DNA from: Marmoricola sp.
GTDB taxonomy: Bacteria; Actinomycetota; Actinomycetes; Propionibacteriales; Nocardioidaceae
Assembly (NCBI GenBank): GCA_025965195.1
Contig: JAOPXK010000015.1
Coordinates: 27,031-91,030, forward strand
DNA length: 64,000 bases
Direction: 5' to 3'
Shown here one piece after another: positions 1-64,000 of the stretch. The notes beneath the pieces were generated by a model. The model was not told the origin of the DNA. It made no database searches and saw only the letters and a list, made by a program, of their open reading frames with translations. Made by a program: the position numbers and the translations under genes. Each line of letters begins with the position of its first letter. The first letter of the stretch is position 1.

Positions 1-1126
1 CCTCGAGGTTGCGGCACCAGCCGGCGAGCGTCATCGCGTAGTGCAGGCGGAGGTTCTCCTCGTGGTGCACCTCGAGCCCGGCGTTCTGGGCCTCGAGGAT
101 CATCCGCCCGGACCCGGTCAGCTCACCGTCGGGGAAGACATAGCGGTCGATGAACAGCCCCGTCTTCGTGTCCCGGTTGTGCTGGCGGGTGATGGAGTGG
201 TTGAGGAGTCGGCCGTATGGCTTGAGCTTGTCCTTGAGGAAGGAGAAGTAGGCGCCGTAGTTGTCGATGCCGATGTGCTCGGTCAGCCCGATCGAGCTGA
301 CCGCATCGAAGTCGGTCTCCACGACGTCGCGGTAGTCCTGGAAACGGACCTCGGCGAGGTGGTCGAGACCCTCCTCCTTGATCCTCTCCTGCGCCCAGGT
401 GGCCTGCTCCCGCGAGAGCGTGACACCGAGTGCGCGGACGCCGTACTCACGGGCGGCGTGGCGGACCATGCCGCCCCAGCCGCAACCCACGTCGAGGAGT
501 CGCTGGCCCTGCTGCAGGTTGAGCTTGCGGGCGATCAGGTCGTACTTCTCGAACTGCGCCTCTTCGAGCGTCGCCTCCGGCGTCGGGAAGACCGCACAGG
601 TGTAGGTCATCGAGGGACCGAGGACCAGCTCGTAGAAGCGGTTCGAGACGTCGTAGTGGTGGTGGATGACCTCGGCGTCGCGCGCCTTGGAGTGCCGCCA
701 GCCCTCGACCGTGCGTCGCCAGCGCGGGAGGTGCTCCTCCTTCGGCGGCGGCGGCGGCTTGAGCAGCTCGATGCCGAGTCCACGGATCAGGTTCACCGCC
801 TCGATCGGGCGCGGCCGGCGAATCTTCAGCCCGTGCTTGATCAGCTTCAGCGCCTCGTAGGGGTCGCCGGGATGAACGCCCTTGAGGTCCAGGTCACCCG
901 AGACATAGGCCCGGCCGAGGCCGAGGTCGAGGTCGAGGGGCGCCGTCAGGATGTAGGAGAGCCCGCGCTCGGTGAGCAGGTCGAAGCCGACCGGGGCATC
1001 CTCCGGACCGGTCGAGCTGCCGTCGTACGCCGTGATGCGCAGCGGTAGCTCCTCTTGCAACAGCCCTTCGATTGCTCCCGCAATCGGGATCCTGCTGGCC
1101 TGTCCCGAAAAAGTGTCAAGTCTCAT
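1..1126 (-). CDS. tmsB: Cyclopropane-fatty-acyl-phospholipid synthase family methyltransferase, probable TmsB/BfaB (3' end cut by window)
   Basis: Not in the ORF track because its stop lies outside the window; I translated it from the minus strand. About 375 residues are visible, so only the C-terminus is missing. The SAM-binding loop LLDVGCGWGGM and the CFA-synthase stretch HHHYDVSNRFYELVLG are intact. The family transfers a methylene or methyl group from SAM to the double bond of an unsaturated phospholipid acyl chain. The ATG overlaps the stop of the FAD oxidoreductase gene in an ATGA, so the two are translationally coupled. In mycobacteria and other actinobacteria this pair (TmsB/TmsA, also BfaB/BfaA) makes 10-methyl fatty acids such as tuberculostearic acid. 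That pathway assignment is inferred from pairing; an ordinary cyclopropane synthase is the alternative. Confidence 0.85.
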   Translation of the reverse strand, partial: MRLDTFSGQASRIPIAGAIEGLLQEELPLRITAYDGSSTGPEDAPVGFDLLTERGLSYILTAPLDLDLGLGRAYVSGDLDLKGVHPGDPYEALKLIKHGLKIRRPRPIEAVNLIRGLGIELLKPPPPPKEEHLPRWRRTVEGWRHSKARDAEVIHHHYDVSNRFYELVLGPSMTYTCAVFPTPEATLEEAQFEKYDLIARKLNLQQGQRLLDVGCGWGGMVRHAAREYGVRALGVTLSREQATWAQERIKEEGLDHLAEVRFQDYRDVVETDFDAVSSIGLTEHIGIDNYGAYFSFLKDKLKPYGRLLNHSITRQHNRDTKTGLFIDRYVFPDGELTGSGRMILEAQNAGLEVHHEENLRLHYAMTLAGWCRNLE

Positions 1127-2508
1127 CGTCTCCGCACCGCCTTGTCGTAGAGCGTCATCAGTCGGGAGTCAGGGTCGTAGCGCTTCTTGACGGCAGCCAG
1201 ATTCGCACCGTCGTAGAGCTCGTCGAACGTCTCCTTGTCGTAGAAAGACTCGGAGTACAGCGATTTATGCCCGTCGAGCTGATGAACTTTCGTCTCGATC
1301 GCCCGGTTGCGCGGAGCATCGGGCGCATCTGCGCCTACAGGCACCGCTCCCCAGAAGCCGACGTTGACGTAGATCACACCCGGTTCGAGCGGGTACGACG
1401 GCCAGGTGCGCGTCGCCCCGTCCACTTTTCGGAGCTGCAACGGGCACAACCACACCGGTCGCATCCCGACCGCGTCGTCGAACCAGTCCAGGAACTCCGG
1501 CAGCCGGTCGACGGGCACCTCGATGTCCTGGATGACGCGCTCGCGCTTCGGCCGGCCGGCCCGACGGTCGAGCCGGTCGGCGATGCCGTACTTCGTGTCC
1601 AGGCCGACCAGCTTGTGATAGACGTCCGAGCGCTTCCACCGTCGCGGCCACACGCGCCTGATCATCGGGTTCTGCACACCGAACGCGCCCGAGCACCAGA
1701 ACCAGTCGGTGTCCCAGCGCCAGATGTAGTCGTGGATCGTGAGCAGGTCTGTCGCGCGCTCCTGGATCGACCTGAAGAAGATCTGCTGCCCGGTGTAGTC
1801 CGACGGCTTGCGGTCGGCGGCGTCGGTGAACCGGGCCAGGACCAGGTAGTACTCCCCCGGCTCGAACGCGACGCCGTCGAGGCCGTCGACCTGCTGGCCG
1901 TCCCAGGACCGGGACTCCGCGATCTCCGCAATGGCCGCCGCGAGCTTGTCGGCGTCGTGGAAGCGGACATGCCTCAGCGCGACGTACGCCGGGACCGGCT
2001 CGAGCTCGATCCGCAGCCGGGTGGCATAGCCGAGCGAGCCGTAGGAGTTCGGGAACGTCGTGAACAGGTCGGCGTGCTCGTTGTCGGGAGTCGCCGTGAC
2101 CACCTCGCCCGACCCGGTGAAGATGTCGAGCTCGAGGACCGACTCGTGCGGGAGCCCGTTGCGGAACGAGGTCGACTCGATCCCCAGCCCGGTGACGGCG
2201 CCGCCGAGCGTGATCGTGCGCAGCTGTGGCACCACCATCGGCATCAGGCCGTGCGCGAGAGTGACCTCGACGAGGTCCTCGTAGGTGCAGACCCCCTGGA
2301 CGTCCGCCGTGCGGCCGGCCGGGTCGATGCCGATGACGCCGTTCAGGCCAGAGACATCCAGCCCGGCCCCGTCGGAGGCCTCGCGTGGCCGGAAGAGATT
2401 GGAGGTCTTCTTCTTCAGCCGGACGGTTGAGCCCGTCGGGATCTCGGCGTACGACGAACGCAGTCGGGAGACCGCCGCGTCGTGTTGCACCCTGCCAGCC
2501 AGCGCCAT
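1123..2508 (-). CDS. tmsA: FAD-binding oxidoreductase, probable TmsA/BfaA of 10-methyl fatty acid synthesis
   Basis: 461 aa. The N-terminal half is a PCMH-type FAD-binding domain (around residues 40-200), seen in TYEDLVEVTLAHGLMP followed by TITLGGAVTGLGIES; the C-terminal half is a substrate domain of the FAD/FMN-containing dehydrogenase kind. It overlaps the start of the CFA-synthase-like gene by four bases. In the characterised actinobacterial pathway the methyltransferase makes a 10-methylene intermediate and this flavoprotein reduces it to the 10-methyl chain. The start ATG sits about six bases after a TAGGAT hexamer, which would suit a leaderless transcript. DprE1-like or other FAD oxidoreductase functions cannot be excluded from sequence alone, but the pairing makes TmsA the best call. 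Confidence 0.8.
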   Translation of the reverse strand: MALAGRVQHDAAVSRLRSSYAEIPTGSTVRLKKKTSNLFRPREASDGAGLDVSGLNGVIGIDPAGRTADVQGVCTYEDLVEVTLAHGLMPMVVPQLRTITLGGAVTGLGIESTSFRNGLPHESVLELDIFTGSGEVVTATPDNEHADLFTTFPNSYGSLGYATRLRIELEPVPAYVALRHVRFHDADKLAAAIAEIAESRSWDGQQVDGLDGVAFEPGEYYLVLARFTDAADRKPSDYTGQQIFFRSIQERATDLLTIHDYIWRWDTDWFWCSGAFGVQNPMIRRVWPRRWKRSDVYHKLVGLDTKYGIADRLDRRAGRPKRERVIQDIEVPVDRLPEFLDWFDDAVGMRPVWLCPLQLRKVDGATRTWPSYPLEPGVIYVNVGFWGAVPVGADAPDAPRNRAIETKVHQLDGHKSLYSESFYDKETFDELYDGANLAAVKKRYDPDSRLMTLYDKAVRRR

Positions 2509-2512
2509 AGCC

Positions 2513-2545
2513 CTATCCTACTCGTCAGATAGTTGTTCTACGCAA
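2513..2545 (-). promoter_or_regulatory. Candidate leaderless promoter of tmsA, with imperfect inverted repeat
   Basis: On the minus strand TTGCGT and TAGGAT are 19 bases apart, and the second hexamer ends six bases before the tmsA ATG. CTATC and GATAG flank ten bases over the same stretch (2513-2532), so a repressor could sit on the -10 region. By-eye call only. Confidence 0.3.
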
Positions 2546-2554
2546 ACGCTTTAC

Positions 2555-2914
2555 TCAACTTTCGAGCGTCTGGACGATTGTTCCAGCCGGTGTTCCTCGA
2601 TGAATGTGTACCCCCGGACCGGCGAACTCAACCAGCACGGCCAGGTCCGCGGGAGCCAGGTCACCCTCGGTGAGGACGACCACCGCTTCGGCACCCTTCG
2701 CGCCACTGGCAACCGCCATCGCGACCGCGACACCGATCGCCGAGACCTTCAGGGACGGCAGGTCGACCGTGGCAGCGGCGTAGGTCCGGCCGTCGAGGTC
2801 CCGCAGCGCGGCGCCCTCGACAGCTCCGGTGCGCGCCCGTGTCGCTCGAGCCAGCACGACCAGCTTGTTGTCCTCAGCATCCACGAAGTCATCGTATTGC
2901 CGAGACAGGTTCAC
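2555..2914 (-). CDS. Cytidine deaminase-like protein without catalytic residues
   Basis: 119 aa. The fold region (VVLARATRARTGAVEGAALRDLDGRTYAAATV) resembles the cytidine deaminase family, but the protein has no cysteine at all, so the zinc-binding HAE/CAE and PCxxC motifs are gone. Position supports the identity: a comparable uncharacterised protein (Rv2365c type) follows the CNNM/CBS hemolysin-like gene in mycobacteria, normally just before era. Here era is not next; tmsA is. The GTG start overlaps the upstream stop in a GTGA. It probably acts as a structural or ligand-binding protein rather than an enzyme; its role is unknown. Confidence 0.75.
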   Translation of the reverse strand: MNLSRQYDDFVDAEDNKLVVLARATRARTGAVEGAALRDLDGRTYAAATVDLPSLKVSAIGVAVAMAVASGAKGAEAVVVLTEGDLAPADLAVLVEFAGPGVHIHRGTPAGTIVQTLES

Positions 2915-4251
2915 GCCTGAAGTGAGGTCCTGATCGGCTCGTCCGCCGGCGCGTCCGCCCCGGCCGCCGGGGGCACCGGTGGCACCGGGGGCGCCGGGGT
3001 GATCAGGACGGTGCCGACCCGCTTGCGGCGGCCCTTGGCCTCCTCGGCCTGGAAGATCAGGCCGCCGACCTCGACGACCGATCCGGGAATCGGCACCTTG
3101 CCGAGGTGCTTGGCCATCAGCCCACCGACCGAGTCGACTTCGTCGTCCTCGATCTCGACGCCGACGATCTCGTCGAGGTCGTCGACCGGGAACCGCGAGG
3201 AGACCCGGGTCGAGCCGTCGGGGAGCGCCTCGACTGGAATCTCGTCCATGTCGAACTCGTCGGTGATCTCGCCGACGATCTCCTCGAGGATGTCCTCGAT
3301 CGTGATGAGGCCGGCGGTGCCGCCGTACTCGTCGACGACGACGGCGATGTGCCGGCGCTGAGCCTGCATCTCACGGAGCAGGTCGTCGACGGGCTTGGAG
3401 TCGGGCACGTGCAGCACGGGCCGCATCACGGAGTCGACGCGCTCGGTGGTCTCGGACTCGTGGCGGTCGAACACGCGCTTGCTGATGTCCTTGAGGTAGG
3501 CGAAGCCGACGATCCGGTCCAGGTCCTCCTCGATCACCGGCAGCCGCGAGAAACCGCTGCGCAGGAACAGCGACATCGCCTGACGCAGCGTCTTGTGCCG
3601 CTCGATGTAGACCACGTCGGTGCGCGGCACCATCACCTCACGCACCGAGGTGTCGCCGAGCTCGAAGACCGAGTGGATCATCGCGCGTTCTTCGGACTCG
3701 ATCAGGCTCGATGCCTCGGCCAGGTCCACCAGCTCACGCAGCTCGGCCTCGGAGGAGAACGGGCCTTCGGAGAAGCCGCGACCCGGGGTGATCGCGTTGC
3801 CGATCAGGATCAGCAGCCGCGGGATCGGACCGATCACCCGCGTCAGCGGGATGAGGACGCCGGTCGCGACGAGCGCGATCCGTTCGGCGTGCTGGCGACC
3901 CAGTGTCCGGGGAGCCACGCCGACGAAGACGAACGAGACGACCAGCATGATCGCGACGGCGAACGCGATCGAGGACCTGTCGCGACCGAAGATTCGCTGG
4001 CACAGCACCGCAGCGAGCGTGATCGCGGAGATCTCCGCGAGGAGCCGGAGGAACAACGCCGTGTTGAGGTACGCCGGGGGGTCCTCGAGGAGCTTCAGCA
4101 GCCGGGTCGCACCCGGGCGATGGTCGTCCTCAAGCTCCTCGGCGCGGGCGCGGGAGAACGACGAGAGCGCTGCTTCGGCACCACTGAGCAGTCCGGCGAC
4201 GAGCACCAGTCCGACCACGGCCAGAAGCAGCCAGGGACTGTCGCCACTCAT
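2911..4251 (-). CDS. CNNM/HlyC-CorC family membrane protein with CBS pair
   Basis: 446 aa from the ATG giving [14 protein letters not shown]; the ORF track's extra 72 N-terminal residues are Arg/Pro-rich, overlap ybeY and look untranslated. Order: N-terminal CNNM transmembrane domain (about residues 1-180, several hydrophobic segments), two CBS domains (about 200-330, with [15 protein letters not shown] at their start), then the small CorC/HlyC-associated domain (about 345-430, [17 protein letters not shown]). Bacterial relatives act in Mg2+ (and Co2+) export or resistance; the old name hemolysin C is misleading. The ATG overlaps the ybeY stop (ATGA). It is part of the conserved phoH-ybeY-corC order, so it is probably co-transcribed with RNA-maturation genes. 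Confidence 0.88.
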
Positions 4252-4736
4252 GTCGCTGGTCGGTCCGGGGCGAGCGCCTGGCCTCGGCTGACGCCCTGCC
4301 ACTCGGCAAGCAGCCGGGCTTGGAGACCGAACATCTCCTTGTGCTCCTCGGGCTCGGCATGGTCGTAGCCGAGGAGGTGCAGGACACCGTGCACGGTCAG
4401 CAGATCGAGCTCGTCGGTCACGTCGTGGCCGGCCTCGACGGCCTGCTTCTCGGCGATCGACGGGCACAGCACCAGGTCACCGAGGACGCCGTCCTCGGGC
4501 TCCTCGTTGACCTTGCCGGGGCGCAGCTCGTCCATCGGGAAGGCGAGTACGTCGGTCGGGCCGTCCTTTTCCATCCACTTCGCGTTGAGCTCGGCAATGG
4601 TCGCCTCGTCGACGGCTGTCACGCACAGCTCGGCGTCGGGGTGCACCCGCATCCGGTCCATCACGAACCTGGCGAGCCGCTGGGTCCGGCGTACGTCGAG
4701 ATCGTGGCCGGACTCGTTGAGTACCTCGATGCTCAT
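4248..4736 (-). CDS. ybeY: Endoribonuclease YbeY, rRNA maturation and ribosome quality control
   Basis: 162 aa from [10 protein letters not shown]; the 26 upstream residues in the ORF track overlap phoH and lack family similarity. The zinc-binding signature [11 protein letters not shown] with its three histidines is complete, followed by an acidic tail, as in UPF0054/YbeY proteins. The family takes part in 16S rRNA 3'-end maturation and late 30S quality control. It lies seven bases after phoH and overlaps the CNNM/CBS gene, so the three genes are almost certainly one transcript. Confidence 0.95.
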
Positions 4737-4743
4737 GCTCGGC

Positions 4744-5784
<1,041 letters not shown>

Positions 5785-5868
5785 GAATGCCCGGTCGGGC
5801 GGCCCTTCTGTCTCGATGCATTGACAAGCGCAATGCTACGGGAGCGACCCTGCCGGGGCATCTGGAAA

Positions 5869-6228
5869 TCAACCAGGCGGCCAGCCCATCGGACGACCAC
5901 CCAACACGTGCAGGTGGGCATGGAAGACGGTCTGGTGCGCCACGGCTCCGGTGTTGAAGACCATCCGGTAGCCATCCTCGAGCCCTTCGCTGGCGGCGAC
6001 CTCGCGCGCGGAGTCGATCAGCGCGACCATCGTGTCCGGCTCGCCCTGGGCCAGCTCTGCGGCGTTCGGGTAGTGGCTGCGCGGGATCACCAGCACATGC
6101 GTCGGTGCCTGTGGGGCGAGGTCGCGGAACGCCACCGTCGTGCCGCTCTCGTGCACGATGTCGGCCGGGATCACTCCGGAAGCGATCTTGCAGAACAGGC
6201 AGTCGGGGTCGATCTTGTCGTCGGGCAC
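5869..6228 (-). CDS. HIT family nucleotide-binding protein (HINT-type)
   Basis: 119 aa from a GTG. The N-terminus CLFCKIASGVIPA and the histidine triad HAHLHVLGG near the C-terminus match HINT-type hydrolases, which remove groups from AMP (purine nucleoside phosphoramidates). The two N-terminal cysteines of CLFC are half of the zinc site some HIT proteins carry. It sits 84 bases upstream of phoH on the same strand, and a HIT gene is often found beside rsmE/phoH in actinobacteria. The plus-strand sigma-factor block starts just beyond it, so the regions diverge here. Confidence 0.92.
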   Translation of the reverse strand: MPDDKIDPDCLFCKIASGVIPADIVHESGTTVAFRDLAPQAPTHVLVIPRSHYPNAAELAQGEPDTMVALIDSAREVAASEGLEDGYRMVFNTGAVAHQTVFHAHLHVLGGRPMGWPPG

Positions 6229-6347
6229 GTGAAGAGCATATGAGGGGCCTGTTCTGCAGGTTCCATCTCACGGACCCGAGACCCGAGCGAAACCAGCTCA
6301 TCGGCTCCGCGTGTAAACCCCCGGCGCGCGCAGCGCGTGGAAGTAGC

Positions 6348-6902
6348 GTGACCACCAACCTGCTCCGCCGGCCCACGACAGGGGTGAGCGTGCCCGATTC
6401 CGACGCGCCCCTGAGCGCGGACGCCGCCGTCGAGCAGCTGTACGCCGGCCACTACACCCAGCTCGTCCGGCTCGGGGTGTTGCTGCTGCACGACCAGGGA
6501 GCCTCCGAGGAGGTGGTGCAGGACGCGTTCATCGCGCTGCACGCTCGCTGGGGCCAGCTGCGGGACCCGGAGAAGGCCGCGGCGTACCTGCGCCAGTCGG
6601 TGGTGAACCGGGCCCGCTCGGCCCTGCGCCATCGCAAGGTGGTCGCTCGTCACCTGCCGGTGCCACTGCCGGATGAGCCAGGTGCCGATCAGGCCGCGCT
6701 TGCGTCTGCGCGGCGTAGCGCCGTGCTCACCGCGCTCGCCGATCTTCCGCAACGCCAGCGCGAGGTGCTGGCCTTGCGGTACTACCTCGACCAGTCCGAG
6801 CACCAGATCGCCGAGACCCTCGGCATCAGTGCCGGAGCGGTGAAGAGCCACGCGTCGCGCGGTGCCGCAGCCCTGAGAAACCTCCTCGAGGAGGAGCGAT
6901 GA
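6348..6902 (+). CDS. ECF RNA polymerase sigma factor, SigE-like subfamily
   Basis: 184 aa if the GTG at 6348 is used; in-frame GTGs at 6384 and 6390 are possible, and the last has an AGGGG at good spacing. Sigma region 2 is at DAAVEQLYAGHYTQLVRL...EEVVQDAFIALHARWGQLRDP. Region 4 is the helix-turn-helix LPQRQREVLALRYYLDQSEHQIAETLGISAGAVKSH. The ORF track's earlier start runs back through the antisense of the HIT gene and is unlikely. The stop overlaps the ATG of the GerMN/Gmad2 membrane protein (ATGA), the usual layout of an ECF factor with its regulator. The signal it answers is unknown. Confidence 0.88.
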   Translation: MTTNLLRRPTTGVSVPDSDAPLSADAAVEQLYAGHYTQLVRLGVLLLHDQGASEEVVQDAFIALHARWGQLRDPEKAAAYLRQSVVNRARSALRHRKVVARHLPVPLPDEPGADQAALASARRSAVLTALADLPQRQREVLALRYYLDQSEHQIAETLGISAGAVKSHASRGAAALRNLLEEER

Positions 6903-7909
6903 ACACCCCGGAAGACGACGAACTGCGTGCCCTGCTTCACAACGCCGTGTCCGACGTACAACCCGAGCGCGGCCTTGACGCCATCCAGCAACAGACCCAG
7001 AAGGTGACCCCGATGAAGCGCAACTGGTTCCTCGCCACTGCCGGAGTAGCCGCCGCGATCGCCATCGTGACGGGCGGCGTCGCCTTCCTGAACCGCGACC
7101 AGACGCCGACGGCCGGACCGGCAGCTGGTACGTCGAACCCGCCGACCACCGGCTCGGTGACCCCCGGCGGCAACGCGTCCGACCCGACGCCCGCCGTGGC
7201 GCTGCCGGTCTACTACCTGGGCGACACCCCCCACGGGGCGCGCCTCTACCGCGAGTTCCGCCCCTCCGAGCTCCAGGACACCACTGCGACCGTCGCTGCG
7301 CTCGATGCAGCCCTCTCCGGTGGCGCCGCAGACCCGGACTACCACTCGGCCTGGCCGGCATCGACGTCGGTCAACTCGGCCACGTACGCCGGCGACCTGA
7401 TCACCATCGACCTCCACGGAGACGTGCACGACCGGCCCGCCGGGATGACTCAGGCGACGGCCGCGCTGAGCCTCCAGCAGCTGATCTACACGGCTCAGGC
7501 AGTCGTCCAGAAGGGCCGCCCACCCGTCCAGTTCCTGATCGACGGCAAGCACACCGACCAGGTCCTCGGCGAAGCAAGCTCGGAGCCCCTGTCCGCGGCC
7601 TCGGCCGACTCGGTGCAGTCGGCCGTGTGGATCATCAACCCCGCCGAGGGCGCCTCGCTGAACAGCGGCTTCACCGTGAGCGGCGTGGCCGCATCCTTCG
7701 AGGCGAACGTCCCCTGGGAGCTGAAGCAGGGCGACAAGGTCGTCAGGCAGGGCTTCGCCACGGCGGCGGAGTGCTGCACTGCCTCGCCGTACTCCTTCAC
7801 CGTCGATGCTCCCCCGGGCGACTACACGCTCGTCGTCCACGACGATGACCCGTCCGCCGGCGAAGGCCCGGGCGTCACCCAGGACACCAAGGACATCACG
7901 ATCAAGTGA
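6899..7909 (+). CDS. Membrane-anchored GerMN/Gmad2-domain protein, probable sigma-factor partner
   Basis: 336 aa. A short cytosolic segment (residues 1-40, DDELRALLHNAVSDVQPERGLD) resembles the sigma-contacting tails that accompany SigE-like factors. One transmembrane helix follows (about 43-62), then a Pro/Thr/Gly linker. The outer part has a GerMN-like domain (about 100-235) and a C-terminal Gmad2 immunoglobulin-like domain (about 240-336, starting WIINPAEGASLNSGFTVSG). Both domains are named from spore-germination proteins but are widespread in non-sporulating actinobacteria. Overlap with the sigma gene and this topology suggest an anti-sigma or sensor role; no zinc-type anti-sigma motif is visible, so that is inference. 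Confidence 0.75.
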   Translation: MNTPEDDELRALLHNAVSDVQPERGLDAIQQQTQKVTPMKRNWFLATAGVAAAIAIVTGGVAFLNRDQTPTAGPAAGTSNPPTTGSVTPGGNASDPTPAVALPVYYLGDTPHGARLYREFRPSELQDTTATVAALDAALSGGAADPDYHSAWPASTSVNSATYAGDLITIDLHGDVHDRPAGMTQATAALSLQQLIYTAQAVVQKGRPPVQFLIDGKHTDQVLGEASSEPLSAASADSVQSAVWIINPAEGASLNSGFTVSGVAASFEANVPWELKQGDKVVRQGFATAAECCTASPYSFTVDAPPGDYTLVVHDDDPSAGEGPGVTQDTKDITIK

Positions 7910-7921
7910 GAGCCTGAGCGG

Positions 7922-8965
7922 GTGCAGCTCACCAACCGGGTCCTGAACCGGACACTCTGGCTGCGTCAGCACCTGGTCACGCCGGTCGAGATGCCGGTGC
8001 GGGACATGGTCGAGCATCTGATCGGCCTGCAGGCACAGGAGAATCTGCCGCCCTACCTGTCGTTGGCGGCGCGGCTCAAGGACTTCTCACCCGAGTCACT
8101 CTCCACTGAGATCGCCGACCGAGGCCTGGTGCGGTTCCTCACGATGCGCGGGACCGTGCACGTGCTGACGCCGACAGATGCGCTCACTCTCCGGCCGTGG
8201 GTGCAGCCCGCGCTGGACCGGTCCGGCAGGAGCAACCCGCAGAGCCGCCCGGCCGCACACGTGCCAACCATCGAGCTGTTCGCGGCTGCGCGCTCAGCGC
8301 TGGCCGATGGGCCGATTCCCGTTACCGAGCTGGGGGTTCGGCTCGGCACGGCGTTTCCCGACGTACCGGAGGCCGCCCTGCGTCACGTCGCCCGCGAACG
8401 GCTGCCGCTGCTGCAGGTGCCACCTCGTGGGCTGTGGAAGCAGAGCGGCGGGGTCGTCTACGAGCTGGCTGACAACTGGCTCGACGAACGGCTGAGCACA
8501 CCGCACCTGCCTACCTTGATCCGCCGCTACCTTCGTGCGTTCGGACCTGCCTCCCCCGCCGACATGACGAAGTGGTCGGTGGTCACCGGCCTCGGGCCGG
8601 CCTTCAAGGCGATGGACGATCTCGTGATCCACGAGGGCCCCGACGGCAAGGTCCTGTACGACGTACCTGAAGGTCCGCTCGCCGACCCCGACCTCGCGCT
8701 GCCCGTCCGGATGCTCGGCAACTACGACAACCTGTGGCTCTCGCATGCCAACCGCGAGCGCATCGCCAGCGACGACAACCGGCGCCAGTGGATGGCTGCC
8801 AACGGGGCGGTCGGGTCCGCACTGTTCGTCGACGGGCTGCTCGAGGGGTACTGGCGGCTCGACAACGGCGAGATCCGCGTGCAGCCGTTTCGCAAGCTCA
8901 GCAGGGCAGAACAGGCCGCCGTTGCTGTCGAGACCGAGCGGATCCTGGCGTTCCTGGCGCGTTAG
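7922..8965 (+). CDS. Winged-helix DNA-binding domain protein (HTH_42/YcaQ type)
   Basis: 347 aa from a GTG 12 bases after the GerMN/Gmad2 gene. The sequence matches the winged-helix family PF06224 as remembered: an N-terminal LRQHLVTPVEM...HLIGLQAQENLPPYLSLAARL, a middle LVRFLTMRGTVHVLTPTDAL and a C-terminal LGNYDNLWLSHANRERI. Relatives include YcaQ/AlkX-type DNA glycosylases that act on interstrand crosslinks, but many members of this actinobacterial branch are uncharacterised. I do not claim glycosylase activity. Its end overlaps the convergent rsmE by four bases. It may belong to the sigma operon, given the short gap. Confidence 0.8.
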   Translation: MQLTNRVLNRTLWLRQHLVTPVEMPVRDMVEHLIGLQAQENLPPYLSLAARLKDFSPESLSTEIADRGLVRFLTMRGTVHVLTPTDALTLRPWVQPALDRSGRSNPQSRPAAHVPTIELFAAARSALADGPIPVTELGVRLGTAFPDVPEAALRHVARERLPLLQVPPRGLWKQSGGVVYELADNWLDERLSTPHLPTLIRRYLRAFGPASPADMTKWSVVTGLGPAFKAMDDLVIHEGPDGKVLYDVPEGPLADPDLALPVRMLGNYDNLWLSHANRERIASDDNRRQWMAANGAVGSALFVDGLLEGYWRLDNGEIRVQPFRKLSRAEQAAVAVETERILAFLAR

Positions 8966-9690
8966 CCCCAGCGCTGGGTGCGGGACAGCAGTGCCGAGAC
9001 GGCGGCAACTCCTGCGGTCGACGTACGCAACACCGAGGAGCCGAGCCGCACAACGTGCGCAGCTGAGAAAGCCGCCAGCTCCTCATCGCTGATGCCGCCC
9101 TCTGGACCGACGACGACCACGATCGACCTCGCCTCCGAGGCGGGCAGAGCCGCCAAGGGCGCGGTCGCCGCCTCGTGGAGCACGACGCCAAGGTCGGCCA
9201 CCTCGAGCAGGGCGACGACGTCCTCGGTCGTGGCGACAGGCGTCACGTCGGGCAGCCACGACCGGCGAGACTGCTTTCCCGACTCTCGCGCGGCGGACCG
9301 CCACTTGGCCAGTGACTTCTCGGCCCGCTCACCCCGCCAGACACCGACGCAGCGCGACGCGGCCCAGGGCACGATCCGGTCGACGCCGACCTCGGTCAGC
9401 ACTTCGACCGCGAGCTCGCCGCGATCACCCTTCGGGATCGCCTGTACGACGGTGACGACTGGCGACGGCCGCTCCTCGAAGCTGACTGCTTCAACGGTCG
9501 CGACCAGGGCGGCTTTCGCCAGCGAGACAACTGAGCAGGTCGCCGATGCACCCGCGCCGTCGGTGAGGACGAGCTGCTCTCCGACCCGGATCCGCCGCAC
9601 CACCACGGCATGGCGGCCTTCGTCACCGGCCAGGGTCACCTCGACCCCGGTGACGAAGGGCCCGGGAGCGATGAAGACCGGCAGGCTCAC
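8962..9690 (-). CDS. rsmE: 16S rRNA (uracil-1498-N3)-methyltransferase RsmE
   Basis: 242 aa. The SPOUT knot signature is clear: IVVVVGPEGGISDEELAAF and LGSSVLRTSTAGVAAVSALLS at the C-terminus, with a PUA-like N-terminal domain (HAVVVRRIRVGEQLVLTDG). The enzyme methylates U1498 of 16S rRNA in the assembled 30S subunit. It lies 21 bases after dnaJ2 on the same strand; the hrcA-dnaJ2-rsmE order is standard in actinobacteria. Confidence 0.95.
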   Translation of the reverse strand: MSLPVFIAPGPFVTGVEVTLAGDEGRHAVVVRRIRVGEQLVLTDGAGASATCSVVSLAKAALVATVEAVSFEERPSPVVTVVQAIPKGDRGELAVEVLTEVGVDRIVPWAASRCVGVWRGERAEKSLAKWRSAARESGKQSRRSWLPDVTPVATTEDVVALLEVADLGVVLHEAATAPLAALPASEARSIVVVVGPEGGISDEELAAFSAAHVVRLGSSVLRTSTAGVAAVSALLSRTQRWG

Positions 9691-9711
9691 TGAGACATCA
9701 CTGGGACATCA

Positions 9712-10878
9712 CTAGCGCGGCTTGAAGGCGTCCTTGAGCCGCCCGAAGACCGAGGTGTGCGCCGGCTGGATCTTCCCGTCCGGGGTCTCCTCGTTGCGTA
9801 ACACCGCCAGCTCGCGGAGCAGCTCCTCCTGCCGCTCATCGAGCCTGCCAGGGGTCTCGACGTCGATGGTGACGACCACGTCGCCACGCGCCTGTGAGCG
9901 CAGGCTCGGCACGCCACGCCCGCGGATGACCTGGTCGGTGCCGGACTGGGTGCCGGGACGGATGTCGAGGTCGACCCAGAGCTCGACCTCCGACTCGGGC
10001 TCAGCGATGTCGGCTTCGAGCAATGGCAGCCGGATCGTCGTACCGAGTGCGGCAGCGGTCATCGGAACCACCACGTGACAACGCAGGTTCAGACCTTCTC
10101 GCGTGTAGATCTTGTGCTCGGCGACCACGATCTCGACGTACAGGTCCCCAGGAGGGCCACCGCCGGGGCCGACCTCGCCCTGGTTGCCGAGCTGGACACG
10201 GGTGCCGTTGTCGACACCGGCCGGGATCTTCACGGTGATCGTGCGGCGTGAGCGGACCCGGCCGTCGCCGGCGCACTCCCGGCAGGGCTCGGGGATGATC
10301 TCGCCGAAGCCACGGCAGGCCGCGCACGGACGAAGCGTGCGGATCTCGCCGAGGAAGGACCGCTGGACGTGCTGCACCTCGCCATGACCGTGGCAGGTCT
10401 CGCAGATGATCGGACGGGAGCCGGCCGCGGCGCCGGATCCGGAACAGGTCGTGCAGAGGACGGCGGTGTCGACCTTCAGGTCACGAGTGGTCCCGAACGC
10501 CGCCTCGGCAAGCTCGACGTCGAGCCGCACGAGAGCGTCCTGACCCCGCCGCGACCGCGGTCGCGGACCTCGGCCCTGGCCTTGGGCATTGCCGCCGAAG
10601 AAGGCGTCCATGATGTCGGTGAAGGAGAAGCCCGCGCCCTGGCCGAAGCCCCCGCCGCCGCGGCCGAAGGGGTCGCCGCCAAGGTCGTACATCCGGCGCT
10701 TCTCGGGGTCGGAGAGGACCTCGTAGGCGGCCGAGACCTCCTTGAACCTCTCCTGCGTCGCAGGGTCGGGGTTGACGTCCGGGTGCAGCTGACGGGCAAG
10801 ACGGCGATAGGCCTTCTTGATGGTGTCGACGTCGGCCTCCCGGTCGACGCCGAGGATCTCGTAGGGGTCCGTGCTCAC
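9712..10878 (-). CDS. dnaJ: Molecular chaperone DnaJ (DnaJ2)
   Basis: 388 aa. The J domain at residues 1-70 has the HPD motif (LHPDVNPD). A Gly/Phe-rich linker follows ([18 protein letters not shown]). The zinc-finger region has four CxxCxGxG-type repeats ([32 protein letters not shown]); the last two vary at the glycines. The C-terminal substrate-binding domain completes the protein. It stimulates DnaK ATPase and delivers unfolded clients. It is 23 bases after hrcA and probably shares its CIRCE-controlled transcript. Actinobacteria usually keep a second dnaJ with dnaK-grpE elsewhere. Confidence 0.95.
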
Positions 10879-10901
10879 AGAGTCTGAGTCGCTTTCTGGT
10901 T

Positions 10902-11921
10902 TCAGGATTCGTCGAGGATCGTTGACACGTAGCGCGCCACAGCACGCACCGCCGCCATCGATCCGGGGTAGTCCATCCGGGTCGGGCCGACAATTCCCAA
11001 GGAGGCAAGGGCTTCGTCGCCCGGGCCGTAGCCGGTCGCGACCACCGAGGTGGAAGCCAGCTCCTGGTAGGGGCCTTCTCGGCCGATGCGTACGGTCACG
11101 GAGGAAGAGGTTGCTTCGCCGAGCAGCTTGAGGAGTACGACGTGTTCTTCGAGCGCCTCGAGCATCGGGCGGATCGAGCCATCGAATCCTTCACCGAAGC
11201 GGGCCAGGTTCGCGGTGCCACCGACCACGACACGCTCGTCGGACTTGTGGTCGGACATCGCCTCGACCAGAGCGGCAACGATCACGGAGAACGTCGCGCG
11301 GTCTTCCTGTGCCGCGTCGTCGGGAAGTGCGCCGAGCGCCACCGCCGCATCCGAGATCCGCGCCCCGGTGGCGGCCCGAAGGACGCGGCTGCGTACGTCG
11401 GCCAGTGAGTCCTCGGACAGCTCGACCGGCAGCTCGAGGAGCCGCTGCTCGACCCGGCCCGAGGACAAGATCAGCACCAGCAGCACCCGGCCCGGGCTCA
11501 GCGCGACGATCTCGATGTGCCGAACCGTCGAGCGAGCAAGTGTCGGGTACTGCACGATCGCGACCTGATGGGTCAGCTGCGCGAGCAACCGGACGCTGCG
11601 CTGGACGACGTCATCGAGGTCGTGGGCACCTTCGAGAAAGCTCGCAATGGCGCGCTTCTCGGCCGCCGACATGGGCTTCATCGTGGTCAGCCGGTCGACG
11701 AACATCCGGTAGCCCGCATCCGTGGGAATCCGTCCCGCGCTGGTGTGCGGCTGCGCGATCAGGCCTTCCTCTTCGAGCAGGGCCATGTCGTTGCGCACGG
11801 TGGCCGGCGACACTCCGAGGCGGTGCCGCTCGACCAGCGCCTTGCTGCCGACCGGCTCCTGCGTCGCGACGTAGTCCTCCACGATCGCCCGGAGCACGGC
11901 GAGCCTGCGATCCTCCAGCAT
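10902..11921 (-). CDS. hrcA: Heat-inducible transcription repressor HrcA
   Basis: 339 aa from the ATG giving [18 protein letters not shown], which matches the usual HrcA N-terminus; a GTG nine bases earlier (ORF track start) is also possible. The winged helix spans about residues 1-75 ([31 protein letters not shown]), followed by the GAF-like dimer domain. HrcA binds CIRCE operators and represses class I heat-shock genes; GroEL assists its folding. A CIRCE copy lies 35 bases upstream, so autoregulation of hrcA-dnaJ2 is expected. Confidence 0.95.
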
Positions 11922-11955
11922 TCTCGCCACCCCCTCTGCCAGCCAGCACCGGCGT

Positions 11956-11982
11956 CTGGCACTCGTCGTCCGTGAGTGCCAA
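11956..11982. promoter_or_regulatory. CIRCE operator (HrcA binding site)
   Basis: Inverted repeat CTGGCACTC-N9-GAGTGCCAA. The nine-base arms and nine-base spacer match the CIRCE consensus TTAGCACTC-N9-GAGTGCTAA apart from the T/G and A/C changes at the third position from each outer end and the outermost left-arm base. It lies between divergent hrcA and the MBL-fold gene, ending 19 bases before the latter's ATG, so it may control both. Confidence 0.9.
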
Positions 11983-12001
11983 TGCTACTAGGGTCGGGGT
12001 C

Positions 12002-12859
12002 ATGACTGAGTTCGTGGAGGTCGGCGATCGAGTGTGGGTTGCGCGACATGAGTGGTTCGACCTGAACGTCACGGTCATCGCCGGCACCCGAGGGCTCGTC
12101 GTCGTCGACACGCATGCCTCCGAGCCGGCTGGGCGCGCGGTCGCTGCCGACGTACGCCGGCTGGCAAGGGGCGAGGTGATCGGGATCATCAACACCCACG
12201 AACACTTCGATCACACCTTTGGCAACGGGGCTCTCCGTGCAGCCTTCGGCGAGGTGCCCATCACGGCCCACGAGACCGCCGCCGCGAACACGATTTCGGC
12301 CGGTGAGCGCATCAAGCGCGAGTACGCCGAGGCCGGGGTCGGCGAGGAACCTCGCGGGCCGGAGGTGATCGGCACCCGGATCGTGCCTGCCGACGACACG
12401 TTCTCGTCCTCCAAGGTGCTCGACCTCGGCGACCGGATCCTCGAGCTCGTGCACCCGGGGCGTGGGCACACGGCGGGCGACCTGGTCGTGCGGGTGCCCG
12501 ATGTCGACGTACTGCTGGCCGGCGACCTCATCGAGGAGTCCGCTCCCCCGGGCTACGGCCCGGACTGCTGGCCGATGGAGTGGCCGACCTCGCTGGACCT
12601 GGTGCTGCAGCTGATGTCGGAGAAGACCGTGGTCGTGCCGGGCCACGGCGCGGTCACCGACAAGGACTTCGTCTGGGCGCAGCGCAATGACATCGGCGTG
12701 ATCGCAGAGACGATCAGGGACCTGGCCGGACGGGGAGTGCCCGTCGACCAGGCCCCTGCGGCGGGCGAGTGGCCCTGGGACCACGAGCGTCTGGTGCACG
12801 CGGTCAGGCGCGGCTACGAACAGCTGCCGCGGTCGAGCAAGCGACTACCTCTGATCTAG
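12002..12859 (+). CDS. MBL-fold metallo-hydrolase
   Basis: 285 aa from the ATG giving MTEFVEVGDRVWVARHEWFD; the longer ORF-track version runs back through hrcA antisense. The zinc motif THEHFDH (near residue 65) and the later HPGRGHTAGD, LLAGDLIEE and VVPGHG give a full set of metallo-beta-lactamase-fold ligands. The substrate is unknown; the family includes lactamases, glyoxalase II-like and lactonase-like enzymes. Its start lies just downstream of the CIRCE element that serves hrcA, which raises the possibility of heat control. The end overlaps the convergent DUF1707 gene by four bases. Confidence 0.88.
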   Translation: MTEFVEVGDRVWVARHEWFDLNVTVIAGTRGLVVVDTHASEPAGRAVAADVRRLARGEVIGIINTHEHFDHTFGNGALRAAFGEVPITAHETAAANTISAGERIKREYAEAGVGEEPRGPEVIGTRIVPADDTFSSSKVLDLGDRILELVHPGRGHTAGDLVVRVPDVDVLLAGDLIEESAPPGYGPDCWPMEWPTSLDLVLQLMSEKTVVVPGHGAVTDKDFVWAQRNDIGVIAETIRDLAGRGVPVDQAPAAGEWPWDHERLVHAVRRGYEQLPRSSKRLPLI

Positions 12860-13236
12860 CGTCCGTGATGGTGCCAGGCGCGGCGCCCGAGGACGAACCA
12901 CACCAGCAGGCCGAACACGATGAACGGCAGGTGGGTGATCGCCGTGAGGGCGATCAGCCCGATGATGATCGGCACGAACGGGACGGCCGGGAACCGCCGA
13001 TGTGGCCGCGACCGGCGTCGGCTGATGCCCGCCGGTCCCTGCCTGACCGCCTTCGCCGTCTCCGGACGTGGCAGGTCGGCGAAGAGCGGGACGAGCTCGC
13101 CCCGCGTCTTCGCCTGCCACGCCACGTCGGAACGGTCGTCGAACTCCTGCTTGGTCAGCCGGCCGACCGCGTAGTGCTCGCCCAATGAGGCGACCGCCGC
13201 ATCGCGCTCGGCGTCGGTGATGCGCAGGGTGTCCAT
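12856..13236 (-). CDS. DUF1707 domain protein with C-terminal membrane hairpin
   Basis: 126 aa from the ATG at 13236 (a GTG one codon earlier is the ORF-track start). Residues 1-55 match DUF1707 (RITDAERDAAVASLGEHYAVGRLTKQEFDDR), a short helical domain common at the N-terminus of actinobacterial membrane proteins. A basic Arg-rich linker and two hydrophobic segments (about 80-97 and 99-116) follow, ending in a His-rich RRAWHHHGR. The start overlaps the PadR gene's stop by one base (TGATG) behind a GGAGGA, so the pair is coupled. Function unknown. Confidence 0.8.
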   Translation of the reverse strand: MDTLRITDAERDAAVASLGEHYAVGRLTKQEFDDRSDVAWQAKTRGELVPLFADLPRPETAKAVRQGPAGISRRRSRPHRRFPAVPFVPIIIGLIALTAITHLPFIVFGLLVWFVLGRRAWHHHGR

Positions 13237-13967
13237 CACTCCTCCGTAGGAGAGTCAGCAGCTTCTGTCTCTTCCTCGCCGGGGCCGTCGGCGAGTACGC
13301 CGTACAGCCGGCGGCGCGCGTCCGAGAGGATCTCCGCGGCCTGGTCCTGCTGGGCAGGGGTGCCGTTGACCGCGATCTGCCAGATCGCGCCCATCAGCTG
13401 GCCGATGATCGGCTTGATGTTGGCGTGGTCGCCGTCATCGTGTGTCTCCGCGAACGGCGCCCAGACGGCCGCCATCTCGTCGGGATGCTCGCTGACATAG
13501 CTGCGACCCTCGTCGGTGAGGCGCAGTGCCTTCTTGCCGGCCTCGTCGGCCGACTCGATGAGCCCCTCGTCCTCGAGCTGGGCGATGGTCGGATAGACCG
13601 AGCCGGGGCTCGGCTTCCAGGCGCCACCGCTCTTCTCGGCGATCTGCTGGATCACCTGGTAGCCGTTCATGGCGTCGGTGTTCAGCACGTCGAGGATGGC
13701 GGCGCGTACGTCGCCCCGGCGTACGCGTGGACCGCGCCCGCCCCGGCCACCCTGACCGCTCCAGCCCATCCCCGGACCGAACATCTGGGCGACCCACGGG
13801 GGCGGGCCGCCGAACGGACCTCCGAAGCCCGGGCCGTGCCCGCCGCCTCGTTGTCCACGACCGCGGCCGCGGGGGCCGGGTCCTTCTCCGCGCTCGCCAT
13901 CCGGGCGGCGCTGGCGCATGACCGATTCGAACTCGGTCCACATCTGGTTCCTGTTGCGGTGTCCCAT
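13236..13967 (-). CDS. PadR family transcriptional regulator with Gly/Arg-rich N-terminal extension
   Basis: 243 aa from the ATG giving MGHRNRNQMWTEFES, which has AAAGGGG eight bases upstream; the ORF-track start is a TTG inside that ribosome site. Residues ~20-95 are very rich in Gly, Arg and Pro (RGRGRGQRGGG, FGGPFGGPPPW). The PadR winged helix follows (RRGDVRAAILDVLNTDAMNGYQVIQQIAEKSGGAWKPSPGSVYPTIAQLEDEGLI is its core region). The C-terminal helices probably dimerise. It is coupled to the DUF1707 membrane gene, its likely target operon. The long low-complexity head is unlike short PadR proteins but is seen in some actinobacterial members. Confidence 0.9.
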   Translation of the reverse strand: MGHRNRNQMWTEFESVMRQRRPDGERGEGPGPRGRGRGQRGGGHGPGFGGPFGGPPPWVAQMFGPGMGWSGQGGRGGRGPRVRRGDVRAAILDVLNTDAMNGYQVIQQIAEKSGGAWKPSPGSVYPTIAQLEDEGLIESADEAGKKALRLTDEGRSYVSEHPDEMAAVWAPFAETHDDGDHANIKPIIGQLMGAIWQIAVNGTPAQQDQAAEILSDARRRLYGVLADGPGEEETEAADSPTEE

Positions 13968-14037
13968 GTCGAGAACCCCTTTCAAATTCGTGTGGTGTCC
14001 TACTTGGTTGCTTCAGACACAGTCTCGATACGTTGAC

Positions 14038-14047
14038 GATATATCGC
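14038..14047. promoter_or_regulatory. Candidate PadR operator
   Basis: CGATATATCG, a 10-base perfect palindrome, lies about 70 bases upstream of the PadR start, followed by a further CGCGATCG. PadR proteins often bind AT-rich ATAT-type palindromes, and this is the most AT-rich spot of the intergenic region. Autoregulation is inferred. Confidence 0.4.
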
Positions 14048-14075
14048 GATCGTTCCAAACACAAGTCGCCTATTC

Positions 14076-14220
14076 GTTGAGTTGGGCCTCAGTGACTGTT
14101 GAGTTGGGCCTCCCGCACCGTTCAGTTGGGCTTCCGTCGCGCCCACCACGGGACCGAGGCCCAACTGAACAGTGATTCGGGTCCGACTCAACGGTGATTT
14201 GTGCCCAACTCAACGGGGTG
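14076..14220. repeat. Cluster of six imperfect GTTGAGTTGGGC repeats in both orientations
   Basis: Three forward copies start at about 14076, 14098 and 14120 (GTTGAGTTGGGCCT, same, GTTCAGTTGGGCTT), exactly 22 bases apart. Three reverse-complement copies lie at about 14157-14176, 14181-14200 and 14202-14220 (GCCCAACTGAACAG, TCCGACTCAACGG, GCCCAACTCAACGG). The halves could pair into a long hairpin, or act as helically phased sites near two helical turns apart. It fills most of the 300-base gap between padR and the DUF3097 gene; no ORF there looks coding. Confidence 0.8.
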
Positions 14221-14267
14221 CGGCGTGGGTCCCGAGGTGGGGCCGGGATGGGCCGTAGCGTTGTCGG

Positions 14268-15116
14268 GTGAGCTTTGACCGCTATGGATCCGACGTACTG
14301 AACAACGACTGGCGGGCGCCGAAGAAGGGCCGGGCGGTCGAGATGGACGCCACCGTTGGGCTGGTCGTCGAGGAGGTCACCACCGACTGGTGCGGGGAGA
14401 TCGTCCAGGTCGAGCGCGATCTCGGCACGGTGACGCTCGAGGACCGCCGGCAGAAGCGGCGGACGTTTCCGCTCGGGCCCGGGTTCCTCCTCGAAGGCAA
14501 GCCGGTCATCCTGGTTCCGCCGGCCCGTCAGGGCCCGAAGGCGCCGACCCATACGGCGTCAGGATCCATTGCCGTGCAGGGCCGAAAGGCCCGGATCGCA
14601 CGGGCGAGCCGGATCTTCGTCGAAGGCCGCCACGACGCCGAGCTGGTCGAGAAGGTCTGGGGAGACGACCTGCGGATCGAGGGTGTCGTCGTGGAGTACA
14701 TCGAGGGTGTCGACGACCTCTCGGAGCACCTGCGCGACTTCCAGCCCGGACCCGACCGCAAGGTCGGCGTACTCGTCGACCACCTGGTGGCAGGTTCGAA
14801 GGAGAGCCGGATCGCCCAGTCGATCTCGAAGTCACCGGTCGGCAAGCACGTGCTGATCGTCGGCCACCCGTTCATCGACATCTGGGCCGCGGTGAAGCCG
14901 GAGCGACTCGGCAAGCAGGCGTGGCCGACGATCCCGCGCACGATCGAGTGGAAGAAGGGCGTCTGCCAGAGCTTCGGCTGGCCGCACCGCGATCAGGCCG
15001 ACATCGCGCGGGCCTGGAAGCACATCCTCGGGAAGGTGAACTCGTTCGCCGATCTGGACCCGGCGCTGCTCGGCCGGGTCGAGGAGCTCATCGACTTCGT
15101 CACCTTCGAGGCCTAA
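14268..15116 (+). CDS. DUF3097 family protein
   Basis: 282 aa from a GTG (MSFDRYGSDVLNNDW). The sequence matches the actinobacterial DUF3097 family as remembered. A C-terminal half beginning RASRIFVEGRHDAELVEKVWGDDLRIEGVVVEYIEGVDDL has a TOPRIM-like look: an FVEGxxD element with acidic residues and a later VGVLVDHLVAGSKESR. The N-terminal part is a small beta-rich domain (VGLVVEEVTTDWCGEIVQVE). A nucleic-acid role is plausible but not shown. The gene overlaps convergent hemW by four bases. Confidence 0.8.
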   Translation: MSFDRYGSDVLNNDWRAPKKGRAVEMDATVGLVVEEVTTDWCGEIVQVERDLGTVTLEDRRQKRRTFPLGPGFLLEGKPVILVPPARQGPKAPTHTASGSIAVQGRKARIARASRIFVEGRHDAELVEKVWGDDLRIEGVVVEYIEGVDDLSEHLRDFQPGPDRKVGVLVDHLVAGSKESRIAQSISKSPVGKHVLIVGHPFIDIWAAVKPERLGKQAWPTIPRTIEWKKGVCQSFGWPHRDQADIARAWKHILGKVNSFADLDPALLGRVEELIDFVTFEA

Positions 15117-16306
15117 CCGAGCAGGTCACGCACCACGCCGTCGGCCAGCAGCCGACCGCTCTGGGTGAGGACGAGGCGATCGCCCTCAACGGTCGCGAGC
15201 CCATCGGCCACCTGCTTGTCGACGCGTGACGAATCGTCGAGAGCGGCCAGAGGCAGGCCGTCCCTGAGGCGCACCTCGAGCAGCACCCTCTCGACCGTCC
15301 TCGTCTCGTCGTCGAGAGTTTCGCGTGCCAGGGCTGGGGATTCTCCCGCACTGAGCCGACCGGCGTACGCCGTGGGGTGCTTGACGTTCCACCAGCGGAC
15401 GCCGCCGATGTGGGAGTGCGCACCAGGACCGATGCCCCACCAGTTCGCGCTGGTCCAGTAGAGCTCGTTGTGGCGGCACCGGGCGGCGTTGTCGCGTGAC
15501 CAGTTCGAGACTTCGTACCAGCCGAGTCCGGCCCGACTGAACGTCTCGTCCGCGAGCAGGTACTTGTCGGCGAGGTCGTCCTCGTCCGGCATCGGGATGA
15601 CCCCGGTGCGCACCTGCCGGGCGAGTGGCGTGCCGTCCTCGACGATCAGGGAGTACGCCGACACGTGATCGGGCGAGCACTCCAGCGCTGAGTCGAGCGA
15701 GGTCTGCCAGTCCGGGATCGACTCCCCCGGCGTCCCATAGATCAGGTCCAGGCTGATCTGGTCGAAACCTGCCTGGCGTGCCCACGCGACCGCCTGCGGG
15801 ACGCGCTCGGGGTCGTGGGTCCGGTCCAGGACGGCCAGCACGTGCGGCACCGCGGACTGCATGCCGAACGAGATCCGGGTGAAGCCGCCATCCCTCAGCT
15901 GGGCAAGGGAATCCGGCGTCACGCTGTCCGGGTTGGCCTCGGTGGTCACCTCAGCCCCGGGCACGAGCCCGAACTGCTTCGAGATCGCGCCGAGCATCCT
16001 GACCAGGTCGGTGGCCGGCAACCGGGTCGGTGTACCTCCGCCGAAGAAGACCGTCTCCACTTCCTGCCGGCCCAGAACGCCCGCGGCCATGACAGTCTCG
16101 GCGATCGCCTGATCGGCGTACGCCGCCTGCGAACCGCCACCACCCAGCTCCGTGGCGGTATAGGTGTTGAAGTCGCAGTAGCCGCACCGGACCGAGCAGA
16201 ACGGCACGTGTACGTAGAAGCCCAGAGGTACGTCGGCCAGGCCGGCGAGCGCACTGGCGGGAAGGGAGCCGTCGCTCGGCGCTGGATCTCCCTCGGGCAA
16301 CTTCAC
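15113..16306 (-). CDS. hemW: Radical SAM family heme chaperone HemW
   Basis: 397 aa from the GTG giving (V)KLPEGDPAPSDGSLP, the usual actinobacterial start; the ORF-track ATG ten codons earlier overlaps the marR stop. The radical-SAM motif CSVRCGYCDF (CxxxCxxC) lies near residue 38, followed by FGGGTPT and a C-terminal HemN-like domain. HemW proteins bind heme and insert it into acceptors; they are often misnamed coproporphyrinogen III oxidase. Actinobacterial HemW genes commonly sit near lepA and hrcA, as here. Confidence 0.92.
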   Translation of the reverse strand: MKLPEGDPAPSDGSLPASALAGLADVPLGFYVHVPFCSVRCGYCDFNTYTATELGGGGSQAAYADQAIAETVMAAGVLGRQEVETVFFGGGTPTRLPATDLVRMLGAISKQFGLVPGAEVTTEANPDSVTPDSLAQLRDGGFTRISFGMQSAVPHVLAVLDRTHDPERVPQAVAWARQAGFDQISLDLIYGTPGESIPDWQTSLDSALECSPDHVSAYSLIVEDGTPLARQVRTGVIPMPDEDDLADKYLLADETFSRAGLGWYEVSNWSRDNAARCRHNELYWTSANWWGIGPGAHSHIGGVRWWNVKHPTAYAGRLSAGESPALARETLDDETRTVERVLLEVRLRDGLPLAALDDSSRVDKQVADGLATVEGDRLVLTQSGRLLADGVVRDLLG

Positions 16307-16322
16307 CCGCCCATCATGCCGG

Positions 16323-16763
16323 TCAGAAGGTGGCACCGAGATCCAGCAGCACCTGACGGAACTCCTGGTAGCGCTCGGCTCCGACCGCCTTTGCCCATTT
16401 CCGCTCGATTCGGAGGATCCGCGCGTTCACCCTCCGCACCGTCCGATCACCGAGGCGAGTCCGTACGACGACCCGGGCACGCCTGTCCTCCGGGTCCACC
16501 CGGACCTCCAGATGGCCGGTCTCGGTGAGGAAGGCGACGAACTGACCGCTGGCCTGCTTGGTCATGGCGAGGCGATCACCGAGCTCGGTGATCGTGATGC
16601 CATCACGCGGGATCGTCGAGAGCAACCGGAAGTGCGACTGGCGCAGTCCGTCCCAGTCCTCGGCCTGCATGGTGTCCCTGATCTCCCTCATCAGCGCACC
16701 GGCGAGCACCGCGACGTGTGGCTCTCCTGTAGCCGGCACCGCATTGCCCTTGACGAAAGTCAT
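16323..16763 (-). CDS. MarR family transcriptional regulator
   Basis: 146 aa. The winged helix is at about residues 45-100: HFRLLSTIPRDGITITELGDRLAMTKQASGQFVAFLTETGHLEVRVDPEDRRARVV, with the DPxDRR wing typical of MarR. It is divergent from a phosphotransferase-fold gene across 79 bases that carry two matched palindromes, so it probably represses both itself and that gene. It ends 16 bases before the hemW start. The ligand is not evident. Confidence 0.92.
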   Translation of the reverse strand: MTFVKGNAVPATGEPHVAVLAGALMREIRDTMQAEDWDGLRQSHFRLLSTIPRDGITITELGDRLAMTKQASGQFVAFLTETGHLEVRVDPEDRRARVVVRTRLGDRTVRRVNARILRIERKWAKAVGAERYQEFRQVLLDLGATF

Positions 16764-16774
16764 AAAGTCACTTT
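16764..16774. promoter_or_regulatory. Candidate MarR operator 1
   Basis: AAAG-TCA-CTTT, a perfect four-base-arm palindrome lying directly against the marR start codon. It repeats the arms of the second site. Confidence 0.55.
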
Positions 16775-16788
16775 ACCTTTTAGGAATA

Positions 16789-16803
16789 GGAAAGCAACTT
16801 TCC
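16789..16803. promoter_or_regulatory. Candidate MarR operator 2
   Basis: GGAAAG-CAA-CTTTCC, a perfect six-base-arm palindrome in the middle of the marR/kinase divergent region. It shares the AAAG-N3-CTTT core with site 1, 25 bases away. A further half-like AGCAACTT occurs at 16819-16826. Confidence 0.6.
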
Positions 16804-16842
16804 CACAAGCGGTTGACAAGCAACTTCTCGCAAGGGGCCGTC

Positions 16843-17991
16843 ATGCACGACAGATCATTGCTCGGACCCGCCGACATCAGTGACGAGCGGCTCACGAAGA
16901 TCGTCGCGGAGAGCCTGGGCGTCGACCACGCCGAGCTGGTCTCCTCGTCGGCAGAGGTCGCCGACTACGACATCGAGGCGTTGACCACCGCTGGTCGCTA
17001 CTGGGTGCGCGGCATCGCGCGCGTCGCGGGCGCCGAGCTCCCATTCGGCTTCTTCGTCAAGGTGGTGCAGAGCTGGGGCCGGTCCCCCATGTTCAGCACG
17101 GTGCCCGAGCATGTCCGTGACGATGCCTTGAAGATGTTGCCGTGGCAGAGCGAGCCCCGGGTCTATCGGACCAACCTCGCCGAGCTCCTGCCCGCGGGTC
17201 TGTCCATGCCGCGGCTCTACGCGCTGGTCGACATCGACGACGAGTCGGCCGGCCTCTGGCTCGAGGCTGTCGACGCCGTGGCAGCCGACTGGGACACCGA
17301 GCAACTGGCCAATGCCGCGTATCTCCTCGGGCGGCTGGCCGCCAGCGCCGTCATCCGGCCCCTTGCCCTGGCCGGCGACCCGGATCACGACCGAACGATT
17401 CGGGCGTACTACAGCGGCCGGCTCACCCACCAGGTGCTCCCGATGCTGCGCAGCAACGAGCTCTGGCAGCACCCGCTGATGGCCAACACGTTCGACGCGG
17501 ACCTGCGGGACGATCTCCTCCGGGCGATCGACGACATCCCTGCGCATCTGGACGAGCTGGACGCGATGACGCAGACCACCGGCCACGGTGATGCCTGCAC
17601 CCGCAACCTGCTCCTCACCGACGGCCCCGACATCGTGCTGATCGACTACGGCTTCTGGGGACGTACCCCGGTCGGCCACGACCTCAGCCAGCTGATCCTC
17701 GGCGAGGTGCAGATGGGCGAACGTGCGGCCGACTGCCTCCCCGAACTGGAGGCCGCCTGCCTGCCGGCATACGTGCGAGGACTGGCTGACGAGGGGCTGA
17801 ACCTGCCGGTTGCCGTCGTACGTCGGTCCCACGCACTGCTGATGTTGCTCTTCGCCGGCTTCTCGGCGCCACCCTTCGAACATCTGGGTGTGCCACCGAC
17901 TCCGGAGCTGGAGCAGCTCGCCCGCGATCGCGCCGCGAGTGCGAGATTCATCCTCGACCTGGTCGCGGAGACCGCGGCCCCTCAGCTGTAG
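16843..17991 (+). CDS. Aminoglycoside phosphotransferase-fold (APH/choline kinase-like) protein
   Basis: 382 aa from the ATG giving MHDRSLLGPADISDERL, with CAAGGGG in front; the ORF-track extension is antisense to marR. The catalytic loop GHGDACTRNLLL (HGDxxxxN) and the metal-binding IDYGFWGRTPVGHDLSQL follow the APH pattern. The N-lobe is divergent. Control by the adjacent MarR protein suggests induction by a small molecule that this kinase might inactivate, but the substrate is unknown. Its end overlaps the convergent acyl-CoA synthetase by ten bases. Confidence 0.82.
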   Translation: MHDRSLLGPADISDERLTKIVAESLGVDHAELVSSSAEVADYDIEALTTAGRYWVRGIARVAGAELPFGFFVKVVQSWGRSPMFSTVPEHVRDDALKMLPWQSEPRVYRTNLAELLPAGLSMPRLYALVDIDDESAGLWLEAVDAVAADWDTEQLANAAYLLGRLAASAVIRPLALAGDPDHDRTIRAYYSGRLTHQVLPMLRSNELWQHPLMANTFDADLRDDLLRAIDDIPAHLDELDAMTQTTGHGDACTRNLLLTDGPDIVLIDYGFWGRTPVGHDLSQLILGEVQMGERAADCLPELEAACLPAYVRGLADEGLNLPVAVVRRSHALLMLLFAGFSAPPFEHLGVPPTPELEQLARDRAASARFILDLVAETAAPQL

Positions 17992-19826
17992 AAGGCGGCG
18001 ATCTCGGACTTGTAGGTGTTCTCGACGACGTTGCGCTTCACCTTCAACGACGGGGTCAGCTCTCCGGACTCGACCGTGAGGTCGTGGTCGAGCAGCTCGA
18101 ACTTCTTGATCGTCTCCCAGCGGTTGAGCTGGCCGTTGAGCTGGTCGACGTACCCCTGCACCATGGCCTTGCACGCATCCGAGGAGACGATCTCGGCGTA
18201 CGACTTGCCGCCGAGGTCGTTCTGTCCGGCCCACTCGGGGAGGGCGTCAGAGTCCAGGGTGACCAGCGCAACGACGTAGTTGCGCTGGTCACCGAAGACC
18301 ATGAACTGGCTGGCGTAGGGACAGATCGCCTTGAACTTCGCCTCGATCGCGGACGGCGCGATGTACTTGCCTCCCGAGGTCTTGAAGAGGTCCTTGATCC
18401 GGCCGGTGATGGTCAGGAAGCCGTCGCTGTCCAGGCTGCCCTTGTCGCCCGTGCGCAGCCAGCCATCCGCGGTCAGCGTGGCAGCGGTGTCCTCCGGCCG
18501 GTTGTGATAGCCCTCCATGACACCCGGGCCGCGGACCATCACCTCGTCGTTCTCCCCGAGGCGGACCTCGGTGCCGGGCATCACCGGGCCAACCGTGCCG
18601 AAGCGGTTGTCGTCGGGGTGGTTGACGAACGTGCCGGCCGAGGTCTCGGTCAGGCCGTAGCCCTCGAGGATGATGATGCCAGCGGCGTTGAACCACTCCG
18701 CGATGTCGCGGTTGAGCGCCGCGGAGCCGGAGAGGAAGAACCTGACCCGGCCACCGAAGCGCTCCCGCACCTTGCTGAAGACCAGCTTGTCGAAGATCGC
18801 CTGCTGCACCTTGAGCGGCAACGGGACGGGCTTGCCCTCCTGCTTGAGCTGCGAGGCCTTCAGGCCGACAGCGAAGGCCTGCTTGAAGATCTTCTCCTTC
18901 ACGCCGCCCTCGGCCGCGGTCATGGTGGCAATCCGGGCGTACGCCTTCTCGAAGATCCGCGGGGCCGCACCCATGAAGGTCGGCTTGATGATCGCGAGGT
19001 TGTCGATGATCTTGTCGATCCGGCCGTCGATCGTGGTGGAGAAGCCGCAGGCGAGCTGGGCAGAGAGCAGCACCTTGCCGAAGGAGTGCGCCATCGGCAG
19101 CCAGAGGAAGTGCACGTCGTCCTCGGTCAGGATGCCCTGCATCTCGACGGCGGTCCCCTCATAGGTCCACGAGAGGTGCCGGAGCCGGACTCCCTTGGGC
19201 TTGCCGGTCGTGCCGGAGGTGTAGATCAGGGTCGCCAGCGCCTCCGGCTTGATCGCGGCAGCGATCTCCTCGATCACACCCGGGTGCTCCTTGAGGTACG
19301 TCGCGCCAAGGTCCTCGAGCTCCTGCAGGCTGATCACCCAGTCGCCCTCACCCGCTCGTCCTGAGCTCGTCGAAGAGTCGAAGGTGACGATCTTGGCCAG
19401 GTGAGGGAGGTCGGCCTTGTGTTCCACGAGCTTGGCGACCTGGCCATCGTCCTCGGCGAAGACGATCCGGCATTCGGAGTCGGCCAGGATGTAGGCGACG
19501 TCCTCGGCCATCGTCGACGGGTAGACCGTCGTGGTCGCGCCACCCGCACACATCACGGCGAGGTCCGCCGCGATCCACTCGTAGCGAGTGCCCGCCGCAA
19601 TGCCGACGCGCTGCTCGCTCTCGATACCGAGCGACAGCAGGCCGGCGGCGAGCTTCTCGACGTACTCGCCCGCCTCGGTCCAGCTGACCGACACCCAGTC
19701 CTCACCCACCGGGTAACGGAAGGCCTCGCGGCTCGAGCTCTTCTTGACCCGGTCGAGGAACTGGATCGCCACGTTGGCCGGGCGGCTCTCGATGCGGGCA
19801 GGGTCGTAGGTCACGACGGACGGCAT
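17982..19826 (-). CDS. Long-chain fatty acid-CoA ligase (FadD15-like AMP-binding protein)
   Basis: 614 aa. The AMP-binding P-loop LIYTSGTTGKPKGV (about residue 215), the adenylation motif GYGLTETSA and the C-terminal GRIKDLFKTSGGKYIAPSAIE define a long-chain acyl-CoA synthetase of the FadD15/FACL type, which activates free fatty acids to acyl-CoA with ATP. A short Ser-rich insert (STSSGRAGEGD, about residue 155) coincides with a dispersed-repeat-like DNA word. The gene stands alone, convergent with the APH-fold gene. Confidence 0.93.
   Translation of the reverse strand: MPSVVTYDPARIESRPANVAIQFLDRVKKSSSREAFRYPVGEDWVSVSWTEAGEYVEKLAAGLLSLGIESEQRVGIAAGTRYEWIAADLAVMCAGGATTTVYPSTMAEDVAYILADSECRIVFAEDDGQVAKLVEHKADLPHLAKIVTFDSSTSSGRAGEGDWVISLQELEDLGATYLKEHPGVIEEIAAAIKPEALATLIYTSGTTGKPKGVRLRHLSWTYEGTAVEMQGILTEDDVHFLWLPMAHSFGKVLLSAQLACGFSTTIDGRIDKIIDNLAIIKPTFMGAAPRIFEKAYARIATMTAAEGGVKEKIFKQAFAVGLKASQLKQEGKPVPLPLKVQQAIFDKLVFSKVRERFGGRVRFFLSGSAALNRDIAEWFNAAGIIILEGYGLTETSAGTFVNHPDDNRFGTVGPVMPGTEVRLGENDEVMVRGPGVMEGYHNRPEDTAATLTADGWLRTGDKGSLDSDGFLTITGRIKDLFKTSGGKYIAPSAIEAKFKAICPYASQFMVFGDQRNYVVALVTLDSDALPEWAGQNDLGGKSYAEIVSSDACKAMVQGYVDQLNGQLNRWETIKKFELLDHDLTVESGELTPSLKVKRNVVENTYKSEIAAFYS
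19355..19375. repeat. REP-like dispersed repeat word inside the acyl-CoA ligase gene
   Basis: CTCGTCCTGAGCTCGTCGAA matches, from memory, the common TCGTCCTGAGCTTGTCGAAG-type interspersed palindromic word of several high-GC bacteria. It contains GAGCTC and pairs TTCGACGAGCTC with its neighbourhood. It is in frame and encodes a flexible Ser/Arg segment of the ligase. Confidence 0.45.
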
Positions 19827-19885
19827 GGCACTCCAGGTTCGTTGTTCAACCAGACAGGGGCTGCAAATAACCTAGATCACACCGG

Positions 19886-21154
19886 CTACTCACCGGTAGG
19901 GATCGGCTCCACTGAGACCCCGTACCGCTCACGGGTGCGGGTGGCCCAGGCCGCCGCCGGGACCGTCGCGAGGGCGGCAGCAAGCAGGATCCCGGCCAAT
20001 ATCCACCAGCCGGGCACACCCATCCGCAGCGGAAGCAGCGCGATCACGGTCGGTGCGAGCATCCCGCTCACCGCGAACCCCATCCCGTAAAGGCCTTGGT
20101 ACTGACCCTGCGCGTGGTCAGGCGCGAAGTCGTAGCCGAACACGAAGGAGGCAGACGCCTGGAAGATCTCGCCGGTCACGTGCAGCGATGCCGCGATCAC
20201 CAGCAGCACGGTGGCGCCGATCACCGTCGCCGAGCCGCTCGCCCCGAAGACCGCGCAGGCTGCGACGAAGAGGACTCCGCTGACCACGGTGGCGCGCACT
20301 GCTGCCTTGATCGTGCCGATCCGGCTGGCGACGAAGACCTGGAAGATGACGACCGTGACGGTGTTCAGGATCAGCAGCACCGAGACCAGCCAGCGCGGTG
20401 CGGCGGTGTCGTTGACGACCCAGAGCGGCATCGCGATCTCGCCGATCCAGTAGTGCATGTTCAGAACCGAGACGACAAGCGTCACGACCACGAACGGGAC
20501 GTCCTTCGTGGCTGCGAACATCGAGGCGGTGTCGTCCTGATGAGCCGGTTCGACATGGGGCAGCCGGAGCTGGAGCAACGCGCAGACGCCGTACGTCGCA
20601 ACGTCGATGTAGAGCACCGACACATAGGCCGCTCGCGAGTCGAAGTGCAGCGCGACGGCCGCGATCGCCGAGCCCATGGTGATGCCGATGTTGGTGACCG
20701 AGCGCAGATAGGCGCGGGTCCGGGCTCGTGAGGGGCCCTTCACGACGCCGCCGATCAGTCCGGCTCGCACGGCGCCCGCTCCCCGATCGAGAAACGTGAC
20801 GACGGAGGCGATCAGCACGAACTGCCAGTAGGAGTCGACGAGCAGGAGCAACGCCGAGAACACCGTCTCGAGCGCTGTCAGGGCGACCAGCACCTCACGG
20901 GGTCCGCGCCGGTCACCGAGGTGACCCATCGGGATGCCGGCCAGCACCCCGAAGGCTGCGGCGACGCTGAGCCCCACACCCACGCTGACCACCGAGAACC
21001 CGAGGATCCGGGTGAAGTAGAGCGCGCTGAGGGTGAAGAAGATGCCGCGGCCGGCCGTGTTGATCAGGGTGGCGAGCGCGAGCGTGCGAACCGGTCCGGG
21101 CTCAGGCAGCAGCCGCCCCCACCGCCCGGTTGCGACAGTGCGTACGCCGCTCAC
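19886..21154 (-). CDS. MFS transporter
   Basis: 422 aa from a GTG whose codon overlaps the MOSC stop (GTGA). About twelve hydrophobic segments are visible. The cytoplasmic loop between helices 2 and 3 has the MFS signature AGIPMGHLGDRRGPREVLV. The family exports or imports small molecules by proton coupling; the substrate cannot be told. The tight coupling to the MOSC gene suggests a shared task, perhaps detoxification, but that is only inference. Confidence 0.88.
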   Translation of the reverse strand: MSGVRTVATGRWGRLLPEPGPVRTLALATLINTAGRGIFFTLSALYFTRILGFSVVSVGVGLSVAAAFGVLAGIPMGHLGDRRGPREVLVALTALETVFSALLLLVDSYWQFVLIASVVTFLDRGAGAVRAGLIGGVVKGPSRARTRAYLRSVTNIGITMGSAIAAVALHFDSRAAYVSVLYIDVATYGVCALLQLRLPHVEPAHQDDTASMFAATKDVPFVVVTLVVSVLNMHYWIGEIAMPLWVVNDTAAPRWLVSVLLILNTVTVVIFQVFVASRIGTIKAAVRATVVSGVLFVAACAVFGASGSATVIGATVLLVIAASLHVTGEIFQASASFVFGYDFAPDHAQGQYQGLYGMGFAVSGMLAPTVIALLPLRMGVPGWWILAGILLAAALATVPAAAWATRTRERYGVSVEPIPTGE

Positions 21155-21798
21155 CCGCCGCGCTCGGCGACGTACTTCTCCGCCCTGACCCGCGCCTCGG
21201 GAGTGAGGTCCTTGACCGCCAGCAGCGCTGGGAGCAGCTCACGCTCGGTGGTCAGCGCGCGAAACATCGTGCGCACCGTGACGTCGTGGTCGGGCCGGTG
21301 CTCGACGACCAGCTCATCGCCTCCGGCGAGGACGCCTTCCTCGATCACCCGGAGATATGGACCCGGCAGGGCACGGAGAGTGAATCGCCTGACCCACTGG
21401 TCGGCGTCGTACCCGCTGAAGCCCATCCAGCCCTTGAAGGTGTTGCACGGGATCCGGGCGGAGCAGACCTCGAACAACGCGGTCCCGACACGCCAACGCT
21501 CCCCCACCAGAGCCTCGTTGACGTCGATGCCCGTGGTGGTCAGGTTTTCCCCGAAGGTGCCGTTGGACAGCGGCGTCCCGAGCTCGGCACCCCACCAGTC
21601 GAGGTCCTCCCGGGCGTAGGCGTAGGCGGCCTTGTCGACGCCGCCATGGTGCCTGGTGTCGATGACCTGGTCTCCACTGAGCCCGAGCCGCCCGGCGCGC
21701 ACCGGCCCCTCGGCCGGCCGCTTGTCGATCGCCGACTGCGGGAAGTAGCCGGTCCAGTCGCCTGTCCGGACCTGGCCGAGGTTCACGGACCGGATCAT
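21151..21798 (-). CDS. MOSC domain protein (YiiM-like)
   Basis: 215 aa from the ATG giving MIRSVNLGQVRTGDW; the ORF track's longer start is antisense to the next gene. The MOSC core is GRLGLSGDQVIDTRHHGGVDKAAYAYAREDLDWW, then FGENLTTTGIDVNEALVGERWRVG and the conserved cysteine in CSARIPCNTF. MOSC proteins bind molybdenum cofactor; YiiM/YcbX relatives reduce N-hydroxylated compounds. It is translationally coupled to the MFS gene. Confidence 0.9.
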   Translation of the reverse strand: MIRSVNLGQVRTGDWTGYFPQSAIDKRPAEGPVRAGRLGLSGDQVIDTRHHGGVDKAAYAYAREDLDWWGAELGTPLSNGTFGENLTTTGIDVNEALVGERWRVGTALFEVCSARIPCNTFKGWMGFSGYDADQWVRRFTLRALPGPYLRVIEEGVLAGGDELVVEHRPDHDVTVRTMFRALTTERELLPALLAVKDLTPEARVRAEKYVAERGG

Positions 21799-21921
21799 TG
21801 CGTTCACCACCTGATCCAACCGGGAACAGCGAGCAGAAGCCACCCGTTTTGGCCATCGCCACTGGTGAGGTGCGCGACTACGCTGCGGGCCACAGGACTC
21901 CGGTGAGGGCGGGCAGGCGAA

Positions 21922-22791
21922 ATGACTTCTGACGACGAGGTGCTGCGTCTGCGCGCCCAGGTCGCCCAGGCCAAGCTCGACGCCCTCCAGGCCAAGCTCG
22001 CAGCGGCCGAGGCCGGGAGCACGACGACCGACACCAGTACGCCGAGCGAAGGCGGCTTGCCGAAGTACGCCTTCGATCTGGCGGACTTCGTTCGCAAGGC
22101 CGCACCCGAAGCCGCACCCGAAGCCGCCGTCGACACGACTCTTTCGGCCGTGCCCCGGCACGTCCCGATGACCTACAAGCTGTTGCTGCTGCCGTTCAGC
22201 TGGTGGGCGATCTTCACGATCTTCATGATCTCCGTCGCCCCGATCATCGTCTGGATCGGCATTCCTGAGTTCGGGATGGTGGCGGTGGTCCTGACGGTCC
22301 TCGGTGTCGTCGGCGTACGACTGCGCAGGCACGTGCGCCAGCTGGGACTGCTCAGGTGGGGTGAGGTGGCCACCCGGCTGCAGGAGTCCGTCGAGGACGT
22401 CGGCACCTACTACAGCGGCGTGACCTACCAGAACATGCGGGTGCCGATCGCACACGGCTGGGACGTCGACCGCGGCTTCTACAACGGCCCGGGGACCAAG
22501 TCCAAGGTCAGGTACTCACTCAACGGGACCGAGGGTGAGCTCACCATCCGCGGTCGCGGCGGCGAGAGTGGCGTGATCCTGGCCAACACCCGCAAACCAC
22601 ATATCGCCTACAACGTCAGCTCCTTCCCCTACGACCTCAAGCGGACGTCCACGGGCGACTGGACCGGCGAGGTCGGGACCAAGCTGGTCGTCGGCTCCCT
22701 GACGATGACCGTCATCCTGGTCGGCTGGGCCGTCGGCGCGGAGATCGTGCTGAACATCGTCCGCGGCCTGACGCCCCAGCTGTTCGGCTAG
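21922..22791 (+). CDS. Uncharacterised membrane protein with N-terminal coiled coil
   Basis: 289 aa. Residues 4-32 (EVLRLRAQVAQAKLDALQAKL) form a likely coiled coil, followed by a Thr/Ser and Ala/Pro/Glu-rich linker. Hydrophobic segments lie around 93-112, 115-132 and 262-282. Between them is a soluble domain of about 110 residues (GVTYQNMRVPIAHGWDVDRGFYNGPGTKSKVRYSLNGTEG) that looks beta-rich. I recognise no family. It stands alone, divergent from MOSC and tail-to-tail with the kinase. Confidence 0.7.
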   Translation: MTSDDEVLRLRAQVAQAKLDALQAKLAAAEAGSTTTDTSTPSEGGLPKYAFDLADFVRKAAPEAAPEAAVDTTLSAVPRHVPMTYKLLLLPFSWWAIFTIFMISVAPIIVWIGIPEFGMVAVVLTVLGVVGVRLRRHVRQLGLLRWGEVATRLQESVEDVGTYYSGVTYQNMRVPIAHGWDVDRGFYNGPGTKSKVRYSLNGTEGELTIRGRGGESGVILANTRKPHIAYNVSSFPYDLKRTSTGDWTGEVGTKLVVGSLTMTVILVGWAVGAEIVLNIVRGLTPQLFG

Positions 22792-23687
22792 CTACTCCTG
22801 CACTGCCTTCGCGATCGCGATACAGGCCGTCAGCCAGTCGCTGCCCTGCTCGTCGAGCCCCCACGTCGCGTTGAGGACCTCGCGGACGATGACCCAGTCG
22901 CGCGCTCGGCCCTCATCGAATCCGGCCGTGTCGACCAGCGCATGAAAGCGGCGGCGCACTCCTCGCCGGACATCGCCGGCAAGCTCTTCGAACCGGTTCC
23001 ACAGCATTGGTGCGAGCTCGTAGTGCGGGTCGCCGTTCATCGGCTTGGGGTCAATCACCAACCAGGGTTGACGATCCGCGGCCAGGACGTTCCGGTAGTG
23101 CAGATCGCCATGGATCATCACGCCCGTACTGGCGTCGTCGGCGACGAAGTCCCGCGCGAGCGAGAGCGCCTGTTCGACGAGTCGCCGCGGGATCGGGGCA
23201 TTCCGTGGGAGTCCGCTGAGCTCGGAGGCCCAGCTCTCGACGTACGACGTCAGGGAGCGGAGCTGCGGCAACGCGGGGATGTGGATCTGCGAGTAGAGGC
23301 CCGCCACGATCTCGCAGGCCTCGATGTCCCAGCGATCGGTCAGGTCCTCCGTGCTGAGCCGCTCGAGCAGCATCGCCCGGCGGTGCGGGTCGGCCCGGAG
23401 CAGGCGTACGGCGCCGTGGCCGTTCCAGTGCTGCAACGCAAGGTGCTCGTGCTCGGACTCGACATCACCCGTGAAGGTCAGCTTCAGCACCGCGGGCCGA
23501 CCCGCCGGCGTGCGCACTGGAGCGACGAGCGCGCAGAAGCCGTGCATCAGCAGGCCGTCGAGCGTGAGCTCCCACTCATCGAGCAGCCCCTCCGCGAGCG
23601 CCGGGAGCCGATCCACCCAGGCTGCCCACTCCGGGTCGCGCTCCGCCATCCCGAGCACACCGTCGGGGAGGCGTAACGCAGCGGGCA

Positions 23688-23688
<1 letters not shown>
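22792..23688 (-). CDS. APH(6)/hydroxyurea phosphotransferase-like kinase
   Basis: 298 aa from a GTG whose G is the last base of the lepA TAG. The catalytic loop IHGDLHYRNVLAA and the metal-binding VIDPKPMNGDPHYELAPML closely follow the streptomycin 6-kinase/hydroxyurea phosphotransferase group. Family members phosphorylate streptomycin or other small molecules; most chromosomal copies have no known substrate. It is coupled to lepA. The lepA neighbour argues for a housekeeping or long-resident gene rather than an acquired resistance cassette. Confidence 0.85.
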
Positions 23689-25562
<1,874 letters not shown>

Positions 25563-25646
25563 GTTATGGCACCGGAAACTCTCTGAAGGACAAGGGATTG
25601 GCCGTTCCATCTTCCCATGCGAGAAGGCCCCTCCCGCACATGCGCG

Positions 25647-25701
25647 CTCACTCTGGCCTCACTCTGGACTCACTCTGGGCTCACTCTGGGCTCACTCTGG
25701 G
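25647..25701. repeat. Five tandem copies of an 11-base unit between poxB and lepA
   Basis: Unit CTCACTCTGGG, with single-base variation at the last position in the first two copies (C, A), then three identical copies. It includes the poxB stop codon and the last three codons and extends toward lepA. Eleven bases is one helical turn, so any bound protein would see phased sites. The unit is not a multiple of three, so copy changes inside poxB would shift its end. Confidence 0.92.
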
Positions 25702-27416
25702 CTCGCGACGAACTCCTTCGTCTTCGCGATCGCGAATCCCCAGCCCTGCTCAAGCGTCGGCTTGGGAGGCACCGCGATCTCGTCCGCGTCCGTGACCACG
25801 TCGAGCAGCACCGGTCCCGGGTGCCCCAGGGCCGCCTTCACCCCGGCGTCGACATCGTTCGGATCGGTCACCCGGATCCCGTGAAAGCCGATCGCCTCCG
25901 CAACGGCTGCGAAGTCCGGGTTGTGCAGCACCGTGCCGAACTCCGGCAGACCAACCTGCTCCATCTCCAGCTTGACCATGCCCAGCCTGCCGTTGTTGAA
26001 GACGACCAGCTTGACGGGCAGCTGGTGGCTGACCGCGGTGATCAGGTCACCGAGCAGCATGCTCAGGCCGCCGTCGCCGCAGAACGCGATCACCTGCCGG
26101 TTGCGGTCCAGGACCGACGCGCCGAGGGCCTGCGGCATCGCGTTGGCCATCGAACCGAGGTTGTAGGACCCGATCAGCCTCCGTCGACCGGTCATCCTGA
26201 CGAACCGCGAGAGCCAGACCGTCGCCATCCCGGTGTCCGTGGTGAAGATCGCGTCGTCATCCGCATGGCGCTCGACCGCAGCAGCGAGCAGCTCGGGCCG
26301 GATCCGGCTGTCGGGGTTGTCCACCTTCTTGCGGAGCAGGCCCTTGGGCTTCCGGTCGTACGCCGGGTCAGTCAGGTGTGCCTGGCGTTCGCGCCAGTGC
26401 GCATAGACCTTCCGCGCCGCTTCGAGGTGGTGGCGGTCGGGTTTCCTCTCGAGCAGCGGCAGCAACGCCGTCAGGGTGAGTAACGTGTCGCCGACGAGGG
26501 CGTGGTCGACCGACGTACGGCGGCCGATGTGCTGACCCCGCACGTCGACCTGTACGACCAGCTTTCCGGTCGGGTAGAAGTTCCGGTACGGGAAGTCGGT
26601 GCCGAGCATCAGCAGCACGTCACAGTCGTCGAAGGCCTTCGCCGTGGCGGGGTTGCCGATCAGCCCGGACTGGCCGATCTCGTAGTCGTTGCCGTCGTCG
26701 AAGCCTTCCTTCGCCTTGAGCGTCAGCACCATCGGAGCGGCCAGGGTCTCGGCCAGCTCGAGCACCTCGGCACGAGCACCCCGGGCTCCCTGCCCGACGA
26801 GCAGCGTCACCTTGTCCGCCTTGTTGAGCAGGCTCGCCACGACCTGGACCTGGCTGCCGTCAGCGGCGACCGGTGGCGCCGCCGCGACGAACCGGGGCGT
26901 CCGGGTCCCGCGGGGCAGATCGAGGCCCCCGACATCACCGGGGATCGACAGAACCGCGACGCCCTGTTCGGCGATCGCCGTGTTCACGGCCTCCTCCAGG
27001 AGCGATGGCATCTGGTCGGCACTCGTCACGGTCCGGTTGAAGGCCGCCACATCTGCGAAGAGGGCGTCGTTGTCGACCTCCTGGAAGAAGTCGCTTCCGA
27101 TGTCTTCGCGAGGCACCTGACCACAGATGGCCAGCACCGGAGCATGTGACTTCTTCGCGTCGTACAGGCCGTTGAGCAGGTGGATGGCACCAGGGCCGAC
27201 CGTGCCCATGCAGACGGCGAGGTTCCCCGTGAGCTGTGCCTGCGCGCTGGCGGCGAACGCACCCGCCTCCTCATGACGTACGCCGATCCACTCGACGCGG
27301 TCCTCGCGACGGATCGCATCGGTGACGGGGTTGAGCGCATCACCGACGACCCCCCAGACGCTGGTGACGCCGTGGTCGGCGAGCGCGTCGATGATCAGCT
27401 CGGCAATGGTTGTCAT
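25692..27416 (-). CDS. poxB: Thiamine-diphosphate enzyme, probable pyruvate:quinone oxidoreductase (PoxB type)
   Basis: 574 aa with a clear GAGGAGG ribosome site. Order: PYR domain (residues 1-175, with the catalytic glutamate in GVRHEEAGAFAASAQAQLTG), central FAD/DHAP-like domain, and PP domain with the ThDP motif FCGDGGLSMLLGDLITAV...NNGRLGM. Overall it resembles pyruvate dehydrogenase (quinone), which makes acetate and CO2 while passing electrons to the membrane pool. Acetolactate synthase and oxalyl-CoA decarboxylase relatives share this layout but differ in conserved words. The gene starts nine bases after the GltS-like gene and is co-transcribed with it. Confidence 0.85.
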   Translation of the reverse strand: MTTIAELIIDALADHGVTSVWGVVGDALNPVTDAIRREDRVEWIGVRHEEAGAFAASAQAQLTGNLAVCMGTVGPGAIHLLNGLYDAKKSHAPVLAICGQVPREDIGSDFFQEVDNDALFADVAAFNRTVTSADQMPSLLEEAVNTAIAEQGVAVLSIPGDVGGLDLPRGTRTPRFVAAAPPVAADGSQVQVVASLLNKADKVTLLVGQGARGARAEVLELAETLAAPMVLTLKAKEGFDDGNDYEIGQSGLIGNPATAKAFDDCDVLLMLGTDFPYRNFYPTGKLVVQVDVRGQHIGRRTSVDHALVGDTLLTLTALLPLLERKPDRHHLEAARKVYAHWRERQAHLTDPAYDRKPKGLLRKKVDNPDSRIRPELLAAAVERHADDDAIFTTDTGMATVWLSRFVRMTGRRRLIGSYNLGSMANAMPQALGASVLDRNRQVIAFCGDGGLSMLLGDLITAVSHQLPVKLVVFNNGRLGMVKLEMEQVGLPEFGTVLHNPDFAAVAEAIGFHGIRVTDPNDVDAGVKAALGHPGPVLLDVVTDADEIAVPPKPTLEQGWGFAIAKTKEFVASPE

Positions 27417-27425
27417 GGTTCCTCC

Positions 27426-29009
27426 TCAGGACTTGAAGCGATCGGGATCGGCGAAGGCCCAGTCGCGGGCCCAGGCACCGGCCGGCGGCTCCGAGAGCAG
27501 CTCGCCAGGTGCCAGGTGGTGGAACATCTCCGCGTAGCTGCGGACCTCGTCGTGGTTCACCCGGCGGCGCAGCATGTGCGGTCGCAGCTCGTCGGGACCG
27601 CGCACGCCCATCGAGGCCATCACCTGCATGGCCTGGGCGACGGTGTTGCGCTGGTAGTGGATCACCCGCTGCGTCTTGTCAGGCACATGGAGCGCACGCA
27701 TCCGTTTCGGATCCTGCGTGGTGACGCCGACCGGGCAGGTGTTGGTGTGGCAGGTCTGGGCCTGGATGCAGCCGATCGCCATCATCATCGCCCGGGCGGA
27801 GTTCGTGTAGTCGGCGCCCTGCACCAGTCGCTTGACGATGTCGACGCCGGTGGCGACCTTTCCGCTCGCACCCACCTTGACCCGATCGCGCAGGCCAACG
27901 CCCACGAGCGCGTTGTGCACGTTGAGCAGTCCCTCGGTGAGCGGCGTACCGACGTGGTCCTGGTATTCCAGGGGAGCCGCACCGGTGCCACCCTCTCCCC
28001 CGTCGACGATCACGAAGTCGGGCGTCACTCCTTCGGCAACCATCGCCTTGCAGATCGCGAGGAAGTCGGCCCGTGATCCGAGGCAGAGCTTGAAGCCGGC
28101 CGGCTTGCCGCCGGACAGCTCGCGCATCCGGGCGACGAAGAGCACCAGCTCGCGCGGCGTCTTGAACACCCGGTGGTACGACGGCGACACGCACTTCTCA
28201 CCCTGCGGGACTCCTCGCGCCTCCGCGATCTCCTTGCTCACCTTCGCACCCGGCAGCACCCCGCCGATCCCAGGCTTCGCACCCTGGCTCAGCTTGAGCG
28301 AGACCATCCGGACCTGGTCGCCGCCGGCCGTGTCCTGGAACTTCCCCGGGTCGAAGCCGCCATCCTCGGTCCTCGCCCCGAAGTAGCCGCTGCCGATCTC
28401 CCAGACGAGGTCACCGCCTTGACGGTGGTACTCGCTGATCCCGCCCTCACCGGAGTCGTGCGCGAAGCCACCACCGGCCGCACCGGCGTTCAACGCCGAG
28501 ATCGCGTTCGCTGAGAGTGCGCCAAAACTCATCGCGGAGACGTTCAGCAACGACATGTCGTACGGCTTGGTGCAGTCCGGCCCGCCGATGCGCACTCGCG
28601 GAGGCTCGGCCGGGACATCCACCGGAACCGTCGAGTGCACGAGATACTCGTACCCCGGCTCGTCGACATCACGCTCGGTGCCGAAGGGATGCTCCTCGTT
28701 GATGCCCTTGGCCTGCTCGTAGATGGAGGACCGGGTGTTGCGGTCGAACGGCCTGCCGTCGAAGTTGCGTTCGATGAAGTACTGCTGCAGCTCCGGCCGG
28801 ATGTCCTCCATCAGGAACCGAAGGTGGCCGAGCACCGGGTAGTTGCGCAGGATCGAGTGCTTCTTCTGGACCAAGTCGTGGATCGCAACCATCAGCAGCA
28901 GCACGACAACCGCAACGAGCACCCACCAGCCAGGACCTCCGATGGCCGCCGCGAGGACCGTCACCGCCCCCAGAAACGCCAGCACGCCGAGAACGAAGAA
29001 GCGCAGCAA
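27426..29009 (-). CDS. FMN-binding glutamate synthase family protein (GltB central-domain type)
   Basis: 527 aa. Two N-terminal hydrophobic stretches (residues 1-45) precede a glutamate-synthase FMN domain: NVSAMSFGALSANAISALNAGA, FVIVDGGEGGTGAAPLEY and a cysteine cluster CIQAQTCHTNTCPVGVTTQDP near residue 430, matching the [3Fe-4S] site of GltS. The amidotransferase domain is absent. Similar membrane-tethered proteins are widespread and mostly uncharacterised; they may be stand-alone ferredoxin-linked oxidoreductases. Coupling to poxB (nine-base gap) suggests a redox partner role, which is inference. Confidence 0.88.
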   Translation of the reverse strand: MLRFFVLGVLAFLGAVTVLAAAIGGPGWWVLVAVVVLLLMVAIHDLVQKKHSILRNYPVLGHLRFLMEDIRPELQQYFIERNFDGRPFDRNTRSSIYEQAKGINEEHPFGTERDVDEPGYEYLVHSTVPVDVPAEPPRVRIGGPDCTKPYDMSLLNVSAMSFGALSANAISALNAGAAGGGFAHDSGEGGISEYHRQGGDLVWEIGSGYFGARTEDGGFDPGKFQDTAGGDQVRMVSLKLSQGAKPGIGGVLPGAKVSKEIAEARGVPQGEKCVSPSYHRVFKTPRELVLFVARMRELSGGKPAGFKLCLGSRADFLAICKAMVAEGVTPDFVIVDGGEGGTGAAPLEYQDHVGTPLTEGLLNVHNALVGVGLRDRVKVGASGKVATGVDIVKRLVQGADYTNSARAMMMAIGCIQAQTCHTNTCPVGVTTQDPKRMRALHVPDKTQRVIHYQRNTVAQAMQVMASMGVRGPDELRPHMLRRRVNHDEVRSYAEMFHHLAPGELLSEPPAGAWARDWAFADPDRFKS

Positions 29010-29043
29010 GCCACAGACCTCCTGAGTAGGTGACGGACCTCTC

Positions 29044-29670
29044 CTACCCGGGTGTCACGGCTCCATGCAGTTTTCGCAGAACCCGGAGCGAGGGACCGTC
29101 GAGCAGGAGGAGCAACAGCGGGACGTAGCTGGTTGCCGGAAACACCAACATAACCACCAGCGCCACGCCGAGCCATGCGAGGTTCACGATCGGAGGGGCC
29201 ACACTCGGCGGAGTCGCACCGGCTCGGATCTCCGGCTTCGCGATGACTGCGCGATCCACGAGGGCGAGCGCCAGCATGCTGAGGCCGACGGTGCCGACGT
29301 AGAGGATCTGGGTCGTCGGCTGGCTACCGGCCTTCGCGACCAGCGAGGTCGGGAACGGCAGGAAGACGATGGTCAGCGTCCAGAGCACCAGCCCCTGCGC
29401 GACCCGGTCGTCGAGGAGGTTCACGTCCCTGATCGCCCGATGCTGGGAGAACCACATCCGCGAGATCACCACGAAGCTGAGCAGGAACGACCACAGCTCC
29501 GGCTGGTGGTCCCTGAGCAGGTGCAGGACCGAGTCGTGCCCGGTGATGCCGGCGGTGAGCTCGACCAGTGGCAGCACGAGGAGCGTGATCGCGATCGCGA
29601 CGATTGCGTCGACGAACGTCAGGAACCGTTCGAAGTCGCGATGGCGCTCGGCGCGGGTCTGGCTCACCAC
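29044..29670 (-). CDS. TMEM175 (DUF1211) family membrane protein
   Basis: 208 aa from a GTG. The first helix has the TMEM175-type motif FVDAIVAIAITLLVLPLVEL, where the family usually has FSDAxxAIxxTLLVL. Six hydrophobic segments are visible, with RMWFSQHRAIRDV between helices 3 and 4. Bacterial TMEM175 proteins are potassium channels. It precedes the GltS-like and poxB genes on the same strand with a 34-base gap, so it could be in their transcript. Confidence 0.85.
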   Translation of the reverse strand: MVSQTRAERHRDFERFLTFVDAIVAIAITLLVLPLVELTAGITGHDSVLHLLRDHQPELWSFLLSFVVISRMWFSQHRAIRDVNLLDDRVAQGLVLWTLTIVFLPFPTSLVAKAGSQPTTQILYVGTVGLSMLALALVDRAVIAKPEIRAGATPPSVAPPIVNLAWLGVALVVMLVFPATSYVPLLLLLLDGPSLRVLRKLHGAVTPG

Positions 29671-29739
29671 CGCAGGCTAACGGTCCATCGGCCATCAGCG
29701 AGTCTCCCCAACCGGCCGCCGGCCTGCCACTGTTCAACC

Positions 29740-30675
29740 ATGCAACTCCCCCTCGACATGCGGGTGCCGACTCCCACCCTCACCCAGCGGCGACGGTTCT
29801 ACGACGGCGGCCGACCGGCCGTCGGCACCGATCCGGGCGAGCCACCGAACCCGGCAGCCGAGCCGCAGATCGTGCTGACCCGCGTCGAGCACGACGGGGA
29901 GGAGAGCTTCCGGCTCGGCCGACGGATCGCCTACGACGACATCGAGTTCGGTGAGCTGCTGGTCCCACGTGACCTGGAGACGTGGCACACCGACCTGACG
30001 TCGGTGCCGGCCCTGTTCACCTGGCTGGTCCCGAAGACGGGAGCGCATCTGCCGGCAGCGCTGGTGCACGACGGACTGATCTGGAACCCGGCGAAGGAGA
30101 CGCAGTCCTACACCTCGACCGACGGCCACACCATCGTCCGATTCGACGCCGACCGAGTCCTCCGTGACGCGATGAGGGACACCGGCACCGGCGCGGTACG
30201 ACGCTGGCTGGTCTGGTCGGCCGTCACCGCCGCGACGATGATCAGCGGCCAGGGCACCGGGTGGACCTCGCTGCAGCGTCTGCGTTACCGGCTGCCGGCG
30301 CTCCTGACGATCCTGACCGTCGTCTATCTCGGCTACTGCGCAACCTCGGACCTGCTCGACCGGCACGCCTGGGGCGCGGTCGGCCTGCCCTGGATGGGTG
30401 ACCGGTCAGCGCTGCTCGAGATCGCCGGCGGGCTCTCCGGCGCGGTGGTCATCCCGCTCGTGCTCGGTCTGCTGTGGGGGCGGTTCGTCAAGGCCGGCTG
30501 GATCGTCGGCATCACGCTCGCCGTACTCATTCATGTGACGATCGCGCTGGCCGCGGTGACGCTGCTCTACCAAGCCGTCGAGTGGCTCGTGAAGAAAGCT
30601 CCCCGGCTCGTGTTCGGCCTCGGCGCGCTGATCGGCGTCGTCGCGACCGTGCTGTTCGTCGGCCTCACGTGGTGA
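29740..30675 (+). CDS. DUF1353 domain protein with C-terminal membrane region
   Basis: 311 aa from the ATG giving MQLPLDMRVPTPTLTQ. Residues ~80-145 match DUF1353, with TDLTSVPALFTWLVPKTGAHLPAALVHDGL. In phage proteins this short domain stands alone. Here it is followed by a long helical region and four hydrophobic segments (about 180-202, 215-240, 245-270 and 285-310). Function unknown. Its stop overlaps the GTG of the following kinase-like gene, so the two are coupled. Confidence 0.78.
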   Translation: MQLPLDMRVPTPTLTQRRRFYDGGRPAVGTDPGEPPNPAAEPQIVLTRVEHDGEESFRLGRRIAYDDIEFGELLVPRDLETWHTDLTSVPALFTWLVPKTGAHLPAALVHDGLIWNPAKETQSYTSTDGHTIVRFDADRVLRDAMRDTGTGAVRRWLVWSAVTAATMISGQGTGWTSLQRLRYRLPALLTILTVVYLGYCATSDLLDRHAWGAVGLPWMGDRSALLEIAGGLSGAVVIPLVLGLLWGRFVKAGWIVGITLAVLIHVTIALAAVTLLYQAVEWLVKKAPRLVFGLGALIGVVATVLFVGLTW

Positions 30676-31625
30676 GCGGACCTCGACTGGCTGGCGTCAA
30701 GCTGCCGCCGGCCGGCAAGACCGCGCGCCGGGTGGAGTGGGACATGCTTCCGCCGCCGATGCGGGACAAGATCGAAGCGCGGCTGTGCTCGAAGGTGGTC
30801 TCGGCCGCGACTGCGACCGGGGGCTTCACGCCCGGGTTCGCTGCCGTTCTCACCTGCGCAGACGGCAGCCGGCACTTCGTCAAGGCGGCCAGCAATGTCG
30901 CCCAGAAGATCTTCGCCGACTCCTACCGCGAGGAGATCCGCAAGCTCGGCGCTCTGCCTGCCGCGGTGCCGGCAGCCCGGCTGCTCTGGAGCCTGGACGA
31001 GGACTGGGTCGCCCTTGAGCTCGAGTACGTCGACGGGCGACTGCCCTCCCGGCCGTGGAAACCGGCCGACCTCGAGGCCTGTCTGGACACGCTCGAAACC
31101 GTCGCGACCGTGCTCACTCCTCCGCCGGCAGGGCTCGAGCTCGACACCTTTGCCGAGGAGTTCGGCCCGTTCCTGACCGGCTGGGACTACGTCCGCTCCG
31201 CGCTGCCCGACCTCCCCCACCTCGCCGAGGCCGCGGCGCTCGCTGCCCGGTTCGGCGAGCTCGGCGGCAGCACCCTCGTGCACACCGACATCCGCGATGA
31301 CAACCTGCTGATCACGGACACCGGGCGGGTCTCGATCTGCGACTGGAACTGGCCGGTTGTGGGCGCCGGCTGGATCGACACCGTCTGCCTCTTGATCCAG
31401 GCCTACGGCGATGGCCACGACGCCGATGCGATCCTGGCTTCCCGACCGCTCACCCGGAAGGTCGACGGCGATCTGATCGACGTACTGCTGGCGCTGCTGG
31501 CCGGGTTCTTCTTCCGCCAGCGCGACGAACCGGGGCCGAACTCGTCGCCGTACCTGCGGATGCACCAGAACTGGTACGCCGAGGCCACCTGGGCATGGCT
31601 TGCCGAACGCCGAGGCTGGGCCTGA
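30672..31625 (+). CDS. Aminoglycoside phosphotransferase-like protein
   Basis: 317 aa from the GTG that overlaps the DUF1353 stop (GTGA). The loop LVHTDIRDDNLLIT carries HxDxxxxN, with T replacing the usual G, and SICDWNWPVVGAGWIDTVCLL supplies the metal-binding Asp. The N-lobe SRHFVKAASNV has the expected Lys. This is a divergent APH-fold kinase of unknown substrate. The window holds three such genes (also at 16843 and 22792), all different in sequence. Confidence 0.8.
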   Translation: MSGPRLAGVKLPPAGKTARRVEWDMLPPPMRDKIEARLCSKVVSAATATGGFTPGFAAVLTCADGSRHFVKAASNVAQKIFADSYREEIRKLGALPAAVPAARLLWSLDEDWVALELEYVDGRLPSRPWKPADLEACLDTLETVATVLTPPPAGLELDTFAEEFGPFLTGWDYVRSALPDLPHLAEAAALAARFGELGGSTLVHTDIRDDNLLITDTGRVSICDWNWPVVGAGWIDTVCLLIQAYGDGHDADAILASRPLTRKVDGDLIDVLLALLAGFFFRQRDEPGPNSSPYLRMHQNWYAEATWAWLAERRGWA

Positions 31626-31711
31626 GCCACGATTTGGGCGGTCAGGTGGACCGCTGATATCGTTGCTCCTTGCGTCTGGACGGTTAGCGCCGCCCGATGC
31701 CCATGACTCCG

Positions 31712-31747
31712 TATCACGGTCAACATCACAGTCAATATCACGATCAA
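31712..31747. repeat. Three tandem 12-base units upstream of rpsT
   Basis: TATCACGGTCAA, CATCACAGTCAA, TATCACGATCAA in a row, ending 46 bases before the rpsT GTG. The core ATCAC-N-GTCAA-like word repeats at near-helical spacing and is more AT-rich than its surroundings. It may be a regulator site or a slippage product. Confidence 0.8.
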
Positions 31748-31793
31748 CACTGCTCCACATTCAACGACATCTAAGACAGGCGAGGCTTGCCCC

Positions 31794-32051
31794 GTGGCGA
31801 ACATCAAGTCCCAGATCAAGCGCAACAAGCAGAACGAGCGCGCTCACGAGCGCAACAAGGCCGTCCGGTCTGCTCTGAAGACCGCTGTGCGCAAGTTCCG
31901 TGAGGCTGCCGAGGCCGGCGACGACAAGGCCAAGGTCCTCGCTGCCGACGCCGCCACCGCGCTCGACAAGGCCGCCTCGAAGGGCGTCATCCACAAGAAC
32001 CAGGCAGCGAACCGCAAGTCGGCCATCGCGAAGAAGGCTTCCGCCCTCTGA
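31794..32051 (+). CDS. rpsT: 30S ribosomal protein S20
   Basis: 85 aa from a GTG ([35 protein letters not shown]), full length and typical. S20 is a primary 16S rRNA-binding protein of the 30S subunit. It is followed after six bases by a strong bidirectional terminator and by convergent holA, an arrangement found in many actinobacteria (rpsT next to holA). Confidence 0.98.
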
Positions 32052-32057
32052 CGTAGT

Positions 32058-32109
32058 CCGGCAAGCAAGGCGTCGATCCCCCTGGGACGACGCCTTTTTG
32101 CTTGTCCGG
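32058..32109. terminator. Rho-independent terminator between rpsT and holA
   Basis: Inner stem AAGGCGTCG / CGACGCCTT with a 12-base loop, followed by TTT; outer bases CCGGCAAGC / GCTTGTCCGG extend the pairing. It lies just after rpsT and just before the holA stop, so it can serve both directions. Confidence 0.88.
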
Positions 32110-32119
32110 CCCAGGGCCC

Positions 32120-33103
32120 TTATCGCAGCGATCGAGCCCGGACGATGTCCAGCACCATCTTCTCGAGCGCGTAGGACGGATCGCTCGCCTGCCCCTTGAT
32201 CTCCGCATCGGCCCGCGCCACCACCTGGATGGCCCGCCCGATGCCCTCTTCCTCCCAGCCCCGGGCCTGCCCGCGCAGGATGTCGAGCTTCCACGGCGGC
32301 ACCCCGACCTCACGCATCAGGTCGTTGTTGCGCATCCCCCCTGGCGCGGACTTGTACTTCGCCAGGCTGCGCAGGCCCCCGGCCACCGCGCTGGTCACCA
32401 GCACCGGAGCGGTGCCCCGGTCGAGGGCCCAGCGGAGCTCCTCGAGTGCCTTGGCAGCCTGGCCGTTGATCGTGTGGTCCGCGACGGCGAACGACTTGGC
32501 CTCGGCCCGTCCGCCGAAGTACTGCTTGACCATCTCGGTGGTGATCGGCTTGCCCTCGAAGTCGCCGGCGAGCTGGCTCGCAGCAGCAGCGAGCGAGCGC
32601 AGGTCCTGGCCCACCGACTGCACGAGGAACGCAGCGGCGTCCGGATCGACCTTGACGCGGAGGCCACGGAGCTCGGAGATCACGAAGTTCGTGAACTCGT
32701 GTGACTTGAGCGGGACCGACTTGACCTCGGTGACGGCCCCGGCCTTGCGGAGCCTGGTGAGGACGCCGCTGCCCTTCTGGCCACCGCCGTGCACCAGCAC
32801 CAGGGCGATGTCGTCGGCCGGAGCAGCGGCATAGTCGAGGAGGCCGTCGACGGACTCATCGGGCAGATCCTCGAACTTGCGTACGACGACACAGCGAGTC
32901 GTCGAGAAGAGCGACGGCGCAGCGAGTTCGCCCAGGGTCGCCATCGTCAGCTCGCCCGCCCCGGTCTCGCTGAACTCGGCGTCCGGATCGGCTGTCCTGA
33001 CGGCGGCCCGGACGGCGCCCACCGCGCGCTCACCGAGGAACTCCTCGGGTCCGGTGATCAGCGTGATCCGGCCGAGGACGTCTGTGGGAGAGGGGGTCGC
33101 CAT
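32120..33103 (-). CDS. holA: DNA polymerase III subunit delta
   Basis: 327 aa from the ATG giving MATPSPTDVLGRITLITGPEEFLGERAV; the seven extra ORF-track residues lack support. The family motifs include LITGPEEFLGERAV (replacing a P-loop), VLVHGGGQKGSGVLTRLRK and, near the C-terminus, VGVPPWKLDILRGQARGW. The delta subunit opens and loads the beta sliding clamp. Its place next to rpsT and near comEC/comEA (same strand, upstream) is the standard actinobacterial order comEA-comEC-holA. Confidence 0.93.
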   Translation of the reverse strand: MATPSPTDVLGRITLITGPEEFLGERAVGAVRAAVRTADPDAEFSETGAGELTMATLGELAAPSLFSTTRCVVVRKFEDLPDESVDGLLDYAAAPADDIALVLVHGGGQKGSGVLTRLRKAGAVTEVKSVPLKSHEFTNFVISELRGLRVKVDPDAAAFLVQSVGQDLRSLAAAASQLAGDFEGKPITTEMVKQYFGGRAEAKSFAVADHTINGQAAKALEELRWALDRGTAPVLVTSAVAGGLRSLAKYKSAPGGMRNNDLMREVGVPPWKLDILRGQARGWEEEGIGRAIQVVARADAEIKGQASDPSYALEKMVLDIVRARSLR

Positions 33104-33139
33104 GGTGAGGCAACCCTGCCACACCGGACGGACAGCCGA

Positions 33140-33670
33140 TCAGGTGCTGGTCTCCGTGATCTGTGCACCGTTCCGGTCGGCCAACGCGAGCAGCGAAGCA
33201 AGGGAGGCGTTGATTCCGGCGACCGACGCGAAGTTGCCGGTGCCCAGCGTGCTGGCCAGGTTCCCGAACGCGTTCTGGAGCTCGGAGAGTGGCGTGATCA
33301 CCGCCTTGCAGAGACCCGGACTCGCCTTCACGTCCTGGATCGCCTGCTTGATCTCGTGTTGCACGAAGGCAGCTGTCGCGACTGCCTTCGCGATCGCGAC
33401 GACCCGGTGATGGGCCCCCTTCTGGAGCGCGCCTGCCTTGAAGGGCTTCCAGATCCAGTGATGGAAGGACCCCGCAGCGAGACCGACGTGACCGACGAAC
33501 TTCGTCTTCGCGAATGCCGTCGTGTTGCTGGTGGGACAGTCGGCGGCTGAGGCTATCGACGGACCACCGGCAGGGATCGGGTCGCTGCCGCATCCGGTGA
33601 GGACGGCAGCGAAAAGGAGCACGGAAGCGATGATTGCCAGGGGTCGACGCATGCCACCAGTCAATCGCAC
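33140..33670 (-). CDS. Lipoprotein of unknown function
   Basis: 176 aa (or 170 from the second ATG, MRRPLAIIASV). A lipoprotein signal ends in the lipobox LTGCGSD, so the mature protein is anchored outside the membrane. The rest is mostly helical with repeated Ala-rich stretches (AIAKAVATAAFVQHEIKQAIQDV) and two further cysteines (DCPTS, GLCKAV) that may pair. I do not recognise a family. It lies between holA and comEC on their strand, six bases after the comEC stop. Confidence 0.75.
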   Translation of the reverse strand: MRLTGGMRRPLAIIASVLLFAAVLTGCGSDPIPAGGPSIASAADCPTSNTTAFAKTKFVGHVGLAAGSFHHWIWKPFKAGALQKGAHHRVVAIAKAVATAAFVQHEIKQAIQDVKASPGLCKAVITPLSELQNAFGNLASTLGTGNFASVAGINASLASLLALADRNGAQITETST

Positions 33671-33676
33671 GGGTTG

Positions 33677-36028
33677 TCACGCTCCGGGTCTGGGCGGCGG
33701 TCGCGGCATTCGGGTGCGCACCCGAAGGCCGTGGTCGACGATCACCGCGAGGTCGCCGTCGGTGTCCGTCCGCTTCACGATCATCTGGTCGCGCTCGAGC
33801 ATCCGGAGCGTCTCCGGCGCCGGGTGACCGTAGTCGTTGCCGACGCCGTCGGAGATCAGCGCCAGCTTCGCGCCGAGGCCGCCGATCAGCTCAGGGTCCT
33901 GGTAGCGACTTCCGTGGTGGGCAACCTTGAGCACGTCCGCCTTCAGCCCCGGTACCAGCCGGGCCAGCCTCTTCTGGGTCGGTGGCTCCTCGTCGCCCAT
34001 CATCAGGATCCGGATGCCCCTGATCTCGACGTACAACACGATGCTGGCGTCATTCGGCCTCGAGTCGGACTCCGGCGGCGGGTCCTCCGACGGAGCCAGC
34101 ACCTGCCAGTGCAACGGACCGATGGTGCGGGTCTCGCCGTACCTCACCTCCTGCACGGGTACGCCGGCCCGCTCGGCCAGCCCCCGCACGAAGCGTGACC
34201 GCTCCTCCGGATCTGCCACCGTCGTCACCTCGATCCCGCCCACCCTCCGCCCCTCGAGCACTCCGGACAGCCCGTCGACGTGATCGGCATGGAAGTGCGT
34301 GAGCACGACCAGCGGGACGGTCGTGATCCGGAGTCGTCGCAGGCAGCTGTTCATCAGCGCGGGATCGGGGCCCGTGTCGACGACGACGCCGGTGCCCCTT
34401 CCTGCGTTGAGGACCAACCCGTCTCCCTGCCCGACGTCGCACGCGACCAGGATCCAGCCGGGCGGCGGCCAGCCCGGGGTCGGCAACGGCACCAGCATCA
34501 CCGTCAGCAGGACGGCGGCGATCCCGACCGACAGGCCTCGTCTGGCGAGCAAGGAGCCGAGCACCAGCGCGAGCACGAGGCAGAGCAGCGTCAGTCCGAT
34601 GATCCCGCGAGCCGACGTGGACCAGCCGAGCACCGCGACGGGCAGCGACGCGGTGCGCTGCGCGACCAGGATGATCCACCACGCACACCACGCACCCGGT
34701 GCCGCGATGAGCTGGCCGACCGGGCGCGCGACGACGGCGACCAGCCCGCCGACGAGCCCGAGAACCGTCGCCGGACCGACTGCGACCGCTGCCAGCAGGT
34801 TGGCCAGCACGGCGACGATGCTGACCTGGCCGGAGATCGCGGCAACGAGCGGCGTGCAGGCCAGCTGGGCGGCCAGCGGCACCGCGATCGCCTCCGCCAC
34901 CCATTGCGGGAGCCAGCGCATCAAGGCGTCGCGCCACAACGGACCGAGCAGCAGGATGCCGGCAGTCGCACAGGCCGAGAGCGCGAACCCGACCGAGGTC
35001 GCCAGCCACGGGTCGAAGAGCATCAGCCCGAACACCGCCACGCCGAGCGCCCGGGTCCCTCGCTCGCGACCACCGCTGCCCATTCCGATCAGGGCCACCG
35101 CGCCCATCGCCGCCGCCCGGACCACACTCGGCTCGGCCCGGGCGAGCAACACGAACCCGACGACCCCGAGCGCGCCGACCACGATCAGCCCACGAGCCCG
35201 GATGCCGATCCAGCGAGCGACGATCAGCACGAAGCCGACCACCAGGGTGAGGTTCGTGCCGCTCACCGCGATCAGGTGCGTCAGGCCGGAGGTACGGAAG
35301 TCCGCGACGACGTCGTCGGGCAGGGCGCCGCCGTCCCCGTCGACGAGGGCGGGAACCAGGGCCCTCGGTCCGGCCGGCTGGGACGCGACCGCAGTACGGA
35401 TGCCGGCACGCACCCGATCAGCCACCCGGAAGACCGGCGCCGGCCGGTCGATGACCGATGGTGGACCTCGGGTCGCCAGCATCGCCGCAAGATCGTCACT
35501 CTCGGCAACGTCCAGACGGCCCACCGCCCGAATCCGGGAATCCAGTCGCACCGAACGCCAGTCCTCGGGTGCGATCACCAGCACAGGTGCCCGCACCCGA
35601 TAGTGCGAGCCGCGTCCGGTCACCGATGACAGCTGCGCACGAAACATCACGTACGTCGAGAACTTGCCCTTCTTCAGCACGGGATCCGAACGCACCTCGA
35701 GCAGCACGTGCACCGACGCACCGGCGCGAGCAAGACCCGCGACTGGCGACTGGGCGACGGCCGCCACGTTGAGAAGCACTGAGCCCGCGGCTGCCGCGCC
35801 GGCCAGCAGCCAGGCGAGCTGGACGGGAGCGAGCCTGCCGAGCCGGTGCCGTCGGACCACAAGCCCCACACCGAGGAGCACGAGGACGCCGACGAGCCAC
35901 CCGGGCAGAACGAACGTCGCGAGCGCCGAGCCCCACGACACGACTCCCAGCATCGCCGCGCGAAGGTCTGGTGGCGACGGCTGCTCCCCCGACGCGGCAC
36001 TCACCCCAGCACTCACCCCAGCACTCAC
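33677..36028 (-). CDS. comEC: ComEC/Rec2 family DNA-uptake channel protein
   Basis: 783 aa. Order: N-terminal membrane segments and a soluble OB/DUF4131-like region (residues ~20-200), the Competence membrane domain (~215-490, with DFRTSGLTHLIAVSGTNLTLVVGF), and a C-terminal MBL-fold domain (~530-780, with LTHFHADHVDGL, KVAHHGSRYQDPEL). ComEC forms the inner-membrane channel for single-stranded DNA in transformation. The start is one of several GTGs within a tandem repeat (SAGVSAGVSA). It overlaps nothing but begins eight bases after comEA. Confidence 0.92.
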   Translation of the reverse strand: MSAGVSAGVSAASGEQPSPPDLRAAMLGVVSWGSALATFVLPGWLVGVLVLLGVGLVVRRHRLGRLAPVQLAWLLAGAAAAGSVLLNVAAVAQSPVAGLARAGASVHVLLEVRSDPVLKKGKFSTYVMFRAQLSSVTGRGSHYRVRAPVLVIAPEDWRSVRLDSRIRAVGRLDVAESDDLAAMLATRGPPSVIDRPAPVFRVADRVRAGIRTAVASQPAGPRALVPALVDGDGGALPDDVVADFRTSGLTHLIAVSGTNLTLVVGFVLIVARWIGIRARGLIVVGALGVVGFVLLARAEPSVVRAAAMGAVALIGMGSGGRERGTRALGVAVFGLMLFDPWLATSVGFALSACATAGILLLGPLWRDALMRWLPQWVAEAIAVPLAAQLACTPLVAAISGQVSIVAVLANLLAAVAVGPATVLGLVGGLVAVVARPVGQLIAAPGAWCAWWIILVAQRTASLPVAVLGWSTSARGIIGLTLLCLVLALVLGSLLARRGLSVGIAAVLLTVMLVPLPTPGWPPPGWILVACDVGQGDGLVLNAGRGTGVVVDTGPDPALMNSCLRRLRITTVPLVVLTHFHADHVDGLSGVLEGRRVGGIEVTTVADPEERSRFVRGLAERAGVPVQEVRYGETRTIGPLHWQVLAPSEDPPPESDSRPNDASIVLYVEIRGIRILMMGDEEPPTQKRLARLVPGLKADVLKVAHHGSRYQDPELIGGLGAKLALISDGVGNDYGHPAPETLRMLERDQMIVKRTDTDGDLAVIVDHGLRVRTRMPRPPPRPGA

Positions 36029-36032
36029 CCAA
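35997..36032. repeat. Three 12-base tandem units at the comEC start
   Basis: GCACTCACCCCA, same, GCACTCACCCAA. On the coding strand each unit contains GGGTGAGTGC, so each offers a GTG start preceded by GGGG or GGG. Copies are in frame (12 bases), giving SAGV repeats at the N-terminus. Confidence 0.85.
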
Positions 36033-36035
36033 CAC

Positions 36036-36908
36036 TCACAAGGTCAGGAAGGGTGCCAGGTCAGCCAGCGTCTTCTCGCCGATGCCGTCCACCTCGAGCA
36101 GCTCATCGACCGAGGAGAACGCGCCGTTCCTGCTCCGCCAGTCCAGGATCTTCTGCGCGGTCACCGGTCCCACGCCCGGGAGGGTGTCCAGCTGCTCGGC
36201 GGTGGCCGAGTTGAGGTTCACCAGCTGGCCGGACGGTGCGGGCGCTCCCGGCGCAACCGCGGCCGACGCCGCGACTCCTGCTGCCGGCACCCCGACCAGG
36301 ATCTGCTCACCGTCCACGAGCACCCGGGCAAGGTTGAGCGCGGTCAGGCTCACCCCCGGCTTGGCGCCGCCGGCCTGCTTGAGGGCATCCACCACCCGCG
36401 AGCCCGCGGGAAGGGTCGCGACGCCGGGTCGACGGACCTTCCCGGCGATGTCGACGACAACAGGGACATCCGCGGTGGTCGCGGAGGCAACCGGCTTGGC
36501 CGGGACGAGTGGTGAGCTCGCCGCTGCCGGAGCGGCGACGGGAACGGGCTGGGCGCTGCCACCAGAGCGGAGCGCAACGACTGCGGCGACCGAGAGTCCC
36601 AGCGCGACGACGAGAGCGATCAGGGCCACGTGCGCCGGACCGAGCCCCACCCGCCCTTGGATGCTCGGCGGCAACCGGTCGGCTGCCCACGCAGCCATCC
36701 GCGTCAGGGCAGCAGGCGACCGGCTCCGGGCATGTCGGCCAGGGTCGGGGATCGGGGCAGCGCTCGGCCGGTGCAGCTGGACAACCGGTGGCAGCTCGGC
36801 CGTGACGGGCTCGTCTGGAGCGAGCCCCGCCTGGGCGAGCTCGCGACTCAACAGCTCCAGCCGTCGACGGGCGGCCTCGGCGATCTCCTCCTGTGCTTGC
36901 CTGCGCAT
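36036..36908 (-). CDS. comEA: ComEA family competence DNA-binding protein
   Basis: 290 aa. A cytosolic Arg/Glu-rich head (residues 1-85), one transmembrane helix (~90-110), an Ala/Pro linker, an SLBB domain (~135-190, VVVDIAGKVRRPGVATLPAGSRVVDALKQAGG) and a C-terminal helix-hairpin-helix domain (~225-290, VNLNSATAEQLDTLPGVGPVTAQKILDWR). This is the membrane-anchored DNA receptor of the competence system. It precedes comEC by eight bases. Whether the organism is transformable cannot be told; no other competence genes are in the window. Confidence 0.92.
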   Translation of the reverse strand: MRRQAQEEIAEAARRRLELLSRELAQAGLAPDEPVTAELPPVVQLHRPSAAPIPDPGRHARSRSPAALTRMAAWAADRLPPSIQGRVGLGPAHVALIALVVALGLSVAAVVALRSGGSAQPVPVAAPAAASSPLVPAKPVASATTADVPVVVDIAGKVRRPGVATLPAGSRVVDALKQAGGAKPGVSLTALNLARVLVDGEQILVGVPAAGVAASAAVAPGAPAPSGQLVNLNSATAEQLDTLPGVGPVTAQKILDWRSRNGAFSSVDELLEVDGIGEKTLADLAPFLTL

Positions 36909-36994
36909 GTCCAGACGCTAGGTAGGCCCAGTCAGACAGGGAAGATCACGTTGGCCACCTGTGGACAACCCCGCACCCGGGCAGGCTGTGGACG

Positions 36995-37855
36995 TCAGCG
37001 AGGTGCGACGGACACGCCCACCATGCCTGGGCCGACGTGGGCACCGAGAGCGGCCCCGATCTCCCCCACGAGTACGACCCGGCCGGACAGCCCCGCGGCG
37101 ACCCGTTCGGTGAGCTTCGCGGCCAGGTGCGCGGCACGCTCCGGGCTTGCCAGGTGGGCGACCGCGATGTCCACCTGCACGTCACGAGCAGCCTCGACAG
37201 CCAGCTCCTCGAGCCGGGAGAGCGCCTTGGCCGACGTACGAACTCGTTCGAAGGGCCCGACCTTGCCGCCGTCCACCTTCAGGATCGGTTTGACCGCCAG
37301 CGCAGATCCGAGGAGCGCGGCGGCCGCACCGATCCGGCCGCCCCGGCGGAGGTACTCGAGGGTGTCGACGTAGAAGAGCGAGGTCGTCGCGGCGGCGCGT
37401 GCCCGGGCGGCCTCAGCGACCTGCTCGGCGGACGCGCCGGACGCCACCTGCTCCGCTGCGGAGAGTACGGCGAACCCGAGGCCCATCCCGACCTGTCGCG
37501 AGTCGACCACCGTGACCGGCACCGACGCCTGCCTGGCAGCGAGCTGGGCCGACTCGAAGGTGCCGCTGAGCTCCGCCGACAGGTGCACGGACACGATCTC
37601 GGTCGCGCCGGCGGCGGCCTCGCGCTCGTAGGCGGCCAGGAACTCGTCGGGATTCGGCCGCGACGTACTGACGGGTGTCCAGGCCTTCAGCGCCGTCGCA
37701 ACGAGCTCCGGCGTCGCCCCGCCGTCAGTGCCTTCGTCGTAGGACGTCGCGCCGATCACGACCTGCAGCGCGACCACGACGATGCCGTGTTCGGCGGCAA
37801 CGTCAGGAAGAAGCGCGGCCGCCGAGTCGGTGACGAGAGCGACCTTGCGTGACAT
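36995..37855 (-). CDS. DegV family fatty-acid-binding protein
   Basis: 286 aa. The N-terminus MSRKVALVTDSAAALLPDVAAEHGIVVVALQV and the central LSAELSGTFESAQLAA and YVDTLEYLRRGGRIGAAAALLGSALAVKPIL are diagnostic of DegV. DegV/FakB proteins bind a fatty acid in a deep pocket; FakB presents it to the kinase FakA for phosphorylation. The fakA-like gene is not seen here. The gene precedes comEA-comEC on the same strand with an 86-base gap. Confidence 0.93.
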   Translation of the reverse strand: MSRKVALVTDSAAALLPDVAAEHGIVVVALQVVIGATSYDEGTDGGATPELVATALKAWTPVSTSRPNPDEFLAAYEREAAAGATEIVSVHLSAELSGTFESAQLAARQASVPVTVVDSRQVGMGLGFAVLSAAEQVASGASAEQVAEAARARAAATTSLFYVDTLEYLRRGGRIGAAAALLGSALAVKPILKVDGGKVGPFERVRTSAKALSRLEELAVEAARDVQVDIAVAHLASPERAAHLAAKLTERVAAGLSGRVVLVGEIGAALGAHVGPGMVGVSVAPR

Positions 37856-37903
37856 GGACGGAAGGTTACCGTCGAGCCCGTCGCCAGCTGGTCTCGGCAG
37901 CGA

Positions 37904-40393
<2,490 letters not shown>

Positions 40394-40546
40394 GTTAGTC
40401 CTTCGTACGTCTGCGGGTGCCTCAAGCGTTTCCGCTCGGTCCGTGAGCAGGACCTGCCTCATCGGTCTGCATCCTACCGCCGAACGCCTGGCTGTTGCCG
40501 GGGCCACGGCTCCGTCCTACTGTGGAAATCCAAGGTGGGGGTGCCC

Positions 40547-40876
40547 ATGCACGAACTGTCGATCGCCGAGAGCATCGTCGACACCGTCCTCGAGCGGACC
40601 GTGGATCGCCACGTCAGCTTGGTCCGGATCCGGGTCGGCAGGTTGGCGGCGGTCGTCCCCGATGCCCTTTCGTTCTGCTTCGACCTGGCCACGAGTGGTA
40701 CGCCGCTCGAAGGTTGCCGGCTCGAGATCCAGGAGCAGGACGCCCGCGCCCACTGCCGCGACTGCGACACCGAGTTCGTCCTCCCCGACCTGTTCCTGCT
40801 CTGCGCCTGCGGCAGTGCCGACCTCGAGATTCTGGCTGGACGGGAGCTGCAGGTCGCGTCGGTGGAGGTGGAGTGA
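40547..40876 (+). CDS. hypA: Hydrogenase nickel incorporation protein HypA
   Basis: 109 aa from the ATG giving MHELSIAESIVDTVLERT, whose MHE supplies the N-terminal nickel-binding residues. The zinc domain has CRDC as first pair, but the second pair is CAC (FLLCACGSADLEI), so the usual CxxCGS is shortened to CxC or uses only one aligned Cys. HypA delivers nickel to the large subunit together with HypB. It is the first gene of the hydrogenase locus, one base before hypB. The ORF track's longer form is antisense to leuS. Confidence 0.93.
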   Translation: MHELSIAESIVDTVLERTVDRHVSLVRIRVGRLAAVVPDALSFCFDLATSGTPLEGCRLEIQEQDARAHCRDCDTEFVLPDLFLLCACGSADLEILAGRELQVASVEVE

Positions 40877-40877
40877 G

Positions 40878-41633
40878 ATGTGCAGCACCTGCGGATGCGG
40901 ATCCGATGAGGTTCGGGTCACCGACATCGACCATCAGCACGCACATGACCACATGCACAACCACACGCACGACCACACGCACACTGACGACCGGGCCCAC
41001 ACCATCGAGCTCGAGCAGGCGGTGCTGTCACGCAACGACCACCTCGCCGAGCACAACCGGACCTGGCTCGCCGGCCGCAACATCACCGCGATCAACCTGA
41101 TGAGCTCGCCCGGTGCCGGCAAGACCACCCTGCTCGAGCGGACCGTCGCGCTGTGCGACCGCGTGGTCTCGGTCATCGAAGGTGACCAGGAGACACTCTT
41201 CGACGCCCAGCGGATTCGGGCGGCCGGGGCGCGGGCGGTCCAGGTCAACACCGGTGCCGGCTGTCACCTGGACGCCCGGATGGTGCAGCGCGCCCTCGAC
41301 GAGCTGCAGCCCGAGCCGGAGAGCCTCGTCTTCATCGAGAACGTCGGCAACCTCGTCTGTCCGGCCCTGTTCGACCTCGGCGAGCTGACGCGCGTCGTGG
41401 TCATCTCGGTGCCCGAGGGCGACGACAAACCACTGAAGTACCCGCACATGTTCGCGGCCGCGGATCTGGTCGTGGTGAACAAGACCGACCTGTTGCCGTA
41501 CGTCGATTTCGACGTCGACCGGTTGACCCGGGATGCACGTCGGCTGAACCCCGCCGTACAGGTGCTGCCCATCTCGGCCAGAACCGGTGAAAATCTCGAC
41601 AGCTGGCTGACATGGCTCGTCGATAAACCTTGA
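40878..41633 (+). CDS. hypB: Hydrogenase nickel incorporation GTPase HypB
   Basis: 251 aa from the ATG giving MCSTCGCGSDEV. The N-terminal CxxCGC nickel site is present, followed by a histidine-rich stretch (HQHAHDHMHNHTHDHTH) that likely stores or buffers nickel. The GTPase domain has the P-loop SSPGAGKTTLLE, the metal-site region NTGAGCHLDA, ENVGNLVCPALFDLGE and NKTDLLP. HypB uses GTP to load nickel into the large subunit. It starts one base after hypA and ends 134 bases before hhyS. Confidence 0.96.
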   Translation: MCSTCGCGSDEVRVTDIDHQHAHDHMHNHTHDHTHTDDRAHTIELEQAVLSRNDHLAEHNRTWLAGRNITAINLMSSPGAGKTTLLERTVALCDRVVSVIEGDQETLFDAQRIRAAGARAVQVNTGAGCHLDARMVQRALDELQPEPESLVFIENVGNLVCPALFDLGELTRVVVISVPEGDDKPLKYPHMFAAADLVVVNKTDLLPYVDFDVDRLTRDARRLNPAVQVLPISARTGENLDSWLTWLVDKP

Positions 41634-41767
41634 CATCGTCAATCACGTGGGCATCTGATGGAAAAGCAGTACTACCAAGAGGTCAAAATGGCGGCCTCTG
41701 CTCCGTTAGTTTCTGATGCATCCAACAGGGGTCTCCCTCGAGTTGGGCCCCGGAGAGCGGGCGGGCG
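41630..41767 (+). promoter_or_regulatory. hypB-hhyS intergenic region, candidate hydrogenase promoter and palindrome
   Basis: TTGAC-ATC-GTCAA (41630-41642) overlaps the hypB stop. It is a perfect palindrome and includes a TTGACA that could be a -35. A GGAGAG ribosome site precedes the hhyS ATG. At 134 bases this is by far the longest gap in the locus, so hydrogenase structural genes may have their own promoter. No clear -10 was found. Confidence 0.35.
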
Positions 41768-42823
41768 ATGCCCACTGCCGAAGCGATCAAAGCCGAACAG
41801 ACCCTGATCCACGTCCTCTGGATCAACGCCGGCCTCAGCTGCGACGGTGACTCCGTTGCGTTGACCGCGGCCACTCAACCAAGCATTGAAGAGATCGCGC
41901 TCGGCGCCCTCCCGGGCCTGCCGCAGATCGCGGTGCACTGGCCACTGATCGACTTCGAGTGCGGGCCGGCAGGCGGTGCCGACGACTTCCTGGAGTGGTT
42001 CCACAAGGCCGATCGAGGCGAGCTCGAGCCGTTCGTGCTCGTCGTCGAGGGTTCGATCCCGAACGAGAAGCTGCACGACGAGGGCTACTGGTGCGGCTTC
42101 GGCAACAACCCGGACACCGGTCAGCCGATGACGACCAGCGAGTGGCTCGACCGGCTCACGCCCAAGGCCACTGCCGTCGTTGCGGTCGGCACCTGCGCGA
42201 CGTACGGCGGCATCCACGCGATGGCCGGCAACCCCACCGGCGCGATGGGCGTTCCGGACTACCTCGGCTGGGACTGGAAGTCGAAGGCCGGGATCCCGAT
42301 CGTGTGCGTGCCCGGTTGCCCGATCCAGCCAGACAACCTGTCGGAGACGCTGACCTACCTTCTCTACATGGCGACCGGCCAGGCCCCGATGATCCCGCTC
42401 GATGACGAGCTTCGGCCCGCGTGGCTCTTCGGCAGCACCGTGCACGAAGGCTGTGACCGCGCCGGCTACTACGAGCAGTCCGACTTCGCGACGGAGTACG
42501 GCTCGCCGAAGTGCATCGTCAAGCTCGGCTGCTGGGGACCGGTAGTGAAGTGCAACGTCCCCAAGCGTGGCTGGATCAACGGTGTCGGAGGTTGCCCCAA
42601 CGTGGGCGGCATCTGCATCGGGTGCACGATGCCCGGCTTCCCGGACAAGTTCATGCCGTTCATGGACGAGCCACCGGGTGGCAAGTTGTCGACCACCGCC
42701 GTGATGCCGTACGGGAAGACGATCAAGCGCCTGCGCGCCATGACCACTCAGACGCTGAACAAGGAGCCCCAGTGGCGCTCCGACGGCGACCAACTGACCA
42801 CCGGCGCCCGCCGTACCTGGTGA
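41768..42823 (+). CDS. hhyS: Group 1h (group 5-type) [NiFe] hydrogenase small subunit
   Basis: 351 aa. There is no Tat signal; the N-terminus goes straight into LIHVLWINAGLSCDGDSVAL. The proximal cluster motif reads CDGD where most small subunits have CxxC, matching the Asp-ligated [4Fe-4S] cluster described for the Ralstonia actinobacterial-type hydrogenase. Further clusters are served by GTCATYGG, CVPGCPIQPDN, HEGCDR and CWGPVVKCNVPKRGWINGVGGCPNVGGICIGC. With HhyL it oxidises H2 at very low concentration. Cell position is cytosolic or membrane-attached; no transmembrane anchor is visible. Confidence 0.95.
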   Translation: MPTAEAIKAEQTLIHVLWINAGLSCDGDSVALTAATQPSIEEIALGALPGLPQIAVHWPLIDFECGPAGGADDFLEWFHKADRGELEPFVLVVEGSIPNEKLHDEGYWCGFGNNPDTGQPMTTSEWLDRLTPKATAVVAVGTCATYGGIHAMAGNPTGAMGVPDYLGWDWKSKAGIPIVCVPGCPIQPDNLSETLTYLLYMATGQAPMIPLDDELRPAWLFGSTVHEGCDRAGYYEQSDFATEYGSPKCIVKLGCWGPVVKCNVPKRGWINGVGGCPNVGGICIGCTMPGFPDKFMPFMDEPPGGKLSTTAVMPYGKTIKRLRAMTTQTLNKEPQWRSDGDQLTTGARRTW

Positions 42824-42845
42824 CGGAAGAGAAGGCAACGATCAC

Positions 42846-44639
42846 ATGACATCGACCATTCCGAACCCGAGCACGTTCGAGACAGACGCAAACGGCCTTA
42901 CCGACATGGCGTGGGACCCGATCACCCGCATCGTCGGAAGTCTGGGGATCTACACCAAGATCGACTTCAAGCAGAAGACCGTCGTCGAGTGCAAGAGCAC
43001 CTCGTCGATCTTCCGCGGCTACTCGATCTTCATGAAGGGCAAGGACCCTCGCGACGCCCACTTCATCACCAGCCGGATCTGCGGGATCTGTGGCGACAAC
43101 CACGCCACCTGCTCGTGTTACGCGCAGAACATGGCGTACGGCGTGAAGCCGCCGCCGCTCGGTGAGTGGATCGTCAACCTCGGCGAAGCCGCGGAGTACA
43201 TGTTCGACCACAACATCTTCCAGGAGAACCTGGTCGGCGTGGACTACTGCGAGCGGATGGTCGCCGAGACCAACCCGGGAGTCCTCGAGCTGGCGAACAA
43301 CACCGAGGCTCCGCACGCGGACGCCCATGGCTACCGGACCATCGGCGACATCATGCGGTCGCTGAACCCGTTCACCGGCGAGTTCTACCGCGAGGCGTTG
43401 CAGGTCAGTCGCTGGACCCGCGAGATGTTCTGCCTGATGGAGGGCCGGCACGTGCACCCGTCGACGCTCTACCCGGGCGGGGTCGGCACGGTCGCGACCA
43501 TCCAGCTGATGACCGACTACATCACCCGGCTGATGCGCTACGTGGAGTTCATGAAGAAGGTCGTGCCCATGCACGACGACCTCTTCGACTTCTTCTACCA
43601 GGCGCTTCCCGGTTACGAGGAGGTCGGCAACCGCCGCATCCTGCTCGCCTGCTGGGGTTCCTTCCAGGACCCCGACCACTGCAACTTCGACTACAAGGAC
43701 ATGACCAACTGGGGTCGCGCCATGTACGTCACCCCGGGCGTCGTGGTTGACGGCAAGCTCGTCACCACCGACCTGGTCGAGATCAACCTCGGCATCCGGA
43801 TCCTGCTCGGCTCGTCGTACTACGACGACTGGGAGGACCAGGAGGTCTTCGTCAGGAACGACCCCCTCGGGAACCCGGTTGACCGCCGGCACCCGTGGAA
43901 CCAGCACACCAATCCCAAGCCGCAGAAGCGCGACCTGGACAACAAGTACAGCTGGGTGATGTCACCACGCTGGTTCGACGGCAAGGACTACCTCGCCCTA
44001 GACACCGGGGGCGGACCGCTCGCACGGCTGTGGTCGACCGCCCTCGCCGGTCTGGTCGACATCGGTTACGTGCAGTCGACCGGGACCTCGGTGAAGATCA
44101 ACCTTCCGAAGACGGCTCTGAAGGGACCTGTCGAGTTCGAGTGGAAGATTCCCCAGTGGAGCAACACGATCGAGCGCAACCGGGCCCGCACCTACTTCCA
44201 GGCGTACGCCGCGGCATGCGCGCTGCACTTCGCCGAGAAGGCACTGGTGGAGATCCGCGCCGGGCGGACGAAGACCTGGGAGAAGTTCACCGTTCCCGAT
44301 CAGGGCATCGGGTGTGGCTTCACCGAAGCCGTCCGCGGAGTGCTCTCGCACCACCTCGTGATCCGCGACGGCAAGATCGCGAACTACCACCCCTACCCGC
44401 CCACCCCCTGGAACGCCAACCCTCGTGACGTCTACGGCACGCCCGGCCCCTACGAGGACGCCGTGCAAGGCCAGCCGATCTTCGAGGAGAACGACCGGGA
44501 GCACTTCAAGGGCATCGACATCATGCGGACGGTGCGAAGTTTCGACCCGTGCCTGCCCTGCGGGGTCCACATGTACCTCGGCGAAGGAAAGAAGCTCGAG
44601 CGGCTGCATACGCCGACTCAGTCCGCCGGCGTCGAGTAG
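42846..44639 (+). CDS. hhyL: Group 1h [NiFe] hydrogenase large subunit
   Basis: 597 aa. The L1 motif RICGICGDNHATCS (near residue 77) and the L2 motif SFDPCLPCGVHMY (near 570) hold the four cysteines of the NiFe site. About 20 residues follow the final His (MYLGEGKKLERLHTPTQSAGVE), the tail expected to be removed by a maturation endopeptidase, which is encoded downstream. Length and L2 wording fit the high-affinity actinobacterial group that oxidises atmospheric H2 during starvation. It starts 22 bases after hhyS. Confidence 0.96.
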   Translation: MTSTIPNPSTFETDANGLTDMAWDPITRIVGSLGIYTKIDFKQKTVVECKSTSSIFRGYSIFMKGKDPRDAHFITSRICGICGDNHATCSCYAQNMAYGVKPPPLGEWIVNLGEAAEYMFDHNIFQENLVGVDYCERMVAETNPGVLELANNTEAPHADAHGYRTIGDIMRSLNPFTGEFYREALQVSRWTREMFCLMEGRHVHPSTLYPGGVGTVATIQLMTDYITRLMRYVEFMKKVVPMHDDLFDFFYQALPGYEEVGNRRILLACWGSFQDPDHCNFDYKDMTNWGRAMYVTPGVVVDGKLVTTDLVEINLGIRILLGSSYYDDWEDQEVFVRNDPLGNPVDRRHPWNQHTNPKPQKRDLDNKYSWVMSPRWFDGKDYLALDTGGGPLARLWSTALAGLVDIGYVQSTGTSVKINLPKTALKGPVEFEWKIPQWSNTIERNRARTYFQAYAAACALHFAEKALVEIRAGRTKTWEKFTVPDQGIGCGFTEAVRGVLSHHLVIRDGKIANYHPYPPTPWNANPRDVYGTPGPYEDAVQGQPIFEENDREHFKGIDIMRTVRSFDPCLPCGVHMYLGEGKKLERLHTPTQSAGVE

Positions 44640-44645
44640 GTCCGG

Positions 44646-45578
44646 ATGCCGACAGCGAATCTCGATCCCGCTCCCCGGGACCTGCACGCCACCGGCGAGC
44701 GGATCGAGACGGTACTTGAGGCATGCTCGAGCGGAGCACCTTCGTCCCCTGCCGTTGCCCGTGGCCGGGCCGAGGAGCTCGTCGGGCTGGTCACCGACCT
44801 CTACGGCTCCGGCCTGGAGCGGATTCTCGATCTGTTCTACGAGGAAGGCCATCTCGACGAGGCGATGCTGAACCGGCTGGCCGGTGACGACCTGGTCTCG
44901 GGCCTGCTGCTGGTGCACGGCCTGCATCCGCACTCGATCGGGCAACGGGTGGAGGCGGCGCTGGAGAGCGTGCGCCCCTACCTCGGCTCCCACGGCGGCG
45001 ACGTGGAGCTCATCGACGTCCGAGACGACGGCACCGTCAAGCTGCGGCTGCTCGGGAGCTGTGACGGCTGTCCGTCCTCCTCCGTCACGCTGAAGCTCGC
45101 GGTTGAGGGTGCGATCGAGGCAGCAGCGCCCGAGGTGCACACGATCGAGGTCGAGGAGCCGCCGAGCGATGACGGGCTGATTTCGGTCGCATCGCTGAGA
45201 AGTCGGCTGGAGATGGACGGCTCCGCACCCGGTCGCTGGCTGCCGATCCCCGAGCTTGCCGACCTCGCCGACGGTGCCGTCCGATCGGTGACGGCTGGCG
45301 GTGAGGCGCTGCTGGCCTGTCGCTCCGGTGCGGACCTGTTCGCGTTCCGCAACTCGTGCGCACGCTGCGGCTCGGCGCTCGATGAGGCCACGCTCGGACG
45401 CCGACTCGGCGGCGCCGCCGGTCAGCCACTGCTGCGCTGCCCGACATGCGGCGTGCACTACGACGTACGTCGTGCCGGAGCGTGTCTCGACCAGCCCGAG
45501 CTTCACCTGGACCCGCTGCCCCTCGTCTTCGAGGCCGGGATCCCGTCGGTGGCCCTGCCGAAGGAGGCGGTCGGATGA
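44646..45578 (+). CDS. NifU C-terminal domain fused to a Rieske-like four-cysteine domain
   Basis: 310 aa, six bases after hhyL. Residues ~1-95 are helical with no known motif. Residues ~98-168 form a NifU C-terminal domain (VRPYLGSHGGDVELIDV, then GSCDGCPSSSVTLKLAVEGAI with the CxxC). Residues ~205-290 look like a Rieske fold (LFAFRNSCARCGSAL, LLRCPTCGVHYDVRRAG), but the normal CxH/CxxH is replaced by CARC and CPTC, 23 residues apart, so it may bind Zn, a mononuclear iron or an all-Cys cluster. It could deliver Fe-S clusters to, or take electrons from, the hydrogenase. Comparable proteins occur in other group 1h loci. Confidence 0.85.
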   Translation: MPTANLDPAPRDLHATGERIETVLEACSSGAPSSPAVARGRAEELVGLVTDLYGSGLERILDLFYEEGHLDEAMLNRLAGDDLVSGLLLVHGLHPHSIGQRVEAALESVRPYLGSHGGDVELIDVRDDGTVKLRLLGSCDGCPSSSVTLKLAVEGAIEAAAPEVHTIEVEEPPSDDGLISVASLRSRLEMDGSAPGRWLPIPELADLADGAVRSVTAGGEALLACRSGADLFAFRNSCARCGSALDEATLGRRLGGAAGQPLLRCPTCGVHYDVRRAGACLDQPELHLDPLPLVFEAGIPSVALPKEAVG

Positions 45579-46246
45579 GCGACCCGACCGGCTTCCCGGC
45601 CGGATCTCCGCTGGCAACCCTGCGCCGGATCAGCACCCGGCCACGACCGGCTGCCAACGAGGTGCCCGAAGAGCGCTGCGACATGTGCGCGGAGCCGGTC
45701 CCGGAGGAACACGGGCACGTGGTGGACCTCAACAGCCGCAGGCTGATGTGCAGCTGTCGGGGCTGCTACCTGCTGTTCACCGCCGACAACGCCGAGTTGC
45801 GCTTCCGGGCGGTGCCGGACCGCTACCTCCACTTTCCGGGCTTCGTCTTCACCACCGCCGACTGGGACTCCCTGCAGATCCCGGTCGGCCTCGCGTTCTG
45901 CTTCCGCAACTCGGTCCAGAAGGAGATGGTGGTCTTCTACCCCAGTCCTGCCGGCGCCACCGAGTCCGACCTGCCGATGGCCGCGTGGGAAACCATGCTG
46001 GCGTCCAACCCGGATCTCGCCCAGGTCCGTGACGACGTCGAGGCACTGCTGGTGCACCGCAATGACGACGGCGAGTTCAGCTGTCACATCGTCCCGATCG
46101 ACGCCTGCTACGCGTTGGTCGGCACGATGCGCAACACCTGGCGTGGCTTCGACGGCGGCCAGGAGGCGCGTGCTGCATTGGCCGACTTCTTCGACGACGT
46201 CGACCGACGGAGCCGGCCGGCGAAACCCGTCGGTGATGCTCAATGA
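45575..46246 (+). CDS. Hydrogenase-locus DUF5947 family protein
   Basis: 223 aa; its ATG overlaps the preceding stop (ATGA). The N-terminal region carries CDMCAEPVPEEHGH and LMCSCRGCYLLF, five cysteines and nearby His that look like a zinc or Fe-S site. The rest (LHFPGFVFTTADWDSLQIPVGLAFCFRNS) is beta-rich. I recall this as DUF5947, found beside group 1h hydrogenases in actinobacteria. No transmembrane segment or catalytic motif is apparent. A structural or maturation role for the hydrogenase is inferred only from gene linkage. Confidence 0.8.
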   Translation: MSDPTGFPAGSPLATLRRISTRPRPAANEVPEERCDMCAEPVPEEHGHVVDLNSRRLMCSCRGCYLLFTADNAELRFRAVPDRYLHFPGFVFTTADWDSLQIPVGLAFCFRNSVQKEMVVFYPSPAGATESDLPMAAWETMLASNPDLAQVRDDVEALLVHRNDDGEFSCHIVPIDACYALVGTMRNTWRGFDGGQEARAALADFFDDVDRRSRPAKPVGDAQ

Positions 46247-46902
46247 GTGACTGGACGTTCACCGTCCGCGAGGTCGTCGCCGAGCCGTATGCCGCCGTAC
46301 CCCAGCTGACCGCTCGGCTCCGGATCGAGGAGACGACCGGGCAGGTCGTGCACGCCATCGCGCTGCGCTGCCAGGTGCGGATCGAGCCGCAACGTCGTGG
46401 TTACAGCGCCCAGGAGGAGAAGGACCTGCAGGGCCTGTTCGGCAACCGGGAGCGCTGGTCGGACACGTTGCGGCCGTTCCTGTGGATGCAGGCCAACGCG
46501 ACTGTGCAGGGGTTCACCGACAGCACCGACGTGGATCTGCCACTGCCCTGCACCTACGACTTCGACGTGATCGGCTCGCGCTACCTGCACGCGCTGAAGG
46601 AAGGCGCGGTCCCGATCGAGCTGATGTTCTCGGGCACCATCTTCACCAAGGGCAGCAACGGCTTCGGCATCGAGCAGGTCCCCTGGAACTGCGATGCGCG
46701 CAACGAGATGCCCGTCACCGTCTGGCGCCAGCTGATGGAGACCTACTACGCCGGCTCGGGTTGGCTGCGGATGGACCACGACAGCATCAGTGCGCTGGCC
46801 GACTACCGCTCCCGGCACGGGCTGATCTCCTGGGAGGAGACCGTCGCCCGGCTGCTGCTGACCGATGACCTCTCAGCCATCGAGGGCGGTGGTGGCGCAT
46901 GA
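46243..46902 (+). CDS. Hydrogenase-locus DUF6084 family protein
   Basis: 219 aa, overlapping the DUF5947 stop (ATGA). It begins WTFTVREVVAEPYAAVPQLTARLRIEE and continues with alternating beta-type segments (IALRCQVRIEPQRRGYS, DVDLPLPCTYDFDVIGSRYL, ELMFSGTIF). I recall this as DUF6084. No membrane segment, signal peptide or cofactor motif is visible; two cysteines are isolated. It is always read together with DUF5947 and the 462-aa protein here through four-base overlaps, which suggests these three are made in fixed ratio, perhaps as a complex. Confidence 0.78.
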   Translation: MSDWTFTVREVVAEPYAAVPQLTARLRIEETTGQVVHAIALRCQVRIEPQRRGYSAQEEKDLQGLFGNRERWSDTLRPFLWMQANATVQGFTDSTDVDLPLPCTYDFDVIGSRYLHALKEGAVPIELMFSGTIFTKGSNGFGIEQVPWNCDARNEMPVTVWRQLMETYYAGSGWLRMDHDSISALADYRSRHGLISWEETVARLLLTDDLSAIEGGGGA

Positions 46903-48287
46903 GCGCCGGCCTCGCACGCACCCGCGCGGTCGCCGACGCCGTGCTCTACGAGGGTTACCTGCTCTATCCGTATCGCGCCAGCTCGAGCAAGAACCGGTCG
47001 CGCTGGCAGTTCGGCGTCCTCGGACCAGCGGGCGCGACGGAGGCCGGTTTCGGCGAGCCGGCCTCGATGCGGCTGCAGACGGTCACGACCGCTCCCGCAC
47101 CGGACGCGTCGATCACGGTGCACGTCCGCTTCCTCCAGCTCCAGTCCCGCCAGGTCCACGACGCTGCGGGTACTGCGGTGGCCGAGCTGCCGATCGCCGA
47201 TCCGGCTGCCCCCCGCACCGAGCTGACCTGGGACGAAGCCGTCGAGTGTGAGGTCGAGATCCGGTTACCGGGTGCCGCCTTGACCGCAGGGGTCAGCGAG
47301 CCGATCGTCGTCGCGGCCGGAGAGGACAGCGAGCCGATCCTGGGCGCCGCAGGTGTCGAGGCCGGTCGGGTCGCGCGGCGGCGGTGGCCACTCGCTGCCG
47401 AGCTGACCGCGTCCCTGGTCGTGCACGGGCGGTACGCCGTACTCGACATCGAGGTGCGCAACACCCACGGGGCCGTCCCGCTGGACCGGGATGATGCGAT
47501 CCGGCACTCCCTGATCGGCACCCATCTGATCGCCGAGGCCGATGGTCTGGAGTTCGTCTCGCTGACCGATCCACCCGACGATGCAGCCGACCTCGTTGCC
47601 CGGCAGCATCAGGACCGGTGCTGGCCGATGCTGGCCGGCGCGCCCGGGGACACCGATCTGCTGCTCGGGTCGCCGATCATCCTCTCCGACTACCCGGAGA
47701 TCGCCGGCGAGAGCGCCGGCTCGCTCTTCGACGCGACCGAGATCGACGAGATCCTGACGTTGCGGGTGATGACGATGACCGACGCGGAGAAGGCCGAAGC
47801 CCGGGCAACCGACCCGCGTGCGGCCGAGATCATCGACCGGTGCGACGGCCTCTCACCGGAGGAGCTTCAGCTCATGCACGGGATCAACCGCAACCCGCAC
47901 GACCTGGCACCGACCTCCTTCGACACCGGTGACGTGCCCTGGTGGTCACCGGAGGAGGACGCGAGCGTCCGGCCCGGACTCGACTCGGTGCTGATCGACG
48001 GTGTGAGCGTCGCTCGCGACAGTCTCGTCCGGGTGCATCCCGGTCGCCGGGCGGATGCCCAGGACCTGTTCTTCGCCGACCAGGTGGCCCGGGTGACAGC
48101 CGTGCTCTCCGACGTCGACGGTGGGACCCACGTTGCCCTGGTGCTGGTCGATGACCCTGCCGCCGACCTGCATGACCTCGCCGGGCGCTACTGGTACTTC
48201 GCACCCGACGAGCTCGAGCCGCTGTCACCGGAAGCTGCACGAAGCGAAACGACCGAAACCACACTCAGAGAGGAGAACAGCCAATGA
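46899..48287 (+). CDS. Hydrogenase-locus protein of unknown function, 462 aa
   Basis: Overlaps the DUF6084 stop by four bases. Starts TRAVADAVLYEGYLLYPYRASSSKNRSRWQFG. The middle holds beta-rich stretches (SITVHVRFLQLQ, LVVHGRYAVLDIEVRN) and a helical region (VMTMTDAEKAEARATDPRAAEIIDRCDGLSPEELQLMHG). The C-terminus has an SH3-like look (DSLVRVHPGRRADAQDLFFADQVARVTAVLSDVDG). No named family comes to mind; similar proteins exist in other actinobacterial group 1h loci as I recall. No Cys cluster or transmembrane helix is visible. Function unknown. Confidence 0.78.
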   Translation: MSAGLARTRAVADAVLYEGYLLYPYRASSSKNRSRWQFGVLGPAGATEAGFGEPASMRLQTVTTAPAPDASITVHVRFLQLQSRQVHDAAGTAVAELPIADPAAPRTELTWDEAVECEVEIRLPGAALTAGVSEPIVVAAGEDSEPILGAAGVEAGRVARRRWPLAAELTASLVVHGRYAVLDIEVRNTHGAVPLDRDDAIRHSLIGTHLIAEADGLEFVSLTDPPDDAADLVARQHQDRCWPMLAGAPGDTDLLLGSPIILSDYPEIAGESAGSLFDATEIDEILTLRVMTMTDAEKAEARATDPRAAEIIDRCDGLSPEELQLMHGINRNPHDLAPTSFDTGDVPWWSPEEDASVRPGLDSVLIDGVSVARDSLVRVHPGRRADAQDLFFADQVARVTAVLSDVDGGTHVALVLVDDPAADLHDLAGRYWYFAPDELEPLSPEAARSETTETTLREENSQ

Positions 48288-48403
48288 GGGTCCTGGGAAT
48301 TATCACGGTCACTGTCATCGGCGTGGTCGTCGTCATCGGCCTCGTCGTCGCAGTCATGTCGGTATCCGACTTCAAGCGCTATCTGCGGATCCGCCAGATG
48401 TAG
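48284..48403 (+). CDS. 39-aa single-helix membrane peptide of the hydrogenase locus (DUF6893-like)
   Basis: Too short for the ORF track. It has AGAGAGGAG upstream and its ATG overlaps the 462-aa gene's stop (ATGA). The product is one hydrophobic helix (MRVLGIITVTVIGVVVVIGL and on to about residue 26) followed by a basic tail (FKRYLRIRQM). I recall such peptides as DUF6893 in group 1h loci. HhyS and HhyL have no anchor of their own, so a membrane tether is an attractive role, but it is inference. Confidence 0.8.
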   Translation: MRVLGIITVTVIGVVVVIGLVVAVMSVSDFKRYLRIRQM

Positions 48404-48443
48404 GTCGCGGTCACGACGACGAGAAGAGATGAGGCAAGGACAC

Positions 48444-48947
48444 ATGGCTGACCTGACCCCACGGATCCTGGTCGCCGGCATCGGCAACATCTTCCTCGGA
48501 GATGACGGGTTCGGCCCCGAGGTGGTCCGCCGGCTCGCGAGCGAGCAGCTGCCTGAAGAGGTGCACGTGGTCGACTACGGGATTCGGGGCATGCATCTGG
48601 CCTACGACCTGCTCGGCGAGTACGACGCGCTGGTGCTCGTCGACGCGCTGCCGTCTCGGGAGGAGCCCGGAGCGGTGGTCGTTCTCGAGGTGACCGAGGA
48701 CGACCTGCCCCGGGAGGCCGACCTCGATGCCCATGACATGAACCCGGTCGCGGTGCTCGTCAGCTTGCGGCAGCTGGGCGGCACCCTCCCCCCGACGTAC
48801 GTCGTCGGAGCCGGGCCAGCAGTCCTCGACGAGGGCATCGGACTGAGCCCCGAGCTGGAGGCGGCCGTTCCCGAAGCCGTCCGAACCGTCCTCGCGCTGA
48901 TCGCGGAGCACGTCCGCCATGACGCAGTCGCGGCTGGAAGGAGCTGA
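48444..48947 (+). CDS. hupD: Hydrogenase maturation protease (HupD/HyaD family)
   Basis: 167 aa from the ATG giving MADLTPRILVAGIGNIFLGDDGFGPEVVRRL, preceded by AAGGA; an earlier ATG adds five residues. The metal-binding motif GIGNIFLGDDGFG with its Asp/Glu, and the later DALPSREEPG and DAHDMNPV, match the endopeptidases that cut the C-terminal tail of the large subunit after nickel insertion. HhyL in this locus has exactly such a tail. Confidence 0.93.
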   Translation: MADLTPRILVAGIGNIFLGDDGFGPEVVRRLASEQLPEEVHVVDYGIRGMHLAYDLLGEYDALVLVDALPSREEPGAVVVLEVTEDDLPREADLDAHDMNPVAVLVSLRQLGGTLPPTYVVGAGPAVLDEGIGLSPELEAAVPEAVRTVLALIAEHVRHDAVAAGRS

Positions 48948-48948
48948 C

Positions 48949-49215
48949 ATGTGCCTCGGGATTCCCGGTCAGGTGGTCGAGCTGGTGCCCGGATTCGGTG
49001 ACCAGCTCGCGGTCGTCGATGTCCAGGGCGCGCATCGCAGGATCAACATCGGGATGCTCGACGAGGCCCCCGAGCCCGGGAGCTGGGTGCTCATCCACAT
49101 GGGCTTCGCCCTGGAGGTCGTCGACGAGTCGGCCGCCGACGGCGCGCTGAGCGGCCTCGAGATGATGGGCCGGGCCCGGGAGGACAGCGACGAGCCGGAG
49201 GTGCGCGGTGCCTGA
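48949..49215 (+). CDS. hypC: Hydrogenase assembly chaperone HypC
   Basis: 88 aa from the ATG giving MCLGIPGQVVELVPG, with GAAGGAG in front. The N-terminal Met-Cys is the signature of HypC/HybG; the Cys contacts HypD and the precursor large subunit while the Fe(CN)2CO unit is made and passed on. The small beta-barrel continues through GSWVLIHMGFALEVVDE. Its partners HypD, HypE and HypF are not in the window. It overlaps the DUF6390 gene by eight bases. Confidence 0.94.
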   Translation: MCLGIPGQVVELVPGFGDQLAVVDVQGAHRRINIGMLDEAPEPGSWVLIHMGFALEVVDESAADGALSGLEMMGRAREDSDEPEVRGA

Positions 49216-49996
49216 GCTCCCGCCGTCCGCAGTCGCAGGCCCGGTGCTGTTCGCGAGATACGCCTACCCGCCGAACTCGCACGGCTACTGCGGTCCGAAC
49301 GACCACACCGCCTTCTTCCAGCAGGGCATGGCCGGCGACGACCGCGGGCTGCGGGCGATGTCACAGCAGTTCGCCGGTGCTTGGCCCTACCTCGAGCTGA
49401 TCGCCGGCTCACTCGGGCTCAACGATCCGCTGGACCCTCGGGTGGTCAATGCCTACTGGGTGGGCAGCCCCGAGCTGGACCGGGTCTCCACGCGTGCCGT
49501 CGGCAATTCGATGGACGAGCGGTTCCGCTTTCGCGCCGGGCCCGGCTTCGGTCACCTGACCGAGAGCGTGCTCGCCGGCGGAGTGCCCCACCACAGCTTT
49601 GCGGTGTTCTGCATCTATCCCTGGACAGGTCTCCTCAGCGAGGGGCGCAAGGCCGAGCACGCGCTGACGGTGCTCGACCAGTGCCGGATCCGTTGGGGGA
49701 AGGTGCTTGCGGTGCAGGGCGACCAGGTGGTCGTCGAGTCCACCCCGCTGACCTGGGACGGCCACCTGCTCGGCTTCGGCGAGCCCCGCTCGGAATCGGT
49801 GACCAGGTCGGTCGACGGAGTGGGCATGGCCACTCCCTTCGAGATCGGCGACTGGGTCTCGATGCACTGGGAGTGGGTGTGCGACCGGCTCACGGAGGGC
49901 CAGGTCCGCCACCTCCGTGACTTCACGGTCCGGCACCTGCGCATCGTCAACGAAGGCAACCTCCACTCGGGTCCGGCAGCACTTCTCGGTACCTGA
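49208..49996 (+). CDS. Hydrogenase-locus DUF6390 family protein
   Basis: 262 aa from a GTG that overlaps hypC by eight bases. The N-terminus GPVLFARYAYPPNSHGYCGPNDHTAFFQQ contains a Cys-Gly-Pro with nearby His, and there are aromatic-rich segments (FAVFCIYPWTGLLSEG, GDWVSMHWEWVCDRL). I recall this as DUF6390, associated with actinobacterial hydrogenase loci. No membrane segment is visible. The function is unknown; maturation or complex assembly is a guess from linkage. Confidence 0.78.
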   Translation: MPELPPSAVAGPVLFARYAYPPNSHGYCGPNDHTAFFQQGMAGDDRGLRAMSQQFAGAWPYLELIAGSLGLNDPLDPRVVNAYWVGSPELDRVSTRAVGNSMDERFRFRAGPGFGHLTESVLAGGVPHHSFAVFCIYPWTGLLSEGRKAEHALTVLDQCRIRWGKVLAVQGDQVVVESTPLTWDGHLLGFGEPRSESVTRSVDGVGMATPFEIGDWVSMHWEWVCDRLTEGQVRHLRDFTVRHLRIVNEGNLHSGPAALLGT

Positions 49997-50006
49997 AAGG
50001 ACGACG

Positions 50007-51161
50007 ATGGAACTCCCTCCTCGCGCACAGGACCCGACCGGAGCCGCCACCCGCCTGGACCTGCCCCGCAGATCTATCCTCGCCGGCGCCGTCGGGCTCG
50101 GCGCCGCTGCCGTGCTCTCGGGCTGTGGCAGCGACTCCCCCGCTACGACGAACCCCCGAAGCATCGTGGTCAAGGACCAGCGCGGGACCACGTTGAAGTT
50201 CGACAAGCCGGTACGCCGGATCGTCACGATCCCCATCCCCGCAGCCGCGATCGTGATGGCAGTCGACCAGTCGGCCGCGCACATCGTCGGCATGAACGAC
50301 CAGTCCTGGACCGCCGTACGCGACGGCATCATCAGCACGATCTACCCGACTGCGCTGCACATCGCCCACGGTGTCGCCGCCGAGGACTTCTCCCCCAACA
50401 TCGAGAGCATCCTCGCGCTGCGCCCTGACGTGGTCGTGCAATGGTCCAGCCAGGGCAACGGGATCATCACGCCGCTGGAGAACGCCGGACTGCCCGTCCT
50501 CGGCGTCGACTATGGCACGCTCGACGACCTTGAGATCTGGCTGACGATGTTCTCGACGATGCTCGGCAAGCCCGAGCGGGGCGAGGCCATGAACGCCCGC
50601 ACCGCGACGGCACAGGACGCGATGGTCAAGGAGGCGGCCACCCGGGCCGGGCGACCGCCCCGGGTGCTCTACTTCCTGCGGTTCGCCGACAGCATGCAGG
50701 TCGCGGGCGCGGAGACCTTCAACCACGAGTACATCAAGCTGGTCGGCGCCGAGAACGCCGCGGCAGAGATCACCGGCGGCTTCGGAGACGTCGACATCGA
50801 GCAGGTGCTCCGCTGGGACCCGGACATCGTGCTCCTCGGCACCTTCGACGCCGCGCTCCCCAAGGACATCTACGACGACCCGGTCTGGAAGGACGTGTCC
50901 GCCGTACGGTCGCGTCGGGTCTACAAGGTGCCTCTGGGCGGCTACCGCTGGGACCCGCCGAGCCAGGAGACCCCGTTGATGTGGCGCTGGCTCGCCGACA
51001 TCGCCTTCCCGACGGGCGCCGCCTCCGGCCTCCGGACCGCCATCACCGACGACTACGGTTTCCTCTACCGGACCGCTCCCACGCCCACCGAGATCGACGA
51101 CATCCTGTGGATGGACGACAACTCGGCCTCGGCCTCCTACGGTCAGTTCCGTGCTACCTGA
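50007..51161 (+). CDS. FecB/BtuF-type ABC transporter substrate-binding lipoprotein
   Basis: 384 aa from the ATG giving MELPPRAQDP, ten bases after the DUF6390 gene and with GAAAGGACGACG in front. The leader LPRRSILAGAVGLGAAAVLSGCGSD combines a twin-arginine and a lipobox, so it is probably a Tat-exported lipoprotein. Two lobes of the periplasmic-binding fold follow (RRIVTIPIPAAAIVMAVDQ; ILALRPDVVVQWSSQGN; VLRWDPDIVLLG). The family carries iron-siderophore, heme, cobalamin or, in some Helicobacter cases, nickel. Its position in the hydrogenase operon hints at Ni or Fe uptake, but the ligand is unproven. Confidence 0.88.
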   Translation: MELPPRAQDPTGAATRLDLPRRSILAGAVGLGAAAVLSGCGSDSPATTNPRSIVVKDQRGTTLKFDKPVRRIVTIPIPAAAIVMAVDQSAAHIVGMNDQSWTAVRDGIISTIYPTALHIAHGVAAEDFSPNIESILALRPDVVVQWSSQGNGIITPLENAGLPVLGVDYGTLDDLEIWLTMFSTMLGKPERGEAMNARTATAQDAMVKEAATRAGRPPRVLYFLRFADSMQVAGAETFNHEYIKLVGAENAAAEITGGFGDVDIEQVLRWDPDIVLLGTFDAALPKDIYDDPVWKDVSAVRSRRVYKVPLGGYRWDPPSQETPLMWRWLADIAFPTGAASGLRTAITDDYGFLYRTAPTPTEIDDILWMDDNSASASYGQFRAT

Positions 51162-52227
51162 AGCGCCTCCTCGGCCTCGGACCAGGATCCGGCGCAGCCG
51201 GCGCGCGTTGCGGCGGCCGAACACGCCGACAGCGGTCGCGATCACGGCGGTCGCGCTGGTCGTGGTGTCCGTGGTCGCGCTCTCCGTCGGTCGCTATCCC
51301 GTCCCGCTGTGGCACGTGGTGGGCGTCGTGACGTCGGGAGCGTTCGGCAGTGACTCGGTCAGCGACCCGGAACGCACCGTGGTCATCCTGGTCAGGCTGC
51401 CGCGGCTGCTGCTCGCCATCCTCGTCGGTGGCGGACTCGGCCTTGCGGGAGCCGCGCTGCAGGCGACGTTTCGCAACCCGCTCGTCAGCCCGGAGATCAT
51501 CGGGGTCTCCGCCGGCGCGTCGCTCGGTGGAGCACTCGCCCTCCTGCTCGGGCTCGGGTCGATCTTCCTGGTCGGCGGCGCCTTCGTCTTCGGCCTGTCC
51601 GCACTGGCCCTGCTCTTCGTGCTGACGCTCGGGCGGAGCGGGACTCCCATGCTCATGGTCGTCCTCGGCGGAGTGGTGGTCGGCTCGTTCTTCTCGGCAC
51701 TGGTCTCGCTCGTCACCTATGTCGCGGACCCCTACACGACGCTCCCGGCGATCGTGTTCTGGCTGCTGGGCAGCGTCGCGACCGCGACCTCCACGAAGGT
51801 GGTGATCGCGGCGGTGCCGATCCTGGCCGGCGCCGCGGTCATCATGCTGCTGCGCTGGCGGCTCAACGTGCTCTCGCTCGGCGACGAGGAGGCCGAGTCA
51901 CTCGGGATGAACCCGAGCCGGATGCGCTGGACGATCCTGGTGGCGACGTCGCTGATCGTGGCTGGAGCCGTGGCCGTCAGTGGGGTCATCGGCTGGGTCG
52001 GCCTGGTCATCCCGCACCTGGCCCGGATGTGGGTCGGCCCGGACCATCGGGTGCTGCTGCCGGTCTCGTTCCTGGCCGGCGCGGTCTACCTCGTCCTGAT
52101 CGACAGCCTTGCCCGGACGATGACCGCCGGCGAGATCCCGTTGGGGGTGCTGACCGCGATGATCGGCGCACCGGTGTTCTTCCTGCTGCTGCGTGGCAAC
52201 CGAGACCGGATCTGGGACCATGCTTGA
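51151..52227 (+). CDS. FecCD/BtuC-type ABC transporter permease
   Basis: 358 aa from a GTG that overlaps the binding-protein gene by 11 bases. Eight to ten hydrophobic segments and the FecCD signature RLPRLLLAILVGGGLGLAGAALQATFRNPLVSPEIIGVSAGASLGG are clear; the NPLVSPE stretch and the later GWVGLVIPHLARMWVGPDHR contact the ATPase. A single permease gene would act as a homodimer. The first 25 residues are basic and cytosolic. Confidence 0.93.
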   Translation: MLPEAPPRPRTRIRRSRRALRRPNTPTAVAITAVALVVVSVVALSVGRYPVPLWHVVGVVTSGAFGSDSVSDPERTVVILVRLPRLLLAILVGGGLGLAGAALQATFRNPLVSPEIIGVSAGASLGGALALLLGLGSIFLVGGAFVFGLSALALLFVLTLGRSGTPMLMVVLGGVVVGSFFSALVSLVTYVADPYTTLPAIVFWLLGSVATATSTKVVIAAVPILAGAAVIMLLRWRLNVLSLGDEEAESLGMNPSRMRWTILVATSLIVAGAVAVSGVIGWVGLVIPHLARMWVGPDHRVLLPVSFLAGAVYLVLIDSLARTMTAGEIPLGVLTAMIGAPVFFLLLRGNRDRIWDHA

Positions 52228-52972
52228 GCTCGATGACGTCGGCTTCGGTTACGAGCCCGGAGCCTGGGTCTTCCGCCACCTGAGCCTGACCGTGCCGTCG
52301 GGGTCGATCACCGCCGTGCTCGGCCCGAACGGCCGGGGCAAGACCACCCTGGTCCGCTGCGCCGCAGGGTTGCTGAAGCCGCGCGAGGGTGTGGTCACCC
52401 ACGACGGACCGATCGGCTTCGTCCCCCAGGCGCGTGGCGGCGCATTCGCCTACCGGGCAGTCGACATGGTGCTGATGGGTCGTGTCAGGCAGGTCGGCCT
52501 GTTCGCGTCGCCGGGGCGTGATGATCGGGTGGCCGCGATCGATGCGATGGAACGGACCGGGGTCGGCCACCTTCGGGACCGGCAGTTCCCCACCCTCAGC
52601 GGAGGCGAGCAGCAACTGGTGCTGATCGCCAGGGCGCTCGCCTCGGACTGCCCGATGCTCGTGCTCGACGAACCGTCCACCGGCCTCGACCTGCACAACC
52701 AGGCGCAGATCCTGTCGTTGCTGCGCAAGCTCGTGGCCGACGGGATGGGCGTGCTGCTGACCACCCACCATCCCGACCAGGCGCTCTTCCTTGCCGACTC
52801 CGTGCTGCTGATGGGTGGCCCTGACGACGTACGCACTGGTCCGGCGGCTGAGCTCCTCACCGATGCGGAGCTCTCCCGGCTGTACGCCATCGACGTCCAC
52901 ACGCTGACCTACGAACAGAACGGCAACGAGCGCAGGGCCATCGTCACGCGCTACGGCGACGAGCTCGACTGA
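52220..52972 (+). CDS. FecE/BtuD-type ABC transporter ATP-binding protein
   Basis: 250 aa from the ATG giving MLELDDVGFGYEPGAW, overlapping the permease by eight bases. Walker A GPNGRGKTT, Q-loop FVPQARGG, signature LSGGEQQ, Walker B MLVLDEPSTGLD and switch His (LLTTHH) are intact. The ORF track's nine extra residues lie inside the permease. It completes the importer and is the last gene of the locus; the next gene is convergent ten bases on. Confidence 0.94.
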   Translation: MLELDDVGFGYEPGAWVFRHLSLTVPSGSITAVLGPNGRGKTTLVRCAAGLLKPREGVVTHDGPIGFVPQARGGAFAYRAVDMVLMGRVRQVGLFASPGRDDRVAAIDAMERTGVGHLRDRQFPTLSGGEQQLVLIARALASDCPMLVLDEPSTGLDLHNQAQILSLLRKLVADGMGVLLTTHHPDQALFLADSVLLMGGPDDVRTGPAAELLTDAELSRLYAIDVHTLTYEQNGNERRAIVTRYGDELD

Positions 52973-52981
52973 CCGGCCGGG

Positions 52982-53266
52982 TCAGGGGTTTCCGGCTGGC
53001 TGCTTCTCGTCGGTCTGGTCCAGGTCGTCCGGTACGACGACCGGCCGGACGTAGGCCCAGACCAGGAAGAACCCGCCGACGAGCAACAGGGCGATGCCGA
53101 CCCAGAGGTTGGCGTTCACGCCGCCGGCCTTGGCCTTCTGGACGCTCGAGCTTCCGACGATGCCGGCGATGAACAGCACGACTCCGTAGAGGAAGAGCAG
53201 CGCTCCGATGATGTTGCGGATGTCGAAGAGCCCAGCCGCATGACGCTGTGTTTTCGCTGTGGCCAT
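52982..53266 (-). CDS. Small two-helix membrane protein next to the symporter
   Basis: 94 aa from the ATG giving MATAKTQRHAAGLFDIRN, with AAGGAGG eight bases upstream. Two hydrophobic helices lie at about residues 19-42 (IIGALLFLYGVVLFIAGIVG) and 54-78 (LWVGIALLLVGGFFLVWAYV), and the tail is acidic. It follows the sodium:solute symporter by 22 bases on the same strand. The layout (small two-helix protein with a large SSS symporter) resembles DUF485/YjcH-type partners, although the sequence is not clearly DUF485. Confidence 0.75.
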   Translation of the reverse strand: MATAKTQRHAAGLFDIRNIIGALLFLYGVVLFIAGIVGSSSVQKAKAGGVNANLWVGIALLLVGGFFLVWAYVRPVVVPDDLDQTDEKQPAGNP

Positions 53267-53288
53267 CACGGCCACCTCCTTCAAAGGG

Positions 53289-54989
53289 TCAGCGGAAGAG
53301 GATGTTCAAGATGATGACCATGACCAGGGCGACGCCGGCGAGCTTGGGCGGCGACTGCCACCAGGAGCCGCCGTGATCATCGTGATGGTCTTCCTTCGGG
53401 GTCAGCGAGTAGACCAGCCCGCGCAGCTCGCTCTCCGGCTTCGGCAGCGTCACCGTGGTGACGACGACACTGACCAGGATGTCGACCACGAAGGCGGCAC
53501 CTGCAGCGACGAAGCTCGCGCCCTGCCCGCTGAGGTTCACCACACCGGTGCTGAGCGAGCCGAGGGCGTCGTTGCTGAGGATTGCGACGACCACGGCGGA
53601 CAAGGTGCCGCTCACCAGCCCGGTCCAGCCTGCTGTCGGGGTCATCCGCTTCCAGAACATGCCGAGGATGAACGTTGCGAACAGCGGGGCGTTGAAGAAC
53701 CCGAACAGCGTCTGCAGATAGTTCATCATGTTGCTGAACTGACCGGCGAGAAGCGACGTACCGATCGCGATGACGGTGGCGCCGAGCGTGGCCCAGCGAC
53801 CGAGCGCGGTGTAGTAGCCGTCCGGCTTGTCCTTCTTGATGTAGGTCTGCCAGATGTCGTAGCTGAAGACCGTGTTGAACGCGGAGACGTTCGCCGCCAT
53901 ACCGGCCATGAACGCGGCGAGAAGGCCTGCGATGGCGACACCGAGCAGTCCGTTGGGGAGTACGTCGCGCATCAGTAGCAGGATCGAGTCGTTGTAGTCG
54001 ATGGGACCGCCCTTGCCTCCTGCGGCCTTGTACTTCGCAAGCTCGGGAACGAGTACGGCGGCCAACATGCCCGGCACGATGATGATGAACGGGATGAACA
54101 TCTTCGGGAACGCGCCGATGATCGGTGCTCGCCGCGCGGAGTTCATGTCCTTGCTCGCCATCGCCCGCTGCACCTCGACGAAGTTCGTCGTCCAATAGCC
54201 GAACGACAGCACGAAGCCCAGACCGAAGACGATCCCGATGACCGACCAGAACGACGACGTGAAACCGGTCAGCGAGTTGCCCGGCCAGGACGACAGCTGG
54301 CTGGTCGTGTGCGCGGTGGCCATCTTGTCCTTCAGACCGCCCCAGCCGCCGACCTTGTGCAGCGCGATCACGGTCAGCGGCAGCAGCGCGGCCACGATCA
54401 CGAAGAACTGCAGCACCTCGTTGTAGATCGCGGCCGAAAGCCCGCCGAGAGTGATGTAGGAGAGGACGATCAACGCCGCGGCAACCGTCGAGACCCAGAT
54501 CGGCCAGCCGAGCAGGCTGTTCACGATGGTGGCGAGCAGGTAGAGGTTCACGCCCGCGATCAGGACCTGCGCAATCGCGAAGCTGATCGAGTTCACCAGG
54601 TGGGCCGTCGGTCCGAACCGTCGGAGCATGAACTCCGGGACCGATCGGACCTTGGAGCCGTAGTAGAACGGCATCATCACCACGGCGAGGAAGAGCATCG
54701 CCGGGATCGCGCCGATCCAGTAGTAGTGGAAGGTCGGCATCCCGATCTCGGCCCCGTTCGCCGACATGCCCATGACCTCGACCGCACCGAGGTTGGCGGA
54801 GATGAACGCCAGGCCCGTCACCCAGGCCGGCAGCGAGCGGCCCGACAGGAAGAAGTCGAGGCTGGTCGACACCGATCGGCGAGCCATCAGCCCGATGCCG
54901 AGGACGAACACGAAATACGTCGCAATGAGCAGGTAGTCGACCCAGTTCGCATCCAGCCGAAGGATCGAGCTCGAGTCCAGTGCGATCAT
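53289..54989 (-). CDS. Sodium:solute symporter (SSS family)
   Basis: 566 aa with about 13-14 hydrophobic segments. The N-terminus DYLLIATYFVFVLGIGLMARRSVSTSLDFFLSGRSLPAWVTGLAFISANLGAVEVMGMS is typical of SSS proteins (FFLAGR-like motif, Na+-site residues in helix 1). It resembles the SGLT/galactose-type branch more than acetate permease ActP. The solute is unknown; a galE gene lies divergently next door, which weakly suggests sugar. A perfect 11-base-arm palindrome precedes the start and probably regulates it. A 1160-codon shadow ORF runs through this gene in another frame. Confidence 0.9.
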   Translation of the reverse strand: MIALDSSSILRLDANWVDYLLIATYFVFVLGIGLMARRSVSTSLDFFLSGRSLPAWVTGLAFISANLGAVEVMGMSANGAEIGMPTFHYYWIGAIPAMLFLAVVMMPFYYGSKVRSVPEFMLRRFGPTAHLVNSISFAIAQVLIAGVNLYLLATIVNSLLGWPIWVSTVAAALIVLSYITLGGLSAAIYNEVLQFFVIVAALLPLTVIALHKVGGWGGLKDKMATAHTTSQLSSWPGNSLTGFTSSFWSVIGIVFGLGFVLSFGYWTTNFVEVQRAMASKDMNSARRAPIIGAFPKMFIPFIIIVPGMLAAVLVPELAKYKAAGGKGGPIDYNDSILLLMRDVLPNGLLGVAIAGLLAAFMAGMAANVSAFNTVFSYDIWQTYIKKDKPDGYYTALGRWATLGATVIAIGTSLLAGQFSNMMNYLQTLFGFFNAPLFATFILGMFWKRMTPTAGWTGLVSGTLSAVVVAILSNDALGSLSTGVVNLSGQGASFVAAGAAFVVDILVSVVVTTVTLPKPESELRGLVYSLTPKEDHHDDHGGSWWQSPPKLAGVALVMVIILNILFR

Positions 54990-55007
54990 TGCGCCTCCCA
55001 GAGAAAG

Positions 55008-55031
55008 GGTGCCTGAAGCTCTTCAGGCACC
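55008..55031. promoter_or_regulatory. Perfect inverted repeat upstream of the symporter
   Basis: GGTGCCTGAAG-CT-CTTCAGGCACC, 11-base arms. It lies 19 bases before the symporter ATG and 59 bases before galE. There is no T-run, so it is more likely an operator (or a leader hairpin) than a terminator. Confidence 0.65.
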
Positions 55032-55089
55032 TACTACCGTGACTACCTTTCCCAGCCAGCGGCGTTTCATGCACCACTAGGCTCAACGC

Positions 55090-56052
55090 ATGACTTGGTT
55101 GGTGACTGGCGGAGCGGGCTACATCGGCGCGCATGTGGTGCGGGCGTTCAAGGAGGTCGGCCTCCAGGCCGTCGTACTGGACGACCTCTCGAGTGGGCAT
55201 CGCACGTTCATCGACGCCGACACTCCCTTCGTCGAGGGCACGATCCTCGACACTCCCCTGGTCGCCAGGGCCCTCGCGGACCACTCGGTTGAGGGCGTCG
55301 TGCACGTGGCGGGCTTCAAGTACGCCGGTGTGTCGGTCTCGCGGCCGATCCACACCTACGACCAGAACGTCACCGGCACGCTCTCGCTGCTCAGGGCGAT
55401 GCAGGACCAGGGCGTCGACAAGGTGGTGTTCTCCTCGAGCGCCGCAACGTTCGGCACTCCGGACGTCGAAATTGTCACCGAAGAGACCAGGACCGCCCCC
55501 GAGTCGCCGTACGGCGAGAGCAAGCTGATCGGCGAGTGGCTGCTCCGTGACCAGGCGATCGCAACGGGTCTCAAGCACACCTCGCTGCGCTACTTCAACG
55601 TCGTCGGCTCGGGCAGCGACGACCTCTACGACACCAGTCCGCACAACCTGTTCCCGATCGCGTTCGAGATGTTGCTCGCCGGGAAGACCCCGAGGATCAA
55701 CGGCGACGACTACGCGACGCCCGACGGCACCTGCGTGCGTGACTACGTGCACGTCGCCGACCTCGCGGTCTCGCACGTTGCGGCGGCACGCAGGATGGCT
55801 GCGGGCCAGCCCGTCGAGCCCGTCTACAACCTTGGCAGCGGCGCCGGCTCCTCGGTGCGCGAGATCATGGACACGATCCGCTCGGTCACCGGCATCGACT
55901 TCACCCCCGAGATCACCGCCCGACGTCCCGGCGATCCGGCGCGGATCGTCGCGACCGGCGAGCTGGCAGCGCGCGACCTCGACTGGAAGATGCGCCACAA
56001 CCTCGAGCAGATGGTCCAGTCGGCCTGGCAGGCCCGCTCGTCCGCAGCATGA
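55090..56052 (+). CDS. galE: UDP-glucose 4-epimerase
   Basis: 320 aa. The NAD-binding Rossmann motif TGGAGYIGAHV is at residue 6, the catalytic Tyr-Lys pair is in SPYGESKLIGEW, and LRYFNVVGSG, DYATPDGTCVRDYVHVADLA and VYNLGSGAGSSVREI complete the GalE pattern. It interconverts UDP-glucose and UDP-galactose, feeding cell-wall polysaccharide or galactose use. Slightly shorter than E. coli GalE but full length. It is divergent from the symporter and 21 bases before an SDR gene. Confidence 0.92.
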   Translation: MTWLVTGGAGYIGAHVVRAFKEVGLQAVVLDDLSSGHRTFIDADTPFVEGTILDTPLVARALADHSVEGVVHVAGFKYAGVSVSRPIHTYDQNVTGTLSLLRAMQDQGVDKVVFSSSAATFGTPDVEIVTEETRTAPESPYGESKLIGEWLLRDQAIATGLKHTSLRYFNVVGSGSDDLYDTSPHNLFPIAFEMLLAGKTPRINGDDYATPDGTCVRDYVHVADLAVSHVAAARRMAAGQPVEPVYNLGSGAGSSVREIMDTIRSVTGIDFTPEITARRPGDPARIVATGELAARDLDWKMRHNLEQMVQSAWQARSSAA

Positions 56053-56073
56053 GGCGTCGGGCATCATCGGGGC

Positions 56074-56835
56074 ATGACTGTCTCTGATCTCTTCCGCCTC
56101 GATGGCAAGGTCGCCATCGTCACTGGTGCCTCGTCGGGACTCGGCGTCGCGTTCGCGCAGTCGCTGGCCGAGGCCGGCGCCGATGTCGCCCTCGGTGCGC
56201 GCCGCGTCGACCGGCTGCCCTCGACCGGCGCCCTGGTCGAAGCCGCCGGCCGGCGCGCCCTGTCCGTCGCGACCGACGTCTCCGATCCCGCGTCGTGCCA
56301 GGCGCTGGTCGATGCCACGATGGCGGAGTTCGGCCGGGTCGACATCCTGGTCAACAACGCGGGCTCCGGGACCGCCGTACCCGCCACCCGGGAGACGCCG
56401 GAACAGTTCCGCTCGGTGATCGACGTCAACCTCAACGGGGCCTACTGGATGGCGCAGGCGTGCGGGCGGGTGATGAAGCCGGGCAGCTCGATCATCAACA
56501 TCAGCTCGGTCCTGGGCATCACGACCGGCGGACTCCCCCAGGCGGCGTACTCCGCGTCGAAGGCCGGCCTGAACGGGCTGACCCGCGACCTCGCCCAGCA
56601 GTGGATGGAACGCAAGGGCATCCGGGTCAACTCGATCGCGCCGGGGTTCTTCACCTCGGAGATGACCGACAGCTACCCGCCGGGTTATCTCGATCTCGCG
56701 ATGACGCGGGTGCCCGCCCGGCGCAAGGGCGACCCGGCCGAGCTGGGCGCGACCGTCGTCTTCCTGGCGTCCGATGCGGCGGGCTACATCACCGGTCAAA
56801 CCATCCCCGTCGACGGTGGCATGACCATTGCCTGA
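56074..56835 (+). CDS. Short-chain dehydrogenase/reductase
   Basis: 253 aa. Classical SDR: cofactor motif TGASSGLGVAFAQ, NNAG (ILVNNAGSG), catalytic Ser in NISSVLG and Tyr-Lys in YSASKAG, and C-terminal ITGQTIPVDGGMTIA. Arg-rich AARRVD after the second strand suggests NADP(H). The substrate is not evident; related enzymes include 3-oxoacyl-ACP reductases and gluconate 5-dehydrogenase-like proteins. It lies 21 bases after galE and may share its transcript. Confidence 0.92.
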   Translation: MTVSDLFRLDGKVAIVTGASSGLGVAFAQSLAEAGADVALGARRVDRLPSTGALVEAAGRRALSVATDVSDPASCQALVDATMAEFGRVDILVNNAGSGTAVPATRETPEQFRSVIDVNLNGAYWMAQACGRVMKPGSSIINISSVLGITTGGLPQAAYSASKAGLNGLTRDLAQQWMERKGIRVNSIAPGFFTSEMTDSYPPGYLDLAMTRVPARRKGDPAELGATVVFLASDAAGYITGQTIPVDGGMTIA

Positions 56836-56851
56836 CTGAGACGATGGGGTC

Positions 56852-57358
56852 ATGAGCACTCCCGCACAGAACCCATTGATCCAGAGCGCGATGACGCTGA
56901 ACTTCCCGATGTCCCTGGGCGTGTACGACGACTACGCAGGCGCCCAGAAGGCAGTGGACTACCTCTCCGACAACGAGTTCCCGGTGCAGAACTGCCTGAT
57001 CGTCGGCACCGATCTCAAGCAGCTCGAGCGCGTGACCGGTCGGCTGACCACTGGCAAGGTCGCGCTCGGCGGACTGCTGTCGGGGCTCTGGATGGGCCTG
57101 TTCGTCGGCGTGATCTTCTCGCTGTTCGGCAACAACAACGCCTTCGGGGTGATCATCGCGACGATGTTGTTCGGCGCAGTCTTCGGCCTGGTCTGGGCGC
57201 TGGCGGGCTACGCCGCCACCCGCGGCCGACGCGACTTCACCTCGATCAGCACGGTCGTCGCCACCCGCTACGAGGTGCTCGTGGAGCACAAGCACGCCCA
57301 GGCCGCTCGTGACCTGCTCGCGAAGATGCCCGGTCGGCCCGACGCCACCTCGTTCTGA
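56852..57358 (+). CDS. General stress protein 17M-like membrane protein
   Basis: 168 aa. Residues ~18-60 (SLGVYDDYAGAQKAVDYLSDNEFPVQNCLIVGTDLKQLE) match the GSP17M/YflT-like domain. Two hydrophobic helices follow with Gly-rich packing (LGGLLSGLWMGLFVGVIFSLFG; FGVIIATMLFGAVFGLVWAL), then a soluble C-terminus. Members are common in actinobacteria and uncharacterised beyond stress association. It lies 16 bases after the SDR gene and faces the DUF1304 gene tail-to-tail. Confidence 0.85.
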   Translation: MSTPAQNPLIQSAMTLNFPMSLGVYDDYAGAQKAVDYLSDNEFPVQNCLIVGTDLKQLERVTGRLTTGKVALGGLLSGLWMGLFVGVIFSLFGNNNAFGVIIATMLFGAVFGLVWALAGYAATRGRRDFTSISTVVATRYEVLVEHKHAQAARDLLAKMPGRPDATSF

Positions 57359-57361
57359 CTG

Positions 57362-57748
57362 CTACTTGGTCAGCACCCACACCAACAGGCTGAGCAATGC
57401 CAGTGCCGGGATCGTTCCCTGCGTGAACGCCGCTCGCAGCTTCGACCGGTCACTCGAACCGAGCACGAGCGCCGCGGTCAGCATCGATCCCGTCGCGAAG
57501 GTGACCAGGGCGAGGCCGGCGTCACGGTTCGAGCCACTGATGGCGATGCCGACAGCCGTGCCGATGGCCAGGAACAGGTTGTAGAAGCCCTGGTTGTAGG
57601 CCAGCGGCTTGGTGATCGCAGCTTCCTCCGGGGACGTGCCGAATGCCCTGCGAGTGGCCGGTGTCTCCCACTGCAGGGACTCGAGCACGAAGATGTAGAC
57701 GTGGAGCAGGGCCGCAAGGCCGGCGAAGACGAGCGCAACGGTCAACAT
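57362..57748 (-). CDS. DUF1304 family membrane protein
   Basis: 128 aa with four hydrophobic helices. The N-terminal LAALLHVYIFVLESLQWETPATRRAFG and the middle NQGFYNLFLAIGTAVGIA are diagnostic of DUF1304. The family consists of small integral membrane proteins of unknown function. It stands alone between convergent and same-strand neighbours. Confidence 0.92.
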   Translation of the reverse strand: MLTVALVFAGLAALLHVYIFVLESLQWETPATRRAFGTSPEEAAITKPLAYNQGFYNLFLAIGTAVGIAISGSNRDAGLALVTFATGSMLTAALVLGSSDRSKLRAAFTQGTIPALALLSLLVWVLTK

Positions 57749-57799
57749 GGCCGGAGCCTAGACCCGTTCGTGCTCGTTCGACGCCGGATCCTGAGGGCG

Positions 57800-58327
57800 T
57801 CAGACCGGTGAGCGCGTCACCCACACCTTCGAGTACCTGAAGGCAAAGCCCTTGGTCGAGGTCTGCGAGGTCGGGTCGGAGTGGCTGTCGAACAAGCAGA
57901 ACTGAAGGAAGGCCCAGCCTCGGTGCAGGTGCCCCTTCTCCTTCTTGAGCCGGAAGGTCTGGTGCTGCCACTTGCCGTTGCACACCACGTACACCAGCTG
58001 CGGATCGGTCTTGTTCGTGTCGTACCAGGACTTCGAGATGGCGCTGGTGCCTTCGGCCTTCTTCAGCTGCTTCAGTGACATCTTGGTGATCTTCGGACCC
58101 TGCTTGAGGGAGACCCAGACGTGGGTGCCCACGTTGCCGCCGAAACAGCGGTACCGCGAACCGACCAGGGCGTGATCACCGAGCGTGCGCGCGTGCCCGG
58201 CCCACTTGACCACGGGGGCCTTGTACGGATACCCCCTCGCGCTGCTGGCGTCAGCAGCGGGTGCCGCAAGAGCGGTCAGGGGCAGGGCCAGAGATGCCAC
58301 GCACACTGCCAGTTTCTGGAACTTCAT
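57800..58327 (-). CDS. Secreted protein of unknown function
   Basis: 175 aa from the ATG giving MKFQKLAVCVASLALPLTALAAPAADA, a typical Sec signal peptide cut near residue 27; the ORF track's 86-residue extension overlaps the divergent gene's leader. The mature part is basic, Trp/Tyr-rich and has three cysteines (YRCFGG, VVCNGKW, QFCLFD). Lys-rich segments (MSLKQLKKAEG, FRLKKEKGHLHRG) suggest a surface or nucleic-acid contact. I recognise no family. An odd number of cysteines leaves at least one free or in a dimer bond. Confidence 0.75.
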   Translation of the reverse strand: MKFQKLAVCVASLALPLTALAAPAADASSARGYPYKAPVVKWAGHARTLGDHALVGSRYRCFGGNVGTHVWVSLKQGPKITKMSLKQLKKAEGTSAISKSWYDTNKTDPQLVYVVCNGKWQHQTFRLKKEKGHLHRGWAFLQFCLFDSHSDPTSQTSTKGFAFRYSKVWVTRSPV

Positions 58328-58535
58328 TCGAACGCCTCCGTGACTGGGCGCGTCCGCCGCACCCTCGCGAACCCCTCGATCGATGTTCGCCCCGGCTCGC
58401 AGGGTCGTCAAGGTGGTCCAGACGGTTCCTCGACGCTCGGCGGAGGAACAGCAGCCGCAGGTCCCAGGTGTTTGTTCTTGGTCCTTTCGGCTGGCTGGTG
58501 TTGGGTGGAGGCACGTCGATGAGAGGTGTGCACCT

Positions 58536-60086
58536 TTGTCCGTCGCAACCGGTACCGGCCTGTATCCCGGCACCTTCGCTCTCACGGATCCCGATCGGCT
58601 GGCAGTGATCCGCCCCGCAACCGGTGAGTCACTGACCTACCGGGAGCTCGACGAGCAGTCGACCAGACTGGCCAACCATCTGCGCAGTGTCGGCATGAAG
58701 GTCGGCGACAACGTCGCGATGGTCTCCACCAACGACCTCCCGATGCTGGTTGTCTACTGGGCAGCACTGCGCTCGGGCTTCTACGTCACCGCGGTGAACC
58801 ACCACCTCACGGCCGCCGAGACCAACTACATCCTCGACGACTGCGAGTGCAAGGTCCTCTTCGCCTCTGCGGACGCTGCCGATGCCGTTGCCGCCAGCGA
58901 CGCTGTCGGTGCGATCACCCACCGGATCGCCTGGGGTGGTGACCTCGCTGGCTTCGCGGCGTACACCGATGTGCTCGCGGCTGCGTCCGCGGAGCCGCTC
59001 GTCGACCAGCCTCGCGGACAGGACTTCCTGTACTCGTCGGGCACGACGGGGGTGCCCAAGGGCGTGCGCATCCCGCTCCGGGACGGCCAGGTCGACCAGG
59101 TTCCCGACCCGTACACGCCGGTCTTCGCGACCATCTACGCCATGGATGAGACCACGGTCTATCTGTCCCCCGCTCCGCTCTACCACGCCGCCCCGCTGCG
59201 GTTCTGCGGTGTCACCAACTCCGTGGGCGGCCTGGTCGTGATGATGGACAGGTTCGATCCCGAGACTGCGCTGCAGCTGATCGACGAGCACCAGGTCACC
59301 CACAGCCAGTGGGTGCCGACGATGTTCGTCCGGATGCTCAAGCTGCCGGAGGTGGTGCGTGACCAGTACGACGTGACGAGCCTGCGGTACGCCGTACACG
59401 CTGCCGCGCCGTGCCCACCCGAGGTGAAGCGCTCGATGATCGACTGGTGGGGGCCGGTCATCCATGAGTACTGGGCCTCGACCGAAGGCGCCGGGATCAC
59501 CCTGATCAACAGCACCGAGGCACTCGAGCGACCGGGCTCGGTCGGGCGGGCGGCGCTGGGCGTCCTCCGGATCTGCGACGAGTCGGGCACCGAGGTGCCG
59601 TCAGGGCAGATCGGCACGATCTACGTCGAGCGCGAGGAGCTTCCCTTCGAGTACTTCAAGGACGCCGCGAAGACCGCTTCGGTCCAGCACGCCGCACACC
59701 CGACCTGGACGACCACCGGTGATGTCGGCTACCTCGATGGAGACGGCTATCTCTACCTCACCGACCGCGGCTCGTTCATGATCATCTCGGGCGGAGTGAA
59801 CATCTATCCGCAGGAGGCAGAGAACGTGTTGATCCTGCATCCGGCGGTGTACGACGTCGGCATCATCGGCATCCCCGACCCCGAGATGGGCGAGCAGGTG
59901 AAGGCGTGCGTGCAGCTCGCCGACGGCTACTCCCCGAGCGAGCAGCTGGCGCAGGAGCTGATCGACTTCGTCAAGACGCGGCTCGCCGGCTACAAGGCCC
60001 CGAAGTCGGTCGACTTCGTCGACGATCTTCCCCGGTCGGCGACCGGGAAGATGGTCAAGCGCAAGCTGAAGGAGCGCTACGTGTGA
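58536..60086 (+). CDS. Acyl-CoA synthetase (AMP-dependent, FadD-like)
   Basis: 516 aa from a TTG (LSVATGTGLYPGTFALTDPDRLAVI), the best start by similarity, with GAGAGG ten bases upstream; the ORF-track start adds 51 poor residues. The AMP-binding motif FLYSSGTTGVPKGV, the HEYWASTEGAG adenylation motif, the hinge TDRGSFMIISGGVNIYPQEAENVL and the catalytic Lys in RSATGKMVKRKL are intact. It activates a carboxylic acid; chain length and substrate are unknown. It ends next to the convergent glutamine synthetase stop. Confidence 0.92.
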   Translation: MSVATGTGLYPGTFALTDPDRLAVIRPATGESLTYRELDEQSTRLANHLRSVGMKVGDNVAMVSTNDLPMLVVYWAALRSGFYVTAVNHHLTAAETNYILDDCECKVLFASADAADAVAASDAVGAITHRIAWGGDLAGFAAYTDVLAAASAEPLVDQPRGQDFLYSSGTTGVPKGVRIPLRDGQVDQVPDPYTPVFATIYAMDETTVYLSPAPLYHAAPLRFCGVTNSVGGLVVMMDRFDPETALQLIDEHQVTHSQWVPTMFVRMLKLPEVVRDQYDVTSLRYAVHAAAPCPPEVKRSMIDWWGPVIHEYWASTEGAGITLINSTEALERPGSVGRAALGVLRICDESGTEVPSGQIGTIYVEREELPFEYFKDAAKTASVQHAAHPTWTTTGDVGYLDGDGYLYLTDRGSFMIISGGVNIYPQEAENVLILHPAVYDVGIIGIPDPEMGEQVKACVQLADGYSPSEQLAQELIDFVKTRLAGYKAPKSVDFVDDLPRSATGKMVKRKLKERYV

Positions 60087-62261
60087 TCAGAGGATGAAGA
60101 GCATCTCCTGGTAGGTCGGGAGCGGCCACAGGTCGTCGGCCACGATGCCCTCGAGCTCGTCCGCAGCCGAGCGCACCGCCGCCATCGCCGGGAGGAGCAC
60201 GTCGCGCGAGTGCACCGCCTCGGCCATCGGCGTCTCCGGGCTGTCGGCCTGGAGCGCCGCCGCGAGAGCACCGAGCGCGACGCGCAGGTCGGACACCGGC
60301 CCGGACACGAGCTCGAGCGGAGCCGTGTCGACCTCGACCCCGGCAGCCTTGAGCGCGCCGAGGTTGACCGCCACCTCGGTCTGGTACCGCATCGCTGCAG
60401 GGAGCACGGACGTCGCGCCGACTTCCAGGGTCAGCCGGGCCTCGACGCCGATGCTGAGCGCGTACTGCTCCAGGCCGATCTCGTAGCGCGAGTGCATCTC
60501 CCGCTCGCTGAAGACCTTGTACTGCTCGAACAGCTTGATCGAGGGCCCGGAGACGAGCTCGGGAAGCGCATCGAGCGTGGTGCGCAGGTTCGGGAGCCCG
60601 CGGGCGGCGGCTTCGATCTGCCAGTTCTCGGAGTAGCCGTCGCCGTTGAACACCACCGCACCGTGGTCGCTGATGATCTCGGAGAGGACGTCCTGCACCG
60701 CTGTGTTGAACTCGGTGCCTGCCGCCATTGCATCTTCGATGTTGGTCGCGATGTAGTCGAGCGCCTCGGCCATGATCGTGTTGATCGTGACCATCGGCCC
60801 GGCCACCGACTGCATCGAGCCCGGAGCACGGAACTCGAAGCGGTTGCCGGTGAAGGCGAACGGACTGGTCCGGTTGCGGTCGCCGGGATCGGTCGGCAGG
60901 ACCGGGAGCGTGTCGACGCCGACCATCAGCGTGCCCTTGTCCTTCGAGGACGTCGCACCACCCTTGGCGATCTGGTCGAAGACGTCGGTGAGCTGGTCGC
61001 CAAGGAAGATCGAGATGATCGCGGGCGGCGCCTCGTTGGCGCCGAGCCGGTGGTCGTTGCTCGCGGATGCGACAGAGGCGCGGAGCAGTCCGCCGTACTG
61101 GTGGACCGCCCTGATGACGGCTCCGCAGAACACCAGGAACTGTGCGTTGTCGTGCGGGTTGTCCCCCGGGAGCAGCAGGTTGCCCTCGGTGGTGTTGCCC
61201 AGCGAGAAGTTCACGTGCTTGCCCGAACCGTTGACGCCTTCGAACGGCTTCTCGTGGAAGAGGCACTCCATGCCGTGCTTCTTGGCGATGGTCTTGAACG
61301 TCGTCATCAGCAGTTGTTGGTGGTCGGCCGCGACGTTGGCGCGCTCGAACATCGGCGCGATCTCGAACTGGCCGGGAGCAACTTCGTTGTGGCGGGTCTT
61401 GGCCGGGATGCCCAGCTTGAAGAGCTCACGCTCGGTGTCCATCATGAAGCCGAGAACTCGCTCCGGGATCGCGCCGAAGTAGTGGTCGTCGAACTCCTGG
61501 CCCTTCGGCGGCTTGCTCCCGAAGAGCGTGCGGCCGGCGTTGAGCAGGTCCGGGCGGGCAAGGAAGAAGTGCCGGTCGACCAGGAAGTACTCCTGCTCGG
61601 CGCCGCAGTACGACACCACCCGGTCCGGCTCATGACCGAAGAGCCGAAGGATCCGCTCGGCGTGCTCGGCCATCGCCTGTTGCGAGCGCAGTAGGGGCGT
61701 CTTGTGATCGAGGGCCTCGCCGGTCATCGACACGAAGATCGTCGGGATGCACAGCGTGTTGCCGTTGGGGTTCTCCAGTACGTACGCCGGACTGGTCACG
61801 TCCCAGCCGGTGTAGCCGCGGGCCTCGAAGGTGTTGCGCAGACCGCCGCTCGGAAAGCTCGATGCATCCGGCTCGCCCTGGGTGAGGGTCTTGCCCGCGA
61901 ACTCTGCGAGGGCGGATCCATCGCCGGCAGGCTCGAGGAAGCTGTCGTGCTTCTCCGCGGTCAGGCCGGTGAGGGGGTAGAAGACGTGCGCATAGTGGGT
62001 CGCGCCCTTCTCCATCGCCCAGTCCTTCATCGCCGACGCGACGGCATCGGCGATCATCGGGTCGAGTGGGGCGGAGTGGTCGATCGTCGCGAGCACCGAC
62101 TTGTAGACCGACTTCGGCAGTCGCCGCTGCATCACCGCCTTGCTGAAGACGTTCTCGCCGAAGATCTCGCCGGGCGCCTCGGTGAGCTCGAAGCTCGCCG
62201 TCGGAGGCACGTAGGCCTCGACATCCTTGATCGCCTGCAGCCGGACGTTGTTTCCACTCAC
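60087..62261 (-). CDS. glnN: Type III glutamine synthetase
   Basis: 724 aa from a GTG. The large size, the N-terminal [29 protein letters not shown] and the catalytic-domain motifs [33 protein letters not shown] and [20 protein letters not shown] place it in GSIII, not the usual actinobacterial GSI/GSII. It makes glutamine from glutamate, ammonia and ATP in a large cytosolic oligomer. No adenylylation site is expected. GSIII is present in some actinobacteria as an additional enzyme. Confidence 0.96.
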
Positions 62262-62595
62262 TTGGTACCCCTCGGACCAGGCTGCTGACGCAGCTGTTTC
62301 AGCGTGACGTCGTCAATCTAGGCGTCCTGACCGCACCGGATGTCTCGGGCACATTTCGCTGGTGTGAACGACGGGCCGATTGGGGCGTCGTGTGCGTGTT
62401 GTCCAGGAACCGTCACCAGTCTTGTCCGATACCCCTCCGTACGGCGCTTACCGACGCCAGTACTGCAACCGTCAGCCCCGAAGCAGCAACCGAGACGTGC
62501 GCAGGCGATGGCGGTCGGTCCATCGACAACGGGCTCGCCGCGCCGCCGGTCGAAACCGCCCCGCGAAGCAGACTCCCGGACTACTCTCACGCACC
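62262..62595. other. Divergent intergenic region between glnN and the anchored hypothetical gene
   Basis: 334 bases without a convincing gene. It must hold the promoters of both divergent genes. I looked for a canonical actinobacterial GlnR box (GTnAC-N6-GAAAC pairs) before glnN and found only GTCAC-GCT-GAAAC with a three-base gap, which does not fit. ORFs listed here have no family signal. Confidence 0.6.
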
Positions 62596-63165
62596 ATGAC
62601 CAACGACACCGACGCCTCGACCGGAGTCAGGCGTAACCCCGACCCTGTCTTCGTCAGTGTCATAACACTTTCGATACTTCTCATCGTCGCGGTTGGGATC
62701 TACCTCGTCAGCCACGGATGGAGCACAAGCGCGGCACCCCTCGCGTCCATGCCCGCCCCGAACCAATCGCAGGTGCCTTCCTCGCCGGGTGCACAGCCCA
62801 CCGGACCCACCAAGGCTGGGGCGGTAGCGCTCGTTGAGAAGAGTTTTCGGCTGGGCTCGGCTGGGAAGTTTGGTGCGTCCTGCGCCCTGGAGTCCCCTGC
62901 CTATCTGAAGTTCGACGCCCAGCACTATGCCCACGGCAGCTGCGAGGCGGAGTCACGGTCGGATGCCACGACCCTCGCTTCGCAAGGCCTTTCGATGCAA
63001 CTGACGAGCACCAAGGTTGTGTCGTACGCCCGAGGCAAGGCGACGATCCTCCTCAAGGCCACCGTCGGCGCTCGCGTCGTGACCGAGCACATCTACGTGC
63101 GCTACCACGCCGGCAGATGGTGGATGACCGGCGCGGACGACTCTGGCGGGGATCTCGGGTTCTGA
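62596..63165 (+). CDS. Membrane-anchored extracytoplasmic protein of unknown function
   Basis: 189 aa from the ATG giving MTNDTDASTGVRRNPDPVF. One transmembrane helix at about residues 19-40 (VITLSILLIVAVGIYLV) is followed by a Ser/Pro-rich linker and an outer domain (~75-189) with two cysteines (GASCALES, HGSCEAES) likely to form a disulfide. The domain looks like an NTF2/Mce-associated or DUF4878-like fold (AVALVEKSFRLGSAGKFGASC...VRYHAGRWWMTG), a common shape in actinobacterial surface proteins. Function unknown. Confidence 0.75.
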   Translation: MTNDTDASTGVRRNPDPVFVSVITLSILLIVAVGIYLVSHGWSTSAAPLASMPAPNQSQVPSSPGAQPTGPTKAGAVALVEKSFRLGSAGKFGASCALESPAYLKFDAQHYAHGSCEAESRSDATTLASQGLSMQLTSTKVVSYARGKATILLKATVGARVVTEHIYVRYHAGRWWMTGADDSGGDLGF

Positions 63166-63301
63166 GTCGGCCGCCACCACACCTCTCCCCTGAGCCAACG
63201 TCCCGCACGGGCGCCTGGGCCGCGGCTGCCACGACCGCGGGGGCGAACGCAAGTTCGGCCGGACATGCCGCGTCGCCGTCCCTCGGTGCCGGTCCCTACG
63301 C

Positions 63302-63341
63302 AGGACGAGCCCCGACCGCAAACGCGGTCGGGGCTCGTCCT
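63302..63341 (-). terminator. Terminator hairpin downstream of the cold-shock gene
   Basis: Perfect 18-base stem AGGACGAGCCCCGACCGC with a four-base AAAC loop (plus-strand view), seven bases beyond the csp stop. There is no long T-run, as is common in high-GC actinobacteria. Confidence 0.85.
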
Positions 63342-63348
63342 GGTGAAG

Positions 63349-63552
63349 TCAGGAGACGCGGACGTTCTCGGCCTGCGGACCCTTGGGGCCTGCGGTGACG
63401 TCGAACTCGACCTTCTGGTTCTCGTCGAGCGACTTGTAGCCGCTGGTCTGGATCGCGGAGTAGTGAACGAAGACGTCATCGCCGCCGCCATCCTGCGCGA
63501 TGAAGCCAAAACCCTTTTCGGCGTTGAACCATTTGACAGTTCCCTGAGCCAT
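63349..63552 (-). CDS. Cold-shock protein (CspA family)
   Basis: 67 aa. RNP1-like KGFGFIAQ and RNP2-like VFVHYSAI are intact in a complete cold-shock domain ([18 protein letters not shown]). It binds single-stranded RNA/DNA and melts secondary structure. AAAGGAAAAG precedes the ATG. A long leader with two hairpins lies upstream, and a strong hairpin terminator follows, so it is a single-gene unit, probably post-transcriptionally controlled as csp genes often are. Confidence 0.97.
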
Positions 63553-63862
63553 GATCTTTTCCTTTGTTTACGTGCCGGGCACTGTGCCCGCAAGCCGCTG
63601 AAGACATCCACCTGCTGAAGTCCAGCGAACCGAAAACCAGGAGTACGAGATACAAGCCGCGACATAGTGTGCGGCCAGGATGGCTTGCGGAGCCATCCCT
63701 TCAACAGGACCCACGATAGTGCATCGGTTGCGTGTTCAGGGTTTTCGACGATTCTCGTCCGACGACCGCATGGCCGGCGCTGCGCCACTTGCGCCCCCTT
63801 TTGCCGCGTCGTCCCGTCAAGACGACTGACGTCAACGTGCCGTGCGGTGCGACTATCTGGGC
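63553..63862 (-). promoter_or_regulatory. Structured leader and promoter region of the cold-shock gene
   Basis: 310 bases with no convincing gene. Two hairpins are visible: CGGGCAC-T-GTGCCCG (63576-63590) about 24 bases before the start, and GGATGGCT-TGCGG-AGCCATCC (63678-63698). The region between is A-rich (AAAACCAG on the plus strand). The layout matches a long csp 5' leader; the promoter position is not certain. Confidence 0.55.
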
Positions 63863-64000
63863 TCATCGTCGGCCGCGGCGGGCGAGAAAGACGAACTCCT
63901 TGCCTGGCCGATCAGGCGCATCGCGGACGTCGATGACGACGAAGCCCTGCTCTCCGAGATCCCGCTCAACCTCATGACGTTCTCGGAAGCGCAACGTCGA
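63863..64000 (-). CDS. C-terminal end of a probable SAM-dependent methyltransferase (5' part outside window)
   Basis: Open in frame from the window edge to a TGA, 45 residues: RFRERHEVERDLGEQGFVVI...PGKEFVFLARR. The pattern of a helix, then a beta hairpin ending in FVFLARR, resembles the C-terminus of class I SAM methyltransferases, as remembered from actinobacterial proteins. Not in the ORF track because its start lies beyond the edge. The identity needs the missing part. Confidence 0.5.
   Translation of the reverse strand, partial: STLRFRERHEVERDLGEQGFVVIDVRDAPDRPGKEFVFLARRGRR

Follow-up and report, generated by a model that had tools for sequence, protein, structure and literature searches.

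Group 1h [NiFe] hydrogenases are described as membrane-associated enzymes whose anchor is not known (PMC7174314, PMC13332983), and papers from 2019 to 2026 call both their membrane attachment and their electron transfer to quinone open. The window analysed here, a stretch of 64,000 nucleotides of Marmoricola sp. DNA, poses this question from the side of the genes: between hhyL and a downstream ABC importer lies a set of uncharacterised genes that an earlier note took for a dedicated assembly, anchoring or electron-transfer module and for the window's strongest candidate for an undescribed system. Is the set tied to the hydrogenase, is it new, and could any of its products hold the enzyme at the membrane?

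The operon and its hydrogenase

The genes run in a single orientation from hypA to the DUF6390 gene:

40547..40876, forward strand: hypA (start MHELSIAESIVD; Streptomyces HypA match)
40878..41633, forward strand: hypB (Pfam CobW/HypB/UreG, E 2.7e-23; MCSTCGC start and His-rich stretch)
41768..42823, forward strand: hhyS, small subunit (Pfam NiFe_hyd_SSU_C; CDGDS at residues 25-29)
42846..44639, forward strand: hhyL, group 1h large subunit (PF00374; 1h L1 and L2 motifs; top solved chain 5AA5)
44646..45578, forward strand: hhyE, NifU domain plus all-cysteine Rieske-fold domain (PF01106, E 4e-23; PF00355, E 9e-5)
45575..46246, forward strand: DUF5947 protein with a CxxC..HxH..CxCxxC metal-type site (PF19372, E 4e-73)
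46243..46902, forward strand: DUF6084 protein (PF19562, E 6e-93; restricted to 1h genomes)
46899..48287, forward strand: 462-aa protein, p462 (no Pfam family above cut-off; AlphaFold pLDDT 80; restricted to 1h genomes)
48284..48403, forward strand: 39-aa single-pass membrane peptide, DUF6893, candidate membrane anchor (PF21833, E 4e-9)
48429..48947, forward strand: hupD, maturation protease (PF01750, TIGR00072)
48949..49215, forward strand: hypC (PF01455, TIGR00074)
49208..49996, forward strand: DUF6390 protein with a putative HypC-like C-terminal domain, probable maturation factor (PF19927, E 3e-92)

Every member of the set was found where the earlier note had placed it, and the overlaps that it described are real at each listed junction: four bases at HhyE/DUF5947, DUF5947/DUF6084, DUF6084/p462 and p462/peptide, and eight bases at hypC/DUF6390. 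The interleaving with maturation genes is likewise as described, hupD and hypC standing between the genes for the peptide and for DUF6390. The start of the DUF5947 gene is the conserved one at 45575; the longest open reading frame would begin at 45446. The ABC importer lies 3′ of the operon.

The identity of the enzyme is clear. HhyL contains both motifs that define group 1h (PMC5364354), L1 as TSRICGICGDNH and L2 as SFDPCLPCGVH, in a string check; among solved chains its best match, far ahead of the others, is HofG of C. necator (5AA5), and its identity to relatives is 65-94%. Neither HhyS nor HhyL has a transmembrane stretch (hydropathy maxima 1.3 and 1.2), and the N-terminus of HhyS carries no twin-arginine (Tat) motif in translation. 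Judged by these sequences, HhySL is a cytosolic enzyme with no membrane segment of its own, predicted to oxidise H2. The gene run hypAB-hhySLE-DUF5947-DUF6084-p462-DUF6893-hupD-hypC-DUF6390 is a group 1h (Hhy) hydrogenase operon of the ordinary kind.

Distribution of the accessory families

In a first survey of 150 genomes of the phylum Actinomycetota, 20 of them with a 1h hydrogenase, DUF5947, DUF6084 and p462 were each present in 19 of the 20 and DUF6893 in 15, and none of the four occurred outside 1h genomes (Fisher p 4e-23 for each of the first three and 1e-16 for DUF6893). The association with the 1h hydrogenase is thus far beyond chance. A second sample of 297 genomes gave DUF6893 in 45 of 54 1h genomes, and the sole full-length copy outside such genomes belongs to a relic left by the deletion of an hhy operon. 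The gene order seen here recurs at 101 actinobacterial loci; evidence beyond Actinomycetota comes from two plasmids, pHG1 of C. necator with the same order and a closely similar Methylocystis plasmid. DUF6084 is not universal, as it is missing beside hhyL in a variant operon type. Across the genomes surveyed the families were not scattered independently of hhyL, and the dedicated hydrogenase link proposed in the earlier note therefore stands for these families.

The DUF6390 family behaves differently. Two of ten genomes with DUF6390 are without hhyL, in several further genomes it lies on a different contig or beside another hydrogenase, and it adjoins hypE, hypC, hypF or hypD. Membership of a strictly 1h-linked set is ruled out by these genomes and neighbours, and its grouping with the dedicated module does not hold. 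Profile and structure comparisons point to another role: against the HypC profile (hhalign) DUF6390 gave P 4.8e-5, over only about 30 columns, other module proteins giving 0.12 or worse, and Foldseek against HypC 2z1c gave a probability of 1.00, though with E 0.08. The putative HypC-like fold would occupy the C-terminal half, where a conserved His aligns with the conserved HypC His and a conserved Cys directly precedes the first strand. Unlike HypC, the protein begins with an additional half of about 150 aa, in which a GYCGP-type Cys is invariant. The conserved Cys159 is internal and not residue 2 as in HypC, and the protein is therefore HypC-like and not a HypC. DUF6390 is probably a maturation factor.

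The gene set is a standard accessory part of the group 1h operon. A wholly new system is ruled out: the operon, hypothetical proteins included, is on published gene maps, HhyE was named and deleted experimentally in 2019 (PMC6883350), and one of the proteins was proposed still earlier as an electron acceptor (see below). The M. smegmatis operon (MSMEG_2722-2718 onward) reads hhyS, hhyL, hhyE and then hypothetical genes, in the order seen here, its HhyE, like the one here, has a CxxC in the NifU domain and two further CxxC motifs in the C-terminal part (PMC6883350), and no difference of kind was found. The actinobacterial-type HofKG of C. necator pHG1 (PDB 5AA5) also shares the order (S-L-NifU-DUF5947-DUF6084-476 aa-protease), with the DUF6893 peptide located after the protease gene; unlike here, its HhyE is only the NifU part (192 aa) and the stretch has no DUF6390. 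The group 2a enzyme Huc of M. smegmatis resembles Hhy in its high affinity and its NifU/Rieske protein, HucE. Its membrane link, however, is HucM, a 188-aa coiled-coil scaffold (PMC10017518) with nothing similar in the operon here, and at a Huc-like locus HucE retains true Rieske ligands, unlike HhyE, and DUF5947, DUF6084, p462 and DUF6893 were not found. In the literature on Hhy operons that we saw, no mention was found of the peptide gene or of the HypC-like domain of DUF6390.

The 39-residue membrane peptide

The most useful result of the analysis is the 39-aa peptide. It scores 36.9 bits against Pfam DUF6893 (cut-off 24.6), reaches a peak hydropathy of 3.1, and by hydropathy is the sole operon product with a transmembrane segment. 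Its gene was found at 88 of 90 intact loci and is under purifying selection (pN 0.11 vs pS 0.42, pN being the lower value in 162 of 163 pairs). Near the C-terminus lies a D..RY core whose D29, R32 and Y33 are invariant in 90 sequences. A search for this motif together with a transmembrane segment matched 94 of 36,647 open reading frames, of which 93 were members of the DUF6893 family and the remaining one lies within the Methylocystis hhy operon. Conservation, selection and linkage rule out a chance reading frame. In the clade at 65% identity, two of three operons have no recognisable peptide, and the contig of the third stops too early. The N-terminus has a net charge of -0.2 and the C-terminus one of +3.7; the tail is therefore expected in the cytosol by the positive-inside rule.

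We propose that the peptide could be the membrane anchor of the group 1h enzyme, or a membrane docking subunit. In the more specific form of this proposal, DUF6893 would be an unrecognised docking subunit, a single helix whose D..RY tail binds a cytosolic complex of HhySLE, DUF5947 and p462 and holds it at the quinone pool, and membrane attachment, together with access to atmospheric H2, would depend on it; we give this form slightly less than even standing. Three observations speak against the proposal. First, C. necator possesses the peptide, yet its enzyme is cytoplasmic; it was purified from the cytoplasm and has low affinity. Second, the membrane-associated high-affinity 1h enzyme of Methylacidiphilum fumariolicum SolV reportedly comes without homologues of the hypothetical proteins (PMC7174314), and the module is therefore not required by every 1h enzyme. 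Third, as noted above, two operons of the clade at 65% identity have no recognisable peptide.

Electron transfer, assembly and maturation

The explanation that we favour for the operon as a whole, at about even confidence, combines several steps. HhyE would accept or relay electrons from HhyS, and DUF5947, DUF6084 and p462 would be 1h-specific partners of HhySLE, forming a complex with it or assembling one; DUF5947 probably binds a metal at its CxxC..HxH..CxCxxC site. DUF6893 would sit in the membrane and dock the hydrogenase where quinone reduction occurs, its basic, conserved D..RY..+R+M tail facing the cytosol. HupD, HypABC and DUF6390 would mature the large subunit, DUF6390 probably acting at the HypC/HypD/HypE step through its HypC-like domain. 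Of the functions suggested in the earlier note, anchoring or electron transfer is plausible for the peptide, HhyE and DUF5947.

A possible though less probable alternative is that DUF5947, DUF6084, p462 and the peptide are only assembly or maturation factors, which would serve Fe-S insertion or HhyS-HhyL pairing near the membrane and then depart. In its favour, their genes form one overlapping set that follows the structural genes and precedes hupD/hypC, and in C. necator the enzyme is known only as HofKG (5AA5); HhyE has a NifU domain, and Islam 2019 gives maturation as a possible HhyE role. Against this, native gels as cited by Islam 2019 co-localise HhyE with HhyL and HhyS, other [NiFe] groups have Hyp machinery that works without these proteins, and a factor that departs leaves unexplained why the active enzyme is membrane-associated. 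The predicted build of p462 is a beta-rich N-terminal part, a helical middle and a small SH3-like C-terminal domain (AlphaFold pLDDT 80), and no meaningful hit came from PDB profile searches with p462, DUF6084 or DUF5947. The best Foldseek match of p462, to the DISARM protein DrmA, had E 6e-6 and a TM-score of only 0.24, and the C-terminal domain matched the cytochrome b6f protein PetP with TM 0.75 over 64 aa and E 0.045; no function was drawn from either. A HypC-like domain in p462 was rejected (hhalign P 0.15).

A rather doubtful variant would run electrons from HhyS through DUF5947 to quinone, with DUF5947 as immediate acceptor and HhyE merely a cluster donor. Five Cys and two His of DUF5947 are invariant across 93 sequences (CxxC..HxH..CxCxxC), and the site is kept where HhyE is shortened to its NifU domain, as in C. 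necator and others. PHG067, which is homologous to MSMEG_2717 and corresponds to DUF5947 in gene order, was earlier proposed as electron acceptor, according to a citation in PMC6883350. The ligand pattern, however, fits a zinc site and an Fe-S site equally and DUF5947 has no solved relative, while deletion of hhyE in M. smegmatis abolishes Hhy-dependent H2 uptake (PMC6883350) and phenocopies deletion of the hydrogenase. HhyE itself carries CDGC in its NifU domain and CARC...CPTC in its C-terminal part, all three CxxC pairs being invariant across 87 sequences. The earlier label of Rieske-like is right for the fold (Pfam Rieske, E 9e-5) and wrong for the ligands, which are CxxC...CxxC where a Rieske set would be CxH...CxxH; with both His ligands replaced by Cys, a true Rieske centre is ruled out. 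It is improbable that the peptide instead has another membrane protein as its target, or serves in stress or regulation, and is co-transcribed with the hydrogenase only since both are needed in dormancy: many small bacterial membrane proteins are regulators and an ABC importer follows the operon in the window, but the peptide tracks the hydrogenase through two phyla and in rearranged operons, and the relic operon aside, neither genome sample held a convincing free-standing copy.

The chief sink of atmospheric H2 is its uptake in soil by such enzymes. With a membrane peptide that is strictly linked and almost universal, and whose invariant tail is short, the question of their membrane attachment becomes simple to test. 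A purified 1h enzyme taken off the membrane lost its high affinity (PMC7174314); the peptide may bear on that loss, though the species concerned reportedly lacks the other accessory genes. The HypC-like protein DUF6390 would add a [NiFe] maturation factor that serves more than one hydrogenase group.

Operon layout and published relatives

The hydrogenase genes of the window form an ordinary, already known hhy operon for a group 1h [NiFe]-hydrogenase: HhyL, the large subunit, carries both group 1h signatures, and its closest solved structure is HofG of Cupriavidus necator (PDB 5AA5). The source genome is 4.0 Mb in 200 contigs. The gene set is as follows (p462 is a 462-aa protein):

40547-49996, + strand: hhy operon (hypA, hypB, hhyS, hhyL, hhyE, DUF5947, DUF6084, p462, DUF6893 39-aa peptide, hupD, hypC, DUF6390)

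The gene overlaps described in the earlier note are correct, and gene order is nearly constant across 101 loci. The accessory genes had also been put forward as a candidate for an undescribed system. The set is real, yet it is not undescribed: hhyE (MSMEG_2718) was deleted by Islam et al. (2019), and Hhy-dependent H2 uptake requires it (PMC6883350); clusters including the hypothetical proteins have been depicted for R. equi, M. smegmatis and C. necator (PMC13332983) and for Acidobacteria (PMC5900883); and the C. necator plasmid pHG1 has the same order as the window (small subunit, large subunit, NifU protein, DUF5947, DUF6084, a 476-aa protein, protease). MSMEG_2717, a PHG067 homologue, has been suggested as a possible electron acceptor (PMC6883350). 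The literature searched contained no use of the names DUF5947, DUF6390 or DUF6893, and named DUF6084 only in work on an antibiotic cluster. Directly 3′ of DUF6390 lies an ABC importer (Peripla_BP_2, FecCD, ABC_tran; 49917-52972), the longest ORF of its first gene overlapping DUF6390; a role in supplying metal or cofactor to the hydrogenase is possible.

Linkage of the accessory families to the hydrogenase

Co-occurrence with 1h HhyL (called at ≥65% identity) was assessed by Fisher tests in 150 genomes of the phylum. HhyL was present in 20 (one further genome, G108, had a fragment only). DUF6084, DUF5947 and p462 each occurred in 19 genomes, all among those 20; the one missing DUF5947 is explained by a contig end, and the one missing DUF6084 belongs to a variant operon (genome G129). 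Matches to DUF6893 were confined to 15 of the 20. The accessory set is thus tightly 1h-specific, and the proposed tie to the hydrogenase holds for these four families; it is looser for DUF6390, which occurred in 10 genomes, two of them without 1h HhyL, and often on a separate contig. Remoter HhyL relatives (39-44% identity; loci L051 and L052) are accompanied by HhyE-like proteins, and DUF6084, DUF5947 and p462 are absent from both loci.

In HhyE, a NifU and all-cysteine Rieske-fold protein, the CxxC of the NifU domain and two CxxC pairs in the C-terminal part are invariant in 87 sequences, whereas a group 2a-like relative (L140) retains CxH...CxxH. In DUF5947, CxxC..HxH..CxCxxC is invariant in 93 sequences. 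The p462 protein is beta-rich and ends in a small SH3-like domain. In Foldseek, DrmA from the DISARM defence system matched its model (E 6e-6, though with a low TM-score), and PetP from cytochrome b6f matched the C-terminal domain (TM 0.75). In three genomes (L044, L045, L147) a stop divides p462, so that the SH3-like domain is an ORF of its own after a long N-terminal one.

DUF6390 and the Hyp proteins

Several comparisons suggest that DUF6390 carries a HypC-like domain and serves as a maturation factor, though the fold evidence is suggestive rather than firm. Its C-terminal half matched HypC in profile comparison (P 4.8e-5, against 0.12-0.58 for other module proteins and 0.016 for a reversed control), and HypC chains, which were among four weak matches in a PDB profile search, aligned over the same stretch. 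With its AlphaFold model (pLDDT 87), Foldseek gave HypC 2z1c a probability of 1.00 but E 0.08. His220, a conserved residue, lines up with the conserved histidine of HypC, and Cys159 lies just ahead of the first strand. The upstream neighbour is hypE (23 times), hypC (13), hypF (7) or hypD (3), and in L136, L137 and L139 DUF6390 adjoins another [NiFe] large subunit; for one copy (L138, 9351-10247), about 10 kb to each side contained no hydrogenase or Hyp gene of those sought. The source genome (a 98%-complete draft) gave no match to HypD or HypF, and its HypE match stayed under the cut-off, although hypA, hypB and hypC are in the window. Since hypDEF occur elsewhere in related loci, this is probably an assembly gap.

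The DUF6893 peptide and the membrane

Of 90 loci with a contig that covers its expected place, 88 have DUF6893; it stands between p462 and hupD 79 times and 3′ of hupD 10 times. Conservation of the peptide is strong over the last 12 residues, with D29, R32 and Y33 in 90/90 aligned copies and R37 and M39 in nearly all, whereas its hydrophobic part drifts. Among moderately diverged pairs, pN was below pS in 162 of 163 (medians 0.11 and 0.42). A copy lies on pHG1 (E 7e-7), absent from the PLSDB gene table, itself incomplete. Methylocystis has a further DUF6893-like copy in the hupD-hypC gap, detected by motif and the sole non-family match among 36,647 ORFs. In Mycobacterium palustre (L103, 15287-15931) the peptide is in frame with hupD with no intervening stop, which could reflect a gene fusion or an error in the sequence.

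A profile search of 297 genomes of the class recovered DUF6893 in 45 of 54 genomes with 1h HhyL and in three without. Of these three, the match in G154 was below cut-off and that in G172 partial (hydrophobic part only); G220 has a real copy inside a relic hhy operon (L153, 9155-10688), where an hhyS piece, p462 pieces, an intact-looking DUF6893, hupD and a hypC-like stretch persist, hhyL and the middle genes being lost. One of the nine 1h genomes without a profile match, G211, has a divergent copy; G129, G226, G301, G346 and G380 have transmembrane peptides with a related tail (e.g. REYPALVRYIRIEKM) shortly 3′ of DUF5947; and G227, G239 and G291 yielded no such peptide. The divergent peptides are weaker candidates, recognised by motif and position. 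In variant operons (L143, L155, L156, L158-L161) p462, and in some also hupD, lies upstream of hhyS, no DUF6084 was found next to hhyL in the stretch read, and several have a divergent transmembrane peptide after DUF5947; the peptide thus survives rearrangement whereas DUF6084 does not.

A transmembrane stretch is present in DUF6893 alone among the operon products (hydropathy 3.1, against at most 1.6 for every other one). The charge of the peptide is -0.2 over the first five residues and +3.7 over the last fifteen, so by the positive-inside rule the tail would be cytosolic, as HhySL must be because it has no export signal. Presence, order, linkage, selection and topology are read from sequence; we infer the functions of all operon products, the published need for HhyE being the sole exception.

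These properties fit a gap in what is known of 1h enzymes. Although their subunits have neither transmembrane helix nor signal peptide, membrane association of the enzyme is reported for several species, and its affinity falls once it is removed from the membrane, the partner being reported as unknown (PMC7174314); as of 2026 the anchoring subunit was reported as not identified (PMC13332983). Two reported facts speak against an anchor: the actinobacterial hypothetical proteins are missing from M. fumariolicum, and C. necator has its enzyme in the cytoplasm (PMC7174314). The 1h-specific set, with DUF6893 as candidate membrane anchor or docking subunit, offers a concrete, testable answer to this question.
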